In this document: positions 1-64,000 of the stretch, in pieces
Layout of the letters: every line of letters starts with the position of its first letter
Numbering within the stretch: position 1 is the stretch's first letter
Source of the DNA: Methanobacteriota archaeon
GTDB lineage: Archaea; Halobacteriota; Methanomicrobia; Methanomicrobiales; Methanomicrobiaceae
DNA: 64,000 bases
Reading direction: 5' to 3'
NCBI GenBank assembly: GCA_016841485.1
Contig: JAENZA010000004.1
Location: 1-64,000 of the forward strand
Program-made: the position numbers and the translations under genes
The notes under the pieces: model-generated
What the model saw: the letters and a program-made list of their open reading frames with translations, nothing else
Databases searched by the model: none
What the model was told of the DNA's origin: nothing

Positions 1-75
1 GATCCGTTTGATAGGCTCGGGATGTACGCACGAAGGTAACGACGTGTTCAGTCCACGAGTACTAACGCCCAAATC
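1..75 (+). rRNA. 23S ribosomal RNA, 3' end (partial)
   Basis: The first bases (GATAGGCTCGGGATGTACGC and the following GTTCAGTCC, AGTACTAAC) are the conserved last segment of large-subunit rRNA. The gene runs off the left edge, and the exact 3' end near base 75 is estimated. The 5S rRNA follows about 65 bases downstream, the usual 16S-23S-5S order, with no tRNA in the spacer that is visible. Confidence 0.9.
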
Positions 76-140
76 AGCTCTATAATGCGTCCCCAGAACT
101 CAGACGAAATCCTATGTGCACACCATAACCATACACCTGT

Positions 141-260
141 AATTGCGGCCATAGCAGAGGGGTACACCCGGACCCATTCCGAACCCGGAAGTTAAGACCT
201 CTCACGTAGTATGCTATACTGAGATGCGAGAGCTCTCGGGAACCATACTTCGCTGCAATT
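141..260 (+). rRNA. 5S ribosomal RNA, copy 1
   Basis: A 120-base 5S rRNA with the conserved CCCGAACCCGGAAGTTAAG-like core (here CCGAACCCGGAAGTTAAG). The ends AATTGCGGCC and CGCTGCAATT pair as helix I. It lies just after the 23S end, so it is the terminal gene of the rRNA operon. A second, slightly different copy sits at 1724-1844. Confidence 0.95.
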
Positions 261-727
261 GCTGACTAAAAAACAAAACTGTTCTACTACTATTATTCTC
301 CAGAGCGAAGCTGAAACCCGGCATCGGGTCTGGTATTGCTATTATTGTGAGCGAAGCTTTTTGCATCTGATACTGTTCTTCTCCTGCATGTCATATGCGG
401 CATTCATCTGCCGGTATGCAGTGGACAGAGCGCATTCGTGCGGACCATCCCGGTTTCGGGGGTCATATGAATGGTATCTTCTGCTGAGCGCAGCCGTTTT
501 TTTCTGATGTGATTCGTATCCCGGGCATCAAATGCGGCATGCGGGTTCCGGGCTGTCCGGTGACGGGAGCGCTGCCGTCAGGCCGCCGGTCATGGGATTC
601 ATGTACATGGTATTGTTCAGAGGGAGCCTGTGGTATTGATCGCTTCGTATCCGGGGATTACTTTCACGACGCGTACGGTTCTCTCTTTTAAGCATGGCCG
701 GTGACGAGATGTCAGGAGACACCGAAG
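261..727. other. Intergenic stretch downstream of the rRNA operon
   Basis: No convincing gene. The plus-strand ORFs at 259-507 and 509-691 have no family resemblance and unlikely composition. A short inverted repeat (CTGC/GCAG at 481-493) followed by a run of eight T's near 496-503 could help terminate rRNA transcription, though archaeal termination mainly needs the T-run. I see nothing else. Confidence 0.5.
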
Positions 728-1144
728 ATGGAGAAGGCAGGTTTTCTGGCGGTAAACAACTACAATGCCGTTGATTCCAATGGCAGTGAATGGACGATTG
801 TGACATGCATGCTTTGCGGGACAAGGTTTGCCGTGAGAGTCCGGGAACTCCAGCAGGCCTGTGTCGGCATCCTTCCTGCACGTGTGGAACCACTCCGCAA
901 CAGCCAGGGCCAGATGCTTCTCGGAAGTGCGGGAACGATGTCTCTCTCGCGCTCGGGAAAGGCACTCAACATCGAGCTGGTGAATGGTGACCGGTTTACG
1001 GTCTCCCTGTTTGCCGTACGTGAACTTCTCGTTCGGCGAAGATCCCATTGCCAGATTGTGCGCATTCCCCGCAAAGAACGTCTTCTGCCACATCCGCTCT
1101 CCCCCTCCCCACAGCTCCGGATACAGGACGCCCTGTTGTGCTAG
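728..1144 (+). CDS. Hypothetical protein, 138 aa
   Basis: I do not recognise a family. I start at MEKAGFLAVNN because AGGAG (about 713-717) precedes this ATG at a suitable distance; the tracked ORF begins nine codons earlier. The N-terminal half holds one CxxC (CMLC) and the middle looks like a small beta-rich domain (SGKALNIELVNGDRFTVSLF). The C-terminal 25 residues are proline- and arginine-rich and may be poorly conserved. Overlapping minus-strand ORFs are shadows. It is probably real, but with no context beyond sitting between the rRNA operon and another small unknown gene. Confidence 0.5.
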   Translation: MEKAGFLAVNNYNAVDSNGSEWTIVTCMLCGTRFAVRVRELQQACVGILPARVEPLRNSQGQMLLGSAGTMSLSRSGKALNIELVNGDRFTVSLFAVRELLVRRRSHCQIVRIPRKERLLPHPLSPSPQLRIQDALLC

Positions 1145-1190
1145 AGGTATCCATGTCCGCTAGGGCCGGGAAATAAATAATAAGGTAGCA

Positions 1191-1466
1191 ATGGAAGTAG
1201 GATGCATGGTACTCCGGGTGCATGAACAGCAACGGGTCATTGACCACGTTCAGAGCATAATGAAGTCCTATGACAATGCCGAACTTATCATGGGCGAACT
1301 CCTGTCCCTTGGGTTTCTTCGGGTATCCTCCTCGCCCGACCCGTATGCTATGGAGCATGATGGTCTGGAATTGTATCTGCGCATTCGCCTGAATTCGGGT
1401 ATGTCGGTTGCCGGATATGACCTGTTGACCTTTGATGAACTGTGTGAGGAAATGGGTGGAGAATAA
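1191..1466 (+). CDS. Hypothetical protein, 91 aa
   Basis: A small acidic protein with no recognised family. It starts MEVGCMVLRVHEQQRVIDHV, with AAGGT a few bases before the ATG. The first 40 residues look like an amphipathic helix; the rest alternates short strands (LELYLRIRLNSGMSVAGYDLL) and ends EEMGGE. No membrane segment or metal motif. It lies upstream of tRNA-Cys with its own spacer. Coding is supported by composition and a plausible ribosome binding site only. Confidence 0.55.
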   Translation: MEVGCMVLRVHEQQRVIDHVQSIMKSYDNAELIMGELLSLGFLRVSSSPDPYAMEHDGLELYLRIRLNSGMSVAGYDLLTFDELCEEMGGE

Positions 1467-1551
1467 GGGGTGTACGGTGCAGTACGAAAAAAGCGCCCCG
1501 AAATGCTGTTCTAATCTTAATGGTTTTCATTTCGTTGCAGATACCAATCAA

Positions 1552-1564
1552 ACATATTTTATGC
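1552..1564 (+). promoter_or_regulatory. Probable TATA box for tRNA-Cys and second 5S
   Basis: CATATTTTATGC, preceded by the purine-rich BRE-like CAAA, lies 35-47 bases before the tRNA-Cys 5' end. That is about right for a start 10-20 bases upstream of the mature tRNA. The next promoter-like site is absent before 5S copy 2, so the two RNAs are probably co-transcribed. Confidence 0.45.
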
Positions 1565-1598
1565 TTGTATTTCCTATCTAGTAAGGCAAGACTACGAT

Positions 1599-1670
1599 GC
1601 CAAGGTGGCGGAGCGGCCACGCGGCTGCCTGCAGAGCAGCTATACTCCGGTTCAAATCCGGACCTTGGCT
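1599..1670 (+). tRNA. tRNA-Cys (GCA)
   Basis: A 72-base cloverleaf. The acceptor stem is GCCAAGG/CCTTGGC with discriminator T. The anticodon stem is GCTGC/GCAGC with loop CTGCAGA, giving anticodon GCA. The T-arm is TCCGG-TTCAAAT-CCGGA. No encoded CCA and no intron. It stands 54 bases ahead of the extra 5S rRNA. Confidence 0.95.
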
Positions 1671-1723
1671 TTTGGTTCTTTCGCGTTTCGAGAAAGAATC
1701 GCCGTAACAATCGTTGCGGCATA

Positions 1724-1844
1724 AAACTGCGGCCACAGCAGGGGGGTACACCCGGACCCATCCCGAACCCGGAAGTTAAGCCCTCTCACGTAGTATGCTC
1801 TACTGAGGTGCGAGAGCCCTCGGGAACCATACTTCGTTGCAGTT
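1724..1844 (+). rRNA. 5S ribosomal RNA, copy 2 (unlinked to 23S)
   Basis: A second 5S rRNA, nearly identical to copy 1, with the same core GAACCCGGAAGTTAAG and helix I formed by AAACTGCGG and TGCAGTTT. It follows tRNA-Cys rather than a 23S gene and ends in a T-run (GTTTTTTAA) that may terminate transcription. Its differences from copy 1 keep pairing in helix IV, so it looks functional, not a pseudogene. Confidence 0.93.
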
Positions 1845-1927
1845 TTTTAAGGTAAGAAGCTCTTCTTTCAATGTTATGCCGGCAGCGCAGCGGTTAATAT
1901 CCCCTGGACGTAACGTAGAGCTGCATT

Positions 1928-2557
1928 ATGTATGACGCGGACCTTTTGGGAATGTTTGTGCTGTCATTTATTATCGGTCTGACCGGTGCACTTGCTCCCG
2001 GACCGACGTTGATAGCCACAATAACCGCCTCCATGCGGGATGGGTGGAAGGTGGGGCCTCAAATTGTCGCGGGTCATATGGCAATCGAAGCGATGCTTGT
2101 CCTTTTCATACTGGTCGGACTTTCTGAATATATTATACCCTATAGTTCGGCGATTGCCTTTACCGGGGGCATATCCCTGGTATTCTTCGGTGCGATGACC
2201 CTGCGGTCCGCACCGACGGCCTCCCTGAGCGTACAGGGCGGCGAGATGTTCACCAGTCCCTACATTGCAGGAATACTCACCTCGGCATCGAATCCGTATT
2301 TCTGGCTGTGGTGGCTGACCATCGGTGCCGGGTTTCTGCTGGATGGCGTCCGGGCCGGTCTCCTGGTGGTCGTCGCCTTTCTCGCCGGCCACTGGCTTGC
2401 CGATCTGGGATGGTTTACGTTCGTGTCGGTGGGTATCGGCAGGAGGAGGACCATAGTCTCCGTGCAGCTCTACCGGGGCGTGATCGGCGTCCGCGGTGGC
2501 ATTCTCATACTCTTTGGCATCTACTACATCGCATCCTTCCTTCCCTCATTTGTATAA
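1928..2557 (+). CDS. LysE family translocator (amino acid/metabolite exporter)
   Basis: A 209-residue integral membrane protein of the LysE/RhtB superfamily. It opens with the family's N-terminal signature, a membrane segment followed by LTGALAPGPTLIATI, where the PGP motif is diagnostic. About six hydrophobic segments are visible, including AIEAMLVLFILVGLSEYII and a segment near residues 115-135 (ASNPYFWLWWLTIGAGFLL). Such proteins export amino acids or small metabolites by a proton-coupled mechanism; the substrate cannot be told from sequence. The gene stands alone, convergent with the flippase-like gene downstream. Confidence 0.88.
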   Translation: MYDADLLGMFVLSFIIGLTGALAPGPTLIATITASMRDGWKVGPQIVAGHMAIEAMLVLFILVGLSEYIIPYSSAIAFTGGISLVFFGAMTLRSAPTASLSVQGGEMFTSPYIAGILTSASNPYFWLWWLTIGAGFLLDGVRAGLLVVVAFLAGHWLADLGWFTFVSVGIGRRRTIVSVQLYRGVIGVRGGILILFGIYYIASFLPSFV

Positions 2558-2671
2558 GCACAGGAATGCCCCTCTGTGGACACAGCGGCAGCATGGATTA
2601 TAGCCCCCACCGCCCCCCACAGCAGAAGGCCGGTGCTGCACACCCGGGCTGTTTTAAAAAATAAGAATACG

Positions 2672-3712
2672 TCAGTTTCTCTTCAGGCGTTTGATCTGCC
2701 TCAGGATCATCTCACGCCGGACAATGAGGACGCTTGCAAGCACGCCTGCGAAGATATTGAAGTAATACATGATGAGGCGCCAGATAAGGACGAAGACACC
2801 GACGATGGAAGAGGGGACGAAGAGGCCGTACAGGGAGGTGGCGCCGATCTCGGCGATTCCTGACCCGCCGGGTGTCAGCGGTATCATCATAATGATCGCT
2901 ATCATCAGCTGAACGATGAACGATTCCAGGAAATGGGGCGGTTCTCCCAGGGCAATGAGAATGAAGGAGGGAATCAGAAATTCGGCTGTCCAGTAGAGTG
3001 AGGTGAAGAGGATGCCCCATAACAGACCCGACCGTGCCTTGCCGACGAATTTCGTCAGTGCTGAATTGAAATTATCGACCTCTTCATCGATCCGTTCTCT
3101 CAGATTCTCGACCCGGTCCGATTTCCATCGTTTGGTAAACCAGCTGGAAACTCTCTTGATGAGGCGCTTTAAAAAATCCGGGTGGCGGATGGAATAGACA
3201 AAGATTGCAAGCACCACGACAAGGAGAAGCCACATGAGGAGGAGCGGGGTGGTCAGGTTCACATCGAGATCACTGACCTGGAAGGCAAGCAGCAGGAATG
3301 AAAATATCCCGATGATCCCCAGGACGATACCGTCAAGGACCCGTTCCATGATAACGACCGCTGTGGCATCCCCGACCGGGACGTTTGCGCGGTAGAGTTC
3401 ATGGATGCGTACGGGTTCACCTCCGGCCTGTGAAGGAGTGATGGCAGCGACCAGCAGGTTTGCAAAGACGGCGTTGAGAGAATGCATGAAGGGCACATGA
3501 TATCCCAGCGAATGCGACATCATCTTCATCCGCAGAGCCCAGAAGATAAATGCCCCCATATGAAAAAGTAGGGCAAAGAGCAGATATTGAACATTTGCAT
3601 ATCTCAGATAATCGATGGTGTTTTCATCGATCGTCAGCCAGAGGACGATCAGGAGAACGACAGTGCTGAACCCCACCGATATTGCGAGCCATTTCCACTG
3701 TTTTTTCTCCAT
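2672..3712 (-). CDS. Lysylphosphatidylglycerol synthase TM-region / flippase-like membrane protein (UPF0104)
   Basis: A 346-residue multi-pass membrane protein resembling the UPF0104/PF03706 family, the membrane part of MprF. Diagnostic stretches are NAVFANLLVAAITPSQAGGEPVR near residues 83-105 and TPGGSGIAEIGATSLYG near 277. The catalytic lysyl-transfer domain of MprF is absent, so it is not an aminoacyl-lipid synthase; a role in moving lipid-linked or polar lipid intermediates is a family-based guess. It ends RREMILRQIKRLKRN, a basic cytoplasmic tail. A TATA-like site lies about 60 bases before the ATG, suggesting its own transcript. Confidence 0.82.
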   Translation of the reverse strand: MEKKQWKWLAISVGFSTVVLLIVLWLTIDENTIDYLRYANVQYLLFALLFHMGAFIFWALRMKMMSHSLGYHVPFMHSLNAVFANLLVAAITPSQAGGEPVRIHELYRANVPVGDATAVVIMERVLDGIVLGIIGIFSFLLLAFQVSDLDVNLTTPLLLMWLLLVVVLAIFVYSIRHPDFLKRLIKRVSSWFTKRWKSDRVENLRERIDEEVDNFNSALTKFVGKARSGLLWGILFTSLYWTAEFLIPSFILIALGEPPHFLESFIVQLMIAIIMMIPLTPGGSGIAEIGATSLYGLFVPSSIVGVFVLIWRLIMYYFNIFAGVLASVLIVRREMILRQIKRLKRN

Positions 3713-3767
3713 TCATCACCTCATTTTGGATTTAGATGCGCATTAGTTCTCTATTTTTTAGAATCTA

Positions 3768-3778
3768 TACTATATACC
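3768..3778 (-). promoter_or_regulatory. Probable TATA box of the flippase-like gene
   Basis: Read on the minus strand the site is GGGTATATAGTATAG, a good archaeal TATA element about 55-65 bases upstream of the ATG at 3712. This would give a leader of roughly 30 bases. It sits in the 75-base gap between this gene and the DUF357 gene. Confidence 0.5.
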
Positions 3779-3787
3779 CTTTTTACT

Positions 3788-4360
3788 TTAAATGGTGAAC
3801 AAATGGCGGTTTTTTTTGACCCGCAGCAGCCCCGCACGTATTCCTGCGTCAAGAAATCCGTACCCGTAGCTGAGTTCGCCAAGGGCCTGCAGCAGGTTGC
3901 CGGTCTTCATGGTCTTTTCCGCTTTATGCAGATATCGTCCTGCCTTGAACAGGACTATCTCTGCCGCTTCGTGGACCGGGCTTTCCTCTTCGGGATTGAT
4001 TACAACCGATTCCAGTGCGGTGGTGAGCATGCGGTGATATCTGCCGGTTTTCTCTTTCAGGTGGCTCTCCAGGTTCGGGGCCGTCTTCTCTTCTATTAGC
4101 GGCAGTTCGTCAAGAGCGTCGATATCGTTGAAGATGCCGAGAAGGCACCCGCAATCAAGCCACCCGAACCCGTAGGTGATGGCGGCATGGGCATTGACGG
4201 TATCGCCCTCTTCGTAGAAACGAAACCCATCGCTTGCATAGGCTCCTGCCATCTCGATGATCTCATGATAGAGCGCATAGTAATATCCTGATCGTGAAAC
4301 GGCCGGCCTGACCTTCTCGGTCTTGTCCCAGAGTGCTTCTCCAAGTGCCTGAATGCTCAT
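3788..4360 (-). CDS. DUF357 domain-containing protein
   Basis: A 190-residue cytosolic, helix-rich archaeal protein with two copies of the DUF357 signature: [13 protein letters not shown] near residue 73 and [13 protein letters not shown] near residue 165. Each copy follows a long helix ([37 protein letters not shown] for the first). The function of this archaea-specific family is unknown. Its start overlaps the dphB stop by four bases (ATGA), so the two genes are probably translationally coupled. Confidence 0.85.
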
Positions 4361-5109
4361 AGTCCTGCAAATGCTGTAAGGTATTCTTCTTCGATCAGAT
4401 GCAGTTTGGCAGGGATGACCAGGACATGAAGCGGGTCCCCGAAATCATGGCCTTTCAGCGTCTCTGCATCACCCGCGCGAATATGCGGGGTGTCCGAACC
4501 TGCCCGTGCGATTCCCACAAAGAGACGGGGGGGTTCTTTGTGCTCCCTTTCTGCCATCTCTTCTATCAACCCGATTGCCTGTGGTACCGTCATATAGCGT
4601 TCCTGCTGGATATCAAGATATACCAGGGTATGGAGGTTCAGGGACTGATTTGAGAGGATCGTGTCCAGAGGGGCCGTGGGAAACCACCCTTTTGCGGGAA
4701 AGGGAACTGAACATGATTTGCCGAAGCGGTAGTTCTGCAGGCCGGAAAGCCCGCACACAGCGGATGATATGGAAGAACCATGAATGATCTCTGTCGGGAT
4801 GTTGCGTTCTGCCGCCCGGATCCTCAGGTCGGCGTGGGTGGTCGACACCATGGGGTCTCCCCCGGTAAGAAACGCAACGTCGGAATCCCGTGCATATTCA
4901 AGAATCGTGTCCGGGTGCGATTCGACGTCTTCGCGCCCGAGGACAATGATGGTTTTCCCGTACAGATCCTCCATTTCGCAGATTTTGATCCCCATCAGGC
5001 GCGAGGTATACCCTTCAAGAAAGACATGATCCGCACCCTGAATTTTTTTTAGCCCCTTTATTGAGACATCTTCGCCGTCAAACAACCCCAGACCAATGAA
5101 CGAAAGCAT
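4357..5109 (-). CDS. dphB: Diphthine synthase (diphthamide biosynthesis methyltransferase)
   Basis: A 250-residue SAM-dependent methyltransferase of the tetrapyrrole-methylase fold. It successively methylates the modified histidine of elongation factor 2 during diphthamide synthesis. Characteristic sequence: [20 protein letters not shown] at the start, then [28 protein letters not shown] and [23 protein letters not shown]. Length is normal for archaeal DphB. It is the upstream partner of the DUF357 gene. Archaeal DphB makes the trimethylated intermediate; the amidation enzyme is not in this window. Confidence 0.95.
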
Positions 5110-5475
5110 CGTATATTCCTCCCTGCATGCCTATTTTCCGCATAGTACGACTTATCAGTTTTGCGCACCATCTAGATCAAATCTGCGATCGGTAATATGC
5201 TCTCATGCCTGTTCATGCGAATGGGTGAAGAAAATTACCTGCAATGCGAAGGTGCCGTCGGGTCCTTTGGTACGGATGGGTTTGAGGCGCCGGGTCACCG
5301 TAAAGAATGCTTTATTTCACATCGATACGATACAGTATGAAAAAGTGCAGGGGCTCAGGAGACACCAATTTACTCCCTCTCCACGGGTCAAACCTGCAAC
5401 ATACATCCCTGGAAGAATTGAAGAATACTTCATTGTTTTCGGGTGCCCGGCGCACCCGTATCCCCGCTGATATCC
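5110..5475. other. Divergent spacer upstream of dphB and the cis-prenyltransferase homologue
   Basis: About 365 bases separate the divergent starts. The plus-strand ORF at 5096-5470 shows no family and overlaps the dphB start, so I treat it as non-coding. The only promoter-like site for the plus gene is weak (GCTTTATTTCACATCG, about 5309-5324). No clear RNA gene or repeat. Confidence 0.4.
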
Positions 5476-6069
5476 ATGTTGAAGAAATTCTATGAACGCA
5501 GGCTGGCTCAGTCCCTGGAAGAGATCCCCCGGAACGTGTGTTTTATGGTCAGCGAAGAGGAGGTCCTGAATGCTCCCGGAAAGATCGTTGATCTTGCCCG
5601 TTGGAGTAAGGAATTGGGTATTGCCACACTCATCATTCATATCCGGACCACCTCTGCCCGAAACGTTCAGACGATTCTTCCGGAACTGAGACGACTGGCA
5701 TCCCTGGCACGGGTGGAAATTCATTCCCGGGGTGGAAGCGAGCAATTCGGAAGCGGAGATTTGCAGATTCTCATTGCCATCGACATGTCGGGAAAAGATG
5801 AAATTGCCGCTGCCATCCGCTCCATGGCAGAAGAGGGAATATCCCCCGGGGAAGTCGATGAAGAACTCTTCCGCTCATATCTTACCATCAGGACCGAACC
5901 GGATCTTGTCATCAAGACCGGCGGTGACCAGCTGACCGACTTTTTAATCTGGCAGTCCGTCTATTCGGAACTCTTCTTTACGGACATAAACTGGGATACG
6001 TTCAGGAAAGTGGATTTTTTGAGGGCTCTGAGGGATTATCAGATACGGGTGCGCCGCTTTGGCAGGTGA
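5476..6069 (+). CDS. Divergent cis-prenyltransferase homologue lacking the catalytic N-terminus (probable accessory subunit)
   Basis: A 197-residue protein. Its last 60 residues match the C-terminal half of undecaprenyl/dehydrodolichyl diphosphate synthases: EPDLVIKTGGDQLTDFLIWQ (residues 141-160), then SVYSELFFTDINWDTFRKVDFLRALRDYQ. It ends VRRFGR, keeping the C-terminal RxG motif. The N-terminal half has no MDGNxR catalytic loop and no TFSxEN motif, and the Arg of IRTG is Lys. This is the layout of the non-catalytic NgBR/Nus1-type subunit of heteromeric cis-prenyltransferases. The catalytic homologue lies tail to tail next door with a 31-base overlap. I start at MLKKFYERR; an upstream GTG is possible. 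Confidence 0.8.
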   Translation: MLKKFYERRLAQSLEEIPRNVCFMVSEEEVLNAPGKIVDLARWSKELGIATLIIHIRTTSARNVQTILPELRRLASLARVEIHSRGGSEQFGSGDLQILIAIDMSGKDEIAAAIRSMAEEGISPGEVDEELFRSYLTIRTEPDLVIKTGGDQLTDFLIWQSVYSELFFTDINWDTFRKVDFLRALRDYQIRVRRFGR

Positions 6070-6827
6070 TGAAGCCGCACCCGGTCGTTATAGACCCGGA
6101 TGCCCCGGAGAAGATCGATCTTTCTGAAGAGCGGCCAATAGGGGGCACAAAAGAATACCGCGGATTCGTACCCGTTTGCAAGCCAAGGCAGGAAGTTTGA
6201 GGTCCTCTTTTCATTCCCCGTACGGATGATCAGATCGACTGGTGCAAGATGCGTATCTCCGCAGATCTTCTCCTCAACCAGGCGCGGGGTAATCTCCTCT
6301 GCCCGGATGCGTCCTTCCCGTTCATCTTGGAGTATGCCTTGTGCACTCCTGATGATCTCATTTCGTCCCCCGTAGGCAAGCGCAATATTGAGATAGAACT
6401 GATCATAGTGCTGCGTGGCATGTTCCGCATCCTCAATGGTCTTCAACAGATGTTCCGGTATCCGACTGCGATCGCCTACGATCTGGAGGCAGATCCGGTT
6501 CCTGTGGAACCGGTCATCGTCACGGACGGAACTGAATTTTTTGATGAATAATGAGAAGAGTTCTTCCAGCTCCTCTTCCGGACGGTTGAAATTTTCCGTG
6601 GAGAAGGTGTAGAGGGTGATGGTGCGAACCCCGAGTTCCCGTGCCCATTCGAGCACATCTTCGGTCGTCCTGGCACCCATGGAGTGGCCGAATGCGGTCT
6701 TCTTTCCCAGGCTGGAGGCATATCGGCGGTTTCCGTCCATGATGATGGCGATATGGCCGGGCACATGCTGTATCGTCTGTTTCAGGTGCCACTCGTAGAT
6801 TTTTTCGGGGATCACACGAATCTTCAT
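6039..6827 (-). CDS. uppS: cis-prenyltransferase, catalytic subunit (polyprenyl/dolichyl diphosphate synthase)
   Basis: A 262-residue member of the UppS/DHDDS family, which extends an allylic diphosphate with IPP in the cis configuration to make the glycosyl carrier lipid for protein glycosylation and envelope sugars. Catalytic Asp31 lies in IIMDGNRRYASSLGK; other motifs are TLYTFSTENFNRP, LNIALAYGGRNEI and DLIIRTGNEKRTSNFLPW. Its C-terminus (RLHHLPKRRTRI) lacks the RxG motif that completes the active site in homomeric enzymes, whereas the neighbouring truncated homologue has it. The start overlaps the radical SAM stop by four bases, so it belongs to the lysS-radical SAM-uppS operon. Confidence 0.93.
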   Translation of the reverse strand: MKIRVIPEKIYEWHLKQTIQHVPGHIAIIMDGNRRYASSLGKKTAFGHSMGARTTEDVLEWARELGVRTITLYTFSTENFNRPEEELEELFSLFIKKFSSVRDDDRFHRNRICLQIVGDRSRIPEHLLKTIEDAEHATQHYDQFYLNIALAYGGRNEIIRSAQGILQDEREGRIRAEEITPRLVEEKICGDTHLAPVDLIIRTGNEKRTSNFLPWLANGYESAVFFCAPYWPLFRKIDLLRGIRVYNDRVRLHHLPKRRTRI

Positions 6828-7786
6828 ACCGGGATGACCTCGACAATCATGCCCTTGTTGGGATATCGTTCCACCACGTATTTTTTTCCGGGATGATCCT
6901 TAAAGCAGTCTGTCAGGACCCACCATGCCATCTCCACCCGTCCGTCGATAACTTCCATTATCTCCGGGTCGATATCTGGAACATCTTCACCACATTCCAG
7001 TACGCCGTAGATGATTGTGCCGTCCTCGGTGATCTCTTCAAAGGTCCGTGCGGTATTTGCAGCGATCCGTTTCAGGCGCTCCCTGAGCTGGATTGAGTCT
7101 TTAAATGTTGAGGTGCACCAGTGCACCTTCTCATGCCGGCGGATCGTACGCGTCCACTCTTCCGCCCCGCCCACAGCATTGTGGTAGCAGTCCTCCAGGT
7201 CGAAGCCCCGTAGCCGCATTTCGTGGGCATTGGTCTCGCTCCATTCAAGTTCGTTGATATTGAAGAAGTTCAGGTCATCCAGCAGAGGTTCAAATGCTTC
7301 GATTCCCGGAAGAGAGGGGACTTCAATGGTTACCTCCATGCCCAGTTCCTTTGCTTTTCGTATCTGTGCGGGAAACCTGCTCTCCATGATCTGGGGCCAG
7401 ATTTCATGGGGCGGGTGGAACCGGATCTCATCAACCAGGCCGACAAGGGCTTCGAGTTTGGCATCGTCCGGTGCGATACCCGTATACATATGGATGTGGT
7501 GGTCGTCTCCGAAGGTATCCTTGAGAAGACGGCAGTAATGTACGATCCGGTCGGGAACAAGGAATGGTTCCCCGCCGGTGATGCCGGTCCCGAGCGCACT
7601 CATGATGCGTGCTTCCTCCAGAAGATCCTCATCACACCGGATTTCCCGGTCATTGGCATAGGCGGTGTCTTTTCCCTTCCGCTCACTCGATATCGGGCAA
7701 TACCAGCAGGTGCGGTTGCATCTCCCGGTAATAAAAAGGACCATCTTGGCCCCCTTGTGGCAGAGTCTGCAGGCCTTACTCAGCAC
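6824..7786 (-). CDS. Radical SAM protein of unknown substrate
   Basis: A 320-residue radical SAM enzyme. The iron-sulfur motif is TGRCNRTCWYCPISS (CxxxCxxC) near residues 20-34, and the SAM-binding GGEP motif is GTGITGGEPFLVP near 68. A strand segment DEIRFHPPHEIWPQI follows. There is no C-terminal SPASM-type cysteine cluster; three scattered cysteines occur (DLEDCYHN, HWCTST, LECGED). The substrate is unknown. It lies between lysS and the catalytic cis-prenyltransferase, overlapping both (11 and 4 bases), so the three are co-transcribed. A lipid-related reaction would be speculation from context alone. Confidence 0.85.
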   Translation of the reverse strand: MLSKACRLCHKGAKMVLFITGRCNRTCWYCPISSERKGKDTAYANDREIRCDEDLLEEARIMSALGTGITGGEPFLVPDRIVHYCRLLKDTFGDDHHIHMYTGIAPDDAKLEALVGLVDEIRFHPPHEIWPQIMESRFPAQIRKAKELGMEVTIEVPSLPGIEAFEPLLDDLNFFNINELEWSETNAHEMRLRGFDLEDCYHNAVGGAEEWTRTIRRHEKVHWCTSTFKDSIQLRERLKRIAANTARTFEEITEDGTIIYGVLECGEDVPDIDPEIMEVIDGRVEMAWWVLTDCFKDHPGKKYVVERYPNKGMIVEVIPV

Positions 7787-9317
7787 CGGCGTTCACCGCT
7801 TCTGCAATCCTTCCGGTGACAAATTCACTGCCAAGTGCTTCAAGGAACCATCCCAGCCTCGGACCGCGTTTCTGACCGAGAATGGCAATGTACACCGCAG
7901 TGAAGATGACCTTCGAACTGACGTTTGTTTCTTCGGCAACCTGATAGACGGCATTGTGAATGTCTTCTGCACGCCAGTCGGTAAATCCGGTATATTTTGC
8001 CAGGAGAGCCCCGAGCCCGTAGCGTTCGTCTTCGCCGAAGGCCAGAGTTTCTTCGGGGAGCGATTCGCGGATCGTGAATGTGACTTCCGGGGGGGCGTAG
8101 TGTTCGATCCAGATCTTTGCCCGTTTTGCCCGGGCGAGGACGGCATCACTGTTTGTCACATCATAGCCGCTTCTGGTGAGAATGTCAAATATTGCGTCTT
8201 CATCCTGTGCAATCTGGACAACCGTGACCAGGTGGCGGAAGGGGATATCGGTTGCAACGGACGAGATGGCGGAGAGTTCATATTCCCGGGTGGTTCCTTC
8301 TTCCGCCACGCGGGCATACTCGTCGATCAGGCTCAGGAGCCCCATGCCGGGATCGAACGTAATTGCCTTTTCCGGTTTCGTCCTGACGATCAGGTACCTG
8401 AGAACGTCCGGCGGGACGATCTCAAGCATCGAATTGATGGTGATTGCAACACCCGTTGAGGATGCCATGGCGCCCTTCCCTTTCAGGCTGATCCATTCAT
8501 ACTGGACCGGGTGCGGCTCTGTTCCGTTGAATATACGCCGGACAATTTCCTTTCCGGTATCATACGACCCTCCTGCTGCCGCGTGGTCTTTTCCGAAAGG
8601 CTCAACGGTGATGCCGAGGGCTGCCCAGCGCATCGGCCAGTCAACTCTCCAGACGAGTTTCCCCTCACCCTTTGAGTAATCGGAGACGCCGACATGGCCG
8701 CACCCGCAGCGGTAGGAGACCGTATGGGCCTCCGGGTCATGGCCGAGAATTTCTGCGTTTGATATGGTGCCGCACCCTGCACATACCGGGTAGTACGGGA
8801 CCCAGTCGTCGGGGAGTGTCCGCCGCGAGACTCTCTCGAGGATCTCTTTTATTGCCTGGCTGTTTTCAAGAACGGTTTTGATCTGTTCCGTATACTGCCC
8901 GCTCCGGTACTGTTCACTTGATTTAACGACCGTGGGCCTGACATCCATCTCGGTCAGGGCATCCAGGAATGGCTCCAGGAAATGTTCGGCATAACTTGCA
9001 TGAGCACCGCAGGGGCAGGGGATGTCACAGAGAGGACGACCGATATACTGGCTGTATTCTTCAGGAAGGAACGGATAGACTTTACGGAGGGGATCAAAGT
9101 CATCGGCGATGTATATCAGTTCAGCATCGAGACCGCTCTCTTTCATCGCCTTGAATACGAGATCTCCTGTCAGTACTTCCCGCATATTTCCTATATGTAT
9201 CGGACCTGAAGGGGTGATGCCTGTTGCAATCCGATGAGGGGTATTCTGGTCTACCTCGGCTGCACAGACATCTGCCCAGTGTATCTTTCCGTTGGCTTTG
9301 CCGGCTTGCTGTTGCAT
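7776..9317 (-). CDS. lysS: Lysyl-tRNA synthetase, class I
   Basis: A 513-residue class I LysRS, the form found in many archaea instead of the class II enzyme. The HIGH signature is SGPIHIGNMREVL near residue 37. The KMSKS equivalent is GKGAMASSTG near residue 288, with Thr where the second Lys usually stands. Two cysteine pairs (PVCAGCG and YRCGCGH) form the family's zinc site, and an anticodon-binding helical region fills the C-terminal half. It charges tRNA-Lys and heads an operon with the radical SAM and uppS genes. A TATA box about 30 bases before the ATG suggests a nearly leaderless mRNA. Confidence 0.95.
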   Translation of the reverse strand: MQQQAGKANGKIHWADVCAAEVDQNTPHRIATGITPSGPIHIGNMREVLTGDLVFKAMKESGLDAELIYIADDFDPLRKVYPFLPEEYSQYIGRPLCDIPCPCGAHASYAEHFLEPFLDALTEMDVRPTVVKSSEQYRSGQYTEQIKTVLENSQAIKEILERVSRRTLPDDWVPYYPVCAGCGTISNAEILGHDPEAHTVSYRCGCGHVGVSDYSKGEGKLVWRVDWPMRWAALGITVEPFGKDHAAAGGSYDTGKEIVRRIFNGTEPHPVQYEWISLKGKGAMASSTGVAITINSMLEIVPPDVLRYLIVRTKPEKAITFDPGMGLLSLIDEYARVAEEGTTREYELSAISSVATDIPFRHLVTVVQIAQDEDAIFDILTRSGYDVTNSDAVLARAKRAKIWIEHYAPPEVTFTIRESLPEETLAFGEDERYGLGALLAKYTGFTDWRAEDIHNAVYQVAEETNVSSKVIFTAVYIAILGQKRGPRLGWFLEALGSEFVTGRIAEAVNAGAE

Positions 9318-9346
9318 CGGGTTATACTTTGGAACTCTTAGATTAA

Positions 9347-9357
9347 CAATATATAGG
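9347..9357 (-). promoter_or_regulatory. Probable TATA box of the lysS operon
   Basis: On the minus strand the site reads CCTATATATTG, about 30-40 bases before the lysS ATG. The spacing is what a short-leader or leaderless archaeal mRNA would have. It lies in an otherwise GC-rich spacer. Confidence 0.6.
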
Positions 9358-9626
9358 TAAGGACGCAGGCATCGTCTTCCCGGGAGGCAGACTGTCCGTC
9401 TGGGGGACGCGATTTACCGGATGGCTGCAGGACATCCATTCGATGCAGTCCCGGATGGTAGGGTGTACGGCACCAGGTTACCCGGTGAAGGAAGAGTTCA
9501 TCTCCTGTGGCGGTGCGGGTCAGTGTGTGACACCACCGCATCGGATGGTAAAGCAGTCTTTGCCGGTACCATAGTCCCGGACCATTTCATGCCGGGGGTG
9601 CGGGATGGAAATAGTAAAAAAAGAGA
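9358..9626. other. Intergenic spacer with no clear gene
   Basis: Together with the lysS promoter this fills 309 bases between lysS and the zinc-ribbon gene. The plus-strand ORF 9421-9762 runs antisense into the zinc-ribbon gene and has no family resemblance. An A/T-rich run near 9617-9660 may hold the 3' end of the zinc-ribbon transcript. Confidence 0.4.
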
Positions 9627-10055
9627 TTATTTCTTTGATCTATCCGATTTTTTCTTCTTTGACGTGCCCATCGAGTGGATGTCAACCAGGTATTTGTCAT
9701 CAGAACCCATCCGAACGACAAGTTCATCGGATTCAGCAAGTTTTTCGATGTTGAGTTCATAGGTGCCGGGATTGACGACAGTTATACTCTCAATCCTGTC
9801 ATAGATCTCGATCTTCCTGGGCCGTGCATGCTCCTCACTCGAAACCTTCCTGGATTTTTCTTCCTTGATCTCCAGAAACTGTTGTTTGGTCTCCTCGGCA
9901 ATCTGCCCGATAGTCTTCTCTTCCAGCACATCCTTGTGGATATCCTGGGACTTGACGTAGAGGAATTTCTTCCCCCCGCAACTCGGACATCCCTTGAGAA
10001 TGACGGTCGACCCGTCAGTAAATTCCCGTCCGCATTGTGTGCATTTGTGCGGCAT
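9627..10055 (-). CDS. Zn-ribbon protein of the conserved archaeal GTPase trio (DUF2072-like)
   Basis: A 142-residue protein. It begins with a zinc ribbon, MPHKCTQCGREF then GCPSCGGKKF (two CxxC, residues 5-28). A charged helical linker follows (EEKTIGQIAEETKQQFLEIKEEKSRK), then a small C-terminal domain (SITVVNPGTYELNIEKL) and a lysine-rich tail. It matches what I know of the archaea-specific DUF2072 family, usually encoded next to a DUF2073 protein and an Era-like GTPase, exactly as here. Function unknown; a ribosome- or RNA-linked role has only been guessed from the GTPase partner. Confidence 0.8.
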   Translation of the reverse strand: MPHKCTQCGREFTDGSTVILKGCPSCGGKKFLYVKSQDIHKDVLEEKTIGQIAEETKQQFLEIKEEKSRKVSSEEHARPRKIEIYDRIESITVVNPGTYELNIEKLAESDELVVRMGSDDKYLVDIHSMGTSKKKKSDRSKK

Positions 10056-10063
10056 TTACCCCC

Positions 10064-10432
10064 TCACCTTGATGAGACCCAGGCACTGATGAGGTCTTTG
10101 TCTTTCTTAATGGTTTTCATCTGGTTTGCAGGACCGATCACGGTCATACGGGCGGCTGCGCCTTTCTTCCCAAAGAGCTTTCCGAAAAATCCTGTAGACT
10201 GGCTGTCCTTTGCACTGTAGGTCTCCATCTCGATGCCGGAAAACCCGTCTGGTGAGATCTCCATCATGGTCATCTCGATGAGTTTGCTCTGCTCCTCGGG
10301 GGAGAGGCCTTTTTCAAGGACAACGATGTTTCCCTCCATCACATCATCAAGGATCAATCGTATCTTCTCCATCGAGGTCATCCGGTCCAGCCGTTCTGCT
10401 GAAATTAGGTCTATTTGAACTCCCTGAATCAT
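10064..10432 (-). CDS. DUF2073 domain-containing protein
   Basis: A 122-residue archaeal protein (MIQGVQIDLISAERLDRMTSMEKIRLILDDVMEGNIVVLEKGLSP). I start at this Met because GTGAG overlapping the GTPase 3' end gives a ribosome binding site; the tracked ORF starts seven codons earlier inside the GTPase gene. A glycine-rich segment FFGKLFGKKG sits near residue 85. It is the middle gene of the GTPase/DUF2073/zinc-ribbon trio, with 4- and 8-base gaps. No function is established. Confidence 0.8.
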   Translation of the reverse strand: MIQGVQIDLISAERLDRMTSMEKIRLILDDVMEGNIVVLEKGLSPEEQSKLIEMTMMEISPDGFSGIEMETYSAKDSQSTGFFGKLFGKKGAAARMTVIGPANQMKTIKKDKDLISAWVSSR

Positions 10433-10436
10433 TATC

Positions 10437-11078
10437 TCACCCAAAGACCTCAAGCATTTTTTCGTAGAGTGCTTCTACATTGTCACCTTCGAGACCGGAA
10501 ATAGCAATTACCGGGTGCTGGGGGAAGGCCTTTACGATGCGCTGGGGTGCGGCGTCGGGAAGATCAATTTTGTTTGCTACAATCATGACAGGCAGATTTC
10601 TGCTCTCGATAATTCCTACCAGCATGATATTGACCTGGGTGAAGGGGTCGAGCGTTGCATCGAGCATGTAGATGACGCCGTCGATGTCCTCCCTGAGCCA
10701 GTGCATTGCCTCGGCCACTCCTTCCGTTGCCTCCCTGGCACGCTTTATAGCCTCATCCTTTTCGATACCATATTCAACAAATTCCTGGTAGTCGATCTTT
10801 GTTGTGACTCCTGGCGTATCCACGATATCGATGGTCAGTGAACTTCCGTTCTGGTTGGAAATGGTAATCCCTTCTTTCCTGCGTGCCCGTCGCGTTTCGT
10901 GCGGGATTTCGCTGACCGGGCCGAGGGCATCCCCCGTCCAGTCACGCACAATACGGTTGGAAAGCGTGGTCTTGCCGGCGTTCGGCGGGCCGTATATGCC
11001 GATTCTTGACTGGCGCTTCTTCATAAATGCGCTTAAAAACCTGGATAGTCGTTTTTTAGTCCGTATAAAGAGATTCAT
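10437..11078 (-). CDS. Era-like GTP-binding protein
   Basis: A 213-residue small GTPase. G1 is GIYGPPNAGKTTLSNRI (residues 27-43), G3 is VDTPG near 87, and G4 is VANKID near 165. The N-terminus is basic (RTKKRLSRFLSAFMKKRQSR), which could contact RNA or membrane. There is no KH domain, so it is Era-like only in the G domain. It is the first gene of the conserved archaeal trio, tightly packed with DUF2073 and the zinc-ribbon protein. The cluster is transcribed away from the CBS-domain genes. Confidence 0.88.
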   Translation of the reverse strand: MNLFIRTKKRLSRFLSAFMKKRQSRIGIYGPPNAGKTTLSNRIVRDWTGDALGPVSEIPHETRRARRKEGITISNQNGSSLTIDIVDTPGVTTKIDYQEFVEYGIEKDEAIKRAREATEGVAEAMHWLREDIDGVIYMLDATLDPFTQVNIMLVGIIESRNLPVMIVANKIDLPDAAPQRIVKAFPQHPVIAISGLEGDNVEALYEKMLEVFG

Positions 11079-11276
11079 GAACTCCTCCTGAAAGAAAGAT
11101 CTATAGCGAATAGTGATATTTCATTCCTATCTAATATACCTTTATAATCCAATTTTTACGGTTTTACGCGGTCAGGTGCACCTTCAGTATTCTTTTATAG
11201 AAGCTGTGCATAATACCCCATTTGTATCCAAACGATCTCGATTTCCCCTGAAATTGATGGATATTTGGTGATCTGT

Positions 11277-11843
11277 GTGAGCGACAACAATGTGAACGCA
11301 ATGCGTTTTGAGACACGAATTCCTATCAAGGAAGTAATGAAGTTCAAGCCTGCGACCATCTCTGTCGATATGACCGTTGCGCTGGCAGCCCAGAAAATGT
11401 GTCAGGAGGAGGTAGGAAGCTGCATCGTCCTCCATAACAGCAAGCCGGCCGGTATTATCACCGAGCAGGATATTAACTGCAAGGTCGTCGCGAAAGACAG
11501 AAAGCCGGGAGAAGTCCTGGTGAGTGAAGTGATGAGTACGCCGCTCATTACCACCGATGCCGACAGAACGGTAGGGGATGTTGTCGACATTATGGTGAAG
11601 CATAAGGTACGGCGGGTGCCGGTTGTTGAGAATGGGTTTGTCATCGGCATTGTAACAGTTCGTGATATTCTTGCCGTTTCCAATGAAATGAACGAAATCA
11701 TGGCAAATCTAATCGAGATAAACCGTTACGATGACATAATCACCGGCATTTGTGATGAATGCGAATGTATGTCGGACGACCTCAAGTCCGTGGACGGCAG
11801 GATGCTGTGTCCGGGTTGCCGGTCGGAGGAAGAACCTCTATGA
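11277..11843 (+). CDS. CBS-domain protein with C-terminal zinc ribbon
   Basis: A 188-residue protein with two CBS domains: IPIKEVMKFKPATISVDMTVALAAQKM, then VSEVMSTPLITTDADRTVGDVVDIMVKHKVRRVPVV. A four-cysteine zinc ribbon follows (CDECECMS and MLCPGC). CBS pairs bind adenosine ligands such as AMP, ATP or SAM and act as energy sensors; the ligand here is unknown. I prefer a GTG start at 11277 (MSDNNVN) because GGTGATC just upstream matches the Shine-Dalgarno; 11301 is an alternative. Its stop overlaps the next start (ATGA). It is the first of four CBS genes in a row. Confidence 0.85.
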   Translation: MSDNNVNAMRFETRIPIKEVMKFKPATISVDMTVALAAQKMCQEEVGSCIVLHNSKPAGIITEQDINCKVVAKDRKPGEVLVSEVMSTPLITTDADRTVGDVVDIMVKHKVRRVPVVENGFVIGIVTVRDILAVSNEMNEIMANLIEINRYDDIITGICDECECMSDDLKSVDGRMLCPGCRSEEEPL

Positions 11844-12613
11844 AGGTCGTCTCCGACCTGATGCAGACATTACCCTTCCTGAAATTCGACGATACGGTTA
11901 CTAAAGCGCGTCAGCTGCTCCGTGAGGACGACTTCAGGGAATTATATATTCAGGATGCCGCAGGACATCTTGCGGGTATCATCGACATCTCGGATGTCCT
12001 CATGGTGACGGAGACCCGGTCAAATCTGACTCTCGCCTCACTGATGCGGGAGGCTCCCTTCGTATACGGGGATACGTCGGTTGAAGAGGCACTCCAGGTC
12101 ATCAGGGATGCGCGAACGGACAGTGCCGGCGTCATCAGACAAGATGGTGAGTTGCTTGGTGCCGTCCTGCTCTCCGATCTCTTTCCGGTGATCATTTCCC
12201 GCCAGAATCCCACCGGGTTAATTGAGGATTATATGACCAAACGGGTCGTCACCTGCCGGGAGGATGACTACCTGTACCGGGTATCTGCCATGATCACAGA
12301 GAGCGGGTATGATGCCCTCCCGGTTGTCAGAGGGGAAGGAAATGAGATCATCGGCATCATCTCCCGGCGTGAACTTCTGCAGGGTCATATCAGAAATTCC
12401 ATTGCCGCACAACATAAAACTCCGGTTCAGTTGATCATGGTGACACCGCCCATAATCGCATTCAGAGGCGACACGGTCAGGGATGCTGCCGGGGCAATGA
12501 TAAAACATAATATCGGCCGACTTCCGGTTATCGAACCGGATGGCAGCGTAATCGGAATTATATCCAGACAGGACATCTTACGGGCACTCTCCTTATCGGG
12601 TGAATATGAATGA
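11840..12613 (+). CDS. Protein with four tandem CBS domains
   Basis: A 257-residue protein made of CBS repeats beginning MKVVSDLMQTLPFLKF, LMREAPFVYGDTSVEEA, IEDYMTKRVVTCREDDYLY and QLIMVTPPIIAFRGDTVRDA. Each ends in a typical GIIxxxDIL-like strand-helix. No other domain. The start is fixed by the ATGA overlap with the preceding CBS-zinc-ribbon gene; the tracked ORF begins 27 codons earlier inside that gene. The end again overlaps the next gene by four bases, so the three genes are translationally coupled. Confidence 0.87.
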   Translation: MKVVSDLMQTLPFLKFDDTVTKARQLLREDDFRELYIQDAAGHLAGIIDISDVLMVTETRSNLTLASLMREAPFVYGDTSVEEALQVIRDARTDSAGVIRQDGELLGAVLLSDLFPVIISRQNPTGLIEDYMTKRVVTCREDDYLYRVSAMITESGYDALPVVRGEGNEIIGIISRRELLQGHIRNSIAAQHKTPVQLIMVTPPIIAFRGDTVRDAAGAMIKHNIGRLPVIEPDGSVIGIISRQDILRALSLSGEYE

Positions 12614-13554
12614 ACAGGAACAATCAACAGAACAGGGTACAAGATAAGAGGATTCTGAGTCCCGGAAAAAATCCGGGAGGTTCGGTGGAATTGAAGTCTC
12701 ACAGATCAGGAAAGCATAATGAGCTTCTTTCCCTGGGGACGAAGGATGTCTATACCGTTCCTTCGACGATGAGCATTATTGGTTCTGTAGAAGAGATGAT
12801 CCGTCGCGGTTTTCGAAGACTTCCTGTGACGGATCCCGGCACCCAGCAGCTCAAGGGACTGGTTACGGCAGGGGATATCATCGATTTCATGGGTGGCGGG
12901 CAGAAGTATAACCTTGTTCGCGGGCGACACCATGGCAATCTTATTGCCGCCGTCAATGAACCGGTCAGGAAGATCATGTCGACCGGGATTACGACACTTC
13001 CCGCCTCCGCGGATCTCAGTGACGCCGTCGAATGCATTCTTATGTCCGGGTATGGGGGCCTGCCTATTGTGGACAAGGAGATGATACTCTGCGGCATCTT
13101 TACGGAACGTGATGCACTCAACGTTCTTTCGACGTTTAAAAGCAGCCTTACGGTTGAGGAAGTGATGTCGGTCTCGCCCTATGTCACATCACCCGATGCG
13201 AAGATCTCCGATGTTACCCGAGAAATGGTAAAACGTAAATTCAGGCGTTTGCCGGTGGTCAGCGGGGAAGTGCTCTTCGGCATTGTAACGGCAATGGATG
13301 TCATGCGGTTTCTGGGTGATGGCGATGCCTTCTCCGGCATGGAGACCGGAAATGCCGATGATATCATGAATCTTCCCATTCGCGAACTCATCAGTGGAGA
13401 GCTGTATACGACAACACCGGATATGAATATAGGCGAAACGGCACGAATGATGATTTCACGGGGTATCGGTGCATTCCCGGTGATTGAAGATGCCCGCCTC
13501 GTCGGGATAGTCACCGAATTTGACATGGTCAGGGCGCTCAATCGGGAGATGTAA
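12610..13554 (+). CDS. Protein with four tandem CBS domains and a polar N-terminal extension
   Basis: A 314-residue protein. The first 45 residues are polar and probably disordered (MNRNNQQNRVQDKRILSPGKN). Four CBS domains follow, recognisable at KDVYTVPSTMSIIGSVEEMIRRGFRRLPV, VRKIMSTGITTLPASADLSDAV, VEEVMSVSPYVTSPDAKISDV and IRELISGELYTTTPDMNIGETARM. The start overlaps the upstream CBS gene by ATGA. It could form a disc-like dimer as CBS quartets do. Partner and ligand are unknown. Confidence 0.87.
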   Translation: MNRNNQQNRVQDKRILSPGKNPGGSVELKSHRSGKHNELLSLGTKDVYTVPSTMSIIGSVEEMIRRGFRRLPVTDPGTQQLKGLVTAGDIIDFMGGGQKYNLVRGRHHGNLIAAVNEPVRKIMSTGITTLPASADLSDAVECILMSGYGGLPIVDKEMILCGIFTERDALNVLSTFKSSLTVEEVMSVSPYVTSPDAKISDVTREMVKRKFRRLPVVSGEVLFGIVTAMDVMRFLGDGDAFSGMETGNADDIMNLPIRELISGELYTTTPDMNIGETARMMISRGIGAFPVIEDARLVGIVTEFDMVRALNREM

Positions 13555-13784
13555 TCGCCTCCGGCATAAAGGATGCCGACAGGGTTCCTGCGCCCGTCCT
13601 GTCATGAATATCACCACAATGTACAAATGCCGTAACGTTCAATGAAGTTGCGGAAATCAATCCGGCACTGTTCCGCTGTGGGACATGGACGGTGCCTGAA
13701 GCAACGCCAAAAGGATATCGCCTGCCCGGCAGTACATGCTGTCCGGCGGGGTTAATGTGTAGAATAATCCAGGAAGTGGCAAAA

Positions 13785-14561
13785 ATGAGTGACGAACTAT
13801 TTGTAAAAGACGTTATGTCCAAGCCAATCACTATTGCGAAATCTGCGCCAATAACGGAAGCATTGGATAAAATGCTTGCCGATGGTCTTGACCCGTTGAT
13901 TGTAACCAACAATGGCGGGGTCATGGGTACTATATCGAGGGCGGCAATCGCAGAAACTCTTGGAAGCAGGAAAACGTCGTCGCTGTCACCAACGAAGATA
14001 CACGTGGCCAATAAAACGGATGAAGAATTCACCTCTGTCTATCCTGATGAAGAGGCTGAGATTCTCATTCCGCTCCTGCAGAAGTACAAAGTCATAGTGG
14101 TCCTTGACAATGAGCACCACCTTATCGGGAAAGTCGACGCGACGGACCTCCTGAAGGTCATGAAACCCGAGACCAGCACCGGGAGTCTTCTGCAGAATGC
14201 TTCAGTTATCGGACCGGATGAACGCGTCATCCACCTGAGGAGACGCATGATTGACGAAGGAGCCACCAAATTTGTCGTCGTGGAGGAAGGAGACATCCTC
14301 GGTATTGTGACCGAAACTGATGTCGCGCGGGCGATGCGGGACTTCAGGGAACAGGTCGAACCCAGACACCAGGACAATCAGGTAAAATATATTCTGGTCG
14401 GCGATATTATGACATCCCCTGCCCTCACTCTCGAGAGTATGGCTGATGTCTCGTTATTTATCGATCTCATCTCCAGAAAGAACATCAGTTCGATTCCGGT
14501 TACCAGGGACGGTAAACTTGCCGGAATCGTGACCAAAGAGGCACTTCTGGTTGCTCTCTGA
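13785..14561 (+). CDS. CBS-domain protein, fourth in the cluster
   Basis: A 258-residue protein. Three CBS domains are clear: LFVKDVMSKPITIAKSAPITEALDKML, LLQNASVIGPDERVIHLRRRMIDEGATKFVVV and VGDIMTSPALTLESMADVSLFIDLI. The second repeat is degenerate, keeping mainly KYKVIVVLDNEHHLIGKVDATDLLKV. I start at MSDELFVKD, with AGGAAGTGG 6-14 bases upstream; the tracked ORF extends 31 codons further without support. A 230-base gap separates it from the other three CBS genes, so it may have its own promoter. Confidence 0.85.
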   Translation: MSDELFVKDVMSKPITIAKSAPITEALDKMLADGLDPLIVTNNGGVMGTISRAAIAETLGSRKTSSLSPTKIHVANKTDEEFTSVYPDEEAEILIPLLQKYKVIVVLDNEHHLIGKVDATDLLKVMKPETSTGSLLQNASVIGPDERVIHLRRRMIDEGATKFVVVEEGDILGIVTETDVARAMRDFREQVEPRHQDNQVKYILVGDIMTSPALTLESMADVSLFIDLISRKNISSIPVTRDGKLAGIVTKEALLVAL

Positions 14562-14722
14562 ATACTCTCCCCTTTTTGCAGTACCGAATTGCACGAGGAA
14601 GTGGTTTATCGCAGAGAAGAACCACAATCCTTAATATCATTCTCAGCACAAAATATAAGGTAACATTCATGTAGCAGCACAGGAATGTGTTGCGAGTGTC
14701 GTAACGATGCGAGATTATCTCT

Positions 14723-14808
14723 GTTGAGATAGCCAAGCCAGGCATGGCGCGGGGTTGCTAACCCCGTGTCCCTTGCGGGACTCGAGGGTTCAAATCCCTC
14801 TCTCAACG
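14723..14808 (+). tRNA. tRNA-Ser (GCT)
   Basis: An 86-base class II tRNA. Acceptor stem GTTGAGA/TCTCAAC with discriminator G, anticodon stem-loop CGGGG-TTGCTAA-CCCCG giving anticodon GCT, and a long variable arm GTCCC-TTGC-GGGAC. The T-arm is GAGGG-TTCAAAT-CCCTC. It lies 33 bases upstream of rps13, in the same orientation, and is probably part of that transcript. Confidence 0.94.
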
Positions 14809-14841
14809 CTTCAGAGTAGATCTCATTGTGAGGCTAACCGA

Positions 14842-15291
14842 ATGGAAGAACAAGAGATCAATTATTTCGTACGTATCGAGAATACGGACCTTGACGGGAC
14901 CAAAGCAGTCCAGATTGCACTTACCGGACTTGCAGGAATCGGGATGCACACTTCAAGGGTCATTGCACAGCTTGCTGATGTTGACCCGCGCGCAACCCTT
15001 GGTCTTCTTGATGATGAACCCGTCAACCGGATTCGCGATGTCGTAGCGAATTATACAAGCCACGTTCCCACGTGGATGCTGAACCGCCAGAAGGATGTCT
15101 ACACCGGTGAAGCGAAGCAGCTTCTCGGCACTGATCTGCGTATGGCAATCGAGGACGATATCAACCGGATGAGAAAGATCCGGAGCTATCGTGGAATTCG
15201 CCATGAGACTGGACAGAAGGTCCGTGGACAGCGCACGAAGTCGACCGGAAGAACCGGAACTACCGTCGGCGTGCGGAGAAAGAAGGCCTAG
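14842..15291 (+). CDS. rps13: 30S ribosomal protein S13
   Basis: Archaeal S13 (149 aa), which sits in the head of the small subunit near the P-site tRNA and contacts the large subunit. Recognisable stretches are [42 protein letters not shown] and the basic tail [28 protein letters not shown] start at MEEQEINYF, clear of the tRNA-Ser; the tracked ORF start lies inside the tRNA. First protein gene of the rps13-rps4-rps11-rpoD operon. Confidence 0.97.
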
Positions 15292-15300
15292 GTGGAGTAA

Positions 15301-15849
15301 ATGGGATATCCAGGACAGAACCACAAGACATACGAAACGCCGAAACGCCGCTTCGAAAAGTCCCGTATTGAGGATGAGACCCGTCTGGTCATTGAATTTG
15401 GTCTGAGAAACAAGAGGGAACTCTGGAAAGCACAGAGTACGCTTCGTAAATACCGCCGTCTGGCTCGTGAGCTTCTTGCACTCAAGTCTTCATCCACCAA
15501 CGAAGCCCTGATTGTAAGAAAGCAGGATGAACTGCTCGGTCACCTTCACAGGTACGGGCTTCTTGGCGAAACCGCAGGTATCAGTGATGTGCTCGCACTC
15601 AAGACCGAAAACGAGCTTGAGCGCCGCCTCCAGACACTTGTGTACCGCAGCGGTCTTGCCCGTTCACCGAAACAGGCACGCCAGTTCATTACGCACGGCC
15701 ACATTGCCATTTCCGGAAGGAAACTGACGATCCCTGGCTACCGGGTGAAGCGCGATGAAGAAGACAGGATTGAATACTATGGCCCGTCTCCGTTCACGAA
15801 CGAAGTTCACCCCGAAAGGGAGAGGATCATGAAAGGAGGTCGTAGTTAA
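15301..15849 (+). CDS. rps4: 30S ribosomal protein S4
   Basis: A 182-residue archaeal/eukaryotic-type S4 (S9e-like), a primary 16S rRNA binder needed for decoding fidelity and early assembly. It begins [20 protein letters not shown] and has the S4 RNA-binding domain at [43 protein letters not shown]. The stop overlaps the rps11 start by one base (TAATG). Confidence 0.97.
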
Positions 15850-16244
15850 TGGCTGAAAAAGGCGAAAAATGGGGAATAGCACACATCTATGCTTCATTTA
15901 ACAATACGGTCATCACTGTCACCGATCTCTCCGGTGCTGAAACAGTCACCAAGTCTTCCGGCGGAATGGTAGTCAAGCAGGCGAGAAATGAAAGCTCACC
16001 CTATGCAGCAATGCAGATGGCAACGAATGTGGCACACCAGGCAATGGAAAAAGGCATTGTCGGATTGCACGTCAAGGTTCGTGCCCCGGGTCGCGGGAAG
16101 CAGAGAAGCCCCGGTCCAGGAGCGCAGGCAGCAATACGTGCACTTGCCCGGGCCGGCATGCGTATCGGACGTATTGAAGACGTTACACCCGTCCCCCACG
16201 ACAGCATTCGTGCCAAAGGTGGGAGAAGGGGCAGGAGAGTCTGA
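15849..16244 (+). CDS. rps11: 30S ribosomal protein S11
   Basis: A 131-residue S11, part of the platform that lines the mRNA exit region. Typical sequence: [33 protein letters not shown] and the C-terminal [39 protein letters not shown]. Length is normal. Three bases separate it from rpoD. Confidence 0.97.
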
Positions 16245-16247
16245 TTA

Positions 16248-17081
16248 ATGCAGATTTCATTCAGCAGGCTTGATGACACCGTCGCCCGCTTTGTTCTCAG
16301 GGATGCGACTTACGCATTTGCAAATACCCTCAGGAGAACAATGATCGGAGAAGTCCCGACGCTTGCCATCGAGGATGTATTCATCTACGACAATAACAGC
16401 GCACTCTTTGACGAAATACTGGCTCACCGACTGGGTCTTATCCCTCTCAGGACAGATCTTGACGAATATGTCCTGAAGGAGGTATGTTCCTGCGGTGGCG
16501 AAGGATGTTCCAGTTGTACAGCTATCTATACGCTTAGTGTGGAAGGGCCGAAGACGGTCTATTCCAGTGATCTCATTCCGCAGAATCCGCAGGCAGCCCC
16601 TGTTGTGGACAGCATTCCCCTTGTCAAGCTCGAAAAGGAGCAGAAGGTTGTTCTCGAGGCGCGCGCCATCCTTGGAAAGGGAACTTCGCATGCGAAATGG
16701 CAGCCAACTCTGGTGTGCGGCTATAAGGCATACCCGATTATCTCCGTCGATAAAAAGTGTGACGGGTGCGGGATGTGCATTGATGAATGTCCGCGTGGCG
16801 TTCTTGAAGTGGTTAAGGACTCGGCACGGGTTGTCGAAGGAAAACTCGAAGACTGTTCACTCTGTCACCTCTGTGAGAGGATCTGTAAATCGGAAGGAAC
16901 CTGGGACGAAGCGGCGATACACATCACTCCGGACGAGACAAGGTTCATCTTCGTCGTGGAAAGCGACGGTTCTCTTCCGGTAAAGGATATAGTCGAGAGG
17001 GCACTTCGGGAGATACAGTTAAAATCAGAAAGCCTGGTGGATGTTTTAAGCGACATTTCTGGAGGAAATGGAAATGATTAA
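16248..17081 (+). CDS. rpoD: DNA-directed RNA polymerase subunit D with two [4Fe-4S] motifs
   Basis: A 277-residue archaeal homologue of bacterial alpha/eukaryotic Rpb3, which dimerises with subunit L to start polymerase assembly. The N-terminal part has RFVLRDATYAFANTLRRTMIGEVPTLAIEDV. A ferredoxin-like domain is inserted at about residues 168-215 with two complete cysteine sets, CDGCGMCIDECP and CSLCHLCERICK. Both clusters could bind [4Fe-4S], as known in some methanogens, whereas other archaea keep one or none. An insertion GCSSCTAIY near residue 86 adds an earlier CxxC pair. It overlaps rpl18e by eight bases. Confidence 0.97.
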   Translation: MQISFSRLDDTVARFVLRDATYAFANTLRRTMIGEVPTLAIEDVFIYDNNSALFDEILAHRLGLIPLRTDLDEYVLKEVCSCGGEGCSSCTAIYTLSVEGPKTVYSSDLIPQNPQAAPVVDSIPLVKLEKEQKVVLEARAILGKGTSHAKWQPTLVCGYKAYPIISVDKKCDGCGMCIDECPRGVLEVVKDSARVVEGKLEDCSLCHLCERICKSEGTWDEAAIHITPDETRFIFVVESDGSLPVKDIVERALREIQLKSESLVDVLSDISGGNGND

Positions 17082-17439
17082 ATCTAGTTCAAAGACGAAC
17101 CCGCGCCACTCTGCCCTTATCTACATGCTCAAGGAGGTTTCCCGAAACACCGGGGCCGGAGTGTGGCGTGAGATTGCAAAACGGCTGGAAGCGCCGAGCA
17201 ATAATTATGCTGAAGTAAATATCAGCAAGATCAGCCGCTACGCACGGGATGGGGACATCATCATTGTTCCTGGAAAAGTGCTCGGCAGCGGACTGATTGA
17301 TCAGAGCGTTTCTGTTGCAGCACTCAACTTCAGTACTGCTGCAGTGGATAAAATCACCGGTGCGAATGGGAAATGCATGACAATCGAAGAGCTTGTCGCA
17401 AACAACCCCAAAGGTTCGCAGGTAAGGATTCTGAGGTGA
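17074..17439 (+). CDS. rpl18e: 50S ribosomal protein L18e
   Basis: A 121-residue archaeal/eukaryotic L18e, an L15-like protein of the large subunit. Typical stretch: TNPRHSALIYMLKEVSRNTGAGVWREIAKRL, then VNISKISRYARDGDIIIVPGKVLGSG. GGAGG at 17061-17065 is eight bases before the ATG at 17074 but only two before the ATG at 17068, so I use 17074 (MIKSSSKTN). The start lies within the rpoD 3' end. Confidence 0.95.
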   Translation: MIKSSSKTNPRHSALIYMLKEVSRNTGAGVWREIAKRLEAPSNNYAEVNISKISRYARDGDIIIVPGKVLGSGLIDQSVSVAALNFSTAAVDKITGANGKCMTIEELVANNPKGSQVRILR

Positions 17440-17444
17440 GATGA

Positions 17445-17867
17445 ATGGTGACAGTAATTGACGCAGAAGGTCTTCGCCTCGGCAGACTTGCAAGCATTGT
17501 TGCAAAACGTACGCTTGAAGGTGAGGAAATTGCCATAGTCAACGCCGAACTGTGTGTCGTGTCCGGTTCCCGGGCCAGCATCATTGCTGATTACGACCAC
17601 AAGCGGAAGCGTGGATCGCGTGAAGGAGGTCCCTTCTACCCGCGCAGACCGGATCACATCCTCAAGCGTACCATCAGGGGCATGGTTCCCTACAAACGCA
17701 AGCGTGGTTCCGAAGCCCTGGAGAAAGTAAAGGTCTATGTCGGTGTTCCTGAAGCGTTCATGGACGTTGAACGTGAAGTTCTTGAACAGGCACACATCAA
17801 CGGTCTCTCCACGCCCAAGTATATCACTCTCGGCGAGGTCAGCACCCGGCTTGGAGCAAAGTTTTAA
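17445..17867 (+). CDS. rpl13: 50S ribosomal protein L13
   Basis: A 140-residue L13, an early-assembly large-subunit protein. Recognised from [34 protein letters not shown] and [42 protein letters not shown]. It sits five bases after rpl18e and is followed by rps9, the near-universal L13-S9 pairing. Confidence 0.97.
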
Positions 17868-17882
17868 TGGCGGTGAGAAGAT

Positions 17883-18284
17883 ATGACGAAAGTAGTTAAC
17901 ACAAGCGGTAAGAGGAAGACTGCTATTGCGCGTGCAACGCTCAGTGAAGGCAAGGGCCGCGTCAGGATCAATTCAGTTCCGCTGGAGATCTTCGGGACCG
18001 AACTGATTAGGATGAAAATTTCCGAACCGCTCCTCCTGGTACCCGAAGCAATCGACGGCATCGACGTGAGTGTCGATGTCAACGGCGGCGGTTTCATGGG
18101 CCAGGCAGAGGCAGTGCGGACTGCGCTTGCGCGTGGAATTGTACAGTGGCACAATGACCCGAAGATTAAGGATGTATACCTGGCATATGACCGTACACTC
18201 CTGGTAAATGATTCGCGTCAGAAGGAAGCAAAGAAGCCGCATGGCCGTGGTGCACGTGCGAAATTCCAAAAGTCTTATCGTTAG
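17883..18284 (+). CDS. rps9: 30S ribosomal protein S9
   Basis: A 133-residue S9 whose C-terminal tail reaches the P-site tRNA. Typical features are [53 protein letters not shown] and the tail [17 protein letters not shown] ending in Arg. Preceded by GGTGAG close to the ATG. Confidence 0.97.
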
Positions 18285-18313
18285 ATAGGTATAATCTATA
18301 GAGAGTCGTTTAC

Positions 18314-18502
18314 ATGATTCCGGTCCGATGTTTTACTTGCGGGAAAGTCATCTCCTCCTCCTGGGAAGAGTTCAGGCAGAGGAGAGATGCAGGCGAGGAT
18401 CCTAAAGAGATCCTCGACGACCTCGGACTTTCGCGCTACTGTTGCCGACGCATGCTGTTAGCGCACAAAGAGATTATCGATGATCTCAATCCGTTCCAGT
18501 AA
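18314..18502 (+). CDS. rpoN: DNA-directed RNA polymerase subunit N
   Basis: A 62-residue zinc-binding subunit, homologue of eukaryotic Rpb10, that helps hold the D-L platform to the large subunit. The zinc site is RCFTCGKV at the start and RYCCRRM near the end, the CX2C...CC pattern of the family. Full length. It sits between rps9 and tRNA-Pro. Confidence 0.97.
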
Positions 18503-18518
18503 AGATGTATGTTTGCAG

Positions 18519-18592
18519 GGGGTCGTGGGGTAGCCTGGCCATCCTATGGCGTTCGGGATGCTGTAACCTGAGTTCAAATCTCAGCGACCCCA
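18519..18592 (+). tRNA. tRNA-Pro (CGG)
   Basis: A 74-base tRNA. Acceptor stem GGGGTCG/CGACCCC with discriminator A, D-arm GGGT-AGCCTGGCC-ATCC, and T-arm CTGAG-TTCAAAT-CTCAG. The anticodon loop reads TTCGGGA, giving anticodon CGG with G37, typical of proline tRNAs. The anticodon stem TGGCG/TGCTG is weak, with three G-T pairs. It is embedded between rpoN and rpoK in the same orientation, so it must be cut from that mRNA or have its own promoter. Confidence 0.85.
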
Positions 18593-18613
18593 TTTTGAAA
18601 TTTTGGAGAAATA

Positions 18614-18784
18614 ATGGAATCATTTACCCGTTATGAAAGAGCGAGAATCGTCGGTGCACGATCTTTGCAGATTTCGATGGGAGCTCCTCTTCTGATCCAG
18701 ACTGATGCGATTGATCCTCTTGAGATTGCCGATGAAGAATTCCGTAAAGATGTAATTCCTATCACGGTAAAAAGAGCGAAGTGA
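18614..18784 (+). CDS. rpoK: DNA-directed RNA polymerase subunit K
   Basis: A 56-residue gene too short for the ORF track. Translation: [25 protein letters not shown], then [31 protein letters not shown]. This is archaeal Rpb6/omega: the [17 protein letters not shown]-type helix and the IDPLEIA segment are family hallmarks. It stabilises assembly of the large subunit. GGAGAAATA precedes the ATG, and four bases separate it from eno. Confidence 0.96.
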
Positions 18785-18788
18785 TTGA

Positions 18789-19979
18789 ATGGCGCAAATT
18801 CAGCAGATCAATTTAAGAACTATTCTCGACAGCCGTGGCAATCCAACGGTTGAAGCAGAGGTTGAGGCAGAAGGAGCTTCCGGACGTGCTGCGGCACCAT
18901 CCGGTGCAAGTACAGGGATGTATGAGGCAAAAGTCCGTTCCCCGCGGGAGGCTATTGCAGATGCAGAAACAACGGTTATTCCCCTCCTTTTGGGGGTGGA
19001 AGTTACGGATCAGCCTTGCCTGGATGCAATCCTGAGGGAAATAGACGGAACCGCCGACTTTTCAACAATCGGTGCAAATGTCGCGGTCGCCATCTCCCTG
19101 GCATCGGCAAAGGCAGCAGCCGCGTCACTCGGGCTGCCGTTATTCCGGTACCTTGGCGGTACATTTGCGGTTGACACGCCGTATCCGCTGGGGAATGTCA
19201 TCGGCGGCGGGGCACATGCAGAAAATGCAACCGACATCCAGGAATTCCTTGTTGTGCCAACCGGTGCGATGAATTCCGAAGAAGGTGTCTTTGCGAATGC
19301 TGCCGTTCACCGGGAAATAAAAGAACTTCTCATCTCCCGCGGAAAAGGGTGCGGCAAGGGCGATGAAGGTGCCTGGGCGCCCCGTATCCAGGACATTGAA
19401 GCCTTTGATCTCGTCCAGGAAGCCGTCAATGCGGTATCGGATGAGCTGATGATAGAGATCCGCATGGGCATTGATGTGGCGGCGAGCGAACTCTGGAAGG
19501 ATGGCGCGTATGCCTACCGTGATGCCCGACGGTCCACCGAGGATCAGGTGGACTATCTCGCAGGTCTTGTTGATCGCTATGAACTTGCCTATGTCGAAGA
19601 TCCCCTCCAGGAAGAGGATTTTGAAGGGTTTTCATCACTGACCGAGCAGGTGGGAGACCGCTGCCTTATCTGTGGTGACGACCTTTATGTTACGAATGTT
19701 GAGCGCATAGAATTGGGTATCGAGGCGGATGCGTCCAATTGCGTTCTCATTAAACCAAATCAGATCGGAACCCTTACGGATACCTATGAGGCTATAAAGA
19801 TGGCACATTCATATGGTATGGAAACCGTAATGAGTCATCGCTCCGGCGAAACCACCGATGAAACCATAGCGCATCTCGCAACGGCATTCGGATGTATTTA
19901 TCTGAAGACCGGTGTCGTTGGCGGAGAACGCATTGCAAAACTGAATGAACTAATACGAATTGAGGAGTTGATATCGTGA
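18789..19979 (+). CDS. eno: Enolase
   Basis: A 396-residue enolase converting 2-phosphoglycerate to phosphoenolpyruvate, used by methanogens mostly in the gluconeogenic direction. Characteristic stretches are [42 protein letters not shown] (acidic metal ligand region), [16 protein letters not shown] (catalytic Lys) and [18 protein letters not shown]. Slightly shorter than the bacterial enzyme. Its stop overlaps the GTG start of rps2. Confidence 0.97.
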
Positions 19980-20584
19980 ACTCAAATGAAATGGAAATTG
20001 AGCTGACTGAGTCACTTGTTCCGGTCGAGGAATACCTGGCTGCTGGTGTCCACATCGGAACGCAGCAGAAGAACGATGATATGATGAGATTCATCTACCG
20101 CGTGCGTGGGGATGGGTTGTACATTCTTGACATCAGGGAAACGGACAGCAGGATTAAGACTGCAGCAGAGTTTATTGCTAAATTCAACCCTGCAGAGGTT
20201 CTGGTCGTTACCTCACGCCAGTACGGACAGTATCCGGCCAGGCGGTTTGCACAGGCAATCGGCGGCATGCACAAGGTCGGCCGCTTCATCCCCGGCACCC
20301 TGACCAACCCGAATATGGATGGATTCCTTGAGCCGAGTCTGCTTGTTGTCACGGACCCGACCGGAGATGCACAGGCGATCAAAGAAGCTGTACAGACCGG
20401 TATTCCCGTTGTGGCGCTGTGTGATACGAACAATTCCACAAAATACATCGATCTCGTTATTCCCACGAATAACAAAGGGCGAAAAGCACTCTCAATGGTC
20501 TACTATCTCCTGACGCGCGAAGTAATGAAAGAGCACGGTATTGGGACCTCGCTCGTTCAGGAAGACTTCGAAATCGATCTCTGA
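19976..20584 (+). CDS. rps2: 30S ribosomal protein S2
   Basis: A 202-residue archaeal S2, the late-binding protein between head and body of the small subunit. Typical sequence: [53 protein letters not shown] and [12 protein letters not shown]. The start is a GTG overlapping the eno stop (GTGA); an ATG four codons in is an alternative. The eno-rps2 order is conserved in archaea. Confidence 0.96.
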
Positions 20585-20621
20585 GTCGTTTATCGACCAG
20601 TCATACTATCAGGGAGCAAGG

Positions 20622-21413
20622 ATGGTTGTTCGTCGTCCGTCATTTGCCGGGATGTTCTACCCGGATGACCCCTCCGAATTATCTACCCTGATGGATTTTT
20701 TTCTTTCCCGGGCACACGGGGTGGACGACTGTTATGGCGTTGTTGCTCCTCATGCCGGATATCCGTATTCAGGACAGGTCCAGGCTTCATCCTATTCCTG
20801 TATTCCGCCTGAATTTTCCGGGACGTTTCTGCTCATTGGCCCGAGTCATGCTGGATATCCGACCTGTACTTCTGCGGTGGACTGGGGAACTCCTGTCGGG
20901 GTAGTCGAATCGGACGGTGATCTCTGCCGGTCGCTTGGTATTTTGCAGAGTGACGAGGCAATGATCGCCAGGGAAAATTCCCTTGAAGTTCAGATGCCGT
21001 TTATCCGGCATCGTTTTTCCAATGCGAAGGTAGCCCCTGTGCTGATGGGATACCAGGATTATGGAAGTGCAATGGACCTTGCAGCGCGGGTCATTGAGGC
21101 GCTGGATACGTATTCCGGTGATCTTCGCATCATCGCATCCAGTGATTTCTCTCATTATATCCCCGACGCCGTTGCACGTGCCGATGATCAGTACGTGATC
21201 GAGGCACTTAATAATTTAAATACTGATGAGTTTTATAAAAGATTAGTAGAGAAAAAATTAACGGCATGCGGGTATGGGCCTATCGCAGTCCTTACCGAGG
21301 TGTGCCGGTATCTCGGAGCCACAGAGGGACGTCTCATCGAATATGCAACAAGCGGGGATGTCACCGGTGACTTTGATCAGGTAGTTGGATATGCATCAAT
21401 AGCGGCGGTATAA
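20622..21413 (+). CDS. MEMO1 family protein (AmmeMemoRadiSam system protein B type)
   Basis: A 263-residue Memo-like protein with the fold of extradiol dioxygenases. Recognisable pieces are RRPSFAGMFYPDDPSEL, GVVAPHAGYPYSGQVQASSY (metal-ligand-like His), LLIGPSHAGYP, SLEVQMPFI and IIASSDFSHYIP. The biochemical role in archaea is unsettled. I start at MVVRRPSF, preceded by AGGGAG; the tracked ORF starts inside rps2. In archaea this gene is commonly found between rps2 and mevalonate kinase, as here. Confidence 0.92.
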   Translation: MVVRRPSFAGMFYPDDPSELSTLMDFFLSRAHGVDDCYGVVAPHAGYPYSGQVQASSYSCIPPEFSGTFLLIGPSHAGYPTCTSAVDWGTPVGVVESDGDLCRSLGILQSDEAMIARENSLEVQMPFIRHRFSNAKVAPVLMGYQDYGSAMDLAARVIEALDTYSGDLRIIASSDFSHYIPDAVARADDQYVIEALNNLNTDEFYKRLVEKKLTACGYGPIAVLTEVCRYLGATEGRLIEYATSGDVTGDFDQVVGYASIAAV

Positions 21414-21415
21414 AT

Positions 21416-22315
21416 TTGGCAATATGGAGTGCACCTGGCAAGGTATTTCTATTTGGTGAGCATGCGGTGGTATACGGAAAACCCGGCATAGCGATGGGCA
21501 TCAAACCGCGTGTCTACGTGACCGTCAGAAAAACCCGGCATCCCCCGCGGGTAAAGTCTCCCTATCTTGAGTTGTGTTTTGAGAAGATGGGTGTCAACGG
21601 AAGCGTATATATCCATTCCCAGCTGCCGAGTTCATCCGGTCTCGGGTCTTCGGCAGCAGTGACCGTTGCGACCCTGTCGGCAATCAATGACGAATTCTCA
21701 CTGGGACATTCGAAAGCAGACATAGCCTACACCGCCTTTCAGGTAGAAAAGGAGGTCCAGATGGGCAGAGCAAGTCCCACCGACACCTATGTGTCCACCT
21801 TTGGCGGCATCGTCCTGATCATGGGCGATACCAAGCGGCGTCTGCCTCCACAGGATTTTCATCTTGTCATCGGCAATACGATGGTCTCCCACTCGACCGC
21901 GAAGATGGTCGAGCAGGTGTCCCAGTTCCGTGCCCAGGACCCGGATATCGTGGGTCCCATCCTCGATGCGATTGAGGCGGTGACACTCAAATCCATGCAT
22001 GTGTTCAATGATCACAAGGCGCTTGGACGGTACATGGATATCAACCATGAACTGCTGGAGGCACTGGGGGTTGGCCATCCTTCGCTGACACGGCTTGTGA
22101 TGGCGGCACGCTCCGCCGGGGCGTATGGCGCGAAGATTACGGGTGCCGGCGGTGGTGGTTCTATGGTGGCCCTCTGCCCGAAACGATCGAAATCAAAGGT
22201 TGCTGGGGCAATAGAGGGCTGTGACGGAAGGGCAATAACCACCACGATCGATACTGAAGGGGCACGAAAGGAGTCAGAAGATGACAGAAAACATACTGGT
22301 AAAGCTGGGCGGTAG
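21416..22315 (+). CDS. mvk: Mevalonate kinase
   Basis: A 299-residue GHMP kinase that phosphorylates mevalonate for isoprenoid synthesis. Motifs: APGKVFLFGEHAVVYGKPG, the ATP loop LPSSSGLGSSAAVTVATL, TDTYVSTFGGIVL and KITGAGGGGSMVAL. The only plausible start is TTG at 21416; no in-frame ATG occurs before the conserved APGK. The 3' end overlaps the isopentenyl phosphate kinase gene by 35 bases, so the two are coupled. Confidence 0.95.
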   Translation: MAIWSAPGKVFLFGEHAVVYGKPGIAMGIKPRVYVTVRKTRHPPRVKSPYLELCFEKMGVNGSVYIHSQLPSSSGLGSSAAVTVATLSAINDEFSLGHSKADIAYTAFQVEKEVQMGRASPTDTYVSTFGGIVLIMGDTKRRLPPQDFHLVIGNTMVSHSTAKMVEQVSQFRAQDPDIVGPILDAIEAVTLKSMHVFNDHKALGRYMDINHELLEALGVGHPSLTRLVMAARSAGAYGAKITGAGGGGSMVALCPKRSKSKVAGAIEGCDGRAITTTIDTEGARKESEDDRKHTGKAGR

Positions 22316-23048
22316 CGTTGTTACCGACAAATCCGGTGAATGCAAGGTTGACGAGGCCCGTCTTGCGATAATTGCAGACGAACTCGCTTCCCATCCGGAT
22401 GTGCAGTATATTGTTGTTCATGGGGCCGGTTCCTGCGGGCATCCGGAGGCAAAGCGCCATCACCTTGATAAAGGTTTAAATCAGAATAATAAAGCAGGTA
22501 TATTTATCACCCATAATGCCGTTCGGAATCTGAACGATGCGGTGGTAAAGGCGCTGCGTGCCAGAGGTGTGGAGGCCATCGGCATCCATCCTCTTGATGC
22601 ATGCATCGCAAACAACGGACGTCTCATATCATTCGACAGCGGGCCTGTTGAACTTCTCATGCACCATGGCATCGTTCCGGTCCTCCACGGGGATGTGGTC
22701 ATGGACCAGAAGCAGGGTGCATGTATAGTTTCCGGGGATCAGCTGATTGCAGCTCTCCCGTCAAAGATCCGGATCGATCGCATCGGTCTTGCAACCGATG
22801 TACCGGGCGTTATGAAAGACGGGGAAGTGGTGCCGGTGATCACACCGGAAACGGCCGATATCCTGGACATCCGGCAGTCAGACAATACCGATGTTACAGG
22901 CGGCATGAAAGGGAAAATTTCAGAACTCCTTGCTCTTGCGGAGCACGGCACGGAATCTTCCATCTTTCACATATCACGGCTCGGTGATTTTCTGGATGGG
23001 CGTGATCACGGCGGAACGGTTGTGAGAGGGTCTCGTACACAGGACTAA
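22281..23048 (+). CDS. ipk: Isopentenyl phosphate kinase
   Basis: A 255-residue amino-acid-kinase-fold enzyme converting isopentenyl phosphate to IPP, the last step of the archaeal modified mevalonate route. Motifs: ILVKLGGSVVTDK at the start, VHGAGSCGHPEAKRH with the catalytic-type His (most relatives have GAGSFGH), and DVTGGMKGKISEL near the C-terminus. It begins inside the mevalonate kinase gene. The enzymes that make isopentenyl phosphate from phosphomevalonate are not in this window. Confidence 0.95.
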   Translation: MTENILVKLGGSVVTDKSGECKVDEARLAIIADELASHPDVQYIVVHGAGSCGHPEAKRHHLDKGLNQNNKAGIFITHNAVRNLNDAVVKALRARGVEAIGIHPLDACIANNGRLISFDSGPVELLMHHGIVPVLHGDVVMDQKQGACIVSGDQLIAALPSKIRIDRIGLATDVPGVMKDGEVVPVITPETADILDIRQSDNTDVTGGMKGKISELLALAEHGTESSIFHISRLGDFLDGRDHGGTVVRGSRTQD

Positions 23049-23154
23049 AAGAGCTCCGTTGAATACCTGATGCAACAGTACAATACCGGAAGTCGTCATA
23101 CAGAGCGGTTTTCGTAGTAGAAGCCCCGCCAGTCGAGAAGGGGGACATATCATA

Positions 23155-24204
23155 ATGAAAGATACGATCACATCATCACGGAAGAAAGAACACCTCACCA
23201 TCTGTGCAAACGAGCCTATTGAAGCGGGTTCGACCGGATTTGAGGACGTTCGTCTGGTTCATAACGCTCTTCCGGAATGTTCAATGGACGCTGTGGATCT
23301 GAGTCAGCGCTTCCTTGGGCACCATCTGAAATCGCCTCTCTTTATTGCCGCGATGACCGGGGGTCATCCAGACACGACAGCCGTCAATGCTACCCTCGCG
23401 AGAGTGGCAGAAGAATTTGGTCTTGGCATGGGAGTCGGCTCCCAGCGGGCAGCGCTTGAAAATCCCGAGATGGAGGGGAGTTTCTCCATCGTACGGGAAG
23501 AAGCACCGACTGCCTTTCTCTGCGCAAACCTGGGCATCATCCAGCTCAGGGATCATGGCGCCGAATGGGCTGACCGTGCGGTTGAGATGATCGATGCACA
23601 GGCTCTCTGCATTCACCTGAATCCCCTTCAGGAGGCCATTCAGCCGGAAGGGGATCACGATACTTCAGGGTGTCTTGAAAGTCTGTGTGAGCTCTGTTCA
23701 TCGGTACAGTACCCGGTTATTGTAAAAGAGACCGGTTCCGGGATTTCCTACGAGGCGGCCCGCATTCTTTTCGCTGCCGGTGCATCGGCCATTGATGTCG
23801 GAGGTATTGGCGGGACGTCCTGGGCTGCGGTCGAGAGGGTGCGGGCGGATGATCCGGAGCTTGCATCACTCGGCGACCATTTTGCAGACTGGGGGATTCC
23901 CACCGCAGTCAGCGTGGTCGAGACCTGCAGGGCAGGAGGGCCGGTCATTGCCACAGGAGGGCTGAGAAGGGGCACGGATATTGCAAAGGCCCTTGCTCTC
24001 GGCGCCGACCTGGGTGGTATGGCTCTAACGCTTCTGAAACCCGCTCTCAGGGGTGATGAAGCACTGAAGAGTGAGATACGCAGGATTCACCGGGAACTGA
24101 CCGTTGCGATGTACCTTACCGGTGCAAGTACTGTGAACGAACTGAAATCAATACGAACGTACATTACCGGCATAACCGCCGAAATGCTACGAAATGAGGA
24201 ATAA
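23155..24204 (+). CDS. fni: Isopentenyl-diphosphate delta-isomerase, type 2
   Basis: A 349-residue FMN- and NAD(P)H-dependent isomerase interconverting IPP and DMAPP. Typical stretches: SRKKEHLTIC, SPLFIAAMTGGHPDTTAVNATLA, GVGSQRAALENPE, CIHLNPLQEAIQPEGD and IDVGGIGGTSWAAVERVR. Note ASAIDVGGIGG for FMN-phosphate contact. The gene starts 106 bases after ipk, the largest gap in this part of the cluster, with GGGGGACAT before the ATG. Only three bases separate it from RNase J. Confidence 0.95.
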   Translation: MKDTITSSRKKEHLTICANEPIEAGSTGFEDVRLVHNALPECSMDAVDLSQRFLGHHLKSPLFIAAMTGGHPDTTAVNATLARVAEEFGLGMGVGSQRAALENPEMEGSFSIVREEAPTAFLCANLGIIQLRDHGAEWADRAVEMIDAQALCIHLNPLQEAIQPEGDHDTSGCLESLCELCSSVQYPVIVKETGSGISYEAARILFAAGASAIDVGGIGGTSWAAVERVRADDPELASLGDHFADWGIPTAVSVVETCRAGGPVIATGGLRRGTDIAKALALGADLGGMALTLLKPALRGDEALKSEIRRIHRELTVAMYLTGASTVNELKSIRTYITGITAEMLRNEE

Positions 24205-24207
24205 ACA

Positions 24208-25551
24208 ATGGAAGTAGAAATAATCGCCGTGGGCGGATATAACGAAGTCGGCAGAAATATGACTGCCGTCCGCTGCGGAAAGGAAATAGTAATTTTCGAT
24301 ATGGGCCTGCGCCTGGACCAGATCATGATCCATGAGGATGCAGAAGTAGAGAATATGCATTCCCTGGACCTGATAGGGATGAAGGCGATTCCTGATGATA
24401 CCATCATGAATGCCGTGGAAGGGACGGTCAAGGCGATTGTCTGTACCCACGGTCACCTGGACCATATCGGTGCCATCCCGAAACTTGCACACCGCTACGA
24501 TGCACCCATTATCGCAACGCCGTATACGGCGGCGCTGATACGTCAGCAGATAGAGGGAGAGAAGCGGTTTGTCGTAAATAACAAGGTCTTTGACCTCCCG
24601 ACAGGGAAAAAATACCGGTATGAAATTTCCAAAAACCTGTCCCTGGAGTTCATCGCGGTACAGCATTCGATTCTGGATACCGCAATGGCCGTCCTGCATA
24701 CGCCGGAAGGAGCGGTCGTCTATGCAAACGATTTCAAACTGGATCGCACTCCGGTCCTGGGAGAGCCCCCGAACTTTGCGAGGATGCGTGAAGTCGGCAA
24801 GGAAGGGGTTCTTGCACTCATCGTCGAAAGCCTGAACGTGAACATCCCCGGACGCTGTCCCAGTGAACGGATTGCACAGAGGCTGGTCCGTGATGTGATG
24901 ACCTGCTACGAGGATGATAAAAATGCCATGCTGGTCGGGTGTTTCTCGTCGAACGTTGCGCGGGTGAAGATGATCGCAGAATGTGCACACGAGATCGGAC
25001 GAAAACCGGTCCTTCTCGGCCGGTCGATGGAACGGTATTCATCCACCGCAGAGCAGATGAAGCTCGTCGGTTTTCCCCGCGGGATGACCATGCGCGGGAA
25101 CCGGCGTACGGTGGATAAGATGTTTCGCACGATCATGAAGGAGGGACGGGAGAATTATGTCCCGATCGTCACCGGAAGCCAGGGTGAACCGGGGGCAATC
25201 CTTACCCGGCTGGCCTTTGACCAGACCCCCTTCAAGATTGAAAAAGGGGATAAAATTCTCTATAGTGCAAAGGTCATCCCCAACCCGATGAATTATGGTC
25301 AGCGCCATACGCAGGAGGTTCTTCTCGGGATGAAGGGAGCCCGTATCTTTACCAACCTTCATGTGAGTGGGCATGCCCAGCGTGAGGAGCATTACGAAGT
25401 GCTGCACTACTTCAATCCACAACACATAATTCCGTCCCACGGTGATATTGACATGACAGGCGGATACCTGAAACTTGCAGAAGAGTGCGGGTACACCCTG
25501 AATAATGATGTGCATATCCTGAGAAACGGACAGCGGATCAGAGTACGGTAA
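24208..25551 (+). CDS. rnj: Ribonuclease J (archaeal beta-CASP exonuclease)
   Basis: A 447-residue metallo-beta-lactamase/beta-CASP nuclease, the 5'-to-3' exonuclease type found in euryarchaea. The metal site starts at VCTHGHLDHIGAIPKL; other ligands are in QHSILDTAMAVL and YANDFKLDR. Beta-CASP motifs include VTGSQGEPGAILTRL and the C-terminal VSGHAQREEHYEVL and IIPSHGDIDM. No KH domains, so it is not the CPSF type. It lies inside the isoprenoid gene cluster, a conserved archaeal placement with no obvious metabolic reason. Confidence 0.94.
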   Translation: MEVEIIAVGGYNEVGRNMTAVRCGKEIVIFDMGLRLDQIMIHEDAEVENMHSLDLIGMKAIPDDTIMNAVEGTVKAIVCTHGHLDHIGAIPKLAHRYDAPIIATPYTAALIRQQIEGEKRFVVNNKVFDLPTGKKYRYEISKNLSLEFIAVQHSILDTAMAVLHTPEGAVVYANDFKLDRTPVLGEPPNFARMREVGKEGVLALIVESLNVNIPGRCPSERIAQRLVRDVMTCYEDDKNAMLVGCFSSNVARVKMIAECAHEIGRKPVLLGRSMERYSSTAEQMKLVGFPRGMTMRGNRRTVDKMFRTIMKEGRENYVPIVTGSQGEPGAILTRLAFDQTPFKIEKGDKILYSAKVIPNPMNYGQRHTQEVLLGMKGARIFTNLHVSGHAQREEHYEVLHYFNPQHIIPSHGDIDMTGGYLKLAEECGYTLNNDVHILRNGQRIRVR

Positions 25552-25570
25552 TTACACCCTGGTGATGAAA

Positions 25571-26536
25571 ATGGATCTGGTTACTTATCTGGAAAAAGTT
25601 GCGGACGAAGTCGACACGGCACTGGATCGCGAGTTTGGCGGTCTTCCAGGGGAACTCAACAAGGCAAGTGCCCACCTGCTGCTGGCGGGAGGAAAACGGC
25701 TTCGGCCGGCGGTCGTCATGCTTGCCGCTGATATGGTGAAAAAAGGCCGGGCAAACGAGATATTTCCCGCCGCCCTTGCCCTGGAACTCACGCACACCTT
25801 CACCCTGATTCATGATGATATCATGGACGGGGATGCGGTGCGCCGTGGTGTCCCGACGGTCCATACGGTCTGGAACGAACCGACCGGCATTCTTGCAGGC
25901 GATGTTCTCTATGCCCATGCCTTCAAACTGATATGTACCGCGATTGCCGACGATGCGGCCAAGGTCCGATCGGTGACAACGCTTGCCAACGCATGTGCAG
26001 AGCTCTGTGAAGGGCAGCACATGGACATGTCATTTGAGGTGCGCGATGACGTCGATGAATGGGAGTACATCGAGATGGTCTCAAAAAAGACTGGGGTGCT
26101 CTATGCCGCCGCCGCCGCCATCGGTGCAACCCTTGCCGGCTGCAGTGCCCAGCAGGCGCAGTCCCTCCATGAATGGGGGCTTTCCAGCGGCATCGCCTTC
26201 CAGATCCAGGATGATTACATCGACCTCGTCGCCGACGCGGAGAAAAGCGGGAAGGACCGTGCCTCCGATCTCAGACAGGGAAAGCAGACGCTTGTCGCAA
26301 TTCTTGCCCGCGAAAAGGGCATCGATCTCTCCGGGTACCGGAGAGCTGACCTCACCAATGCAGAGATTGACGAGGCAATTGCCCTCCTCGAAGAGGGCGG
26401 TGTCCTTGAAGAAGTCAGGAGCATTGCCCGGACACGGGTCGAACGGGCAAAGAGCATGCTCAGCATCTTCCCCGACTGCGATGAAAAAGACTGTCTGATG
26501 CAGATTACCGATTATTTCGTCTCACGGGGATTCTGA
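25571..26536 (+). CDS. idsA: Geranylgeranyl diphosphate synthase (trans-polyprenyl synthase)
   Basis: A 321-residue short-chain trans-prenyltransferase supplying the C15-C20 diphosphates for archaeal ether lipids. First aspartate-rich motif LIHDDIMDGDAVRRG near residues 83-97, second QIQDDYIDLVAD near 213, with GGKRLRPAV at 36. I start at MDLVTYLEK because GGTGAT lies four bases before it; in-frame ATG and GTG codons just upstream are alternatives. The stop is directly followed by gltX. Confidence 0.94.
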   Translation: MDLVTYLEKVADEVDTALDREFGGLPGELNKASAHLLLAGGKRLRPAVVMLAADMVKKGRANEIFPAALALELTHTFTLIHDDIMDGDAVRRGVPTVHTVWNEPTGILAGDVLYAHAFKLICTAIADDAAKVRSVTTLANACAELCEGQHMDMSFEVRDDVDEWEYIEMVSKKTGVLYAAAAAIGATLAGCSAQQAQSLHEWGLSSGIAFQIQDDYIDLVADAEKSGKDRASDLRQGKQTLVAILAREKGIDLSGYRRADLTNAEIDEAIALLEEGGVLEEVRSIARTRVERAKSMLSIFPDCDEKDCLMQITDYFVSRGF

Positions 26537-28222
26537 ATGGCAGTGGATCCCAAAGAATTTTTTTATCTTCACGCCCTGCGAAACGCCGTCGAGCACAACA
26601 ATGTTCCCCGGGCAGGCCCGGTTCTTGGGGCGCTCATGGGCGCACATCCCGAATTCAGGCCGCAGGCAAAGGAGCTTTCCGCAATCCTTCAGGAGATCCT
26701 GAAAGATATCGAAGGCATGTCTCCCGAAGAACGGCGTGCAAAACTCGAAGAGATGGCCCCCGAACTCCTCGAAAAAAAGGAGAAGAAGAAACGGGAAACC
26801 GGTCTTCGTCCGCTGGACAATGTCGGGCCGGATGGTGTTGTGATGAGGTTTGCCCCGAACCCGTCTGGTCCCCTTCATCTCGGGCATGCACGTGCGTCGT
26901 TTCTGAACGACTATTATGTCCGGAAATATGGCGGCAGATATGTCCTCAGGATTGAAGACACCGATCCCAAACGCGTAAACGAGGAGAATTACCAGCTGCT
27001 CCTCGATGACATCGAATGGCTGGGCCTGGACATCTCCGAGATTGTCTACCAGAGCGATCGCCTGGATATCTACTACGAGTACTGTGAAAAGCTCATTTCC
27101 ATCGGCGGGGCGTATGTCTGTACCTGTGATGCCGAGGCCTTCCGCGAGAAGAAGAACGCAAAGGTGGCGTGCCCCTGCAGGGAACAGGACCCTGAAACAA
27201 ACCTTCGCATGTGGCAGGCGATGCTGGACGGGGACTATGCCGAGGGGACGATTACGGTCCGGGTGAAGACGGATATCGAACACCCGGACCCTGCGATGCG
27301 GGACTATTCCATCTTCAGGCTGGTCGATTCCCCTCCCCATCCGCGGTGCGATGCCCGTCTCTATCCGCTGATGAACTTCTCCGTTGCCGTGGATGACCAT
27401 CTGCTCGGTATGACGCACGTGATCCGGGGCAAGGACCACATCGCAAATACCCGGAGGCAGCAGTACATCTACGAATATTTCGGGTGGGAGATGCCGGAAT
27501 ACTTCCACTACGGGCGAATGTCCATCGAAGGGGTCGTCCTCTCGACCTCGGCGATGAAGGAGGGTATTGCCCAGGGGACCTACACCGGGTGGGATGATAT
27601 TCACCTGGGAACCCTGAAGGCAATTGCCCGCCGCGGATTTAAGGCAGAAGCCGTGAGAAACGCCATGGTGGATATCGGTATCGGGCAGACGGATATCTCC
27701 TTTTCCTGGGAGAACCTGTTCGCCGCAAACAAGGCCCTGGTCGACCCGATAGCGCCGCGGTACTTCTTCGTTTCCAATCCGGTTTCCTGCATCATCGAAG
27801 GGGCGCCTGAGATTGTGGCGGAACCCTGCCTCAACCCGAACGATGCGGCTGCCGGATGCCGGCGGCTGCCGTTTACCGGGACGCTCTATGCCCCGGCAGA
27901 CGAGATACAAAAAGCAGGGATGGTCAGGTTCAAGGATCTCTTCAACGTGCGCATCGAGGACGATGCCGGGACGCCTGTCTTTGTCTATGCGGGGAGTTCA
28001 CTGGAAGAGGCACGAAGGGGGCATGCGCCCATCATCCAGTGGCTGCCGAAGGGAGAGACGGTGCAGTGCACCCTGCACACGCCAAACGGCCCTGTCGATG
28101 GGCTCTGCGAACGGGGAGTACTGAACAAATATGACAAGGTCATCCAGTTCGAACGGGTCGGCTTTGCCCGTGTGGACGAGGTTACGGAGCATCACGTCTC
28201 CGCATACTTTGCCCACCGGTAA
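26537..28222 (+). CDS. gltX: Glutamyl-tRNA synthetase, archaeal type
   Basis: A 561-residue class I synthetase with the archaeal/eukaryotic GlnRS-like C-terminal beta-barrel anticodon domain. The HIGH motif is FAPNPSGPLHLGHARASF near residue 107, preceded by a helical N-terminal appendix. The KMSKS region reads VVLSTSAMKEGI, with Ala where Lys is usual. In archaea without GlnRS such an enzyme charges both tRNA-Glu and tRNA-Gln, the latter corrected by an amidotransferase. The start overlaps nothing but follows the idsA stop immediately. A 462-codon antisense ORF here is a shadow. Confidence 0.96.
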   Translation: MAVDPKEFFYLHALRNAVEHNNVPRAGPVLGALMGAHPEFRPQAKELSAILQEILKDIEGMSPEERRAKLEEMAPELLEKKEKKKRETGLRPLDNVGPDGVVMRFAPNPSGPLHLGHARASFLNDYYVRKYGGRYVLRIEDTDPKRVNEENYQLLLDDIEWLGLDISEIVYQSDRLDIYYEYCEKLISIGGAYVCTCDAEAFREKKNAKVACPCREQDPETNLRMWQAMLDGDYAEGTITVRVKTDIEHPDPAMRDYSIFRLVDSPPHPRCDARLYPLMNFSVAVDDHLLGMTHVIRGKDHIANTRRQQYIYEYFGWEMPEYFHYGRMSIEGVVLSTSAMKEGIAQGTYTGWDDIHLGTLKAIARRGFKAEAVRNAMVDIGIGQTDISFSWENLFAANKALVDPIAPRYFFVSNPVSCIIEGAPEIVAEPCLNPNDAAAGCRRLPFTGTLYAPADEIQKAGMVRFKDLFNVRIEDDAGTPVFVYAGSSLEEARRGHAPIIQWLPKGETVQCTLHTPNGPVDGLCERGVLNKYDKVIQFERVGFARVDEVTEHHVSAYFAHR

Positions 28223-28278
28223 GGACCTCTGTTTTTTGGAAATCAATTTCTTTATGTGCGGCGTATAGAGAGAGCATT

Positions 28279-29238
28279 ATGCCAAACCTGACCATAGCCG
28301 TCCTGGGTGCCAATGGATATGCAAAAGATATCGGCAAGCCGGGGACGAGTTCTGATATCACCTTTTTCAATCTGAAGAAAGGGGAGGATACGGTCACCAT
28401 CATCGAACCGACCCGGTATCCCGAGCGTCTAGCTCCCCTCTATTATGCCGTTGCCATGTCGACGGCAGCTCTTCTCATTGTCGATGCGATCACCGCGGAA
28501 TTCGGCGAGATGGTGGTGATGCTCGATGCCCAGAAGATCACCAGGGGCTATATCGTGCTTCGCAATTACCTCGATATCTCACAGATTGCACCACTGCTCA
28601 AGGGAACGGCGGTCGAGGGATATTCGGTCATCGAGGACAACCCGATTGCAATCCGGGAACAGCTTCTTGCCGATGCCCAGTCGCTCACGTATGAGAACGC
28701 GACCGGCACTTCAGGCGTGGTCTCCGTTGATCATGCATTCAATGTGAAGGGTATCGGGACCGTCGTTTTAGGGGGTGTCGAATCGGGCACAGTCCGCCAG
28801 CATGACACCCTGACCGCCTATCCCGGTGAGCTTACCGCACAGGTGCGGTCCATACAGAAACATGATGACGATGTCACCGAGGCCTATGAAAGCGACCGGG
28901 TAGGGCTCGCACTGAAGAATATCTCTGCAGAGGTGCTGGAACGGGGAATGGTGCTCACCAATGGCCCCGGCATAAAGGTTAGTGATCGCCTGGAAGGCGC
29001 GGCGCATATCGTGAAATACTGGCCCGAGCCCCTGAAGGAGGGAATGGTCGTGCATATCGGGTACTGGATGCAGTACATCAACGGCCGTATCGTGTCGGTG
29101 GAGTCAAAGGATGACTGGCATGTACCGACCGTGGTCATAGAACTAGAAAGGGAAATGGCGTATATTCCGGGCAATACTGCCGTCATTCATTATCTTGACG
29201 GCGGCCGTCTCAGGGTTGCGGGAACAATAGATCTCTGA
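28279..29238 (+). CDS. EF-Tu/SelB-like translation factor paralogue with degenerate G domain
   Basis: A 319-residue protein with EF-Tu-like domains II and III in the second half (GTSGVVSVDHAFNVKGIGTVVLGGVESGTVRQHDTLTAYP; DRVGLALKNISAEVLERGMVLTNG). The N-terminal G-domain-like region has lost all nucleotide motifs: where the P-loop should be it reads VLGANGYAKDIGKPGTSSDI, with no DTPGH or NKxD. I believe it is the archaeal SelB-like group reported to have lost GTPase residues; function unknown. It could still bind a tRNA or ribosome through domains II-III. It stands alone after gltX with a 56-base gap. Confidence 0.8.
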   Translation: MPNLTIAVLGANGYAKDIGKPGTSSDITFFNLKKGEDTVTIIEPTRYPERLAPLYYAVAMSTAALLIVDAITAEFGEMVVMLDAQKITRGYIVLRNYLDISQIAPLLKGTAVEGYSVIEDNPIAIREQLLADAQSLTYENATGTSGVVSVDHAFNVKGIGTVVLGGVESGTVRQHDTLTAYPGELTAQVRSIQKHDDDVTEAYESDRVGLALKNISAEVLERGMVLTNGPGIKVSDRLEGAAHIVKYWPEPLKEGMVVHIGYWMQYINGRIVSVESKDDWHVPTVVIELEREMAYIPGNTAVIHYLDGGRLRVAGTIDL

Positions 29239-29244
29239 TTTTTT

Positions 29245-31050
29245 TTAAAACGGATAGACCACCGGCGCCAGCAGAACCGCCAGTATTCCCACGATGATCG
29301 TCAGCGGCGTACCGAAGAGGATGTAATCGTTCACCGTGTATCCGCCGGGTTCGTACACCATCATGTTCGTCTGGTAGCCGGCAGGGTTGATGAATGCATA
29401 GGAACAGCCCAGCATGATGACGATGATATAGGGCATGAAGGAAACGTCGAGTTCCAATGCAAGGGAATAGCCGATGGGAAACATGAATGCGGCTGCCGCG
29501 GCATTGGTGATGATATTCGTCATGATGACGCATCCGAGAAATATCGCCGCGAGGCCGGTCATCGGGCTGCCGCCGCCAAGCCGGGTGATAAAATCTGCGA
29601 CGACCTGCGATAACCCCGATGCGGTGATGGCAGATTCCAGTCCTATTGTACAGGCAAGGATGATGATCGTCGGAAAATCGATACTTTTTGCCGCCTTGTG
29701 TATGCTCAGGCACCCCGTCAGGAGCATTGCGACGGCAGCAAGAAGCGCCGCATTGATGAGCGGGAGCACCTGAAGAGCCACTGACGCGACCATCAGGGCG
29801 GTGATGACGATCGCGGTGATCACTTTGTCGGTCCGTTTGATATGATACCCGCTCAGCTCCTTTTCAACGATGAACTGCGTCTCATCCCTTCTCTCGAAGA
29901 AAAATGACTCTTCGACCTCAAGGATGATGCTATCGCCGGCCCGGATGACCGTCTCCGGCAGGGACGTCTCCATTGGCTGGCCACCCCGTGACATGCCGAC
30001 GACTTCTGTTGCAAAGAAGGAGGAATTGAGCCAGCGAAGAAAGGATATTTTGTACCCGACGGCAGGATTTGCAGGTGCGACGACCACCTCGAGCAGCCGG
30101 TTCTGGTGCCGCTCCTTGTCATTTTTCGTCGAGAGATATGCTGGTCGAAGCCCGATACGGGACCATAAATGGGAGAGTGTATCAAGGTCCGTCCAGAACA
30201 GCAGGATGTCGCCTGTCTGAAGCGCAAGGTCCGGGGAGAGGGGGATATCCTGCCCTTCACGTATGACATTTTTGAGGGATGAATCCTTCTGGTGGAGAAA
30301 CCCTGCTTCTGTGAGGGTCTTTCCGATAAGTGGCGATCGTTCTTCGACGAGAAAATCTGCGGTGTAGATTCTTTTCCAGCTCAGGTCAGGATTATTGTCG
30401 GAACGGGCACGTATCAGTAGTCCGGAAAAGCCCATGATGAAGAGGATACCGGCAACGGCACAGGGGATGGCGACCAGGGAGGGGGTGAACATGCCGATCT
30501 CCGTCATGGGTGGTGCATTCGGGTCACCGATGGCAATATATTCCGTCACGAGACCGGCGATGATAAGATTTGTCGATGTTCCGATGAGCGTGACGGCACC
30601 CCCGAGAATCGAGGCATAACTCAGCGGGATAAAGAGGCGCGATGCAGCAAGCCCGCTCGTCCGGCAGATGTCACGGATGACGGGGATCATCATGGCAACG
30701 AGAGGGGTATTATTCAGAAATGCACTTCCGACGGCAATCGTCGGGAGAAATTTTACCTGTGCCATCCTCAGATTACGGGGAATGCCGATGGCGGTGTCAA
30801 CAATCAGTGAGATGGCACCGGTCGCATACATCCCTTCTGCAACGATAAACAAAACAGCAACGGCGATCACACTTGCATTGGAAAACCCTTTCAGGAGGTC
30901 TCCGGGACCGGCCAGACCCAGCGTCATGGCAACCGTAATTGCGCTTGCGAAGAGTGCCCATGGCGGTATCTTTGTTCTGACCAGCAGTGCAAAGAGACCT
31001 ATAAGAAGAATCAGCGTCAGCCATGCATTGAGCGTTATTATCGTCGCCAT
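29245..31050 (-). CDS. SLC13/DASS-type permease with two RCK-C (TrkA-C) domains
   Basis: A 601-residue membrane transporter. The first half holds hydrophobic segments (LILLIGLFALLV, VIAVAVLFIVAEGMYATG) and the family hairpin FLNNTPLVAMMIPVI. The middle (about residues 215-395) has two soluble RCK-C domains, seen at IGKTLTEAGFLHQKDSSLKNVIREGQDIPLSPDLALQTGDILLFWTD and again at VIRAGDSIILEVEE. The rest is membrane, with ATIGLESAITASGLSQVV- and NIITNAAAAAFMFPIGYS-like segments. Substrates of such SLC13 proteins include sulfate and dicarboxylates; which applies here is unknown. It is convergent with the SelB-like gene. Confidence 0.88.
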   Translation of the reverse strand: MATIITLNAWLTLILLIGLFALLVRTKIPPWALFASAITVAMTLGLAGPGDLLKGFSNASVIAVAVLFIVAEGMYATGAISLIVDTAIGIPRNLRMAQVKFLPTIAVGSAFLNNTPLVAMMIPVIRDICRTSGLAASRLFIPLSYASILGGAVTLIGTSTNLIIAGLVTEYIAIGDPNAPPMTEIGMFTPSLVAIPCAVAGILFIMGFSGLLIRARSDNNPDLSWKRIYTADFLVEERSPLIGKTLTEAGFLHQKDSSLKNVIREGQDIPLSPDLALQTGDILLFWTDLDTLSHLWSRIGLRPAYLSTKNDKERHQNRLLEVVVAPANPAVGYKISFLRWLNSSFFATEVVGMSRGGQPMETSLPETVIRAGDSIILEVEESFFFERRDETQFIVEKELSGYHIKRTDKVITAIVITALMVASVALQVLPLINAALLAAVAMLLTGCLSIHKAAKSIDFPTIIILACTIGLESAITASGLSQVVADFITRLGGGSPMTGLAAIFLGCVIMTNIITNAAAAAFMFPIGYSLALELDVSFMPYIIVIMLGCSYAFINPAGYQTNMMVYEPGGYTVNDYILFGTPLTIIVGILAVLLAPVVYPF

Positions 31051-31253
31051 AGGAGGGTGTCCTCATCAACCCGGCAGGATATCCGTGCGTAGTACCCTCC
31101 GGCAGTCGACTGGCATGTGTCTCGTACCCTCAATTATCCAGTCGCATGATAAATTTTTGGAAGTCTCCGGGTGCAGGAACCGGGGGGGTAACTTCGGGAA
31201 AATTCGTAGTCTAGCATACGTTGATTATGATAAAAATGCAATGAACGGTACTT

Positions 31254-31991
31254 ATGAATGCAAAACCGATTATAGGGCTTGTCATTGTAGTCCTTATTGG
31301 AGCACTGCTCCTTGGCGGAACAGTGAGCGCTGAAACGGACAGTGCAGATGAACGTGTCATCCATGTCTCCGGAACAGGAAAGGTTACCACTTCTCCGGAC
31401 AGGGTCATCATCACGGTGGGCGTGGAGACGGAGCACCCGGATGCCGCGACAGCGCAACAGCAGAATGCGGCCAAGATGGATTCGGTCGTATCTGCCCTCA
31501 AGAAGCTGGGTATCCCGGCTGAGAATATCCAGACCTCGGGATACAGGATGTATTCGAGGACCACGGATGATGATTCTCCATTCAGAGGGAAGGACGTGAA
31601 GGTGTACGTGGTCAGCAACAATGTCGTCGTCACCCTGGATGACGTGACGATGGCAGGCGAGGTGATCGATACGGCTGTTGCGAGTGGCGCCAACCAGGTC
31701 AACTCCGTCCGGTTCACTCTCAGTGACGAGAAATCACAGGAACTCCGGTCGGATGCACTGCATGCCGCCGTCACCCAGGCCCGAGGCGATGCCGATGCCG
31801 TGGCTGACGCATTGGGAGTCATGATTCTAGGGGTAAAAGAAGTCAGTGTGGGCGGCAGTTACACCCCGGTCGTCTATGCGGAGGAAGCGGTTTACAGGGA
31901 TATGGGCGCAGGGTCGTATCCTGTCCCTACCCCCATTGAGGCGGGCACCATTGATGTTACGGCGACGGTCTCCGTCACCTATTTCATCTGA
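31254..31991 (+). CDS. SIMPL (DUF541) domain protein, exported
   Basis: A 245-residue secreted protein. A signal peptide or membrane anchor covers residues 1-27 (IIGLVIVVLIGALLLGGTVSA), then the SIMPL/DUF541 domain begins RVIHVSGTGKVTTSPDRVIITVGVETEHPDA and continues with NAAKMDSVVSALKKLGIPAENIQTSGY. The fold forms oligomeric rings in bacteria; the role in archaea is unknown. It ends IDVTATVSVTYFI with no lipid- or sortase-type C-terminal tail. The gene is monocistronic. Confidence 0.9.
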   Translation: MNAKPIIGLVIVVLIGALLLGGTVSAETDSADERVIHVSGTGKVTTSPDRVIITVGVETEHPDAATAQQQNAAKMDSVVSALKKLGIPAENIQTSGYRMYSRTTDDDSPFRGKDVKVYVVSNNVVVTLDDVTMAGEVIDTAVASGANQVNSVRFTLSDEKSQELRSDALHAAVTQARGDADAVADALGVMILGVKEVSVGGSYTPVVYAEEAVYRDMGAGSYPVPTPIEAGTIDVTATVSVTYFI

Positions 31992-32049
31992 ACCATTTTT
32001 TTGAGCGCCACGGTGAAACCATAATGATGCGGCGCACCCATGAATATGT

Positions 32050-32757
32050 ATGAGCATTCAATCCGGCACCATGGATGAACAGACCCGTGCAAAGAAAAAT
32101 GCCGGGTATTATGCCGCGGATATGATTGAGGACAATTCCATTGTCGGCCTCGGGACCGGTTCGACGGTATTTTTTATGATGGAACGTCTCGCCGGACGCA
32201 TCCGTGAAGGACTCAGGGTAACCGGTATTGCAACATCGTTTCAGACAGAACGCCGGGCATATGAATACAACATTCCCCTGTCGTCCCTGCACGAATCTGA
32301 TGTCATCGATATTGCCATAGACGGTGCCGACCAGATAGACCCAGCGTTTCGCCTGATCAAGGGCCGGGGGGCCGCACAGACGAGAGAGCGGTGCGTTGCC
32401 GAGGCCGCAACTTCATTTGTTGTTGTTGCAGATAAGGGAAAACTGACGGATACGCTTTCGGCTCCGGTGCCCGTGGAGGTTATGTCCTTTGCCGTACCTG
32501 TCGTGATGAAACGCCTTTCAGCGATTGGCGGCACTCCCGTTGTTCGTGAAGGGATAAAAAAAGACGGTCCGGTCATCACCGACAACGGAAATTGGATCCT
32601 CGACTGCACGTTCCCGCTCATTGAAGAGCCCGAAGTCTTGGAATGCGCAATCAACAGCCTGCCGGGCGTCCTGAGTTGTGGAATTTTTACCGAATTTACG
32701 GACAAAACAAGTATTGTTATCGGTACTCCCGAAGGAGTGGAGTATCTTTCACTCTAA
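32050..32757 (+). CDS. rpiA: Ribose-5-phosphate isomerase A
   Basis: A 235-residue aldose-ketose isomerase interconverting ribose 5-phosphate and ribulose 5-phosphate. Motifs: IVGLGTGSTVFFMMERL (phosphate loop), DIAIDGADQIDPAFRLIKGRGAAQTRERCVA (catalytic Asp/Glu region) and VVADKGKLTDTL. In methanogens using Hps it links ribulose 5-phosphate from hexulose 6-phosphate to pentose supply; Fae-Hps is encoded about 29 kb away. The last nine bases overlap the regulator on the opposite strand. Confidence 0.96.
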   Translation: MSIQSGTMDEQTRAKKNAGYYAADMIEDNSIVGLGTGSTVFFMMERLAGRIREGLRVTGIATSFQTERRAYEYNIPLSSLHESDVIDIAIDGADQIDPAFRLIKGRGAAQTRERCVAEAATSFVVVADKGKLTDTLSAPVPVEVMSFAVPVVMKRLSAIGGTPVVREGIKKDGPVITDNGNWILDCTFPLIEEPEVLECAINSLPGVLSCGIFTEFTDKTSIVIGTPEGVEYLSL

Positions 32758-33147
32758 AATCTGTTGCTGGATCTGGGAGAGATGTTCACGAACCTCACGG
32801 ATAAGCCTGAGCTGATTCTCCACTTCTTTTCTCTTATTCTCCTCGATTGTGTCCATGATTTCGCTGATCTGCTTTGAAAGCGAATAGATTTTTACCGGTC
32901 TGCCCTTACTCTCGGCCTTGGACTCGCGACTCTGGATCCATCCGTTTTCTTTGAGCGTCCGCATCGCAATGCTGACTTCGGGCTGCCGAAGATCCGTTCC
33001 CCGTTCAATGTCTCTCGATGTTGCTTCGGGAGAACTTGCAAGGTAGACCAGTACCTTGGCGACATTGCGTTTGAGACCGATCTCCGTCAGAAGATTGGAG
33101 AATTCCTCATCTTCGTCCGTGAAGATCATCACTTTTTCCATCCTCAT
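32749..33147 (-). CDS. Winged-helix transcriptional regulator (TrmB/MarR-like)
   Basis: A 132-residue DNA-binding protein. A winged helix spans about residues 12-80, with recognition region TSRDIERGTDLRQPEVSIAMRTLKENGWIQSRESKAESKGRPVKIYSLS. A C-terminal coiled coil follows (EENKRKEVENQLRLIREVREHLSQIQQQ), probably for dimerisation. There is no ligand domain. Inverted TGTA-rich repeats just upstream (33180-33198) may be its operator. It could be a global regulator related to other methanogen TrmB-like proteins; targets are unknown. Confidence 0.82.
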   Translation of the reverse strand: MRMEKVMIFTDEDEEFSNLLTEIGLKRNVAKVLVYLASSPEATSRDIERGTDLRQPEVSIAMRTLKENGWIQSRESKAESKGRPVKIYSLSKQISEIMDTIEENKRKEVENQLRLIREVREHLSQIQQQILE

Positions 33148-33179
33148 ATTCTACACCGTAAATACAACTTTAATTATTC

Positions 33180-33198
33180 AATGTACTATAAATACATT
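33180..33198. promoter_or_regulatory. Inverted repeat upstream of the winged-helix regulator (possible operator)
   Basis: AATGTACTATAAATACATT is an inverted repeat (AATGTA/TACATT with a 7-base spacer) covering a TATA-like core, 33-51 bases before the regulator start. It is followed by related words TGTATGTATAATGTATC. The position would let the regulator block its own promoter. Confidence 0.45.
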
Positions 33199-33294
33199 GG
33201 TGTATGTATAATGTATCTATATATCATTAAAAACCTTCGGATACTGTACAATCAGTTGGTTATGGGGAAAAAAGAGAATATTCGGGAGGTATTA

Positions 33295-33855
33295 TTAAAC
33301 CAATCCGAGATTCGATAAATCGGACAGAATTTTGTTTACTGCTTTCTTTGCATCTTCCGTTTGTTTTCCGCCCGTGATGATTAATTTGCCGGATCCAAAG
33401 AGGAGGACGACCACCTTCGGTTCTTCAAGGCGGTAGACCAGGCCCGGGAACTGTTCCGGTTCGTATTCAATGCGGTCAAGATTGAATCCGACAGCAATCT
33501 TATTGAGGTTGATTGGCGTCCCAAGATCCGCCGAGGTGACGATGTTCTGAACTTTATATTCAAGTTCCTTGGGGATGTCAATCCCAAGTTCTCGGAGTTT
33601 TTCGCCAAGAATTTCAAGACCCTGGGAGAGACTGTCGATGCTCTTTGCACCGGTCAGAACCACTTTGCCTGACCCAAAAACAAGGGCAGCAATTTTCGGG
33701 TTCTGCATTCGGAGGACAACGCCGGGAAACCGCTTCTTATTGTATTCGGCGTCTTTTATCTTCGATGAGATCATCTGTAGATCCAGTGAATCGGCCACTT
33801 TGGCGGAAGCAACGATATTTTCAATTTTTAAAGAATCCTCTGGATTGTGCTTCAT
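33295..33855 (-). CDS. tbp: TATA-box-binding protein
   Basis: A 186-residue TBP, the general transcription factor that bends promoter DNA and recruits TFB. Its two direct repeats are clear: LKIENIVASAKVADSLDLQMI...FPGVVLRMQNPKIAALVFGSGKVVLTGAKS and VQNIVTSADLGTPINLNKI...FPGLVYRLEEPKVVVLLFGSGKLIITGGKQ. Length is normal for archaea, without a long acidic tail. It follows acs on the same strand after only 44 bases, which hold three TATA-like elements, so it probably has its own promoter. Confidence 0.97.
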   Translation of the reverse strand: MKHNPEDSLKIENIVASAKVADSLDLQMISSKIKDAEYNKKRFPGVVLRMQNPKIAALVFGSGKVVLTGAKSIDSLSQGLEILGEKLRELGIDIPKELEYKVQNIVTSADLGTPINLNKIAVGFNLDRIEYEPEQFPGLVYRLEEPKVVVLLFGSGKLIITGGKQTEDAKKAVNKILSDLSNLGLV

Positions 33856-33860
33856 GTAGT

Positions 33861-33891
33861 ATATAAAAGGATATAAAAAGTATATAAAAAG
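33861..33891 (-). promoter_or_regulatory. Three tandem TATA elements upstream of tbp
   Basis: Read on the minus strand: CTTTTTATATA, CTTTTTATAT and CCTTTTATAT in three consecutive 10-base units ending about five bases before the tbp ATG. The distal unit is 26-35 bases upstream, which fits a leaderless start. The proximal units overlap the expected start region and could be TBP binding sites for autoregulation. Confidence 0.65.
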
Positions 33892-33899
33892 TTGGGTGA

Positions 33900-35795
33900 T
33901 TACTCCTCAAGCGTGGTAATATCTCCCGGATCAACACCCATTTCTTTGGCTTTCAGGACTCTGCGCATGATTTTACCGCTTCTTGTTTTTGGCAGGCTGT
34001 CAACATATTCGATTTCGGAGGGCACGGCAATCGGACCAAGGGTCTGGCGGACATGATACTTCAGGTCATGTTCGAGTTTGGGCGTCTGAACAGTGCCTTC
34101 GATGAGAATCACAAATGCCTTGACAATATTTCCTTTGACTGCGTCCGGTTTTCCAATCGCAGCAGCTTCGGCAACGGCGTGATGCGAGACAAGAGCGCTT
34201 TCCACCTCTGCCGTTCCAATATTATGGCCCGATACGATGATCAGATCATCGGAACGACCCAGGATCATAATATACCCGTCATCGTCTTTTATGGCAAGAT
34301 CATTGGTGCTGTAGTACCGGTGTTCGGGGGATTCCCAGTAGGAACGGTATTTCTCTTCGTCTTCGTTTACAAACCGCATCATCGAAGGCCACGGTTCCGT
34401 TATCGCAAGATATCCTGTCTGGAAGGCGTCCACGGGCTTTCCTTTGCCGTCAACCACATCTGCAACGACACCGGGGATCGGTTTGCCGGCAAACCCCGGC
34501 TTCATTGGTTCACCGACGAGGGTGGTGATCATATGGCTTCCCGTTTCCGTCTGCCACCAGGTGTCGGTCAGCGGGCAGTTGGCCTTGCCGATAACGTTGT
34601 AGAACCATTCGAATGCCTCGGGATTGAGCGGTTCGCCAACCGATGCAAGAATTCTCAGCGAGCTCAGGTCGTATTTGTCCGGCCACTCCCTGCCGTATCG
34701 CATGAACATCCGTATGGCGGTCGGTGCGGTGTAAAAGACATTGATGCCGTATTCCTCGATCAGCTTCCACCAGATGCCGACATCCGGATAATCCGGGGTA
34801 TGTTCGGTCATGAAGATGGTGGCGCCAAGGAGAAGCGGCCCGTATATTGCATACGTGTGTCCGGTGATCCATCCTGGATCGGCGGTACACCAGTAGACGT
34901 CATTGTCCTTGACATTCAGCACGTATTTTGTCGTGTAATACGCGCCGACCATATATCCCCCGCAGGTGTGCACGATCCCCTTGGGAGCACCGGTGGTTCC
35001 CGACGTATAGAGGATAAAGAGGCGGTCCTCGGAATCCATCTCCTCCGGGGGGCACTGCTTCTCTGCAGCATGCATGATCTCATAGAAATCGACTTCGAAG
35101 TCGTCAAGAAGGCAGGTGGGGGGGTCCTGGTTTCTCAGGACGACTACCCGTTCGACACTGGGTGCATGAATGAGGGCTTCCTCGACGATGGGCTTGAGAG
35201 GTATGCTTTTTCCGCGACGCATCGAAGCATCGGCAGTGATGACGACCTTCGCCTTTGAACCCACTATCCGCTGGTTCAGGGCGCTTGCACCGTATCCGGC
35301 AAAAACAACCGTATGAACCGCTCCTATACGCGCACAGGCGAGCATTGCAATTACCTGTTCAGGGACCGTCGGCATGTATATACAGACAACATCGCCCTTG
35401 TTCACCCCGAGGTTTTTCAGGGCACTTCCAAACTGCATCACCGCACGATGGAGGTGGTCATAGGTGTAGATTTTCTTTAACCCGTTTTCCCCGTGCCAGA
35501 AGAGGGCGACCTTGTTTCGCCGGTTGTTTTTGAGATGACGTTCCAAGCAGTTGTAAGTGATATTCAGCCTGGCGTTTACAAACCACTTTGCATAGGGATA
35601 TTCCCATTCCTTTACCCTGTCCCATTGCCTGAACCAGAGAAGATCTGAAGCGATATCCCTCCAGAAACCGTCAGGATCTTTCAAAAAGTTTTGATAGGAA
35701 CTTTCATAGTCCTTGAATGGGGCATATTCCCGATATTCGGGAGGAGGCAAATAGACCGCCTGTTCGGCGCGAATCCCGGACTCCAAATTCTTCAT
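33900..35795 (-). CDS. acs: Acetyl-CoA synthetase, AMP-forming
   Basis: A 631-residue acyl-adenylate enzyme activating acetate with ATP and CoA. Motifs: LFILYTSGTTGAPKGIVHTCGGY (P-loop-like A3), YWCTADPGWITGHTYAIYGPL, DTWWQTETGSH, YYSTNDLAIKDDDGYIMILGRSDD and the C-terminal SLPKTRSGKIMRR with the acetylation-type lysine. Full length. It gives the cell acetate assimilation for biosynthesis. It is divergent from an ADP-forming acyl-CoA synthetase across a 210-base spacer and is followed by tbp. Confidence 0.96.
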   Translation of the reverse strand: MKNLESGIRAEQAVYLPPPEYREYAPFKDYESSYQNFLKDPDGFWRDIASDLLWFRQWDRVKEWEYPYAKWFVNARLNITYNCLERHLKNNRRNKVALFWHGENGLKKIYTYDHLHRAVMQFGSALKNLGVNKGDVVCIYMPTVPEQVIAMLACARIGAVHTVVFAGYGASALNQRIVGSKAKVVITADASMRRGKSIPLKPIVEEALIHAPSVERVVVLRNQDPPTCLLDDFEVDFYEIMHAAEKQCPPEEMDSEDRLFILYTSGTTGAPKGIVHTCGGYMVGAYYTTKYVLNVKDNDVYWCTADPGWITGHTYAIYGPLLLGATIFMTEHTPDYPDVGIWWKLIEEYGINVFYTAPTAIRMFMRYGREWPDKYDLSSLRILASVGEPLNPEAFEWFYNVIGKANCPLTDTWWQTETGSHMITTLVGEPMKPGFAGKPIPGVVADVVDGKGKPVDAFQTGYLAITEPWPSMMRFVNEDEEKYRSYWESPEHRYYSTNDLAIKDDDGYIMILGRSDDLIIVSGHNIGTAEVESALVSHHAVAEAAAIGKPDAVKGNIVKAFVILIEGTVQTPKLEHDLKYHVRQTLGPIAVPSEIEYVDSLPKTRSGKIMRRVLKAKEMGVDPGDITTLEE

Positions 35796-35928
35796 GATAT
35801 GTGTTCTCCGATAAAGATCATCTGCTCTCGTATACGTTATGATTTGTGGTAAAAAGGAAAGTATTCTACATGATTAACAATTACAAAATTATATGTAGAT
35901 GACAGTTCAATATTTTGTCATGTTAGGG

Positions 35929-35948
35929 TGACGAAGGTGACTTCGTCA
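35929..35948 (+). promoter_or_regulatory. Stable hairpin in the leader of the ADP-forming synthetase gene
   Basis: TGACGAAG-GTGA-CTTCGTCA forms a perfect 8-bp stem capped by a GNRA-type tetraloop. A second weaker hairpin (AAGGC/GCCTT, about 35957-35976) follows before the ribosome binding site GAGAGGAG. A TATA-like ATTATATG near 35889 would place both inside the mRNA leader of the gene at 36006. Role unknown. Confidence 0.5.
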
Positions 35949-36005
35949 TTTGTTGAAAGGCTTTATGAAAGGCCTTGTTAATCACTCGTATGAGAGGAGA
36001 AACAC

Positions 36006-38072
36006 ATGAAAGAATGGATGTTAAGTGAAGCAGAAGGATATGAGATTCTTGCGAAATATGATATTCCTGTTCCTAAGTTCAAGATCGTAAATAGCGCAGA
36101 AGAAGCGGGCGATGTTGCAGAGGGCATTGGATTTCCGGTGGTAATGAAGATCGTCTCGCCCCAGATTGTGCATAAAAGTGACGCCGGCGGTGTGGTCACC
36201 AGTATCGGGACAAAGGAAGTGGCACAGGCGGCATTCAACCGGATCGTCAGCAGTGCAAAGGAATACAATCCGGATGCAAAGATCGATGGAGTGATCATTG
36301 AAGAGCAGGCCGGACCGGGGCTTGAACTGATCATCGGCGGCAAAACCGACCCGTCATTCGGCAAGGTCATTACCTTCGGTATCGGCGGAACCCTCGTCGA
36401 ACTTCTCAAGGATGTGACCCTTCGTATTCTTCCGGTAACCGAAGATGACGCCCGTGAAATGGTCCGTGAGATCAAATCCTATCCTCTCATCTCCGGATAC
36501 CGGGGTTCCAAGCCGAAAGATGAGGAGACCCTCGTCCAGGCGATCATCAATGTCTGCAGGTTCTTCGAAGAGAATGAGAAGGTGAAGGAATTCGATATCA
36601 ACCCCCTCCGGTTGTACGAATCCGGCGCGTGTGCCGTTGACTCCCGCATCATCATGACCGATGAGAAGAAGAAGGTCAAAAAGGTTACACGTCCGGATAT
36701 TCCTCTTGAATACTTCAATCCACGGTCGGTAGCCGTCATCGGAGCCTCCGATGAACCGACCAAGATGGGATATGCCGTGATGCACAATCTTCTCCATTTC
36801 CCCGGCCAGCTGTACCCTGTCAACAATAAGCGTGATACCATTCAGGGACTGAAGGCATACGCCTCAATCAAGGATATAGAAGCTCCTGTTGATATGGCGG
36901 TCATCACCGTGCCCGCAATGCATGTGCCGAAAGTGGTGGAGGAATGCGGTGAAAAAGGTGTGTCCATTGTAGTCGTCATCACCGCCGGGTTCAAGGAGAT
37001 GGGCGAGAACGGGAAAGCGCTTGAAGAGCGTATCGTTGCGATCGCCAGCAAATACGGCACCCGCATTGTCGGTCCCAACTGTCTCGGCCTCATCGTTCCG
37101 CCCCGTGGTCTTGATACGACCTATGTGCACCAGTCTCCCAAGGCAGGCAATATTGCCTTCTTGTCCCAGAGTGGTGCAATTGTCAACACCGTCGTCGACT
37201 GGAGTCTTGCCGAAGACATCGGATTTTCTGCGGTGGTCTCCGTCGGCAACCAGTCCGACCTGAACTTCTTTGATTATCTGCGCTGGGTTGAACGTGACCC
37301 GAATACCTCGGCGATCATCATGTACATCGAGGAGATAAACGACGGACAGGCCTTCATGGATGTCGTCAGTGAAGTGACCCGGACAAAGCCGGTCATTGCC
37401 ATCAAGTCGGGATCCTCCGAACGCGGTTCCAAGGCCGCAGCCTCCCACACGGGTTCGCTCTCCGGTTCGTATGATGTCTACATGGAAGCCTTCCGCCGCT
37501 CCGGTGTTCTCTCCGTCCACACCCTGACTGGTGCATTCCTCGCTGCGGAGATGTTGTCCCACCGCAAGAGGTATCCGGTTGGCACCCGTGCAGTTGTCGT
37601 CACCAATGCCGGTGGATTTGCCGTTCTTTCATCTGACTACGCCGAACGCTATGGTATTGATCTGATTACCCTGCCCCAGGAGGTCGTGGATGAACTGGAT
37701 GCGTTCCTGCCGGAATTCTGGAACAAAGGAAACCCGGTCGATCTTCTTGGCGATGCTTCCGAGCGCAGGTTTGAACAGACCTTCGAGGTGCTTGCCAAAC
37801 ATGATGATCTCTGGGACATGTGCTTTGTCGTCGGGTTCCCGAACAATATTCTTAATTCGGAACAGATGGCAAACCAGATTCTCAAGCTCTCGGACAGCAC
37901 TGAAAAACGTGTTATCTGTTCGCTCCTCGGCGGCGATTCCATGAACCGCGGCCGCAAGATCCTTCGCCAGCATTCCATCCCGAGCTTTGAGGAACTGGAC
38001 TTCACCTTCCGTGTGATGGGCCGTGTTCTCTGGCAGCAGTTCAGGGTGCGGGCACCGGGACTGTTCAACTAA
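36006..38072 (+). CDS. Acetate/acyl-CoA synthetase, ADP-forming, fused beta-alpha subunits
   Basis: A 688-residue fusion. An ATP-grasp (beta) domain occupies residues 1-225 (FPVVMKIVSPQIVHKSDAGGV; EFDINPLRLYE). The CoA-binding and succinyl-CoA-ligase-like alpha part follows from about 238 (YFNPRSVAVIGASDEPTKMGYAVMHNL; VGPNCLGLI; AFLSQSGAIVNTVVDW). A catalytic-type histidine lies in AASHTGSLSGSYD. The order is beta then alpha, the reverse of many fused archaeal and protist enzymes. It interconverts acyl-CoA plus ADP and acid plus ATP; acetate is a guess from its divergent acs neighbour. GAGAGGAG precedes the ATG. Confidence 0.92.
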   Translation: MKEWMLSEAEGYEILAKYDIPVPKFKIVNSAEEAGDVAEGIGFPVVMKIVSPQIVHKSDAGGVVTSIGTKEVAQAAFNRIVSSAKEYNPDAKIDGVIIEEQAGPGLELIIGGKTDPSFGKVITFGIGGTLVELLKDVTLRILPVTEDDAREMVREIKSYPLISGYRGSKPKDEETLVQAIINVCRFFEENEKVKEFDINPLRLYESGACAVDSRIIMTDEKKKVKKVTRPDIPLEYFNPRSVAVIGASDEPTKMGYAVMHNLLHFPGQLYPVNNKRDTIQGLKAYASIKDIEAPVDMAVITVPAMHVPKVVEECGEKGVSIVVVITAGFKEMGENGKALEERIVAIASKYGTRIVGPNCLGLIVPPRGLDTTYVHQSPKAGNIAFLSQSGAIVNTVVDWSLAEDIGFSAVVSVGNQSDLNFFDYLRWVERDPNTSAIIMYIEEINDGQAFMDVVSEVTRTKPVIAIKSGSSERGSKAAASHTGSLSGSYDVYMEAFRRSGVLSVHTLTGAFLAAEMLSHRKRYPVGTRAVVVTNAGGFAVLSSDYAERYGIDLITLPQEVVDELDAFLPEFWNKGNPVDLLGDASERRFEQTFEVLAKHDDLWDMCFVVGFPNNILNSEQMANQILKLSDSTEKRVICSLLGGDSMNRGRKILRQHSIPSFEELDFTFRVMGRVLWQQFRVRAPGLFN

Positions 38073-38144
38073 TCTATTTTTTTTGGATGCAGGGAGAACG
38101 GAGTGTCCCTCTTCGTATCAGAGGAAAAAAAGGATATGATATTG

Positions 38145-38462
38145 TTAGTCGTATTCACGCCAGGTATGCCGGCATTTGACACACCTGAAGAACCGGACTT
38201 CTGATTCATCGGCAGATCTCAGCTGCCTGAGCCACCATTCGGCAATGTCATGTCCGCACTCGGGGCATCGGACGGAGATGGTCGGAAGGATGGTCATCAG
38301 TTCGGCATCTTCTATGATCACTATCTCTTTCTCATCGCGTTTGACCGTTCGTTTGAGCCCTGGTTTGTCAGCGGTGGATTCGTCAACATACCCACATTTA
38401 CGACACTTAAGTTTTCCACCGACGGGAACAAGCATTCCCTGGCATACTGGACAAAACATCAT
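38145..38462 (-). CDS. tfs: Transcription factor S (TFS, RNA cleavage factor)
   Basis: A 105-residue two-zinc-ribbon protein related to TFIIS and Rpb9. N-terminal ribbon: MMFCPVCQGMLVPVGGKLKCRKCGY. C-terminal ribbon: VRCPECGHDIAEWWLRQLRSADESEVRFFRCVKCRHTW, carrying the acidic DE pair that stimulates RNA cleavage by stalled polymerase. The intact SADE loop suggests an active cleavage factor. A second ATG one codon later is possible. Confidence 0.94.
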   Translation of the reverse strand: MMFCPVCQGMLVPVGGKLKCRKCGYVDESTADKPGLKRTVKRDEKEIVIIEDAELMTILPTISVRCPECGHDIAEWWLRQLRSADESEVRFFRCVKCRHTWREYD

Positions 38463-38563
38463 TGGTAACAGATTTGCGGTGACGTATGATTAAGATATGG
38501 AAGATACTCTTCCGGCAATGTACCATCTCAAAAACACTTTTCACCTGACACGGTCAATCGGTT

Positions 38564-39388
38564 ATGATGCAGGAAATTTTCGTGCTGATCTCTTTCATTG
38601 CATTCCTCGCTTTCCTTATTCCGACCAGATACAGTAAATACTGTGCAGTGGTCGGATGGATAAGTGTAGTCCTGATTCTCTTTGCGAAATTTCCTGAATA
38701 TATTATTGCAAATAATTTTATGTATCCGATTGCAGCCTTTATGGGGATACCCTTCCTGATTATTCTTATTCCCAAACTCCTGGAGGAGAATGAACAGGGA
38801 TTTACCCTGAGCAGGATGGCGGCAATCGCGTATCTGATATTTGCTCCCTTTGCCTTCATCCCCGCCGCAGCGGACTGGCTTATTGCGATTAATGTCGGCC
38901 AGCTTGAATGGGTATTTCATGCACTCGGTTTTTCGTATGAGCTGGTAGACTGGAATATGTTCCTTGCGGATATCTACCGGGTTGAGATCATCCTTGCCTG
39001 TACGGGTATCCAGGGGATTGCGATTATGCTCGGTGTGGCATGGGCAGTCCCTTCGACCCTGATGCAGAAGGTGCTCTCATTTTTCGCGGTCGCACCGGTC
39101 ATCTATATTCTCAATACCATCAGAAACAGCTTCGTCATCATGGCATACGGAGGACAGTGGTTCCCCTATTTCCCGGAGATTGCGTCAAATGGGCATATCG
39201 GATATGAAAGTTTCTTCTGGGCGCATAATTTCTTTGCAGAGATAGGCGCCCTCTTTGTCTTCATCGCAATCGCCTGGCTGCTCTACCGCATAAATCCAAA
39301 ACTGGGAGAGGTGATGGTGGATGTTATTGAACTCTTTATAAAGGAGATCAGGGGATGGTTCGGTAAAGATAAAGGATTCTCTGGATAG
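38564..39388 (+). CDS. artA: Archaeosortase A
   Basis: A 274-residue polytopic membrane protease/transpeptidase that recognises PGF-CTERM tails on exported proteins and couples them to membrane lipid. About eight hydrophobic segments. The catalytic Cys is Cys146 in EIILACTGIQG; the conserved Arg is Arg187 in LNTIRNSF; a further conserved polar residue lies in FFWAHNFFAEIG (His221). No PGF-CTERM substrate is encoded in this window. It overlaps the adjacent phosphatidyltransferase gene tail to tail by 41 bases; lipid synthases are often neighbours of artA. Confidence 0.9.
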   Translation: MMQEIFVLISFIAFLAFLIPTRYSKYCAVVGWISVVLILFAKFPEYIIANNFMYPIAAFMGIPFLIILIPKLLEENEQGFTLSRMAAIAYLIFAPFAFIPAAADWLIAINVGQLEWVFHALGFSYELVDWNMFLADIYRVEIILACTGIQGIAIMLGVAWAVPSTLMQKVLSFFAVAPVIYILNTIRNSFVIMAYGGQWFPYFPEIASNGHIGYESFFWAHNFFAEIGALFVFIAIAWLLYRINPKLGEVMVDVIELFIKEIRGWFGKDKGFSG

Positions 39389-39992
39389 CCGAGAGATTTG
39401 TGCAGACAGCAACAACAATAACCGATACCCATATCAGACCGGTCAGACCTCCCAGAATCAGAACAATCATGGTTTCCGGTCTGCCGAAAAAGCCGATCCC
39501 TTCGAGGGGATCGGAAATTTTTCCATCTCTTCTCTCATCATACCCAATTTCTGCATACACGACAGGTTTGATGAAGGTGTTCATCATCGAGCCGATGATG
39601 GCAATGGTTACGATGGCAAAATCGGCGTTGACTGCCCATTCGGAGGGGATGATGTCAAACCGGGAGAGGATGGGGATACCGGAGATGCCGATCCCGAGGA
39701 TGACGATGGTATCCACGTATTTATCGGCAATCCAGTCAAAGACGGCACCAAAATTCGTCTCCATTTTATTGATGCGGGCAACACCGCCGTCGACAAGGTC
39801 CAGCACCGCCGAAAGGATAAGCAGAGCACTTCCAAGAATAAAAATATGGTTTGCATACAGAGCAGCACAGCCAATACCGCATACGAGTGAGAGCACTGTC
39901 AGCTGATTCGGCGTTATGCCCGTTCTTGCAAAAAATTGAGCAATTGGCTCAATTTTTTTGAGAAATTTCGGCCTGAGTGCGGTAATATTCAT
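39348..39992 (-). CDS. CDP-alcohol phosphatidyltransferase family protein (archaetidylinositol-phosphate synthase type)
   Basis: A 214-residue membrane enzyme with the CDP-alcohol phosphotransferase motif as DLVDGGVARINKMETNFGAVFDWIADKYVD near residues 67-96. It transfers archaeol phosphate from CDP-archaeol to an alcohol. Similarity in layout to archaetidylinositol phosphate synthases is my best reading; a serine or glycerol acceptor is not excluded. Five to six membrane segments. It is convergent with artA, which anchors proteins to lipid, a suggestive pairing. Confidence 0.85.
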   Translation of the reverse strand: MNITALRPKFLKKIEPIAQFFARTGITPNQLTVLSLVCGIGCAALYANHIFILGSALLILSAVLDLVDGGVARINKMETNFGAVFDWIADKYVDTIVILGIGISGIPILSRFDIIPSEWAVNADFAIVTIAIIGSMMNTFIKPVVYAEIGYDERRDGKISDPLEGIGFFGRPETMIVLILGGLTGLIWVSVIVVAVCTNLSAIQRILYLYRTIP

Positions 39993-40173
39993 TCTCAGCT
40001 ATAGTGTACCCGGTGGAAGGTATAACTGTTGTTTATGTGGATCCCCTGAGATGGAGGGAGGATGGAGGGAGGACGGAGGTATGAGGAGGTGCACCGGATT
40101 TATCTCCGTTTTCTTTCGTTGCACTAAATAAAGTTTTAAGCCTCGAATAGCATAGTAACTCAATAGGATTTTT

Positions 40174-40866
40174 ATGTCTGGTTCGTTATCCAGGCCTCAT
40201 GTTCTGGTGATGTCGGAAATTACCGTTGACGGGAAGCTGACACTGAAACAGGGGGCATCTAGCAAGATACTTATGAAATATATGGACCCGAAGACGGAGC
40301 TTCTGCTTCACCGGACCCGGGCTGAATATGATGCGATAATGGTGGGAAGCACGACGATCAGAATTGACAATTCGATGCTGACGGTACGGCTCGTCGAGGG
40401 AGAAAGCCCCATCCGGGTGATCCCGAACAGCCGTGCGGACATTCCCCTTGATGCAAATGTGATGGGGGGTGATGCACCGACGATCATCGCGGTTGCAAGG
40501 ACGGCGTCTCCGGAGAATATCCTGAAGATGAAGGAGAAGGGGGTGGATGTGGTGGTTGCAGGAGAGAGTCATGTCGATTACCCGCTTCTCATGCACATTC
40601 TCAGGACGGAGTATGGTGTTGAAAAACTGATGGTCGAAGGCGGGCCGACCCTGAACTACTACATGCTCAAAAATGACCTGGTGGACGAAGTCAGGCTGAT
40701 TCATCTGCCGTTCATTGTCGGCGGCGCCGATACCCCATCGCTTGTCGGTGGGATGCATATCGACTCCGAAGATGAAATGTTCCGCCTCGTCCTGAAAAAG
40801 CATTATACCTGTGGAAGCAATCTGGTTACCGAGTACGACGTACTTACCCGCGGGTTGGATGTATGA
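40174..40866 (+). CDS. arfC: 2,5-diamino-6-(ribosylamino)-4(3H)-pyrimidinone 5'-phosphate reductase
   Basis: A 230-residue RibD-C/DHFR-fold reductase for the ribose reduction step of archaeal riboflavin and F420 precursor synthesis. Motifs: PHVLVMSEITVDGKLTL, AIMVGSTTIRIDNSMLTVR, and KLMVEGGPTLNYYML near residue 152. NADPH is the usual donor. Fused deaminase is absent, as in other archaea. It overlaps sppA by four bases (ATGA). Confidence 0.92.
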   Translation: MSGSLSRPHVLVMSEITVDGKLTLKQGASSKILMKYMDPKTELLLHRTRAEYDAIMVGSTTIRIDNSMLTVRLVEGESPIRVIPNSRADIPLDANVMGGDAPTIIAVARTASPENILKMKEKGVDVVVAGESHVDYPLLMHILRTEYGVEKLMVEGGPTLNYYMLKNDLVDEVRLIHLPFIVGGADTPSLVGGMHIDSEDEMFRLVLKKHYTCGSNLVTEYDVLTRGLDV

Positions 40867-41651
40867 GGTGGCTTGAACAGGAATGCCTGAAAATTGAGCG
40901 GAAAAAACAACGGAAGGCATGCCGCAGGTATTTCATTCTTGGCATCCTTGCTGCCCTTCTGGTGTTCATCATTGTCGGGGTCTGGTACATCACCCTTGAG
41001 GAGACAAGCACCTCGGTCATCCGTGTTGAGGGAACCATCGTCGCCGGAGACGGCTTAGGGAATGGCTATGTGGGGAGTGAATATGTCGGCAGGCAGATTC
41101 GCAGTGCAGCCGATGATCCGCTTGTCCGGGCGGTTGTTCTGCGGGTGAACAGCCCCGGGGGTTCCCCTGCGGCGGCCCAGGAGATCATCACGGATATCGA
41201 ATATGCAAAAGGGAAAAAACCCGTGTTCGTCTCGATGGGAGATATCGCAACCTCGGCTGCCTATCATATCAGTGCCCATGCGGACCGGATCTATGCCAAT
41301 CCCGATACCATGACCGGAAGTATCGGAACAATATGGCTGGTCTATGACTATTCGCGGGCGCTTGATGAGGACGGGGTTGTAATAGAAGTGGTAAAATCCG
41401 GAGAAAAGAAGGATATTGCCTCGCCCTACCGGGCACTTACCGATGAAGAACGTGAATATCTGCAGGTGATCGTGGACGAGAGCTCGGAACTCTTCATCGA
41501 GGATGTTGTGGCCCAGCGGGGGATCGAACGTTCTGTCATAGACGATGCACGCCCCATACGTGGGGAAGAAGCCCTGCAGATCGGCCTTGTCGATGAGATC
41601 GGCAATCTGTTCGAAACCATCAGCGCGGCGGACAGATTTGCTTCTTCATAA
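40863..41651 (+). CDS. sppA: Signal peptide peptidase SppA (S49 family)
   Basis: A 262-residue membrane serine protease. One N-terminal membrane segment (YFILGILAALLVFIIVGVWYITL, residues 22-44) follows a basic cytoplasmic start. The protease domain has VLRVNSPGGSPAAAQEI, the nucleophile region SMGDIATSAAYHISAHADRIYANP and catalytic-type Lys in VVKSGEKKDIASPYR. It degrades signal-peptide remnants in the membrane. Short form, single S49 domain, so it would work as an oligomer. Translationally coupled to arfC. Confidence 0.93.
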   Translation: MRWLEQECLKIERKKQRKACRRYFILGILAALLVFIIVGVWYITLEETSTSVIRVEGTIVAGDGLGNGYVGSEYVGRQIRSAADDPLVRAVVLRVNSPGGSPAAAQEIITDIEYAKGKKPVFVSMGDIATSAAYHISAHADRIYANPDTMTGSIGTIWLVYDYSRALDEDGVVIEVVKSGEKKDIASPYRALTDEEREYLQVIVDESSELFIEDVVAQRGIERSVIDDARPIRGEEALQIGLVDEIGNLFETISAADRFASS

Positions 41652-41660
41652 CGCCATTTT

Positions 41661-42938
41661 TCAGACCATTTTTTCAGGGCTTGCCTTCATGTATTCACGG
41701 CATATGGTCGTTGCATACTGGCCGGGGCCAAGACGAAAGGACAGGGACACGTCATTGTCATCCGGCGTCTGCCATGTGATCTCCGGGTCGAGCGATATGA
41801 TACGTGATGCACCGGAAAACCGGGTCTCGACAAATCTGGCCGCCCTGCCGAATGATGCCGGGGTGATGGCGTCTTCTTCGAGCAGGCCGCTGAGATACTC
41901 GTCGATATACCCGTTCCTGTGACTCTCCTCGGTACCGGGCATATGAATAGCTATGGTTGCCCGTCCGCGTTTGATATGCATGGATGCGGCGGTCTTCGTC
42001 CGTGTATCGATGAGATCCTCTTTGCCGCCTGCAAAGATGATACGGTCGCCGCTCACCGGTTCATGCAGGGAAATTCCTGATTCGATCCTGAACGAAAGGG
42101 CCTTGTTAAACAGCCATGACTGGTAGGCGGAAACAAACATCGAGAGGAGTTTAGGGGGCATCTTTTTCAATGCCCCCTGGTAGTCGCCGGGACGCTCCAC
42201 GAGATGATGAAGGAGGGTCCGCTCAAAACTGAGAGGAACCGGCATTGCCCGGAGGGTTTCGGCAGCACTGCCGGTCTGTGCATATATTCGTCGTGCTGCT
42301 GCGGCATCCGGGGATTCGCCTTCGTATTCAAGGGCGATATATGCTTCAACGGCTCCCTGATAATCGTCCTGCAGGATATGTCTCCCGACCACGTGGGTCA
42401 CCGGCCGCTGGACACCGAATCGCTGAAGACCGAAGTAGTTGGGAACCCCTGCTCCCAGCTCGTCCGTCGTTGTTTCGACCTTTTTTCGAAGTTCGTCTCC
42501 GGCAGGTTCGGTGTCACGTATGGTAATTGCGAATGCGTTTCCTTCCAGATCACCAAGTGAAAGCTGTCGTGATGACTGGCCCAGGTAGTCAAGCCGGATG
42601 TCCTTGAGATGGACGGTCGCAAGATCCTCTTCGCTTATGTCATAGATGGCAATAAGCTGGTCGGTGACGGCGTTTCTGTCCTTTGTTCCGGCCCAGGATA
42701 TTCTGCGATGACTGATACCGAGTGATTTTGCGATTTCCTTTACCGCCCGCTGATGCTCCCATTTACGCTTGGTCAGGCGACAGATCAGATATTTGCCATT
42801 CTCCGGAAAGGCGGCCGGGAGTTCATGGACGATAAAATCCTCCGGGAGAGTCCTGAGTTTCCCGCCGATTCCCGGGGTGTCCGTTCCGTAATATTCCATT
42901 CCCAGTTCCTGTTCAAGGAGATAGGAGGACGATTTCAT
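41661..42938 (-). CDS. truD: tRNA pseudouridine synthase D
   Basis: A 425-residue TruD making pseudouridine 13 in tRNAs. Catalytic Asp lies in RRISWAGTKDRNAVTDQLIAI; family motifs NYFGLQRFGVQRPVTHVVGRHIL and the late SAYQSWLFNKALSFRI are present. I start at MKSSSYLLEQELG (42938), which overlaps the pth2 stop as ATGA; the tracked ORF extends 72 codons further into pth2 in the wrong frame. Confidence 0.94.
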   Translation of the reverse strand: MKSSSYLLEQELGMEYYGTDTPGIGGKLRTLPEDFIVHELPAAFPENGKYLICRLTKRKWEHQRAVKEIAKSLGISHRRISWAGTKDRNAVTDQLIAIYDISEEDLATVHLKDIRLDYLGQSSRQLSLGDLEGNAFAITIRDTEPAGDELRKKVETTTDELGAGVPNYFGLQRFGVQRPVTHVVGRHILQDDYQGAVEAYIALEYEGESPDAAAARRIYAQTGSAAETLRAMPVPLSFERTLLHHLVERPGDYQGALKKMPPKLLSMFVSAYQSWLFNKALSFRIESGISLHEPVSGDRIIFAGGKEDLIDTRTKTAASMHIKRGRATIAIHMPGTEESHRNGYIDEYLSGLLEEDAITPASFGRAARFVETRFSGASRIISLDPEITWQTPDDNDVSLSFRLGPGQYATTICREYMKASPEKMV

Positions 42939-43315
42939 AATAACTGGAGATCTCCCGTGATTCTGTCGAGATCCTGTGAGGGGGCGGGACCGAGGCCCAA
43001 GGCCGTAACGGTTCCCGGTGCAATCTCGGTCATGCCGGCGTCGGTGATGAGGGAGGTGGATATGCCTGCTGCCTCTGCGATGGATTTGAGTTCGTAGAGA
43101 TCCCTGAGTGAATTGGCCTTGAGGGCAACCTTCTTCATGCCCTCGTCGAACCACTTTTTCCTGGTGATTTTATCGGTTTTTTCATAGGCCCCCACAGCCG
43201 CATGTGCGAGTTGTGCACATTTTTTTCCGCAGGTCATTTTGATGTCATTGCGGATAATGAGACATTGTTTATATTTGAATTCGGGTTCGGGAGTCATTGC
43301 ACTCAGATGTTGCAT
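42935..43315 (-). CDS. pth2: Peptidyl-tRNA hydrolase 2
   Basis: A roughly 126-residue archaeal/eukaryotic Pth2 that releases tRNA from abortive peptidyl-tRNA. Signature: KQCLIIRNDIKMTCGKKCAQLAHAAVGAY, then VALKANSLRDLYELKSIAEAAGISTSLITDAGMTEIAPGT and ALGLGPAP. The start is uncertain between 43315 (MQHLSAM) and 43297 (MTPEPEF); longer versions run into a divergent gene's upstream region. The stop overlaps truD, so the two tRNA-related genes are coupled. Confidence 0.93.
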   Translation of the reverse strand: MQHLSAMTPEPEFKYKQCLIIRNDIKMTCGKKCAQLAHAAVGAYEKTDKITRKKWFDEGMKKVALKANSLRDLYELKSIAEAAGISTSLITDAGMTEIAPGTVTALGLGPAPSQDLDRITGDLQLL

Positions 43316-43422
43316 GGACAGGGAAAAATAGTTGATGTTCGTTCTCCTGGGACGGGTCCCGTGCCGCATGCTGCTCCGAATGCGAGATTCTATGTTTTCA
43401 GACTCCAACGTATTCAGAAGAG

Positions 43423-44568
43423 ATGTATGACGTCGTTGTCGTCGGTGCGGGGCCTGCCGGGTCCGCTGCTGCACGCCGCTGTGCCGGGTACGGGTTAAAG
43501 ACCCTCATGGTGGAGGAGCACGCCGCTCTCGGCTATCCGGTCCAGTGCGCCGGTCTTCTTAGCAGGGCGGCATTTCAGGAGTGCGGCGTCTCCAGCGATG
43601 CGATAGTACGGGAGGTAACCGGTGCCTCGGTGATCTCCTCCATGGGTTCGGTTTTGAATTTTGATGCAGGAGTCACCAAGGCCCATGTCGTCAACCGGGG
43701 TCTTCTCGACCGCGAAATGGCACAACGGGCGATGGATGAGGGTGCCGAGCTCCGGCTGAAGACCTACGCATATGCTCTCAGGGACGGTGTTCTTTGCACC
43801 AAAGGCGTGCGTGGCCATGAAGAAGTGCGGTACCGGCTGCTGATTGCGGCCGACGGTCCGCGAAGCCCCGTCTCGCGAATGCTGGGGATGCGCCGCCCCC
43901 CCGTGTACCTCTCCGGCATTCAGGCGGAAGTGCCGTATTCGATGGAGGGGAGTCATGTCGAGATCTATCCCGATGCCTCTCCTGATTTTTTTGGCTATGC
44001 CATCCCGGTGGAAGAAGGGCGGGCCCGGGTCGGCCTCTGCGGCATGAGAGATGTTCCTGCCCGATTTGCGTCATTTGCATCGCAATTTGGGGACAGCTGC
44101 ATGCACCTGGTCACCGGTACGATTCCCCTCGGGCAGATGCCCTGCTCCTATGGGCAGCGCACCCTGTTTGTTGGGGATGCAGCCGGCCTTGCAAAACCGA
44201 CATCGGGGGGAGGGGTGTATACCGGGGTAAGGTCAGGATATCATGCCGCCGATACCGCGGTGGAATGCTGCGAAAACGACGCATTCAGTGATGCGGCTCT
44301 CTTCCGGTACGAACAGGGCTGGAAGGATGATTTTGGCAGGGAACTTGACCTCGGAATGCGTTTTTTTAGCCTGCGGCCCAGGATTACCCCCGAGCACGTG
44401 GATGAGGTGTGCAGGGCCCTGGATACTCCAAAGATGAAGGATCTCATCGTCAGGTACGGGGATATGGACCGGCCTGCCGCACTCCTGGGGCACCTGTTGA
44501 AAAATCCTGCAATGTTCAGGGTCATACGGTCGATAGCCCGGTCTGAGTTGTGGCGAATTATTAATTAA
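43423..44568 (+). CDS. Geranylgeranyl reductase family flavoprotein
   Basis: A 381-residue FAD-dependent oxidoreductase. The FAD-binding Rossmann motif opens the protein: DVVVVGAGPAGSAAARRCAGYGLKTLMVEE. Then ALGYPVQCAGLLSRAAF (the PxxC-type substrate-site motif of the family) and the second FAD motif TLFVGDAAGLAKPTSGGGVYTGVRSG. Relatives reduce the double bonds of geranylgeranyl chains in archaeal lipids or polyprenols. The exact substrate is not fixed by sequence. Divergent from pth2; two bases from an unknown gene downstream. Confidence 0.88.
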   Translation: MYDVVVVGAGPAGSAAARRCAGYGLKTLMVEEHAALGYPVQCAGLLSRAAFQECGVSSDAIVREVTGASVISSMGSVLNFDAGVTKAHVVNRGLLDREMAQRAMDEGAELRLKTYAYALRDGVLCTKGVRGHEEVRYRLLIAADGPRSPVSRMLGMRRPPVYLSGIQAEVPYSMEGSHVEIYPDASPDFFGYAIPVEEGRARVGLCGMRDVPARFASFASQFGDSCMHLVTGTIPLGQMPCSYGQRTLFVGDAAGLAKPTSGGGVYTGVRSGYHAADTAVECCENDAFSDAALFRYEQGWKDDFGRELDLGMRFFSLRPRITPEHVDEVCRALDTPKMKDLIVRYGDMDRPAALLGHLLKNPAMFRVIRSIARSELWRIIN

Positions 44569-44570
44569 TT

Positions 44571-45152
44571 ATGTTTGACAAATCGCAAATGCAAAACAAA
44601 TATATTGATCTATTTGCAAGTATGATTGGCAATTCACAAAAAGGACTGACCACCCTTTTGGTGGGTTTGCTATGTCTGCGCTCACGGGGTATCCGGGAAA
44701 TTATACCTGCAGTTGTCTGCGCACGCATCTTCATACACCGGCCAGTAGGTACCCAATACCTTGGTACAATCATGAAGCAGGAGGCTGACCACCTTTCTGT
44801 TCCTTTTCATAATTTTTTTCTCGTTTCACGTCTATTGGCACGTATGGAGAGCACTTTTGGAAGAGGATTTATCACGAATATCATGCTGGTCACTAAACAT
44901 TTTGCCCTTTCACCGGAGAAAGCATGGCCCGGGGCATCCGACCACCTGCTGGAACTGGAGGTCCCGGAAATGTTCGTCGGCACTGAAGTGGAAGAACTCG
45001 TTACCATGCTCCGGAAAAATATTATGTGGCACCAGAATGGGCAGATGGACGACAAGGATGCCGAGGCGGTGATGCGGATTCTTAGGCGCCTTGTCCTTGC
45101 CATTGACCGTCAGCTGGGAATACCGGACCCACAGATCGGCAAGTATGACTGA
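44571..45152 (+). CDS. Hypothetical protein, 193 aa, coupled to the reductase gene
   Basis: I do not recognise this protein. It begins MFDKSQMQNKYIDLFASMIGNSQKGLTTLLVGLL only two bases after the reductase stop, so it is probably co-transcribed. It looks helical throughout: a modestly hydrophobic stretch at residues 26-37, a middle region (QEADHLSVPFHNFFLVSRLLARMESTFGRGF) with HxxxxxxHNFF, and an acidic C-terminal half (EVEELVTMLRKNIMWHQNGQMDDKDAEAVMRIL). No cofactor motif. No clear membrane segment long enough to be sure. Confidence 0.6.
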   Translation: MFDKSQMQNKYIDLFASMIGNSQKGLTTLLVGLLCLRSRGIREIIPAVVCARIFIHRPVGTQYLGTIMKQEADHLSVPFHNFFLVSRLLARMESTFGRGFITNIMLVTKHFALSPEKAWPGASDHLLELEVPEMFVGTEVEELVTMLRKNIMWHQNGQMDDKDAEAVMRILRRLVLAIDRQLGIPDPQIGKYD

Positions 45153-45263
45153 GACCCAATTTTTCTTTTATAGAAATCCTATAAATGCGATTATAACCTA
45201 ATAATATTGTAGGAACCAAGGAGTATTTTTTCTTCTTTGCATTTGTGCGAAATAGAGGTAATT

Positions 45264-49744
<4,481 letters not shown>

Positions 49745-49780
49745 AGAAAAGTTGCCGGGAAAAGTCCCGGAACGACTCCC

Positions 49781-50611
49781 TTATTTTTCATACCGGTATG
49801 TGCAGAGCAGTGATGCCCCAAGGATACCGATGAGAACAGGCACAAAGGAGAGAGGCGTTTCCGTTGGTTCCCCGTTCCCGCCCGCCGGGTACAGGTTTGC
49901 CGATATCTTTTCCTTCTCATCCACTCCGATCTCGATGTCTGCGACCCAGTCCTGATAGCCGTTAAGCCTGAGGGTGACCTGGTAGGTTTCTGGTGCAAGT
50001 TCCGGGACAATCAGGGGTGTCGTCCCCTGATAGTCACCATTGAAATAGACCTCTGCTCCCGACGGTGTCGACTGGATGTTGAGAGATCCTTCATAGGGCG
50101 TGCTACGCTGCACGAGCGTTGCAGTGACGATGATGGTTTTTCCCTTCAGCACCTGGACCTGTGAGACCCAGTCATTGTATCCGTCTTTTTTCAGGGTGAT
50201 GTCGTGAACGCCGACGGGCTTGTCGCTGATGGTTGCGGGGGTGATGCCGTAATACCGGTCATCAAAATAGATTGATGCGCCCTGGGGGACGGAATCAATG
50301 GTTATCGACCCCGAATAGGGGATGAGGGTTGCCGTCACCGAGGTGGTCGTGCCGCTCTGTACGGCAAGGGATCCGCTCCATGAGACATAACCGTCTTTTC
50401 TGATCTCCAGCTGATAGGTGCCGGGTGCATACATCCCTGTCAGATCCAGCGGAGTGTCTCCCTTATACGAACCGGAAACATAGACCTGGGCCCCGGAGGG
50501 GGATGAGGTGATGGTAATCCCGCTCGGTGCCGCGGAGACCAGACCGGCGACCAGCGCCAGCAGGATGAAGAGGCTGATGCCTGTCTTTATCGTCAGTGAA
50601 TTTCTGCCCAT
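49781..50611 (-). CDS. Membrane-anchored protein with three PEGA domains
   Basis: A 276-residue surface protein. A signal sequence (GISLFILLALVAGLVSAA) is followed by three PEGA repeats: GITITSSPSGAQVYVSGSYKGDTPLDL, GSITIDSVPQGASIYFDDRYYGITPATI and GSLNIQSTPSGAEVYFNGDYQGTTPLIV. Each carries the YxLxxxKDGYxxW-type end. A C-terminal membrane anchor (PLSFVPVLIGILGASLLCTYRYEK) closes the protein; it lacks the PGF motif, so it is not an obvious archaeosortase A substrate. Start chosen at MGRNSLTIK to place the signal peptide at the N-terminus. Confidence 0.9.
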   Translation of the reverse strand: MGRNSLTIKTGISLFILLALVAGLVSAAPSGITITSSPSGAQVYVSGSYKGDTPLDLTGMYAPGTYQLEIRKDGYVSWSGSLAVQSGTTTSVTATLIPYSGSITIDSVPQGASIYFDDRYYGITPATISDKPVGVHDITLKKDGYNDWVSQVQVLKGKTIIVTATLVQRSTPYEGSLNIQSTPSGAEVYFNGDYQGTTPLIVPELAPETYQVTLRLNGYQDWVADIEIGVDEKEKISANLYPAGGNGEPTETPLSFVPVLIGILGASLLCTYRYEK

Positions 50612-50703
50612 AATGTTTCCGGATACGATGTGGGGCATTAATATGTTTTCTGCGGGACAGTAGGATTTATAGAAATGGTTTCGGAAAGGTGAGGTGAAAA
50701 ACG

Positions 50704-51117
50704 ATGTTGCAGAGAGAGCTGGTTATCGAGACCCATGGTGAAGGGGATATCATCGACCTGAGTTCAGGGGTCCAGGATGTCGTTGCAAAGAGCGGGATAC
50801 GGGACGGGCAGGTATCGGTCTTTGTCAAGGGGTCCACTGCCGCCGTAACGACCATAGAATATGAACCCGGGGTCCTCTCGGACCTGCGGCGCGCACTGGA
50901 TGTGATTGCCCCGAAGGACGCATCCTACGAACATGACCGGGCATGGGGTGACGGCAACGGACGTTCACATGTCCGTGCGGCACTGATCGGTCCGTCGGTC
51001 ACCATTCCCGTTCAGGAAGGAAAAATGCTCAACGGTACATGGCAACAGGTCGTGCTCATTGAGCTGGACATACGTTCCCGGAGGACACGTTCTGTGATAT
51101 GTACCGTGAATGGATAA
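50704..51117 (+). CDS. YjbQ family protein (UPF0047)
   Basis: A 137-residue protein of the widespread YjbQ/UPF0047 family. Typical sequence: DIIDLSSGVQDVVAKSGIRDGQVSVFVKGSTAAVTTIEYEPG, AYEHDRAWGDGNGRSHVRAALIGPSVTIPVQEGKMLNGTWQQV, with the His/Asp/Gly-rich metal-site region. Some relatives have weak thiamine-phosphate synthase activity; the real role is unsettled. It stands alone with GGTGAGGTG before the ATG. Confidence 0.93.
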   Translation: MLQRELVIETHGEGDIIDLSSGVQDVVAKSGIRDGQVSVFVKGSTAAVTTIEYEPGVLSDLRRALDVIAPKDASYEHDRAWGDGNGRSHVRAALIGPSVTIPVQEGKMLNGTWQQVVLIELDIRSRRTRSVICTVNG

Positions 51118-51147
51118 ACGAATGAAAAGAGATTTTGAAGAATCAAT

Positions 51148-51411
51148 TCAGTCAAGCGGGACTGTTTCCAGCTGTGACACCAGTTCCCAGATGCGTGTCC
51201 TGGCATGAACCGGCATATTCGGGTCATTGCTGATCTCGTCGATTATTGAGATTGCAGATGCGGCACGCAGACCAAGGCCCTGCGAGTTATCCTGGAGAAC
51301 TTTGCGTGTTTCATCAGCGACTCGGCGGATATTACGTGGAATTGTTCCGTCTTCAATCATTTGCTGGAGCATCATAATGCAGTTATTAATTGTAACTTCC
51401 GGGTCAGCCAT
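51148..51411 (-). CDS. UPF0147 family protein
   Basis: An 87-residue all-helical archaeal protein, [82 protein letters not shown]. This is the UPF0147 family, conserved in archaea without a known function. The tracked ORF starts far upstream (51609) but this ATG, with GGTGGTAC just before it, matches family length. Confidence 0.93.
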
Positions 51412-51481
51412 TGTACCACCTTCGCAGTATACATTTTTGGTTAGAGCATATATAAGATACTTAACAAACCGGATGGTTCCC

Positions 51482-51856
51482 ATGAAGACCGAAGATACGA
51501 TAATGGCCGAATACCTTCTGAACGGAGGAAAAATGCTTTCGAAGACCTGTACAGAGTGTGGGGCACCGCTTTTTGAGACAAAAGACGGTATCTGCTGCGT
51601 GGTGTGCAAGGAGATCGGACCGCCGGAAACGAAGCCGTCTGAAGGTGGGGTGCGGACACCGCCCCGGGATGAAGAAAAAAACTCCGTGCAGCCGGAACGT
51701 CTCCACGCAGGTTCCTGTTCCGACCACGTGGAGGAGGAGATTGAAAAGGCGATTCTCGTCCTCTGTCGCCGCGTCGAGACGGAATCAAGAGCCGAGGACT
51801 GCTATCTTCTCATGAAGGGGATACGAAAGGGAGTCCAGGCCCTGCGCGACCTCTGA
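51482..51856 (+). CDS. Autoantigen p27 (Sjogren/scleroderma antigen 1) domain zinc-ribbon protein
   Basis: A 124-residue protein. The N-terminal domain [37 protein letters not shown] is the p27/SSSCA1 zinc ribbon (CxxC...CxxC). A polar linker leads to a C-terminal helical region ([38 protein letters not shown]). Function in archaea unknown. Start at [11 protein letters not shown]; the tracked ORF begins 85 codons earlier, antisense to UPF0147. It is divergent from UPF0147 and convergent with hef. Confidence 0.88.
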
Positions 51857-51859
51857 ACC

Positions 51860-54133
51860 TTATTTTTTGTAGGGGCGCTGCATGAGCGCAACAATTGTTT
51901 CTGCTGTCTTTTTCCCGATTCCTTCGACCTGCATGAGGTGTTCTGCATCAGCGCAGAGGACATCCCGGAGGGTTCCGAAGTGCCGGAGCAGGAGCCGGGC
52001 ATGGTGGACGCCGATTCCCGGAAATGACGAAAGGATGTACTCCTGCTGTTCGGTATCGGAATGGTAGGGTTTTCTTGAATGAAGGCTCGGGGGGGTGCTG
52101 CCGGTCTCCAGCCTGCGCGCAATGATATAGAGCATCTCTGCCGTTTCTTCCGGGGAGGATGTATAGAGTATCGTTACTCCCATGTCGATACCAATCGACG
52201 CAAGAACACCCCGTATGGCATTGGGAGCAATATTTCGCTGACTGAAGAGGTTCTCGCCCTCGATGATGAGGATGGGGCGACTCACCCGTGCAGAAAGGCG
52301 CCGGAGTTGTCCGAGGAGATCCCGGTCAACAAGACTGTCGGCAAAATCCTTCGTCGTCTTTCGTTCGACCAGTATCTGGTCCCCGATGGCATAGTCCCCG
52401 TCTTCAAGGCGCTGCACGGCGATGGCGACGCCTTTTGTGTGAAGACACTCGACGACACGGGACGACGTTTCCCTATCGTCGGCAATCACGGACGGCCGAT
52501 CACTGAGAAATGCGTCGATACTCGTCTGGGTGTGGTCCGGCTCATGGTCCTGATTTCTGTGGGGTTCATCTTCTTTTTTACTGAAAATGCCCGGGCTTCG
52601 CCGCAGTGATGAGATCTCCTTGTGCATGGATTTCTCCTTGGACTGGCTGACCCAGCGGTAGGCCTCGTCGCTGGTCCCCTTGGTGACCAGGATGATGATG
52701 GTCCCGGCGCCATGCCGGCCGGTCCGCCCTTTGCGCTGGATGCTGCGGATTTCGGAGGGGACGGCTTCATAGAAGATGACGAGATCGGTTGAGGGAACGT
52801 CAAGACCCTCCTCGCCGACGGATGTTGCAACAAGGACCCGGAACTCCCCGTTCCTGAATCGTTCCATTGTTCTGAGCTGTTCCTTCTGTGAAAGGCCCCG
52901 TTCCGTATCCTTCGATGCCTGGCCGACAAATCTCTCGCAGTCAACCCCGTGGGCCTTCAGGTAATCGACGAGAATCTGGACCGTATCACGGAAGGTGGCA
53001 AATACGATGACGCGGCTTTTGGGATAGAGTTCGAGCTGGCGCTGCACCAGCTCGAGCACCATCTCCCGTTTCGGGTGGAGTTCGGTTTCCCAGGTCTGTG
53101 CCATCGCGTGGAGTTCGCAAAATATGCTGTCCCCCGCGAGGCGTTTGCTGGCTTTCGATGCGGTCGGGTCATCCCCCTCGCGGGTGAGCTTCTGCAGGTA
53201 CCCCTTCAGGGCCTCGCTGCCCTGCCCTTCGGCAAGTGCCGTTGCATGGCGCAGTTTCATGCACTCCGCAAGAATGGAAGCCGCAATGAATCCTGAGGTA
53301 TCTTTTTTCTTGATCCTTGACTGGATCTGTGCCTGAATAGCCTGGATGCCCTTCATCGTCAGTTTGTCGGGGGAGGGTACCCGAAACCCCAGTCCGGAGA
53401 GCGTCTGGAGACGGGATGCGAGCATGGATTCGAGTGACCGGACGGCAAATGCCAGTTCCGGCGGGAGATCGACCGAGATGTAGGTAAGTTCGCGTTCGTG
53501 GATGTAGGGTTTTACATCCGGGTCGGTTTCGGTTCGGCTTTCGACGGAATCAATGCCCATATTGATGCAGATGTCGTGGATCTTCTCCTCGTTGCTGCCG
53601 GGGGATGCGGTCATCGCAAGGACGAGGGGGTGTGTTGCCGTACGATGGTATTCACCCGCGATGAACACATACGAATAATTGCCGACCGCCCGGTGGCATT
53701 CGTCGATAATGAGAAGGGAAACATCGGAAAAATCGTATCTTCCGGCAAGGATATCGTTTTTTATCACCTGCGGCGTTGCAAAGATGTACCGGCTTTTTTT
53801 CCAGATCTCCGTGCGCTTTGCGGTCGGGGTTTCACCGGTAAACATGGCAGAACCCACAACATCGTCTGACGGGGATGGAGGTTCCAGCAGGTACTGCGAA
53901 AAGAAGCGGAAATGCTGTTCCACGAGGGGCTTTGTCGGGGCCATCATGAGCAGTTTTCCGCCGAAATTTTTCATTCTCGATGCGGCGACAATGAGCCCGA
54001 TGGCGGTCTTTCCAAGACCCGTCGGGAGAACGACCATCGTATTTCCCAGGAGTGCCGTTGCGGCTATGGAAAGCTGATACTCGCGTTCTTCAATATGTTC
54101 CGGCAGAATAAGGGGGTGAGTGAGGTAGTTCAT
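51860..54133 (-). CDS. hef: Hef helicase/endonuclease
   Basis: A 757-residue archaeal FANCM/XPF-like enzyme that processes stalled forks. The N-terminal SF2 helicase has VVLPTGLGKTAIG (Walker A), LLIIDECHRAVGN (DEAH-type box), SATxx-like TASPGSNEEK and VLVATSVGEEGLDVPSTDLVIFYE plus QRKGRTGRHG. A linker leads to an XPF nuclease domain (IADDRETSSRVVECL; ILVERKTTKDFADSL, the ERKxxxD motif) and ends in tandem helix-hairpin-helices (SFPGIGVHHARLLLRHFG; VEGIGKKTAETIVAL). All catalytic motifs are intact. The start overlaps the glyS stop by four bases. Confidence 0.96.
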   Translation of the reverse strand: MNYLTHPLILPEHIEEREYQLSIAATALLGNTMVVLPTGLGKTAIGLIVAASRMKNFGGKLLMMAPTKPLVEQHFRFFSQYLLEPPSPSDDVVGSAMFTGETPTAKRTEIWKKSRYIFATPQVIKNDILAGRYDFSDVSLLIIDECHRAVGNYSYVFIAGEYHRTATHPLVLAMTASPGSNEEKIHDICINMGIDSVESRTETDPDVKPYIHERELTYISVDLPPELAFAVRSLESMLASRLQTLSGLGFRVPSPDKLTMKGIQAIQAQIQSRIKKKDTSGFIAASILAECMKLRHATALAEGQGSEALKGYLQKLTREGDDPTASKASKRLAGDSIFCELHAMAQTWETELHPKREMVLELVQRQLELYPKSRVIVFATFRDTVQILVDYLKAHGVDCERFVGQASKDTERGLSQKEQLRTMERFRNGEFRVLVATSVGEEGLDVPSTDLVIFYEAVPSEIRSIQRKGRTGRHGAGTIIILVTKGTSDEAYRWVSQSKEKSMHKEISSLRRSPGIFSKKEDEPHRNQDHEPDHTQTSIDAFLSDRPSVIADDRETSSRVVECLHTKGVAIAVQRLEDGDYAIGDQILVERKTTKDFADSLVDRDLLGQLRRLSARVSRPILIIEGENLFSQRNIAPNAIRGVLASIGIDMGVTILYTSSPEETAEMLYIIARRLETGSTPPSLHSRKPYHSDTEQQEYILSSFPGIGVHHARLLLRHFGTLRDVLCADAEHLMQVEGIGKKTAETIVALMQRPYKK

Positions 54134-55857
54134 TCTTCATTCTTCAGATCGGCAAACCGGGTGCGGCCACTGATAAGCCCCTCGAGTGTTGCATATAATG
54201 CGTCGGTGGGGATGCGTACCTGTTCCATGCTGTCCCTGTCACGAAGGGTAGCTGTGTGATCTTCCAGGGTGTCGTAGTCAACTGTTATGGCATAGGGGGT
54301 GCCGATCTCGTCCTGCCGGCGATATCTTCTCCCGATTGCACCGTTGTCATCATACTGGGTAAGAATGTTGTGGGTCGTCAGATCCTCCGTCACCGAACGG
54401 GCGATTCCCTCAAGGCCGTCACGGTTCACAAGAGGAAAGACTGCCACCTGGACTGGTGCGATGGGGGGAGGGAAATGGAGGATCCTCCGTATTTCGCCTT
54501 CGACCTCTTCCTCGTCATAGGCATGCTCGAGGGCACAGTAGAGAATGCGGTCGATGCCGTAGGAGGGTTCGATGACATGGGGCATGATCTCTTCGCCCCG
54601 GACTTCGACGGTCTCTTCCCGGATTTCGAAGAGTTCCGAGGGGATGAAGTACTCCTTGCCATCGACAACCACGGTTGCGCCTTTCTCCGTCGGTTCGGCC
54701 GAGGAGAGGGCGTCGGCGATGGCCTTTGCCTTTCCCCGGTACTTCGGGCCGAGTGCGCCCATGTCGGGCAGGATGCGCCTGCGCTCCTCCGTGCGGACCT
54801 CGGTGAAGGGGATAAAGACGGTGAAGGCATCGCCGCTCTCTGCAGCATGGGCCTTAAGGTCATAGTCCGTCCGATCCGCGATGCCGACGGTTTCGACCCA
54901 TCCGAACCGTTCGGAATATATCTCCGCATCCCAGCAGTCGAGCGCGTAATGGGCGCATTCGGTCGGGAGGTGCTGACGGAACCGGAGTCTGTCCGGGCGG
55001 ATACCCACAGACATCAGAATTTCATGGGTCAGTGCGATGTAGTACGCCACATATTCGTTTGCCACCAGTCCCGAATCAACGGCGCCCCGCATCGATGTAG
55101 TCACGGGAGCGTCGCCTGCCATCTGCTGCGTTTGTCCCCAGAGCGGGATGACATAGTCGGCATACCGTGAGAAGGCAGGGTGGGTCTTGTGTTCCGGGTG
55201 GATGAAGATCTCGGCTTCGGCCTGGGTAAATTCACGGAGACGGATCATCCCCTGTCGTGGAGATATTTCATTGCGATAGGACTTTCCAATCTGTACTGCG
55301 CCGAATGGAAGTTTTTCCCGGTAAAAACGTGACAGACGGTTGAAATCGGTAAAGATGCCCTGGGCGGTTTCGGGGCGGAGGTATCCAGTGCGCTGGGCGC
55401 CGGGACCGATGCCGGTCTTAAACATCAGATTGAAATGGAATACCTCCACCTCACCCATCGATTCGCCGCAGGAAGGGCAGGGAAGACCCGCAATGCAATC
55501 CTTCAGGCCTTCGATGCTCAGGGCATCGGCGCCCGGGGTGCCGTGTTCCTCGGCAATGTGATCGGCACGGTGATATTCCTTGCAGTGGGGGCACTGGCAC
55601 ATCTTATCTGCAAAGCCCTTGACATGACCCGAAGCGATGTAGATGGATTCAACGCCGATTGTTGGGGCTTCGATCTCATAATAGCCCTCCTGGATAATGT
55701 AAAAATTTCTCCAGAGGTTTTCGATCTTCCTTTTGAGCATCGCCCCCAGTGGACCATAATCAATAAATCCCGCCACGGATCCGTAGCATTCTGACGAGGG
55801 CCAGACAAATCCCCTTCTTCGTGCGAGTTCAATAACGTTATCGTAAATATCGGCCAT
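54130..55857 (-). CDS. glyS: Glycyl-tRNA synthetase, archaeal/eukaryotic class II type
   Basis: A 575-residue class II GlyRS of the dimeric alpha2 type. Typical sequence: ELARRRGFVWPSSECYGSVAGFIDYGPLGAMLKRKIE, GYLRPETAQGIFTDFNRLSRF, SYRNEISPRQGMIRLREFTQAEAEIF and SYGIDRILYCALEHAY (motif 3). An insertion carries two cysteine pairs (CQCPHCKEYH and PCPSCGE) that could bind zinc. C-terminal anticodon domain at VAVFPLVNRDGLEG. Upstream gene of hef in the same operon. Confidence 0.96.
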   Translation of the reverse strand: MADIYDNVIELARRRGFVWPSSECYGSVAGFIDYGPLGAMLKRKIENLWRNFYIIQEGYYEIEAPTIGVESIYIASGHVKGFADKMCQCPHCKEYHRADHIAEEHGTPGADALSIEGLKDCIAGLPCPSCGESMGEVEVFHFNLMFKTGIGPGAQRTGYLRPETAQGIFTDFNRLSRFYREKLPFGAVQIGKSYRNEISPRQGMIRLREFTQAEAEIFIHPEHKTHPAFSRYADYVIPLWGQTQQMAGDAPVTTSMRGAVDSGLVANEYVAYYIALTHEILMSVGIRPDRLRFRQHLPTECAHYALDCWDAEIYSERFGWVETVGIADRTDYDLKAHAAESGDAFTVFIPFTEVRTEERRRILPDMGALGPKYRGKAKAIADALSSAEPTEKGATVVVDGKEYFIPSELFEIREETVEVRGEEIMPHVIEPSYGIDRILYCALEHAYDEEEVEGEIRRILHFPPPIAPVQVAVFPLVNRDGLEGIARSVTEDLTTHNILTQYDDNGAIGRRYRRQDEIGTPYAITVDYDTLEDHTATLRDRDSMEQVRIPTDALYATLEGLISGRTRFADLKNEE

Positions 55858-55998
55858 TTGAATTCCCTGAAGTTGATAGTACTTTTACCCCGTGATTATA
55901 AAACATATTTTAAAAGACCGAATTTTCCCCCATGCACACAAGAAAACTATTATATCAAATCGTGGACATTATAAACCAGATTAAAGGGGTGCGAGCCT

Positions 55999-56634
55999 AT
56001 GCGGGAAAGTAAAAATAAAAAGAAGGTACGGATGAATCAGAGGAAGCAGGAACTTCTTGATCTCTTTACCAACATTACCAGCAAGACCACTATTGTGGAG
56101 CCGATGCGAAAAATTCACGGTACACTCAGGGACAAAGAGGCCATTGAGCGTGAAGTTACCCTCATCATGCGTGAGGTCCTGGACCAGGGGTATTTCAAGA
56201 CCAAACTTGCACCCCGGCAGCTGGCCCAGCTGGTCTGTTCGTATTATGACGGGAAGAACGATACCGAGATCGCCCGGGCACTTGGGGACGAGAAATTGTC
56301 CAAGACGGTGGCACGTGCCCGTGTGCGCCTGAAGCTCTTCCGGGATCTGGATTTCAAGATGCCGTTTGACCCAGAGCAGATGGAGGTCCTCCTTGATTCC
56401 GGCAAGACCATGAAGGAGATCAGCGAGGAACTCGGCATCAGTCCCTCCACTCTCAGGGAATACCGGCATGTGATCGAATCCCAGAGGGACCCTACCCTGG
56501 ACCCCTTCCTTGAGCGGATTCGTGACGTGATGGAGGACCGTGACCTCACCGAGTCCATGACGGGCGGTCTTGTAAACGACGGTCTCTCAGAGGCCATTGA
56601 TATCACTGAAGCGGAACTTGCTGACCTCTCCTGA
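55999..56634 (+). CDS. Helix-turn-helix protein (possible conditioned-medium-induced protein 4 type)
   Basis: A 211-residue cytosolic protein with two helix-turn-helix-like regions: APRQLAQLVCSYYDGKNDTEIARALGDEKLSKTVARARVRL (about 75-115) and LLDSGKTMKEISEELGISPSTLREYRHVIES (about 130-160). The second resembles response-regulator or resolvase HTHs. An acidic tail follows. I think it belongs to a euryarchaeal family named after a Haloferax protein, but I cannot confirm that. It has a TATA-like ACATTATAAACC about 25 bases before the ATG, so the transcript may be leaderless. Confidence 0.7.
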   Translation: MRESKNKKKVRMNQRKQELLDLFTNITSKTTIVEPMRKIHGTLRDKEAIEREVTLIMREVLDQGYFKTKLAPRQLAQLVCSYYDGKNDTEIARALGDEKLSKTVARARVRLKLFRDLDFKMPFDPEQMEVLLDSGKTMKEISEELGISPSTLREYRHVIESQRDPTLDPFLERIRDVMEDRDLTESMTGGLVNDGLSEAIDITEAELADLS

Positions 56635-56697
56635 TATCAACACTTCTTTCCCCGTTTTTACCGTCTGATTTTTCATTCAGGAGATCCATCTTTTTCT

Positions 56698-57351
56698 ATG
56701 AAGATCACGTGGCTCGGACATTCGTGCTTTTCCCTTGAAGGGACAAAAAAAGTATTGATAGATCCGTTTGTTCCCGGGGGCGGGGTTCCGGAAGACGCGG
56801 ATATGATTGCACTCACTCATGGCCATGCCGATCATGTGGGTGAGACGGTACGGCTCGGCAGGAAGACCGTCGCCATCAATGAAATCGGGAAGTACCTCGC
56901 AACCCTCGGCCTGGAGACCGAGTGCATGAACCTCGGGGGAACCATCGAAGTGGATGGGGTACGGTTCACGATGACCCCTGCACTCCATTCGGGATGGATG
57001 GAGATGGCAGGGCCGGGATTCTACGGCGGCGGTGCTGCAGGATTTGTCATTACGATGGACGGCGTCTCCGTCTATCATGCGGGTGATACCGCGCTCTTTT
57101 CAGATATGAAGCTCATAGGGGAGCTCTATCACCCGGATGTCGCCTGCCTGCCCATCGGCGGACGATATACGATGGGGCCTGCCGAGGCCATGATGGCCGC
57201 GGAGTTTGTGGGGGCCCCGGTGGTCATACCGATGCATTACAACACGTTCGATGTGATCCGGCAGGACGTGGATGCATTCAAAACGGCGGTGGAGCGGACG
57301 ACCGATGTAACGGTGCAGGTCCTCTCCCCCGGAGAGTCGCTGGAACTCTAA
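56698..57351 (+). CDS. UPF0173 metal-dependent hydrolase
   Basis: A 217-residue metallo-beta-lactamase-fold protein. It begins MKITWLGHSCFSLEGTKKVLIDPF, the UPF0173 signature, then has the metal site LTHGHADHVG, the third ligand region MTPALHSGW, and YHAGDTALFSDMKLI. Ends VVIPMHYNTF. Substrate unknown. It is convergent with nifU and appears monocistronic. Confidence 0.93.
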   Translation: MKITWLGHSCFSLEGTKKVLIDPFVPGGGVPEDADMIALTHGHADHVGETVRLGRKTVAINEIGKYLATLGLETECMNLGGTIEVDGVRFTMTPALHSGWMEMAGPGFYGGGAAGFVITMDGVSVYHAGDTALFSDMKLIGELYHPDVACLPIGGRYTMGPAEAMMAAEFVGAPVVIPMHYNTFDVIRQDVDAFKTAVERTTDVTVQVLSPGESLEL

Positions 57352-57374
57352 AAAAAATATTTTTGATTACCGGA

Positions 57375-57758
57375 TCATTTCCAGGGCTCGAGGCCCTGGT
57401 CCTTGCGGTAGAAATTGATTGCCCTGCGGATGGCGTCTTCGGCGATAACGGAACAGTGTATCTTCGGTTCGGGCAGGCCGCCCAGCGCCTCCACCACATC
57501 CATATTGGTGAGGTTCCATGCCTCTTCAATGGTCTTGCCCTTGATCATCTCGGTTGCCTGGCTGCTCGATGCAATGGCGGCGGCACAGCCAAGCGTCTTG
57601 AACGAGACATCGACGATGACATCGTCCTCGATCTTCAGGTAGAGTTTCATGCGGTCGCCGCACTCGGAGCTTCCGACTTCCACGACCACGGTTGGGTCTT
57701 CCATCTCCCCGACATTGCGGGGGTGTTCAAAGTGATCCATCACGGTTTCATTGTACAT
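57375..57758 (-). CDS. nifU: Iron-sulfur cluster scaffold protein NifU/IscU
   Basis: A 127-residue IscU-type scaffold. Three conserved cysteines are present: SSECGDRMKLYLKI, KTLGCAAAIASSSQATEMI and PKIHCSVIAEDAIRRAI. The first sits in ECGD, as in NifU/IscU families. It assembles clusters from sulfide delivered by the cysteine desulfurase encoded 17 bases upstream. There is no C-terminal Nfu domain, so it is the short form. Confidence 0.94.
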   Translation of the reverse strand: MYNETVMDHFEHPRNVGEMEDPTVVVEVGSSECGDRMKLYLKIEDDVIVDVSFKTLGCAAAIASSSQATEMIKGKTIEEAWNLTNMDVVEALGGLPEPKIHCSVIAEDAIRRAINFYRKDQGLEPWK

Positions 57759-57775
57759 CTCTTCACACTCTCCTC

Positions 57776-58951
57776 TCAGAAGGATCCCATTTCCCTCAAC
57801 CGTTCAATCACCTGAGGTAGAACGTCCAGTACATATTTGACCTCTTCCTTTGTATTATCATCCCCGAGTGTCAGGCGGAGCGATGAACGTCCGTGTGCCG
57901 GTGGCACCCCTATCGCACGGAGCACATGAGACATGTCCTCACTGCCTGAACTGCAGGCGCTGCCGATGGAGGCGTAGATGCCCTTACTGTTGAGCAGTAG
58001 CAGTAACGCCTCCCCATCAAGTCCCGGAAATGAAAAGTGGGCGTTGTTTACGAGCCGTTCTTCGGGATGGCCATTATAATGGCTGTCGGGGATGCGTTCG
58101 GCGATGCCCTGTGCCAGCATGTCGCGAAGAGCGCCCACCTTTTGCCGGTGGCCGGTGATATCCGCGGTGACCCGCTCGATAGCAGCGCCGAGACCAACGA
58201 TGCCGGGAACATTCTCCGTGCCTGCACGGTGTCCCTTCTCCTGGCCGCCCCCGTGGATCAGGTTATCGAGCCGGATGCCGTCACGGATGTAGAGTGCTCC
58301 GGTTCCTTTCGGCCCGAAGAACTTGTGCCCTGACAGTGAGAGGAGGTCGATATTCATGGCCTTGACATCGATTGGCATATGCCCGATTGCCTGAACGGCA
58401 TCGGTATGAAAGCAGATGTCGTGATCATGGGCAATTGCCCCGATTTCCCGTACCGGCTGAATGGTGCCGACCTCGTTATTGGCCATCATGACGGAGATGA
58501 GCGTCGTTTCCGGGGTGATGGCAGCCTCAACATCGCCGGGGTCGACAAGCCCGTGCTGGTCGACCGGGAGATAGGTGACCGTCCATCCCTGTGTTTCGAG
58601 ATATTCACAGGTATGGAGAATTGCATGATGTTCGATGGAGGAGGTGATGATATGGTTTCCGTCCTGGTGCCGGGCAGATGCCATCCCCTTGAGAGCCCAG
58701 TTGTCCGATTCGGTCCCGCCCGCGGTAAAAAATATCTCATGATCACTGCACCCGAGTGCAGCGGCGACCTGTCCACGAGCGGCTGCAATGGCCGCTCTGC
58801 TTGCATCGGAGAGGCGGTACAGTGAGGAGGGGTTGCCGAAATTTTTCGTAAAGAACGGGAGCATTGCACGAACGACGTCAGGATGTGTCGGTGTCGTAGC
58901 AGAATGGTCAAGATAGACGGTCGGGACGTCCGGTGAGTGGGATTGGTTCAT
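57776..58951 (-). CDS. nifS: Cysteine desulfurase (NifS/IscS)
   Basis: A 391-residue PLP enzyme taking sulfur from cysteine. Motifs: VYLDHSATTPTHPDVVRAM, MMANNEVGTIQPV, HTDAVQAIGHMPIDV and the PLP lysine in LSLSGHKFFGPKGTGALYI. The catalytic cysteine loop is IGSACSSGSEDMSHVLRAIGV. It is the upstream gene of the nifS-nifU operon. Beyond its start begins the accessory region with the hairpin array. Confidence 0.95.
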   Translation of the reverse strand: MNQSHSPDVPTVYLDHSATTPTHPDVVRAMLPFFTKNFGNPSSLYRLSDASRAAIAAARGQVAAALGCSDHEIFFTAGGTESDNWALKGMASARHQDGNHIITSSIEHHAILHTCEYLETQGWTVTYLPVDQHGLVDPGDVEAAITPETTLISVMMANNEVGTIQPVREIGAIAHDHDICFHTDAVQAIGHMPIDVKAMNIDLLSLSGHKFFGPKGTGALYIRDGIRLDNLIHGGGQEKGHRAGTENVPGIVGLGAAIERVTADITGHRQKVGALRDMLAQGIAERIPDSHYNGHPEERLVNNAHFSFPGLDGEALLLLLNSKGIYASIGSACSSGSEDMSHVLRAIGVPPAHGRSSLRLTLGDDNTKEEVKYVLDVLPQVIERLREMGSF

Positions 58952-58992
58952 AAAATCGCATTTGGATTCTCTAATTCTGGAACCTTATGCTT

Positions 58993-59135
58993 TTCGGGAA
59001 ATGCAAATTGAAAAGAAAAATCCTGCATTCCCGAGAGGATGTAGTCAAGGGAGTAGACCCAGGCGCGACCCGACGAGGCGTCGCGCCGACCCTGCGAAGC
59101 AGGTTGGGATATATCCCATCCTGAGGCCGAAGGCC
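58993..59135. repeat. Array of five inverted repeats upstream of the Rep gene (candidate replication origin)
   Basis: Five hairpins follow one another. (1) TCGGGAAATGCA/TGCATTCCCGA at 58993-59004 and 59023-59033. (2) GGCGCGAC/GTCGCGCC at 59062-59087, 8-bp stem. (3) CCTGC-GAA-GCAGG at 59091-59103. (4) Palindrome TGGGATATATCCCA at 59105-59118. (5) GGCC-GAA-GGCC at 59125-59135. Two share a GAA loop. Lying 70-210 bases before an HUH Rep gene, they look like a double-strand origin for Rep nicking. The nick site is not identifiable from sequence alone. Confidence 0.6.
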
Positions 59136-59203
59136 GAATCTCTCTTGGCTGATATAGACTAACTCACACAGAGGCAGTAGGGGCACCGTCATTAACCAAA
59201 CTT

Positions 59204-60079
59204 TTGAGAGAAGTCCAGAGGGATCAACACCTACGGAAATACTCAAAAATCGTCTGGCAGTATGTGACCTATCTCAAGCAGATAGAGAAGGCCTGCTTCA
59301 TCATCTCAGGATATGATCTCCAGGAGAACCGGAGTGCAACCAATGTAGGGAGCTACATCCACAGATGGACCGAGGTCTACCGCAAGCGACAGCTCGCACG
59401 ACTTTACAAGCTCGATGACTGGTGGAAGGAGAATAAAGGACCCGTGACAATGCTCACCCTCACCACCTACCAGGATGGAGAATATTCCAGGTCCATGAAG
59501 GGGGAGCTGGTATCCATCGAGGAAAGTTTTGAAATCCTCAAAGACGGATGGGACAAGCTCTCAAAGATTCTCAGGAAATACCTCCCTGGCATCCCGTATA
59601 TCTGGGTGGTGGAACCGCACAAGACCGGATACCCTCACCGGCATGTTATCCTCTTTACCGCGGTCCCGGAAGACCTACAGGAAAAGATCAAACACCTGTG
59701 GTCGGAAAAATACTGTGCAGGGTCGATGGATCACGGGGTAGATTTTACCCTCACAACACCGGACGAGGATATTGATTGTATCCGTAACTACCTGATGAAA
59801 TACATTGCAAAGGGATTCATCTCAACTGGTTCGAAGTTCACCGAAACACCGTGGACCAAACAAGAACTGGTCTATAACGCCATCATCTGGGACAAGAAGT
59901 ACAGGACCTTCCAACCTTCACGGGCATTACAGAAAGTCATGAAGAAGGAAGAGAAGGAGAATGATGCGTTCTGGTGGTTCATGGGAGAATCAGAATATGA
60001 AGAACCAGGAACCGATGAACGGGTCAGATATCTGATGTGGGAACGGTTCTACATCCCGGAGTGGTTGCCATTTAGGTAA
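59204..60079 (+). CDS. HUH-type rolling-circle replication initiator (Rep)
   Basis: A 291-residue Rep-like protein. Motif 1 is VTMLTLTTYQ (81-90). The metal-binding HUH motif is GYPHRHVILFT with His145 and His147. The catalytic region is DCIRNYLMKYIAKGF, giving Tyr196 and Tyr200 with flanking lysines. This order defines rolling-circle Rep proteins and related HUH transposases. The only available start is TTG; no ATG occurs between the upstream stop and residue 83, so the N-terminus may be truncated or the start annotated too far upstream. It indicates a plasmid, virus or transposon of the rolling-circle type. No integrase is seen. Confidence 0.82.
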   Translation: MREVQRDQHLRKYSKIVWQYVTYLKQIEKACFIISGYDLQENRSATNVGSYIHRWTEVYRKRQLARLYKLDDWWKENKGPVTMLTLTTYQDGEYSRSMKGELVSIEESFEILKDGWDKLSKILRKYLPGIPYIWVVEPHKTGYPHRHVILFTAVPEDLQEKIKHLWSEKYCAGSMDHGVDFTLTTPDEDIDCIRNYLMKYIAKGFISTGSKFTETPWTKQELVYNAIIWDKKYRTFQPSRALQKVMKKEEKENDAFWWFMGESEYEEPGTDERVRYLMWERFYIPEWLPFR

Positions 60080-60193
60080 AATTAATATCTTTTTTGTTAT
60101 TTTTTCTCACAAAATTTTATATTATAATAAGAAAGATAAAAATTTGTATTTATCAGGTCCTAAGGAGTAGATTCACATCATTGAGGAGTAAAA

Positions 60194-60604
60194 ATGTGGG
60201 AAATTGAACAGCATCTTCAAACAGATGAGATTGTAGAATTTGTTGAAAATCCGGCATGGGTATGTTATTGGCCATGGTTTTTACTAGCCTTATTGTTTAT
60301 CTGGACGATTTTCATCCCGGCCCTAATTATCTTCTATGTGGCATTACATAGAGAATCGTCAAAATGTATTATCACAAATAAACGAGTGGCTGCAAGAATT
60401 GGTATAGTATCTGAAAGATTCAAGGCACTACCTTATACCCATATAACTTCAGTTGGACTCAGACAAGGGATAATGGGGAAAATTTTCAATTATGGTGATA
60501 TTCCCGTTGATACTTCGGGATCAGGAACGGGTATAGATATTGTATTTCGTTGCATGCCCGACCCACTTAAGATAAAGAAAATGATTGATAACCATATTCC
60601 ATAA
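60194..60604 (+). CDS. PH-domain membrane protein (bacterial PH, YdbS-like)
   Basis: A 136-residue protein. Two membrane segments form a hairpin at residues 27-52 (WPWFLLALLFIWTIFIPALIIFYVAL). A bacterial-type PH domain follows: SKCIITNKRVAARIGIVSERFKALPYTHITSVGLRQGIMGKIFNYGDIPV. GAGGAG six bases before the ATG is a strong ribosome binding site. Base composition is AT-rich like the rest of the island. Function unknown; the domain is common in membrane proteins of plasmids and viruses as well as chromosomes. Confidence 0.8.
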   Translation: MWEIEQHLQTDEIVEFVENPAWVCYWPWFLLALLFIWTIFIPALIIFYVALHRESSKCIITNKRVAARIGIVSERFKALPYTHITSVGLRQGIMGKIFNYGDIPVDTSGSGTGIDIVFRCMPDPLKIKKMIDNHIP

Positions 60605-60765
60605 TTTTGGTCTTTAATAAGGTTAGAATCAACCAACCTTCATGAGGGATAAGGAAGCGAAGAACGAATTAGTTACAATATCTATATCATATTATAATCA
60701 AATATGTATTACAATAATTGTAAATATATTGTATGATCGTCATTCTAAAAAAAAATTTACTTTTT

Positions 60766-60870
60766 TTTAGTAAATTTACTAAATTTTGTAGAACAAAAAA
60801 AAAGAGAATATTTGTTATTTTTTAGTAAATTAAAAAAATTAGTAAATTTAGAATTTTCTTAGAACGAAAA
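60766..60870. repeat. AT-rich repeats with 18-bp palindrome (possible iterons)
   Basis: TTTAGTAAATTTACTAAA at 60766-60783 is a perfect palindrome. The half-word TTAGTAAATT recurs at 60822-60831 and 60839-60848. A second word, TAGAAC followed by A-rich tract (TAGAACAAAAAA, then TTAGAACGAAAAAAAC), occurs at about 60789 and 60860. Two units of the form TTAGTAAATT...TAGAAC(G)AAAAA are thus repeated about 70 bases apart. Confidence 0.55.
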
Positions 60871-61169
60871 AAACAATATAATTTTAGCAGAAATGAATGG
60901 CCTACGGGCATCATATTCAAGGCTACATTATTGAATCTCGCGCGTTGTATATATATCATGTGAAACACAGAGATATTCATATACAGAATTAAATAGCTCC
61001 TTTTGGCAAAAGACGCGATTAAATACGATAGATATATGTAATTGGTAATAAAACAAAATTAACATTTTAATGAATTTAACTTTTTAAGGTACTAGTAATT
61101 TATATACTGTAAATATTTTACACTGATTGTAGAAAGGGGTCATACCCAAAGAAAAGAAAAATTGCTCAA

Positions 61170-61188
61170 TAAGTGCTTTCAGCACTTA
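61170..61188. repeat. Short hairpin TAAGTGCT-TTC-AGCACTTA
   Basis: A perfect 8-bp stem with a three-base loop, isolated in the AT-rich spacer 84 bases before the small membrane protein gene. It could be part of a transcript end or leader; no T-run follows directly. Confidence 0.45.
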
Positions 61189-61271
61189 GCTAATAGAAAG
61201 AATGACTTGCACACTATATCTTCATTCTATCTATTTAGTTTTTGTTAGTATAATGAATAAATATTGACTGA

Positions 61272-61532
61272 ATGATCCAAATGGATTCAAAAATTATGAT
61301 ATATGGGGCAATTGGTCTTGTTGCTGCATTTGCAGGAACATCGATAGGTCACTGTATCAAGGATGCAACAACGAGTTCATTACTGGAAGGAATTGGACAA
61401 GTGATAGGTGATATTCTAATAATCATCGGAAGTTCAATTCTAAAAGTATACGCGTTGATTGCAATTGTGTATATTGTCTATATGTTCATTCTGTATCTGC
61501 TTGATAATTGTTCAAATGGTGGATACTGGTGA
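61272..61532 (+). CDS. Small membrane protein, unknown
   Basis: An 86-residue protein with two hydrophobic segments: IMIYGAIGLVAAFAGTSIGHCI (8-29) and IIIGSSILKVYALIAIVYIVYMFILYLL (50-77). The loop between carries DATTSSLLEGIGQVIG. It has no family I recognise. Coding is supported by the clean two-helix pattern, though no strong ribosome binding site is visible. It sits at the right end of the AT-rich island and is followed by an AACCC/GGGTT inverted repeat with a T-run. Confidence 0.55.
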   Translation: MIQMDSKIMIYGAIGLVAAFAGTSIGHCIKDATTSSLLEGIGQVIGDILIIIGSSILKVYALIAIVYIVYMFILYLLDNCSNGGYW

Positions 61533-61553
61533 ATTAGACAATAACCTTAATTT

Positions 61554-61572
61554 AACCCTTTTTTTGAGGGTT
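61554..61572 (+). terminator. Possible terminator after the small membrane protein gene
   Basis: AACCC-TTTTTTTGA-GGGTT with the seven T's in the loop. A T-run alone can stop archaeal RNA polymerase, so this is a reasonable 3' end for the gene stopping at 61532. Weak stem, low confidence. Confidence 0.35.
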
Positions 61573-61652
61573 TAGAACAATACAAAATATTTGAAATTTT
61601 TAAAAAAATAAAGATGATTTATAATGTATTTCAGAATATACATAATGACAGA

Positions 61653-62843
61653 TTAAAAATCAGTCATAATTCTGAACTGATCGATCTCTTCGCTGTTGAG
61701 TTCTTCAAGGAATCCCTCGGCTGCATTGCAGATATTCTTGGACGCGGTGATGGCCCGTCCGACCACCAGGATGTCGGCGCCTGCCTTCAGTGCATCCTTT
61801 ACCACGTGCTGGCGGATACCGCCTGCGGTTGCGACGAGGAGTTTGCCGCCCCCGGCCTTCTTGATAGCCGGGATGTCGCCCCAGTTGTATTCGTCGCCCT
61901 CGGCGTCGATGGCCCGGTGCATCTCGACGATGCTCGGGACGGCACCGCGCTTTGCAAGTTCTGCCACCAGTTCTGCGGGTTTTTCAACATTGAGCATGTC
62001 GATGACCGAGTAGATGCCGGTCTTCTTTGCCTCGATGATGAACTTCTCGATGGTGACGATGGGGGCAAGACCCGATACGACGACGGCGTCGGCAGATGCG
62101 TTTGCCGCCATCCGGGCCTCGAGGTTGCCGGTGTCAAGGGTCTTGAGGTCTGCGATGATGAACGCCTCGGGGCGGTATTTGCGGATCTCACCGATGACGC
62201 TCAGCCCGAACTGTTTGATGAGCGGGGTGCCGGCTTCAATGAGGATGTGGTCGTTTTCCGGGACATTACGAAGCACGCGTTCGACCGACTTCATGTCGAC
62301 GAGGTCCATGGCCACCTGCAGGTAGGGGGGGTCCCAGAGGCGGTGAACCTTGAAGCCCATGACAGCGTGACCGGCACGGTCCTTCTCGTGAATGAGCGTC
62401 TTTTTGTCCGGGAATCCTGCAACTGCACGCTGGATTGCCTGTTTGGTGGCGCCGTAGTTGTAGCGGTAGATGCGGTTGTAGTCCTGTGCCGTGGGGTGGA
62501 GGAAGACGCTTGCAAGAATAACGGTCTCCTCGAGGTCCATATCATCAAAGATGCCTTCTTCGACCGAGTCCGCGACCGCCTTAGCGACAGCCGCCTGGAC
62601 GGCGCCGAATATTGCATTGACCTGCTCTTCCTTTTTCAGGGTCACTTTCGGTATGATAAGCGTTGCCGGTTTGGTCAGCAGATTGGGGCGGATGACCGCA
62701 AGAAGCGGGGTATGGCCGGCGGAGAGCTGTGATGCCGCATTTGCAAAGGCCATCCCGACGGGGCCGTTTTTATCACCGATCATCAGATCGATGTGGGCGA
62801 GTTCTGCTCCCTCGCCTTCGAGATATTCTCCTATTAGAAACAT
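61653..62843 (-). CDS. fae-hps: Bifunctional formaldehyde-activating enzyme / 3-hexulose-6-phosphate synthase
   Basis: A 396-residue fusion. Residues 1-165 are Fae, which joins formaldehyde to tetrahydromethanopterin: EYLEGEGAELAHIDLMIGDKNGPVGMAFANAASQLSAGHTPLLAVIRPNL with the catalytic-type His. Residues 175-396 are Hps, an OMP-decarboxylase-fold aldolase: VAMDLVDMKSVERVLRN, IIADLKTLDTG, GGIRQHVVKDALKAGADILVVGRAIT. In archaea without the oxidative pentose pathway it makes ribulose 5-phosphate from hexulose 6-phosphate, releasing formaldehyde that Fae captures. I start at MFLIGEYL, with AGGAATT before it; the tracked ORF extends 61 codons upstream. Confidence 0.95.
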   Translation of the reverse strand: MFLIGEYLEGEGAELAHIDLMIGDKNGPVGMAFANAASQLSAGHTPLLAVIRPNLLTKPATLIIPKVTLKKEEQVNAIFGAVQAAVAKAVADSVEEGIFDDMDLEETVILASVFLHPTAQDYNRIYRYNYGATKQAIQRAVAGFPDKKTLIHEKDRAGHAVMGFKVHRLWDPPYLQVAMDLVDMKSVERVLRNVPENDHILIEAGTPLIKQFGLSVIGEIRKYRPEAFIIADLKTLDTGNLEARMAANASADAVVVSGLAPIVTIEKFIIEAKKTGIYSVIDMLNVEKPAELVAELAKRGAVPSIVEMHRAIDAEGDEYNWGDIPAIKKAGGGKLLVATAGGIRQHVVKDALKAGADILVVGRAITASKNICNAAEGFLEELNSEEIDQFRIMTDF

Positions 62844-62985
62844 GGTTAATTCCTGCGTTATTATGGGGGTTCTCTGTACATAAATCCACGTGTCGGGTTT
62901 GATTTGCACAGAGAATTGTCGAAGAATGGTTCGTCGGTTCCTGTCATTCAAATAGCCCCTCACGACCGGATAGGACGGTGAGGAA

Positions 62986-63291
62986 ATGCTGTATGTCGTC
63001 TCCGAGGCCCTCGGAGGTGTGCCCATCCCCGACCTGCCGGTTGCGGCTGCCGCTCCCGAGTATATGGAACAAAAGGCAACGATCGATGCAATATTTGCCC
63101 TTGCCTTCGGGCTCTACACCTATGTAAACCCTGTCCCGACCGTGGCCGGGGCCCCGAATCTGGTACAGCTGCTGACCTCGGATCTGAAGGATATTACCGG
63201 GGGTGTCCTGAGTGTCGAACGGGATACGGTGAAGGCTGCTGAAGGAATAGCCGACCATATCGAAGGCAGGATAACAAAGCTCGGGCTCTAA
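62986..63291 (+). pseudogene. C-terminal fragment of anaerobic CO dehydrogenase catalytic subunit (CooS)
   Basis: A 101-codon ORF whose whole length matches the end of CooS: GVPIPDLPVAAAAPEYMEQKATIDAIFALAFGLYTYVNPVP, then LLTSDLKDITGGVLSVERDTVKAAEGIADHIEGRI. The full enzyme has over 600 residues, so about 85 percent, including most metal-cluster ligands, is missing. An in-frame TAG lies about 13 bases upstream of the ATG. GGTGAGG before the ATG could allow translation, but a remnant is more likely. It ends 28 bases from the tRNA-Trp 3' end, a typical spot for insertion and deletion. Confidence 0.8.
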
Positions 63292-63319
63292 AAAGACTAA
63301 AATACACCATTTTGAAAAG

Positions 63320-63490
63320 TGGGGTCGGTGAGATTTGAACTCACGATCGACGGGTCTCTCCGACATGCGAGAGAGCACTGATTGCGTCAGTGCTCCAACG
63401 GGTCATCATCCAAATAGTCAGGAGACCCATTGTTCATCATTCGCAAAGACCGCTGGAGCCCGTCGCCATGCCGGACTAGGCCACGACCCC
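63320..63490 (-). tRNA. tRNA-Trp (CCA) with 97-base intron
   Basis: Exons 63453-63490 and 63320-63355 give a 74-base tRNA. Acceptor stem GGGGTCG/CGACCCC, discriminator A, anticodon stem ACGGG/CCCGT, loop CTCCAGA with anticodon CCA, and T-arm GTGAG-TTCAAAT-CTCAC. The intron sits between positions 37 and 38. The splice site forms a bulge-helix-bulge: CTCC pairs with GGAG, flanked by three-base bulges AGC and AGA, each cut after the second base. Confidence 0.95.
63356..63452 (-). ncRNA. tRNA-Trp intron containing a C/D-box methylation guide RNA
   Basis: On the minus strand the intron reads, in order: box C ATGATGA (63434-63440), guide ACAATGGGTCTC, box D' CTGA (63418-63421), spacer of 8, box C' ATGATGA (63403-63409), guide CCCGTTGGAGCA, box D CTGA (63387-63390). 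Both guides are 12 bases. The D guide pairs over ten positions with the 5' splice site of its own precursor, placing C34 opposite the fifth base from box D. The D' guide pairs across the 3' splice site, placing C39 at the fifth position. This matches the known archaeal tRNA-Trp intron system (Cm34 and Nm39). Confidence 0.93.
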
Positions 63491-63583
63491 TCCAAAGGTG
63501 CACTACAACTATGCAAGCGTGAAACTTAAGAATTGTGTTCTTGATCGCGAGAGATAAGTATCCCGGATTCATATAGAAATGGG

Positions 63584-64000
63584 ATGGTTCAGCCAAGTTA
63601 TGCAAGCGGTATTTCAAACATTCCCCTGATGGGAATGACAATAGGTGAGATGCTGGACAATACGGTCAGGCAATATCCTGATAACGAAGCTGTGGTCGCA
63701 GTGGAACAGGATATCCGCTGGACCTACCGTGAGTTCAATGAACGTGTTGAAAAGCTTGGCAGAAGCCTCATGGCCCTCGGTGTTCGAAAAGGCGACCGGG
63801 TCGCAATATGGGCGATGAACTATGCCGAATGGCTCCTGGTCCAGTTCGCAACCGCCAAAATAGGTGCGATCATGGTGAATATCAATCCGGCCTACCGTAC
63901 CTTCGAGCTTGAATACACACTGAAACAGGCTGAAATCCATACCCTTCTTGTCCAGGGAAGGTTCAAAAGCTCGGATTATGTCGGCATGTTCTATGAGGCC
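63584..64000 (+). CDS. AMP-binding acyl-CoA synthetase (partial, runs off the right edge)
   Basis: The first 139 codons of an ANL-superfamily ligase, hidden from the ORF track because it is open to the edge. It reads MVQPSYASGISNIPLMGMTIGEM, then LDNTVRQYPDNEAVVAVEQDIRWTYREFNERVEKLGRSLMALGV and RKGDRVAIWAMNYAEWLLVQFATAKIGAIMVNINPAYRTFELEY. The NPAYR motif is typical of medium/long-chain fatty acyl-CoA synthetases. The catalytic motifs lie beyond the window. It is divergent from tRNA-Trp, 93 bases away. Confidence 0.9.
   Translation, partial: MVQPSYASGISNIPLMGMTIGEMLDNTVRQYPDNEAVVAVEQDIRWTYREFNERVEKLGRSLMALGVRKGDRVAIWAMNYAEWLLVQFATAKIGAIMVNINPAYRTFELEYTLKQAEIHTLLVQGRFKSSDYVGMFYEA

Follow-up and report, generated by a model that had tools for sequence, protein, structure and literature searches.

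A heteromeric cis-prenyltransferase (cPT) is very likely the product of two genes, one per subunit, that lie tail to tail at positions 5476–6827 of the window (the whole 64,000-nucleotide stretch of DNA that was analyzed). This enzyme would make the long polyprenyl diphosphate used for a glycosyl carrier lipid in protein glycosylation. The sequence-based support for this assignment consists of a partition of motifs between the two proteins, a predicted whole cPT fold in the accessory (non-catalytic) subunit, phylum-wide co-occurrence of the two genes, the finding of no other cPT gene in the source genome, and a conserved convergent linkage. From these features, we infer that the proteins form a complex, that both are needed for activity, and which product and pathway they serve. 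In the following paragraphs, we describe the two subunits, their distribution and their gene order, and compare them with known systems.

The catalytic subunit (262 aa) is encoded on the minus strand (6827–6039). It matches PF01255 over nearly the entire model in a Pfam search (218.5 bits, model columns 1–216 of 219) and TIGR00055 (uppS) with 231.5 bits, above the cut-off of 109.55. AlphaFold2 returned a standard cPT prediction (pLDDT 88.6), with TM-scores of ~0.8 against UppS and DHDDS, and the best PDB match of the family profile is human DHDDS (E 4e-70), with E. coli UppS close behind (7e-68). All catalytic motifs named in the initial annotation are intact: MDGNRRY, which contains Asp31 (6720–6740), TFSTEN (6591–6608) and IRTGN (6213–6227), all on the minus strand. 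Across 44 sequences of the family, D31, G32, N33, R34 and R35 are invariant, as are S76, N79 and R202, and F75, E78, T203 and G204 are conserved in at least 90%. The annotation had also found that this protein has no C-terminal RxG, which is borne out by its C-terminal tail, ...RVRLHHLPKRRTRI, where the motif is absent. In one f9 genome, the catalytic match (G228:C1:187421–188161, plus strand) carries one in-frame TGA, which may reflect a pseudogene, a sequencing error or recoding.

Next upstream of the catalytic gene lies a radical SAM gene (6824–7786, minus strand; PF04055, 35.7 bits), which shares 4 bases with the beginning of the catalytic gene; the two are presumably co-transcribed. The same neighbor was observed in most Methanomicrobiales loci with enough flanking sequence and in one f7 genome. 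The radical SAM protein has no assigned function and may be a partner in modifying polyprenyl compounds or lipids.

The accessory subunit is encoded on the plus strand (5476–6069) and has 197 aa when read from the ATG at 5476; an upstream GTG at 5443 is a possible alternative start, and homologues begin at the position of 5476. The PF01255 match is confined to the C-terminal half of that model, with 90.8 bits over columns 111–219 of 219, and the motifs MDGNRR, FSTEN and RTGxExR were not found in the protein. The initial annotation had concluded that the whole catalytic N-terminus is missing, which proved incorrect: the N-terminal ~90 residues are present, in divergent and shortened form, and align over the full length with both the catalytic subunit and NUS1. 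In an hhalign comparison with the catalytic family, the accessory family aligned along its entire length (E 4e-43, 207 columns), with VSEEEV at the position of MDGNRRY, FSTEN lost, and the catalytic R-T-G-N-E-K-R-T-S-N-F replaced by K-T-G-G-D-Q-L-T-D-F. AlphaFold2 predicted one compact alpha/beta domain with the whole cPT fold (mean pLDDT 89.9), and a Foldseek search with this model returned cPT structures, among them the human complex. The accessory subunit is thus predicted to be a complete compact cPT fold, comparable to NgBR/Nus1. Because it aligns over its full length, has lost the catalytic motifs and retains the whole predicted fold, we classify it as a catalytically dead pseudoenzyme paralogue. 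The earlier description of a "split" enzyme made of "two halves" is therefore unsupported, since both proteins are predicted as whole cPT folds.

The C-terminus of the accessory subunit reads ...RVRRFGR, and the RRFGR ending noted initially was confirmed, with the RxG (R194-F195-G196) encoded at 6055–6063 on the plus strand. The accessory family profile matches human NUS1 over its full length (17–207, E 2.6e-11). Bacterial cPTs score higher than NUS1, so the match supports homology to NUS1 but does not establish specific orthology. The accessory protein of family f15 was considered as an especially NgBR-like case and rejected, as NUS1 was not among its PDB matches. NgBR and Nus1 have an N-terminal membrane-anchored region ahead of the cPT-like domain; such an anchor is absent from the 197-aa archaeal protein, which begins at the domain itself (MLKKFYERRLAQSLEEIPRNVCFMV). 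As a side observation, a record titled Lachnospiraceae bacterium (a horse faeces MAG; L232, 2613–3191) encodes an accessory subunit of the Methanomicrobiales type and is most likely a mis-binned archaeal contig.

The RxG motif is distributed between the subunits in a uniform manner. Each C-terminal tail was anchored on the preceding conserved helix and scored for R[R/K]xG in the canonical register, which was found in all 168 anchored accessory proteins and in none of the 149 anchored catalytic proteins, counted as distinct sequences and not as independent events. A looser string search for R-x-G near the C-terminus returned 13 of 160 catalytic tails, none of them canonical when put in register. 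What had been proposed from this locus as a move of the RxG from the catalytic to the accessory subunit thereby becomes a fixed partition across the phylum, which supports, at the level of sequence, an obligate heteromer in which the accessory subunit would lend its RxG. Because RxG and the catalytic motifs are so consistently divided, the RxG-lending model can be put to a direct test. The RXG paper is reportedly that of Grabinska et al. 2017.

The two genes are the only PF01255 genes found in the source genome (91.5% complete); given this completeness, a third cPT could be missing from the assembly. PF01255 matches are present in 192 of 199 Methanomicrobiales genomes, nearly all of which have exactly two, and the accessory profile matches 191 of the 199. 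In the phylum sample, the accessory and catalytic profiles match 191 and 190 of 197 genomes, respectively. Since nearly all sampled genomes, in the order as well as in the phylum, contain both genes, their pairing is far beyond chance. The catalytic/non-catalytic pair put forward initially accordingly holds, resting on the motif partition and on a second PF01255 protein without catalytic residues. A mirror-tree analysis gave a partial correlation of 0.46 for the catalytic and accessory subunits versus 0.50 for the control pair of catalytic subunit and radical SAM protein, and hence did not set the two subunits apart from the control. The f15 and f20 genomes, which show weak matches to the accessory profile, were candidates for lacking the accessory gene; this was rejected, as they contain a second, divergent PF01255 gene ending in RRFG. 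In all five sampled f12 genomes (G204, G213, G222, G231 and G238; 75–91% complete), no PF01255 match was found, STT3 had no match in four of the five, and DUF92 was present in all. This lineage has possibly lost N-glycosylation along with the carrier lipid synthase.

The active site of cPTs is formed mostly by one protomer, and the C-terminal RxG of the partner reaches the IPP diphosphate. In the proposed heteromer, the minus-strand subunit would bind the allylic primer, IPP and Mg and catalyze chain elongation, the plus-strand pseudoenzyme would stand in for the partner protomer of an ordinary cPT dimer, and its C-terminal RxG would be inserted into the active site of the catalytic subunit. 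The product would probably be a C45–55 polyprenyl diphosphate for the glycosyl carrier lipid. The source genome contains genes for the STT3 oligosaccharyltransferase and for a DUF92 protein. The plant DUF92 member VTE6 is a phytyl-phosphate kinase, and the presence of DUF92 in this genome and as a neighbor of the pair elsewhere in the phylum provides a circumstantial fit to polyprenyl-phosphate metabolism; a literature search on DUF92 found nothing useful.

The tail-to-tail order seen in the window is conserved across Methanomicrobiales and extends beyond them. Among the matches listed, 133 of the 141 Methanomicrobiales genomes in which both genes were placed have the convergent order, three have the genes linked in another orientation, and five have them on different contigs. 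In other families, again among the matches listed, the order is convergent in 37 genomes (36 plus the f20 genome) with different flanking genes, linked otherwise in two, and unlinked or on different contigs in about 51; all of these gene-position counts cover samples of genomes. The pair is unlinked in families f8 (which we take to be Methanosarcina-like), f9, f10, f14 and f22. Elsewhere the two genes are separated by insertions: a DNA methylase gene and two others in an f11 genome, and ResB together with genes for cytochrome c assembly in an f7 genome. The pair is flanked by radical SAM and Dph5 genes in Methanomicrobiales, and outside this order the start of a gene for a DUF92 membrane protein lies next to the accessory gene. 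Toprim-like genes flank the pair in several members of a group of families that we presume to be haloarchaea (f13, f17, f21, f23, f27 and f29), and the catalytic gene is preceded by lysS in several groups, with this gene as the shared flank in some. In several lineages other than Methanomicrobiales, the accessory gene lies head to head with a gene for a ~420-aa protein whose C-terminal part is a DUF92 domain (L256, 7186–8511; L259, 6389–7645; L260, 6926–8191; L261, 4600–5895; L262, 9836–11131).

The distribution of convergent linkage over 55 genomes, mapped on a tree built from both subunits, requires 7 state changes; all 500 shuffles needed more (mean 17.7). Convergent linkage is therefore clustered on the tree, occurring in three large clades and in the f20 outgroup. 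The convergent order looks old and ancestral, with several losses, under a rooting that is unsure and rests on long-branched rows. It is quite possible, if short of probable, that the order has no function and was simply inherited, perhaps after arising by an inverted duplication, and preserved because rearrangement is slow; this would concern the gene order only and leave the enzyme assignment untouched. The clustering on the tree is what such inheritance would produce. However, the pair stays together while most of its other neighbors change (radical SAM/Dph5, DUF92 or Toprim-like genes, with lysS shared in some), and inserted genes are tolerated, yet the pair remains close and convergent. 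We consider it rather doubtful, although conceivable, that the convergent order is itself under selection, for instance through a coupling of subunit amounts by tail-to-tail transcription or through close linkage that keeps co-adapted partners together. If so, it would be a rare example in which a conserved convergent pair, and not an operon, holds the subunits of an enzyme. A literature search found no published account of this conserved order, with Emi et al. 2019 and Grabinska et al. 2017 outside its reach, and nothing useful on conserved convergent pairs in general.

The genes overlap at their 3' ends by 31 bases, and the coordinates of this overlap (6039–6069), which includes the RxG codons, were confirmed. 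The same length recurs in the related loci L074, L184, L236, L239 and L240, and most other loci have no overlap. Where overlaps exist, they measure 31, 27, 20 or 13 bases depending on the group, with 27 recurring in Methanocalculus, and stop-to-stop spacing across the loci, some of which are duplicates, ranges from overlap to several kilobases. The conserved feature is therefore the convergent linkage, and the overlap was rejected as such a feature; we regard the 31 bases as a local accident of compaction. The initial annotation had attributed functional meaning to the overlap, with antisense regulation balancing the subunits. This proposal is unsupported, because the overlap is lineage-specific and missing from most loci, and because many lineages have the genes unlinked or, in some cases, whole genes between them. 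A functional overlap, in which antisense transcription or read-through past the stops would keep the two subunits in balance, is accordingly very unlikely: the 31-base overlap common to several related loci, the 27-base overlaps in Methanocalculus and the wide conservation of the convergent order speak for it, and against it stand the kilobase spacings, the methylase or cytochrome-assembly genes inserted in f11 and f7, the unlinked pairs of five families, and a catalytic tail whose length and reading phase within the overlap vary from group to group.

It is still more improbable that the catalytic protein acts as a homodimer without RxG, with its plus-strand counterpart a duplicate that is decaying or moonlighting. 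The catalytic protein does have all catalytic motifs, and human DHDDS without NgBR keeps a low activity, with a ~500-fold lower kcat (PMC6921004). The archaeal catalytic subunit might thus work weakly alone, a point that also counts against the heteromer reading. However, the accessory protein is retained throughout the phylum sample and its C-terminal residues are invariant, and RxG occurs in every anchored accessory and in no anchored catalytic protein, which argues against a decaying gene.

The heteromeric cPT proposed here has its closest counterpart, and its experimental precedent, in Methanosarcina mazei, in which MM_0618 and MM_1083 are reported to form a heteromeric cPT with C45–50 products (Emi et al. 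2019, cited in PMC8131916). The initial statement that heteromeric archaeal enzymes are known from Methanosarcina is thus documented; a literature search found no paper besides PMC8131916 that names this pair as a heteromer. The M. mazei enzyme resembles the present pair in being archaeal and in combining two PF01255 paralogues into one enzyme for a glycosyl carrier lipid, and related genes are present in the sampled f8 genomes of presumed Methanosarcina-like type. The two systems differ in gene order, as widely separated locus numbers in M. mazei and unlinked genes in f8 contrast with the adjacent, convergent and overlapping genes in the window. In addition, M. mazei has a third cPT, MM_0014, and no third was found in the source genome (91% complete).

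Similarly, human DHDDS/NgBR (PDB 6z1n, 6w2l) and yeast Rer2/Nus1 combine a catalytic subunit lacking a C-terminal RxG with a dead paralogue that supplies it. Unlike NgBR and Nus1, the archaeal accessory subunit has no N-terminal membrane anchor, and its C-terminal half (KTGGxLTDFLIWQSVYSE) is closer to bacterial cPTs. The homodimeric UppS of E. coli and B. subtilis shares the fold and motifs of the catalytic subunit and the RRFG end of the accessory subunit, but in UppS every protomer has RxG as well as the catalytic motifs, which here reside on two proteins. Small archaeal subunits without an obvious membrane anchor could be expressed and their structures solved. The archaeal heteromeric cPT was already known and the present pair adds a member; less expected is the long-lived convergent order, which offers a clean case for asking why subunits stay tail to tail. 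Taken together, the heteromeric cPT, familiar from the human DHDDS/NgBR disease genes and from rubber synthesis, apparently extends from one studied methanogen to a phylum-wide archaeal rule.
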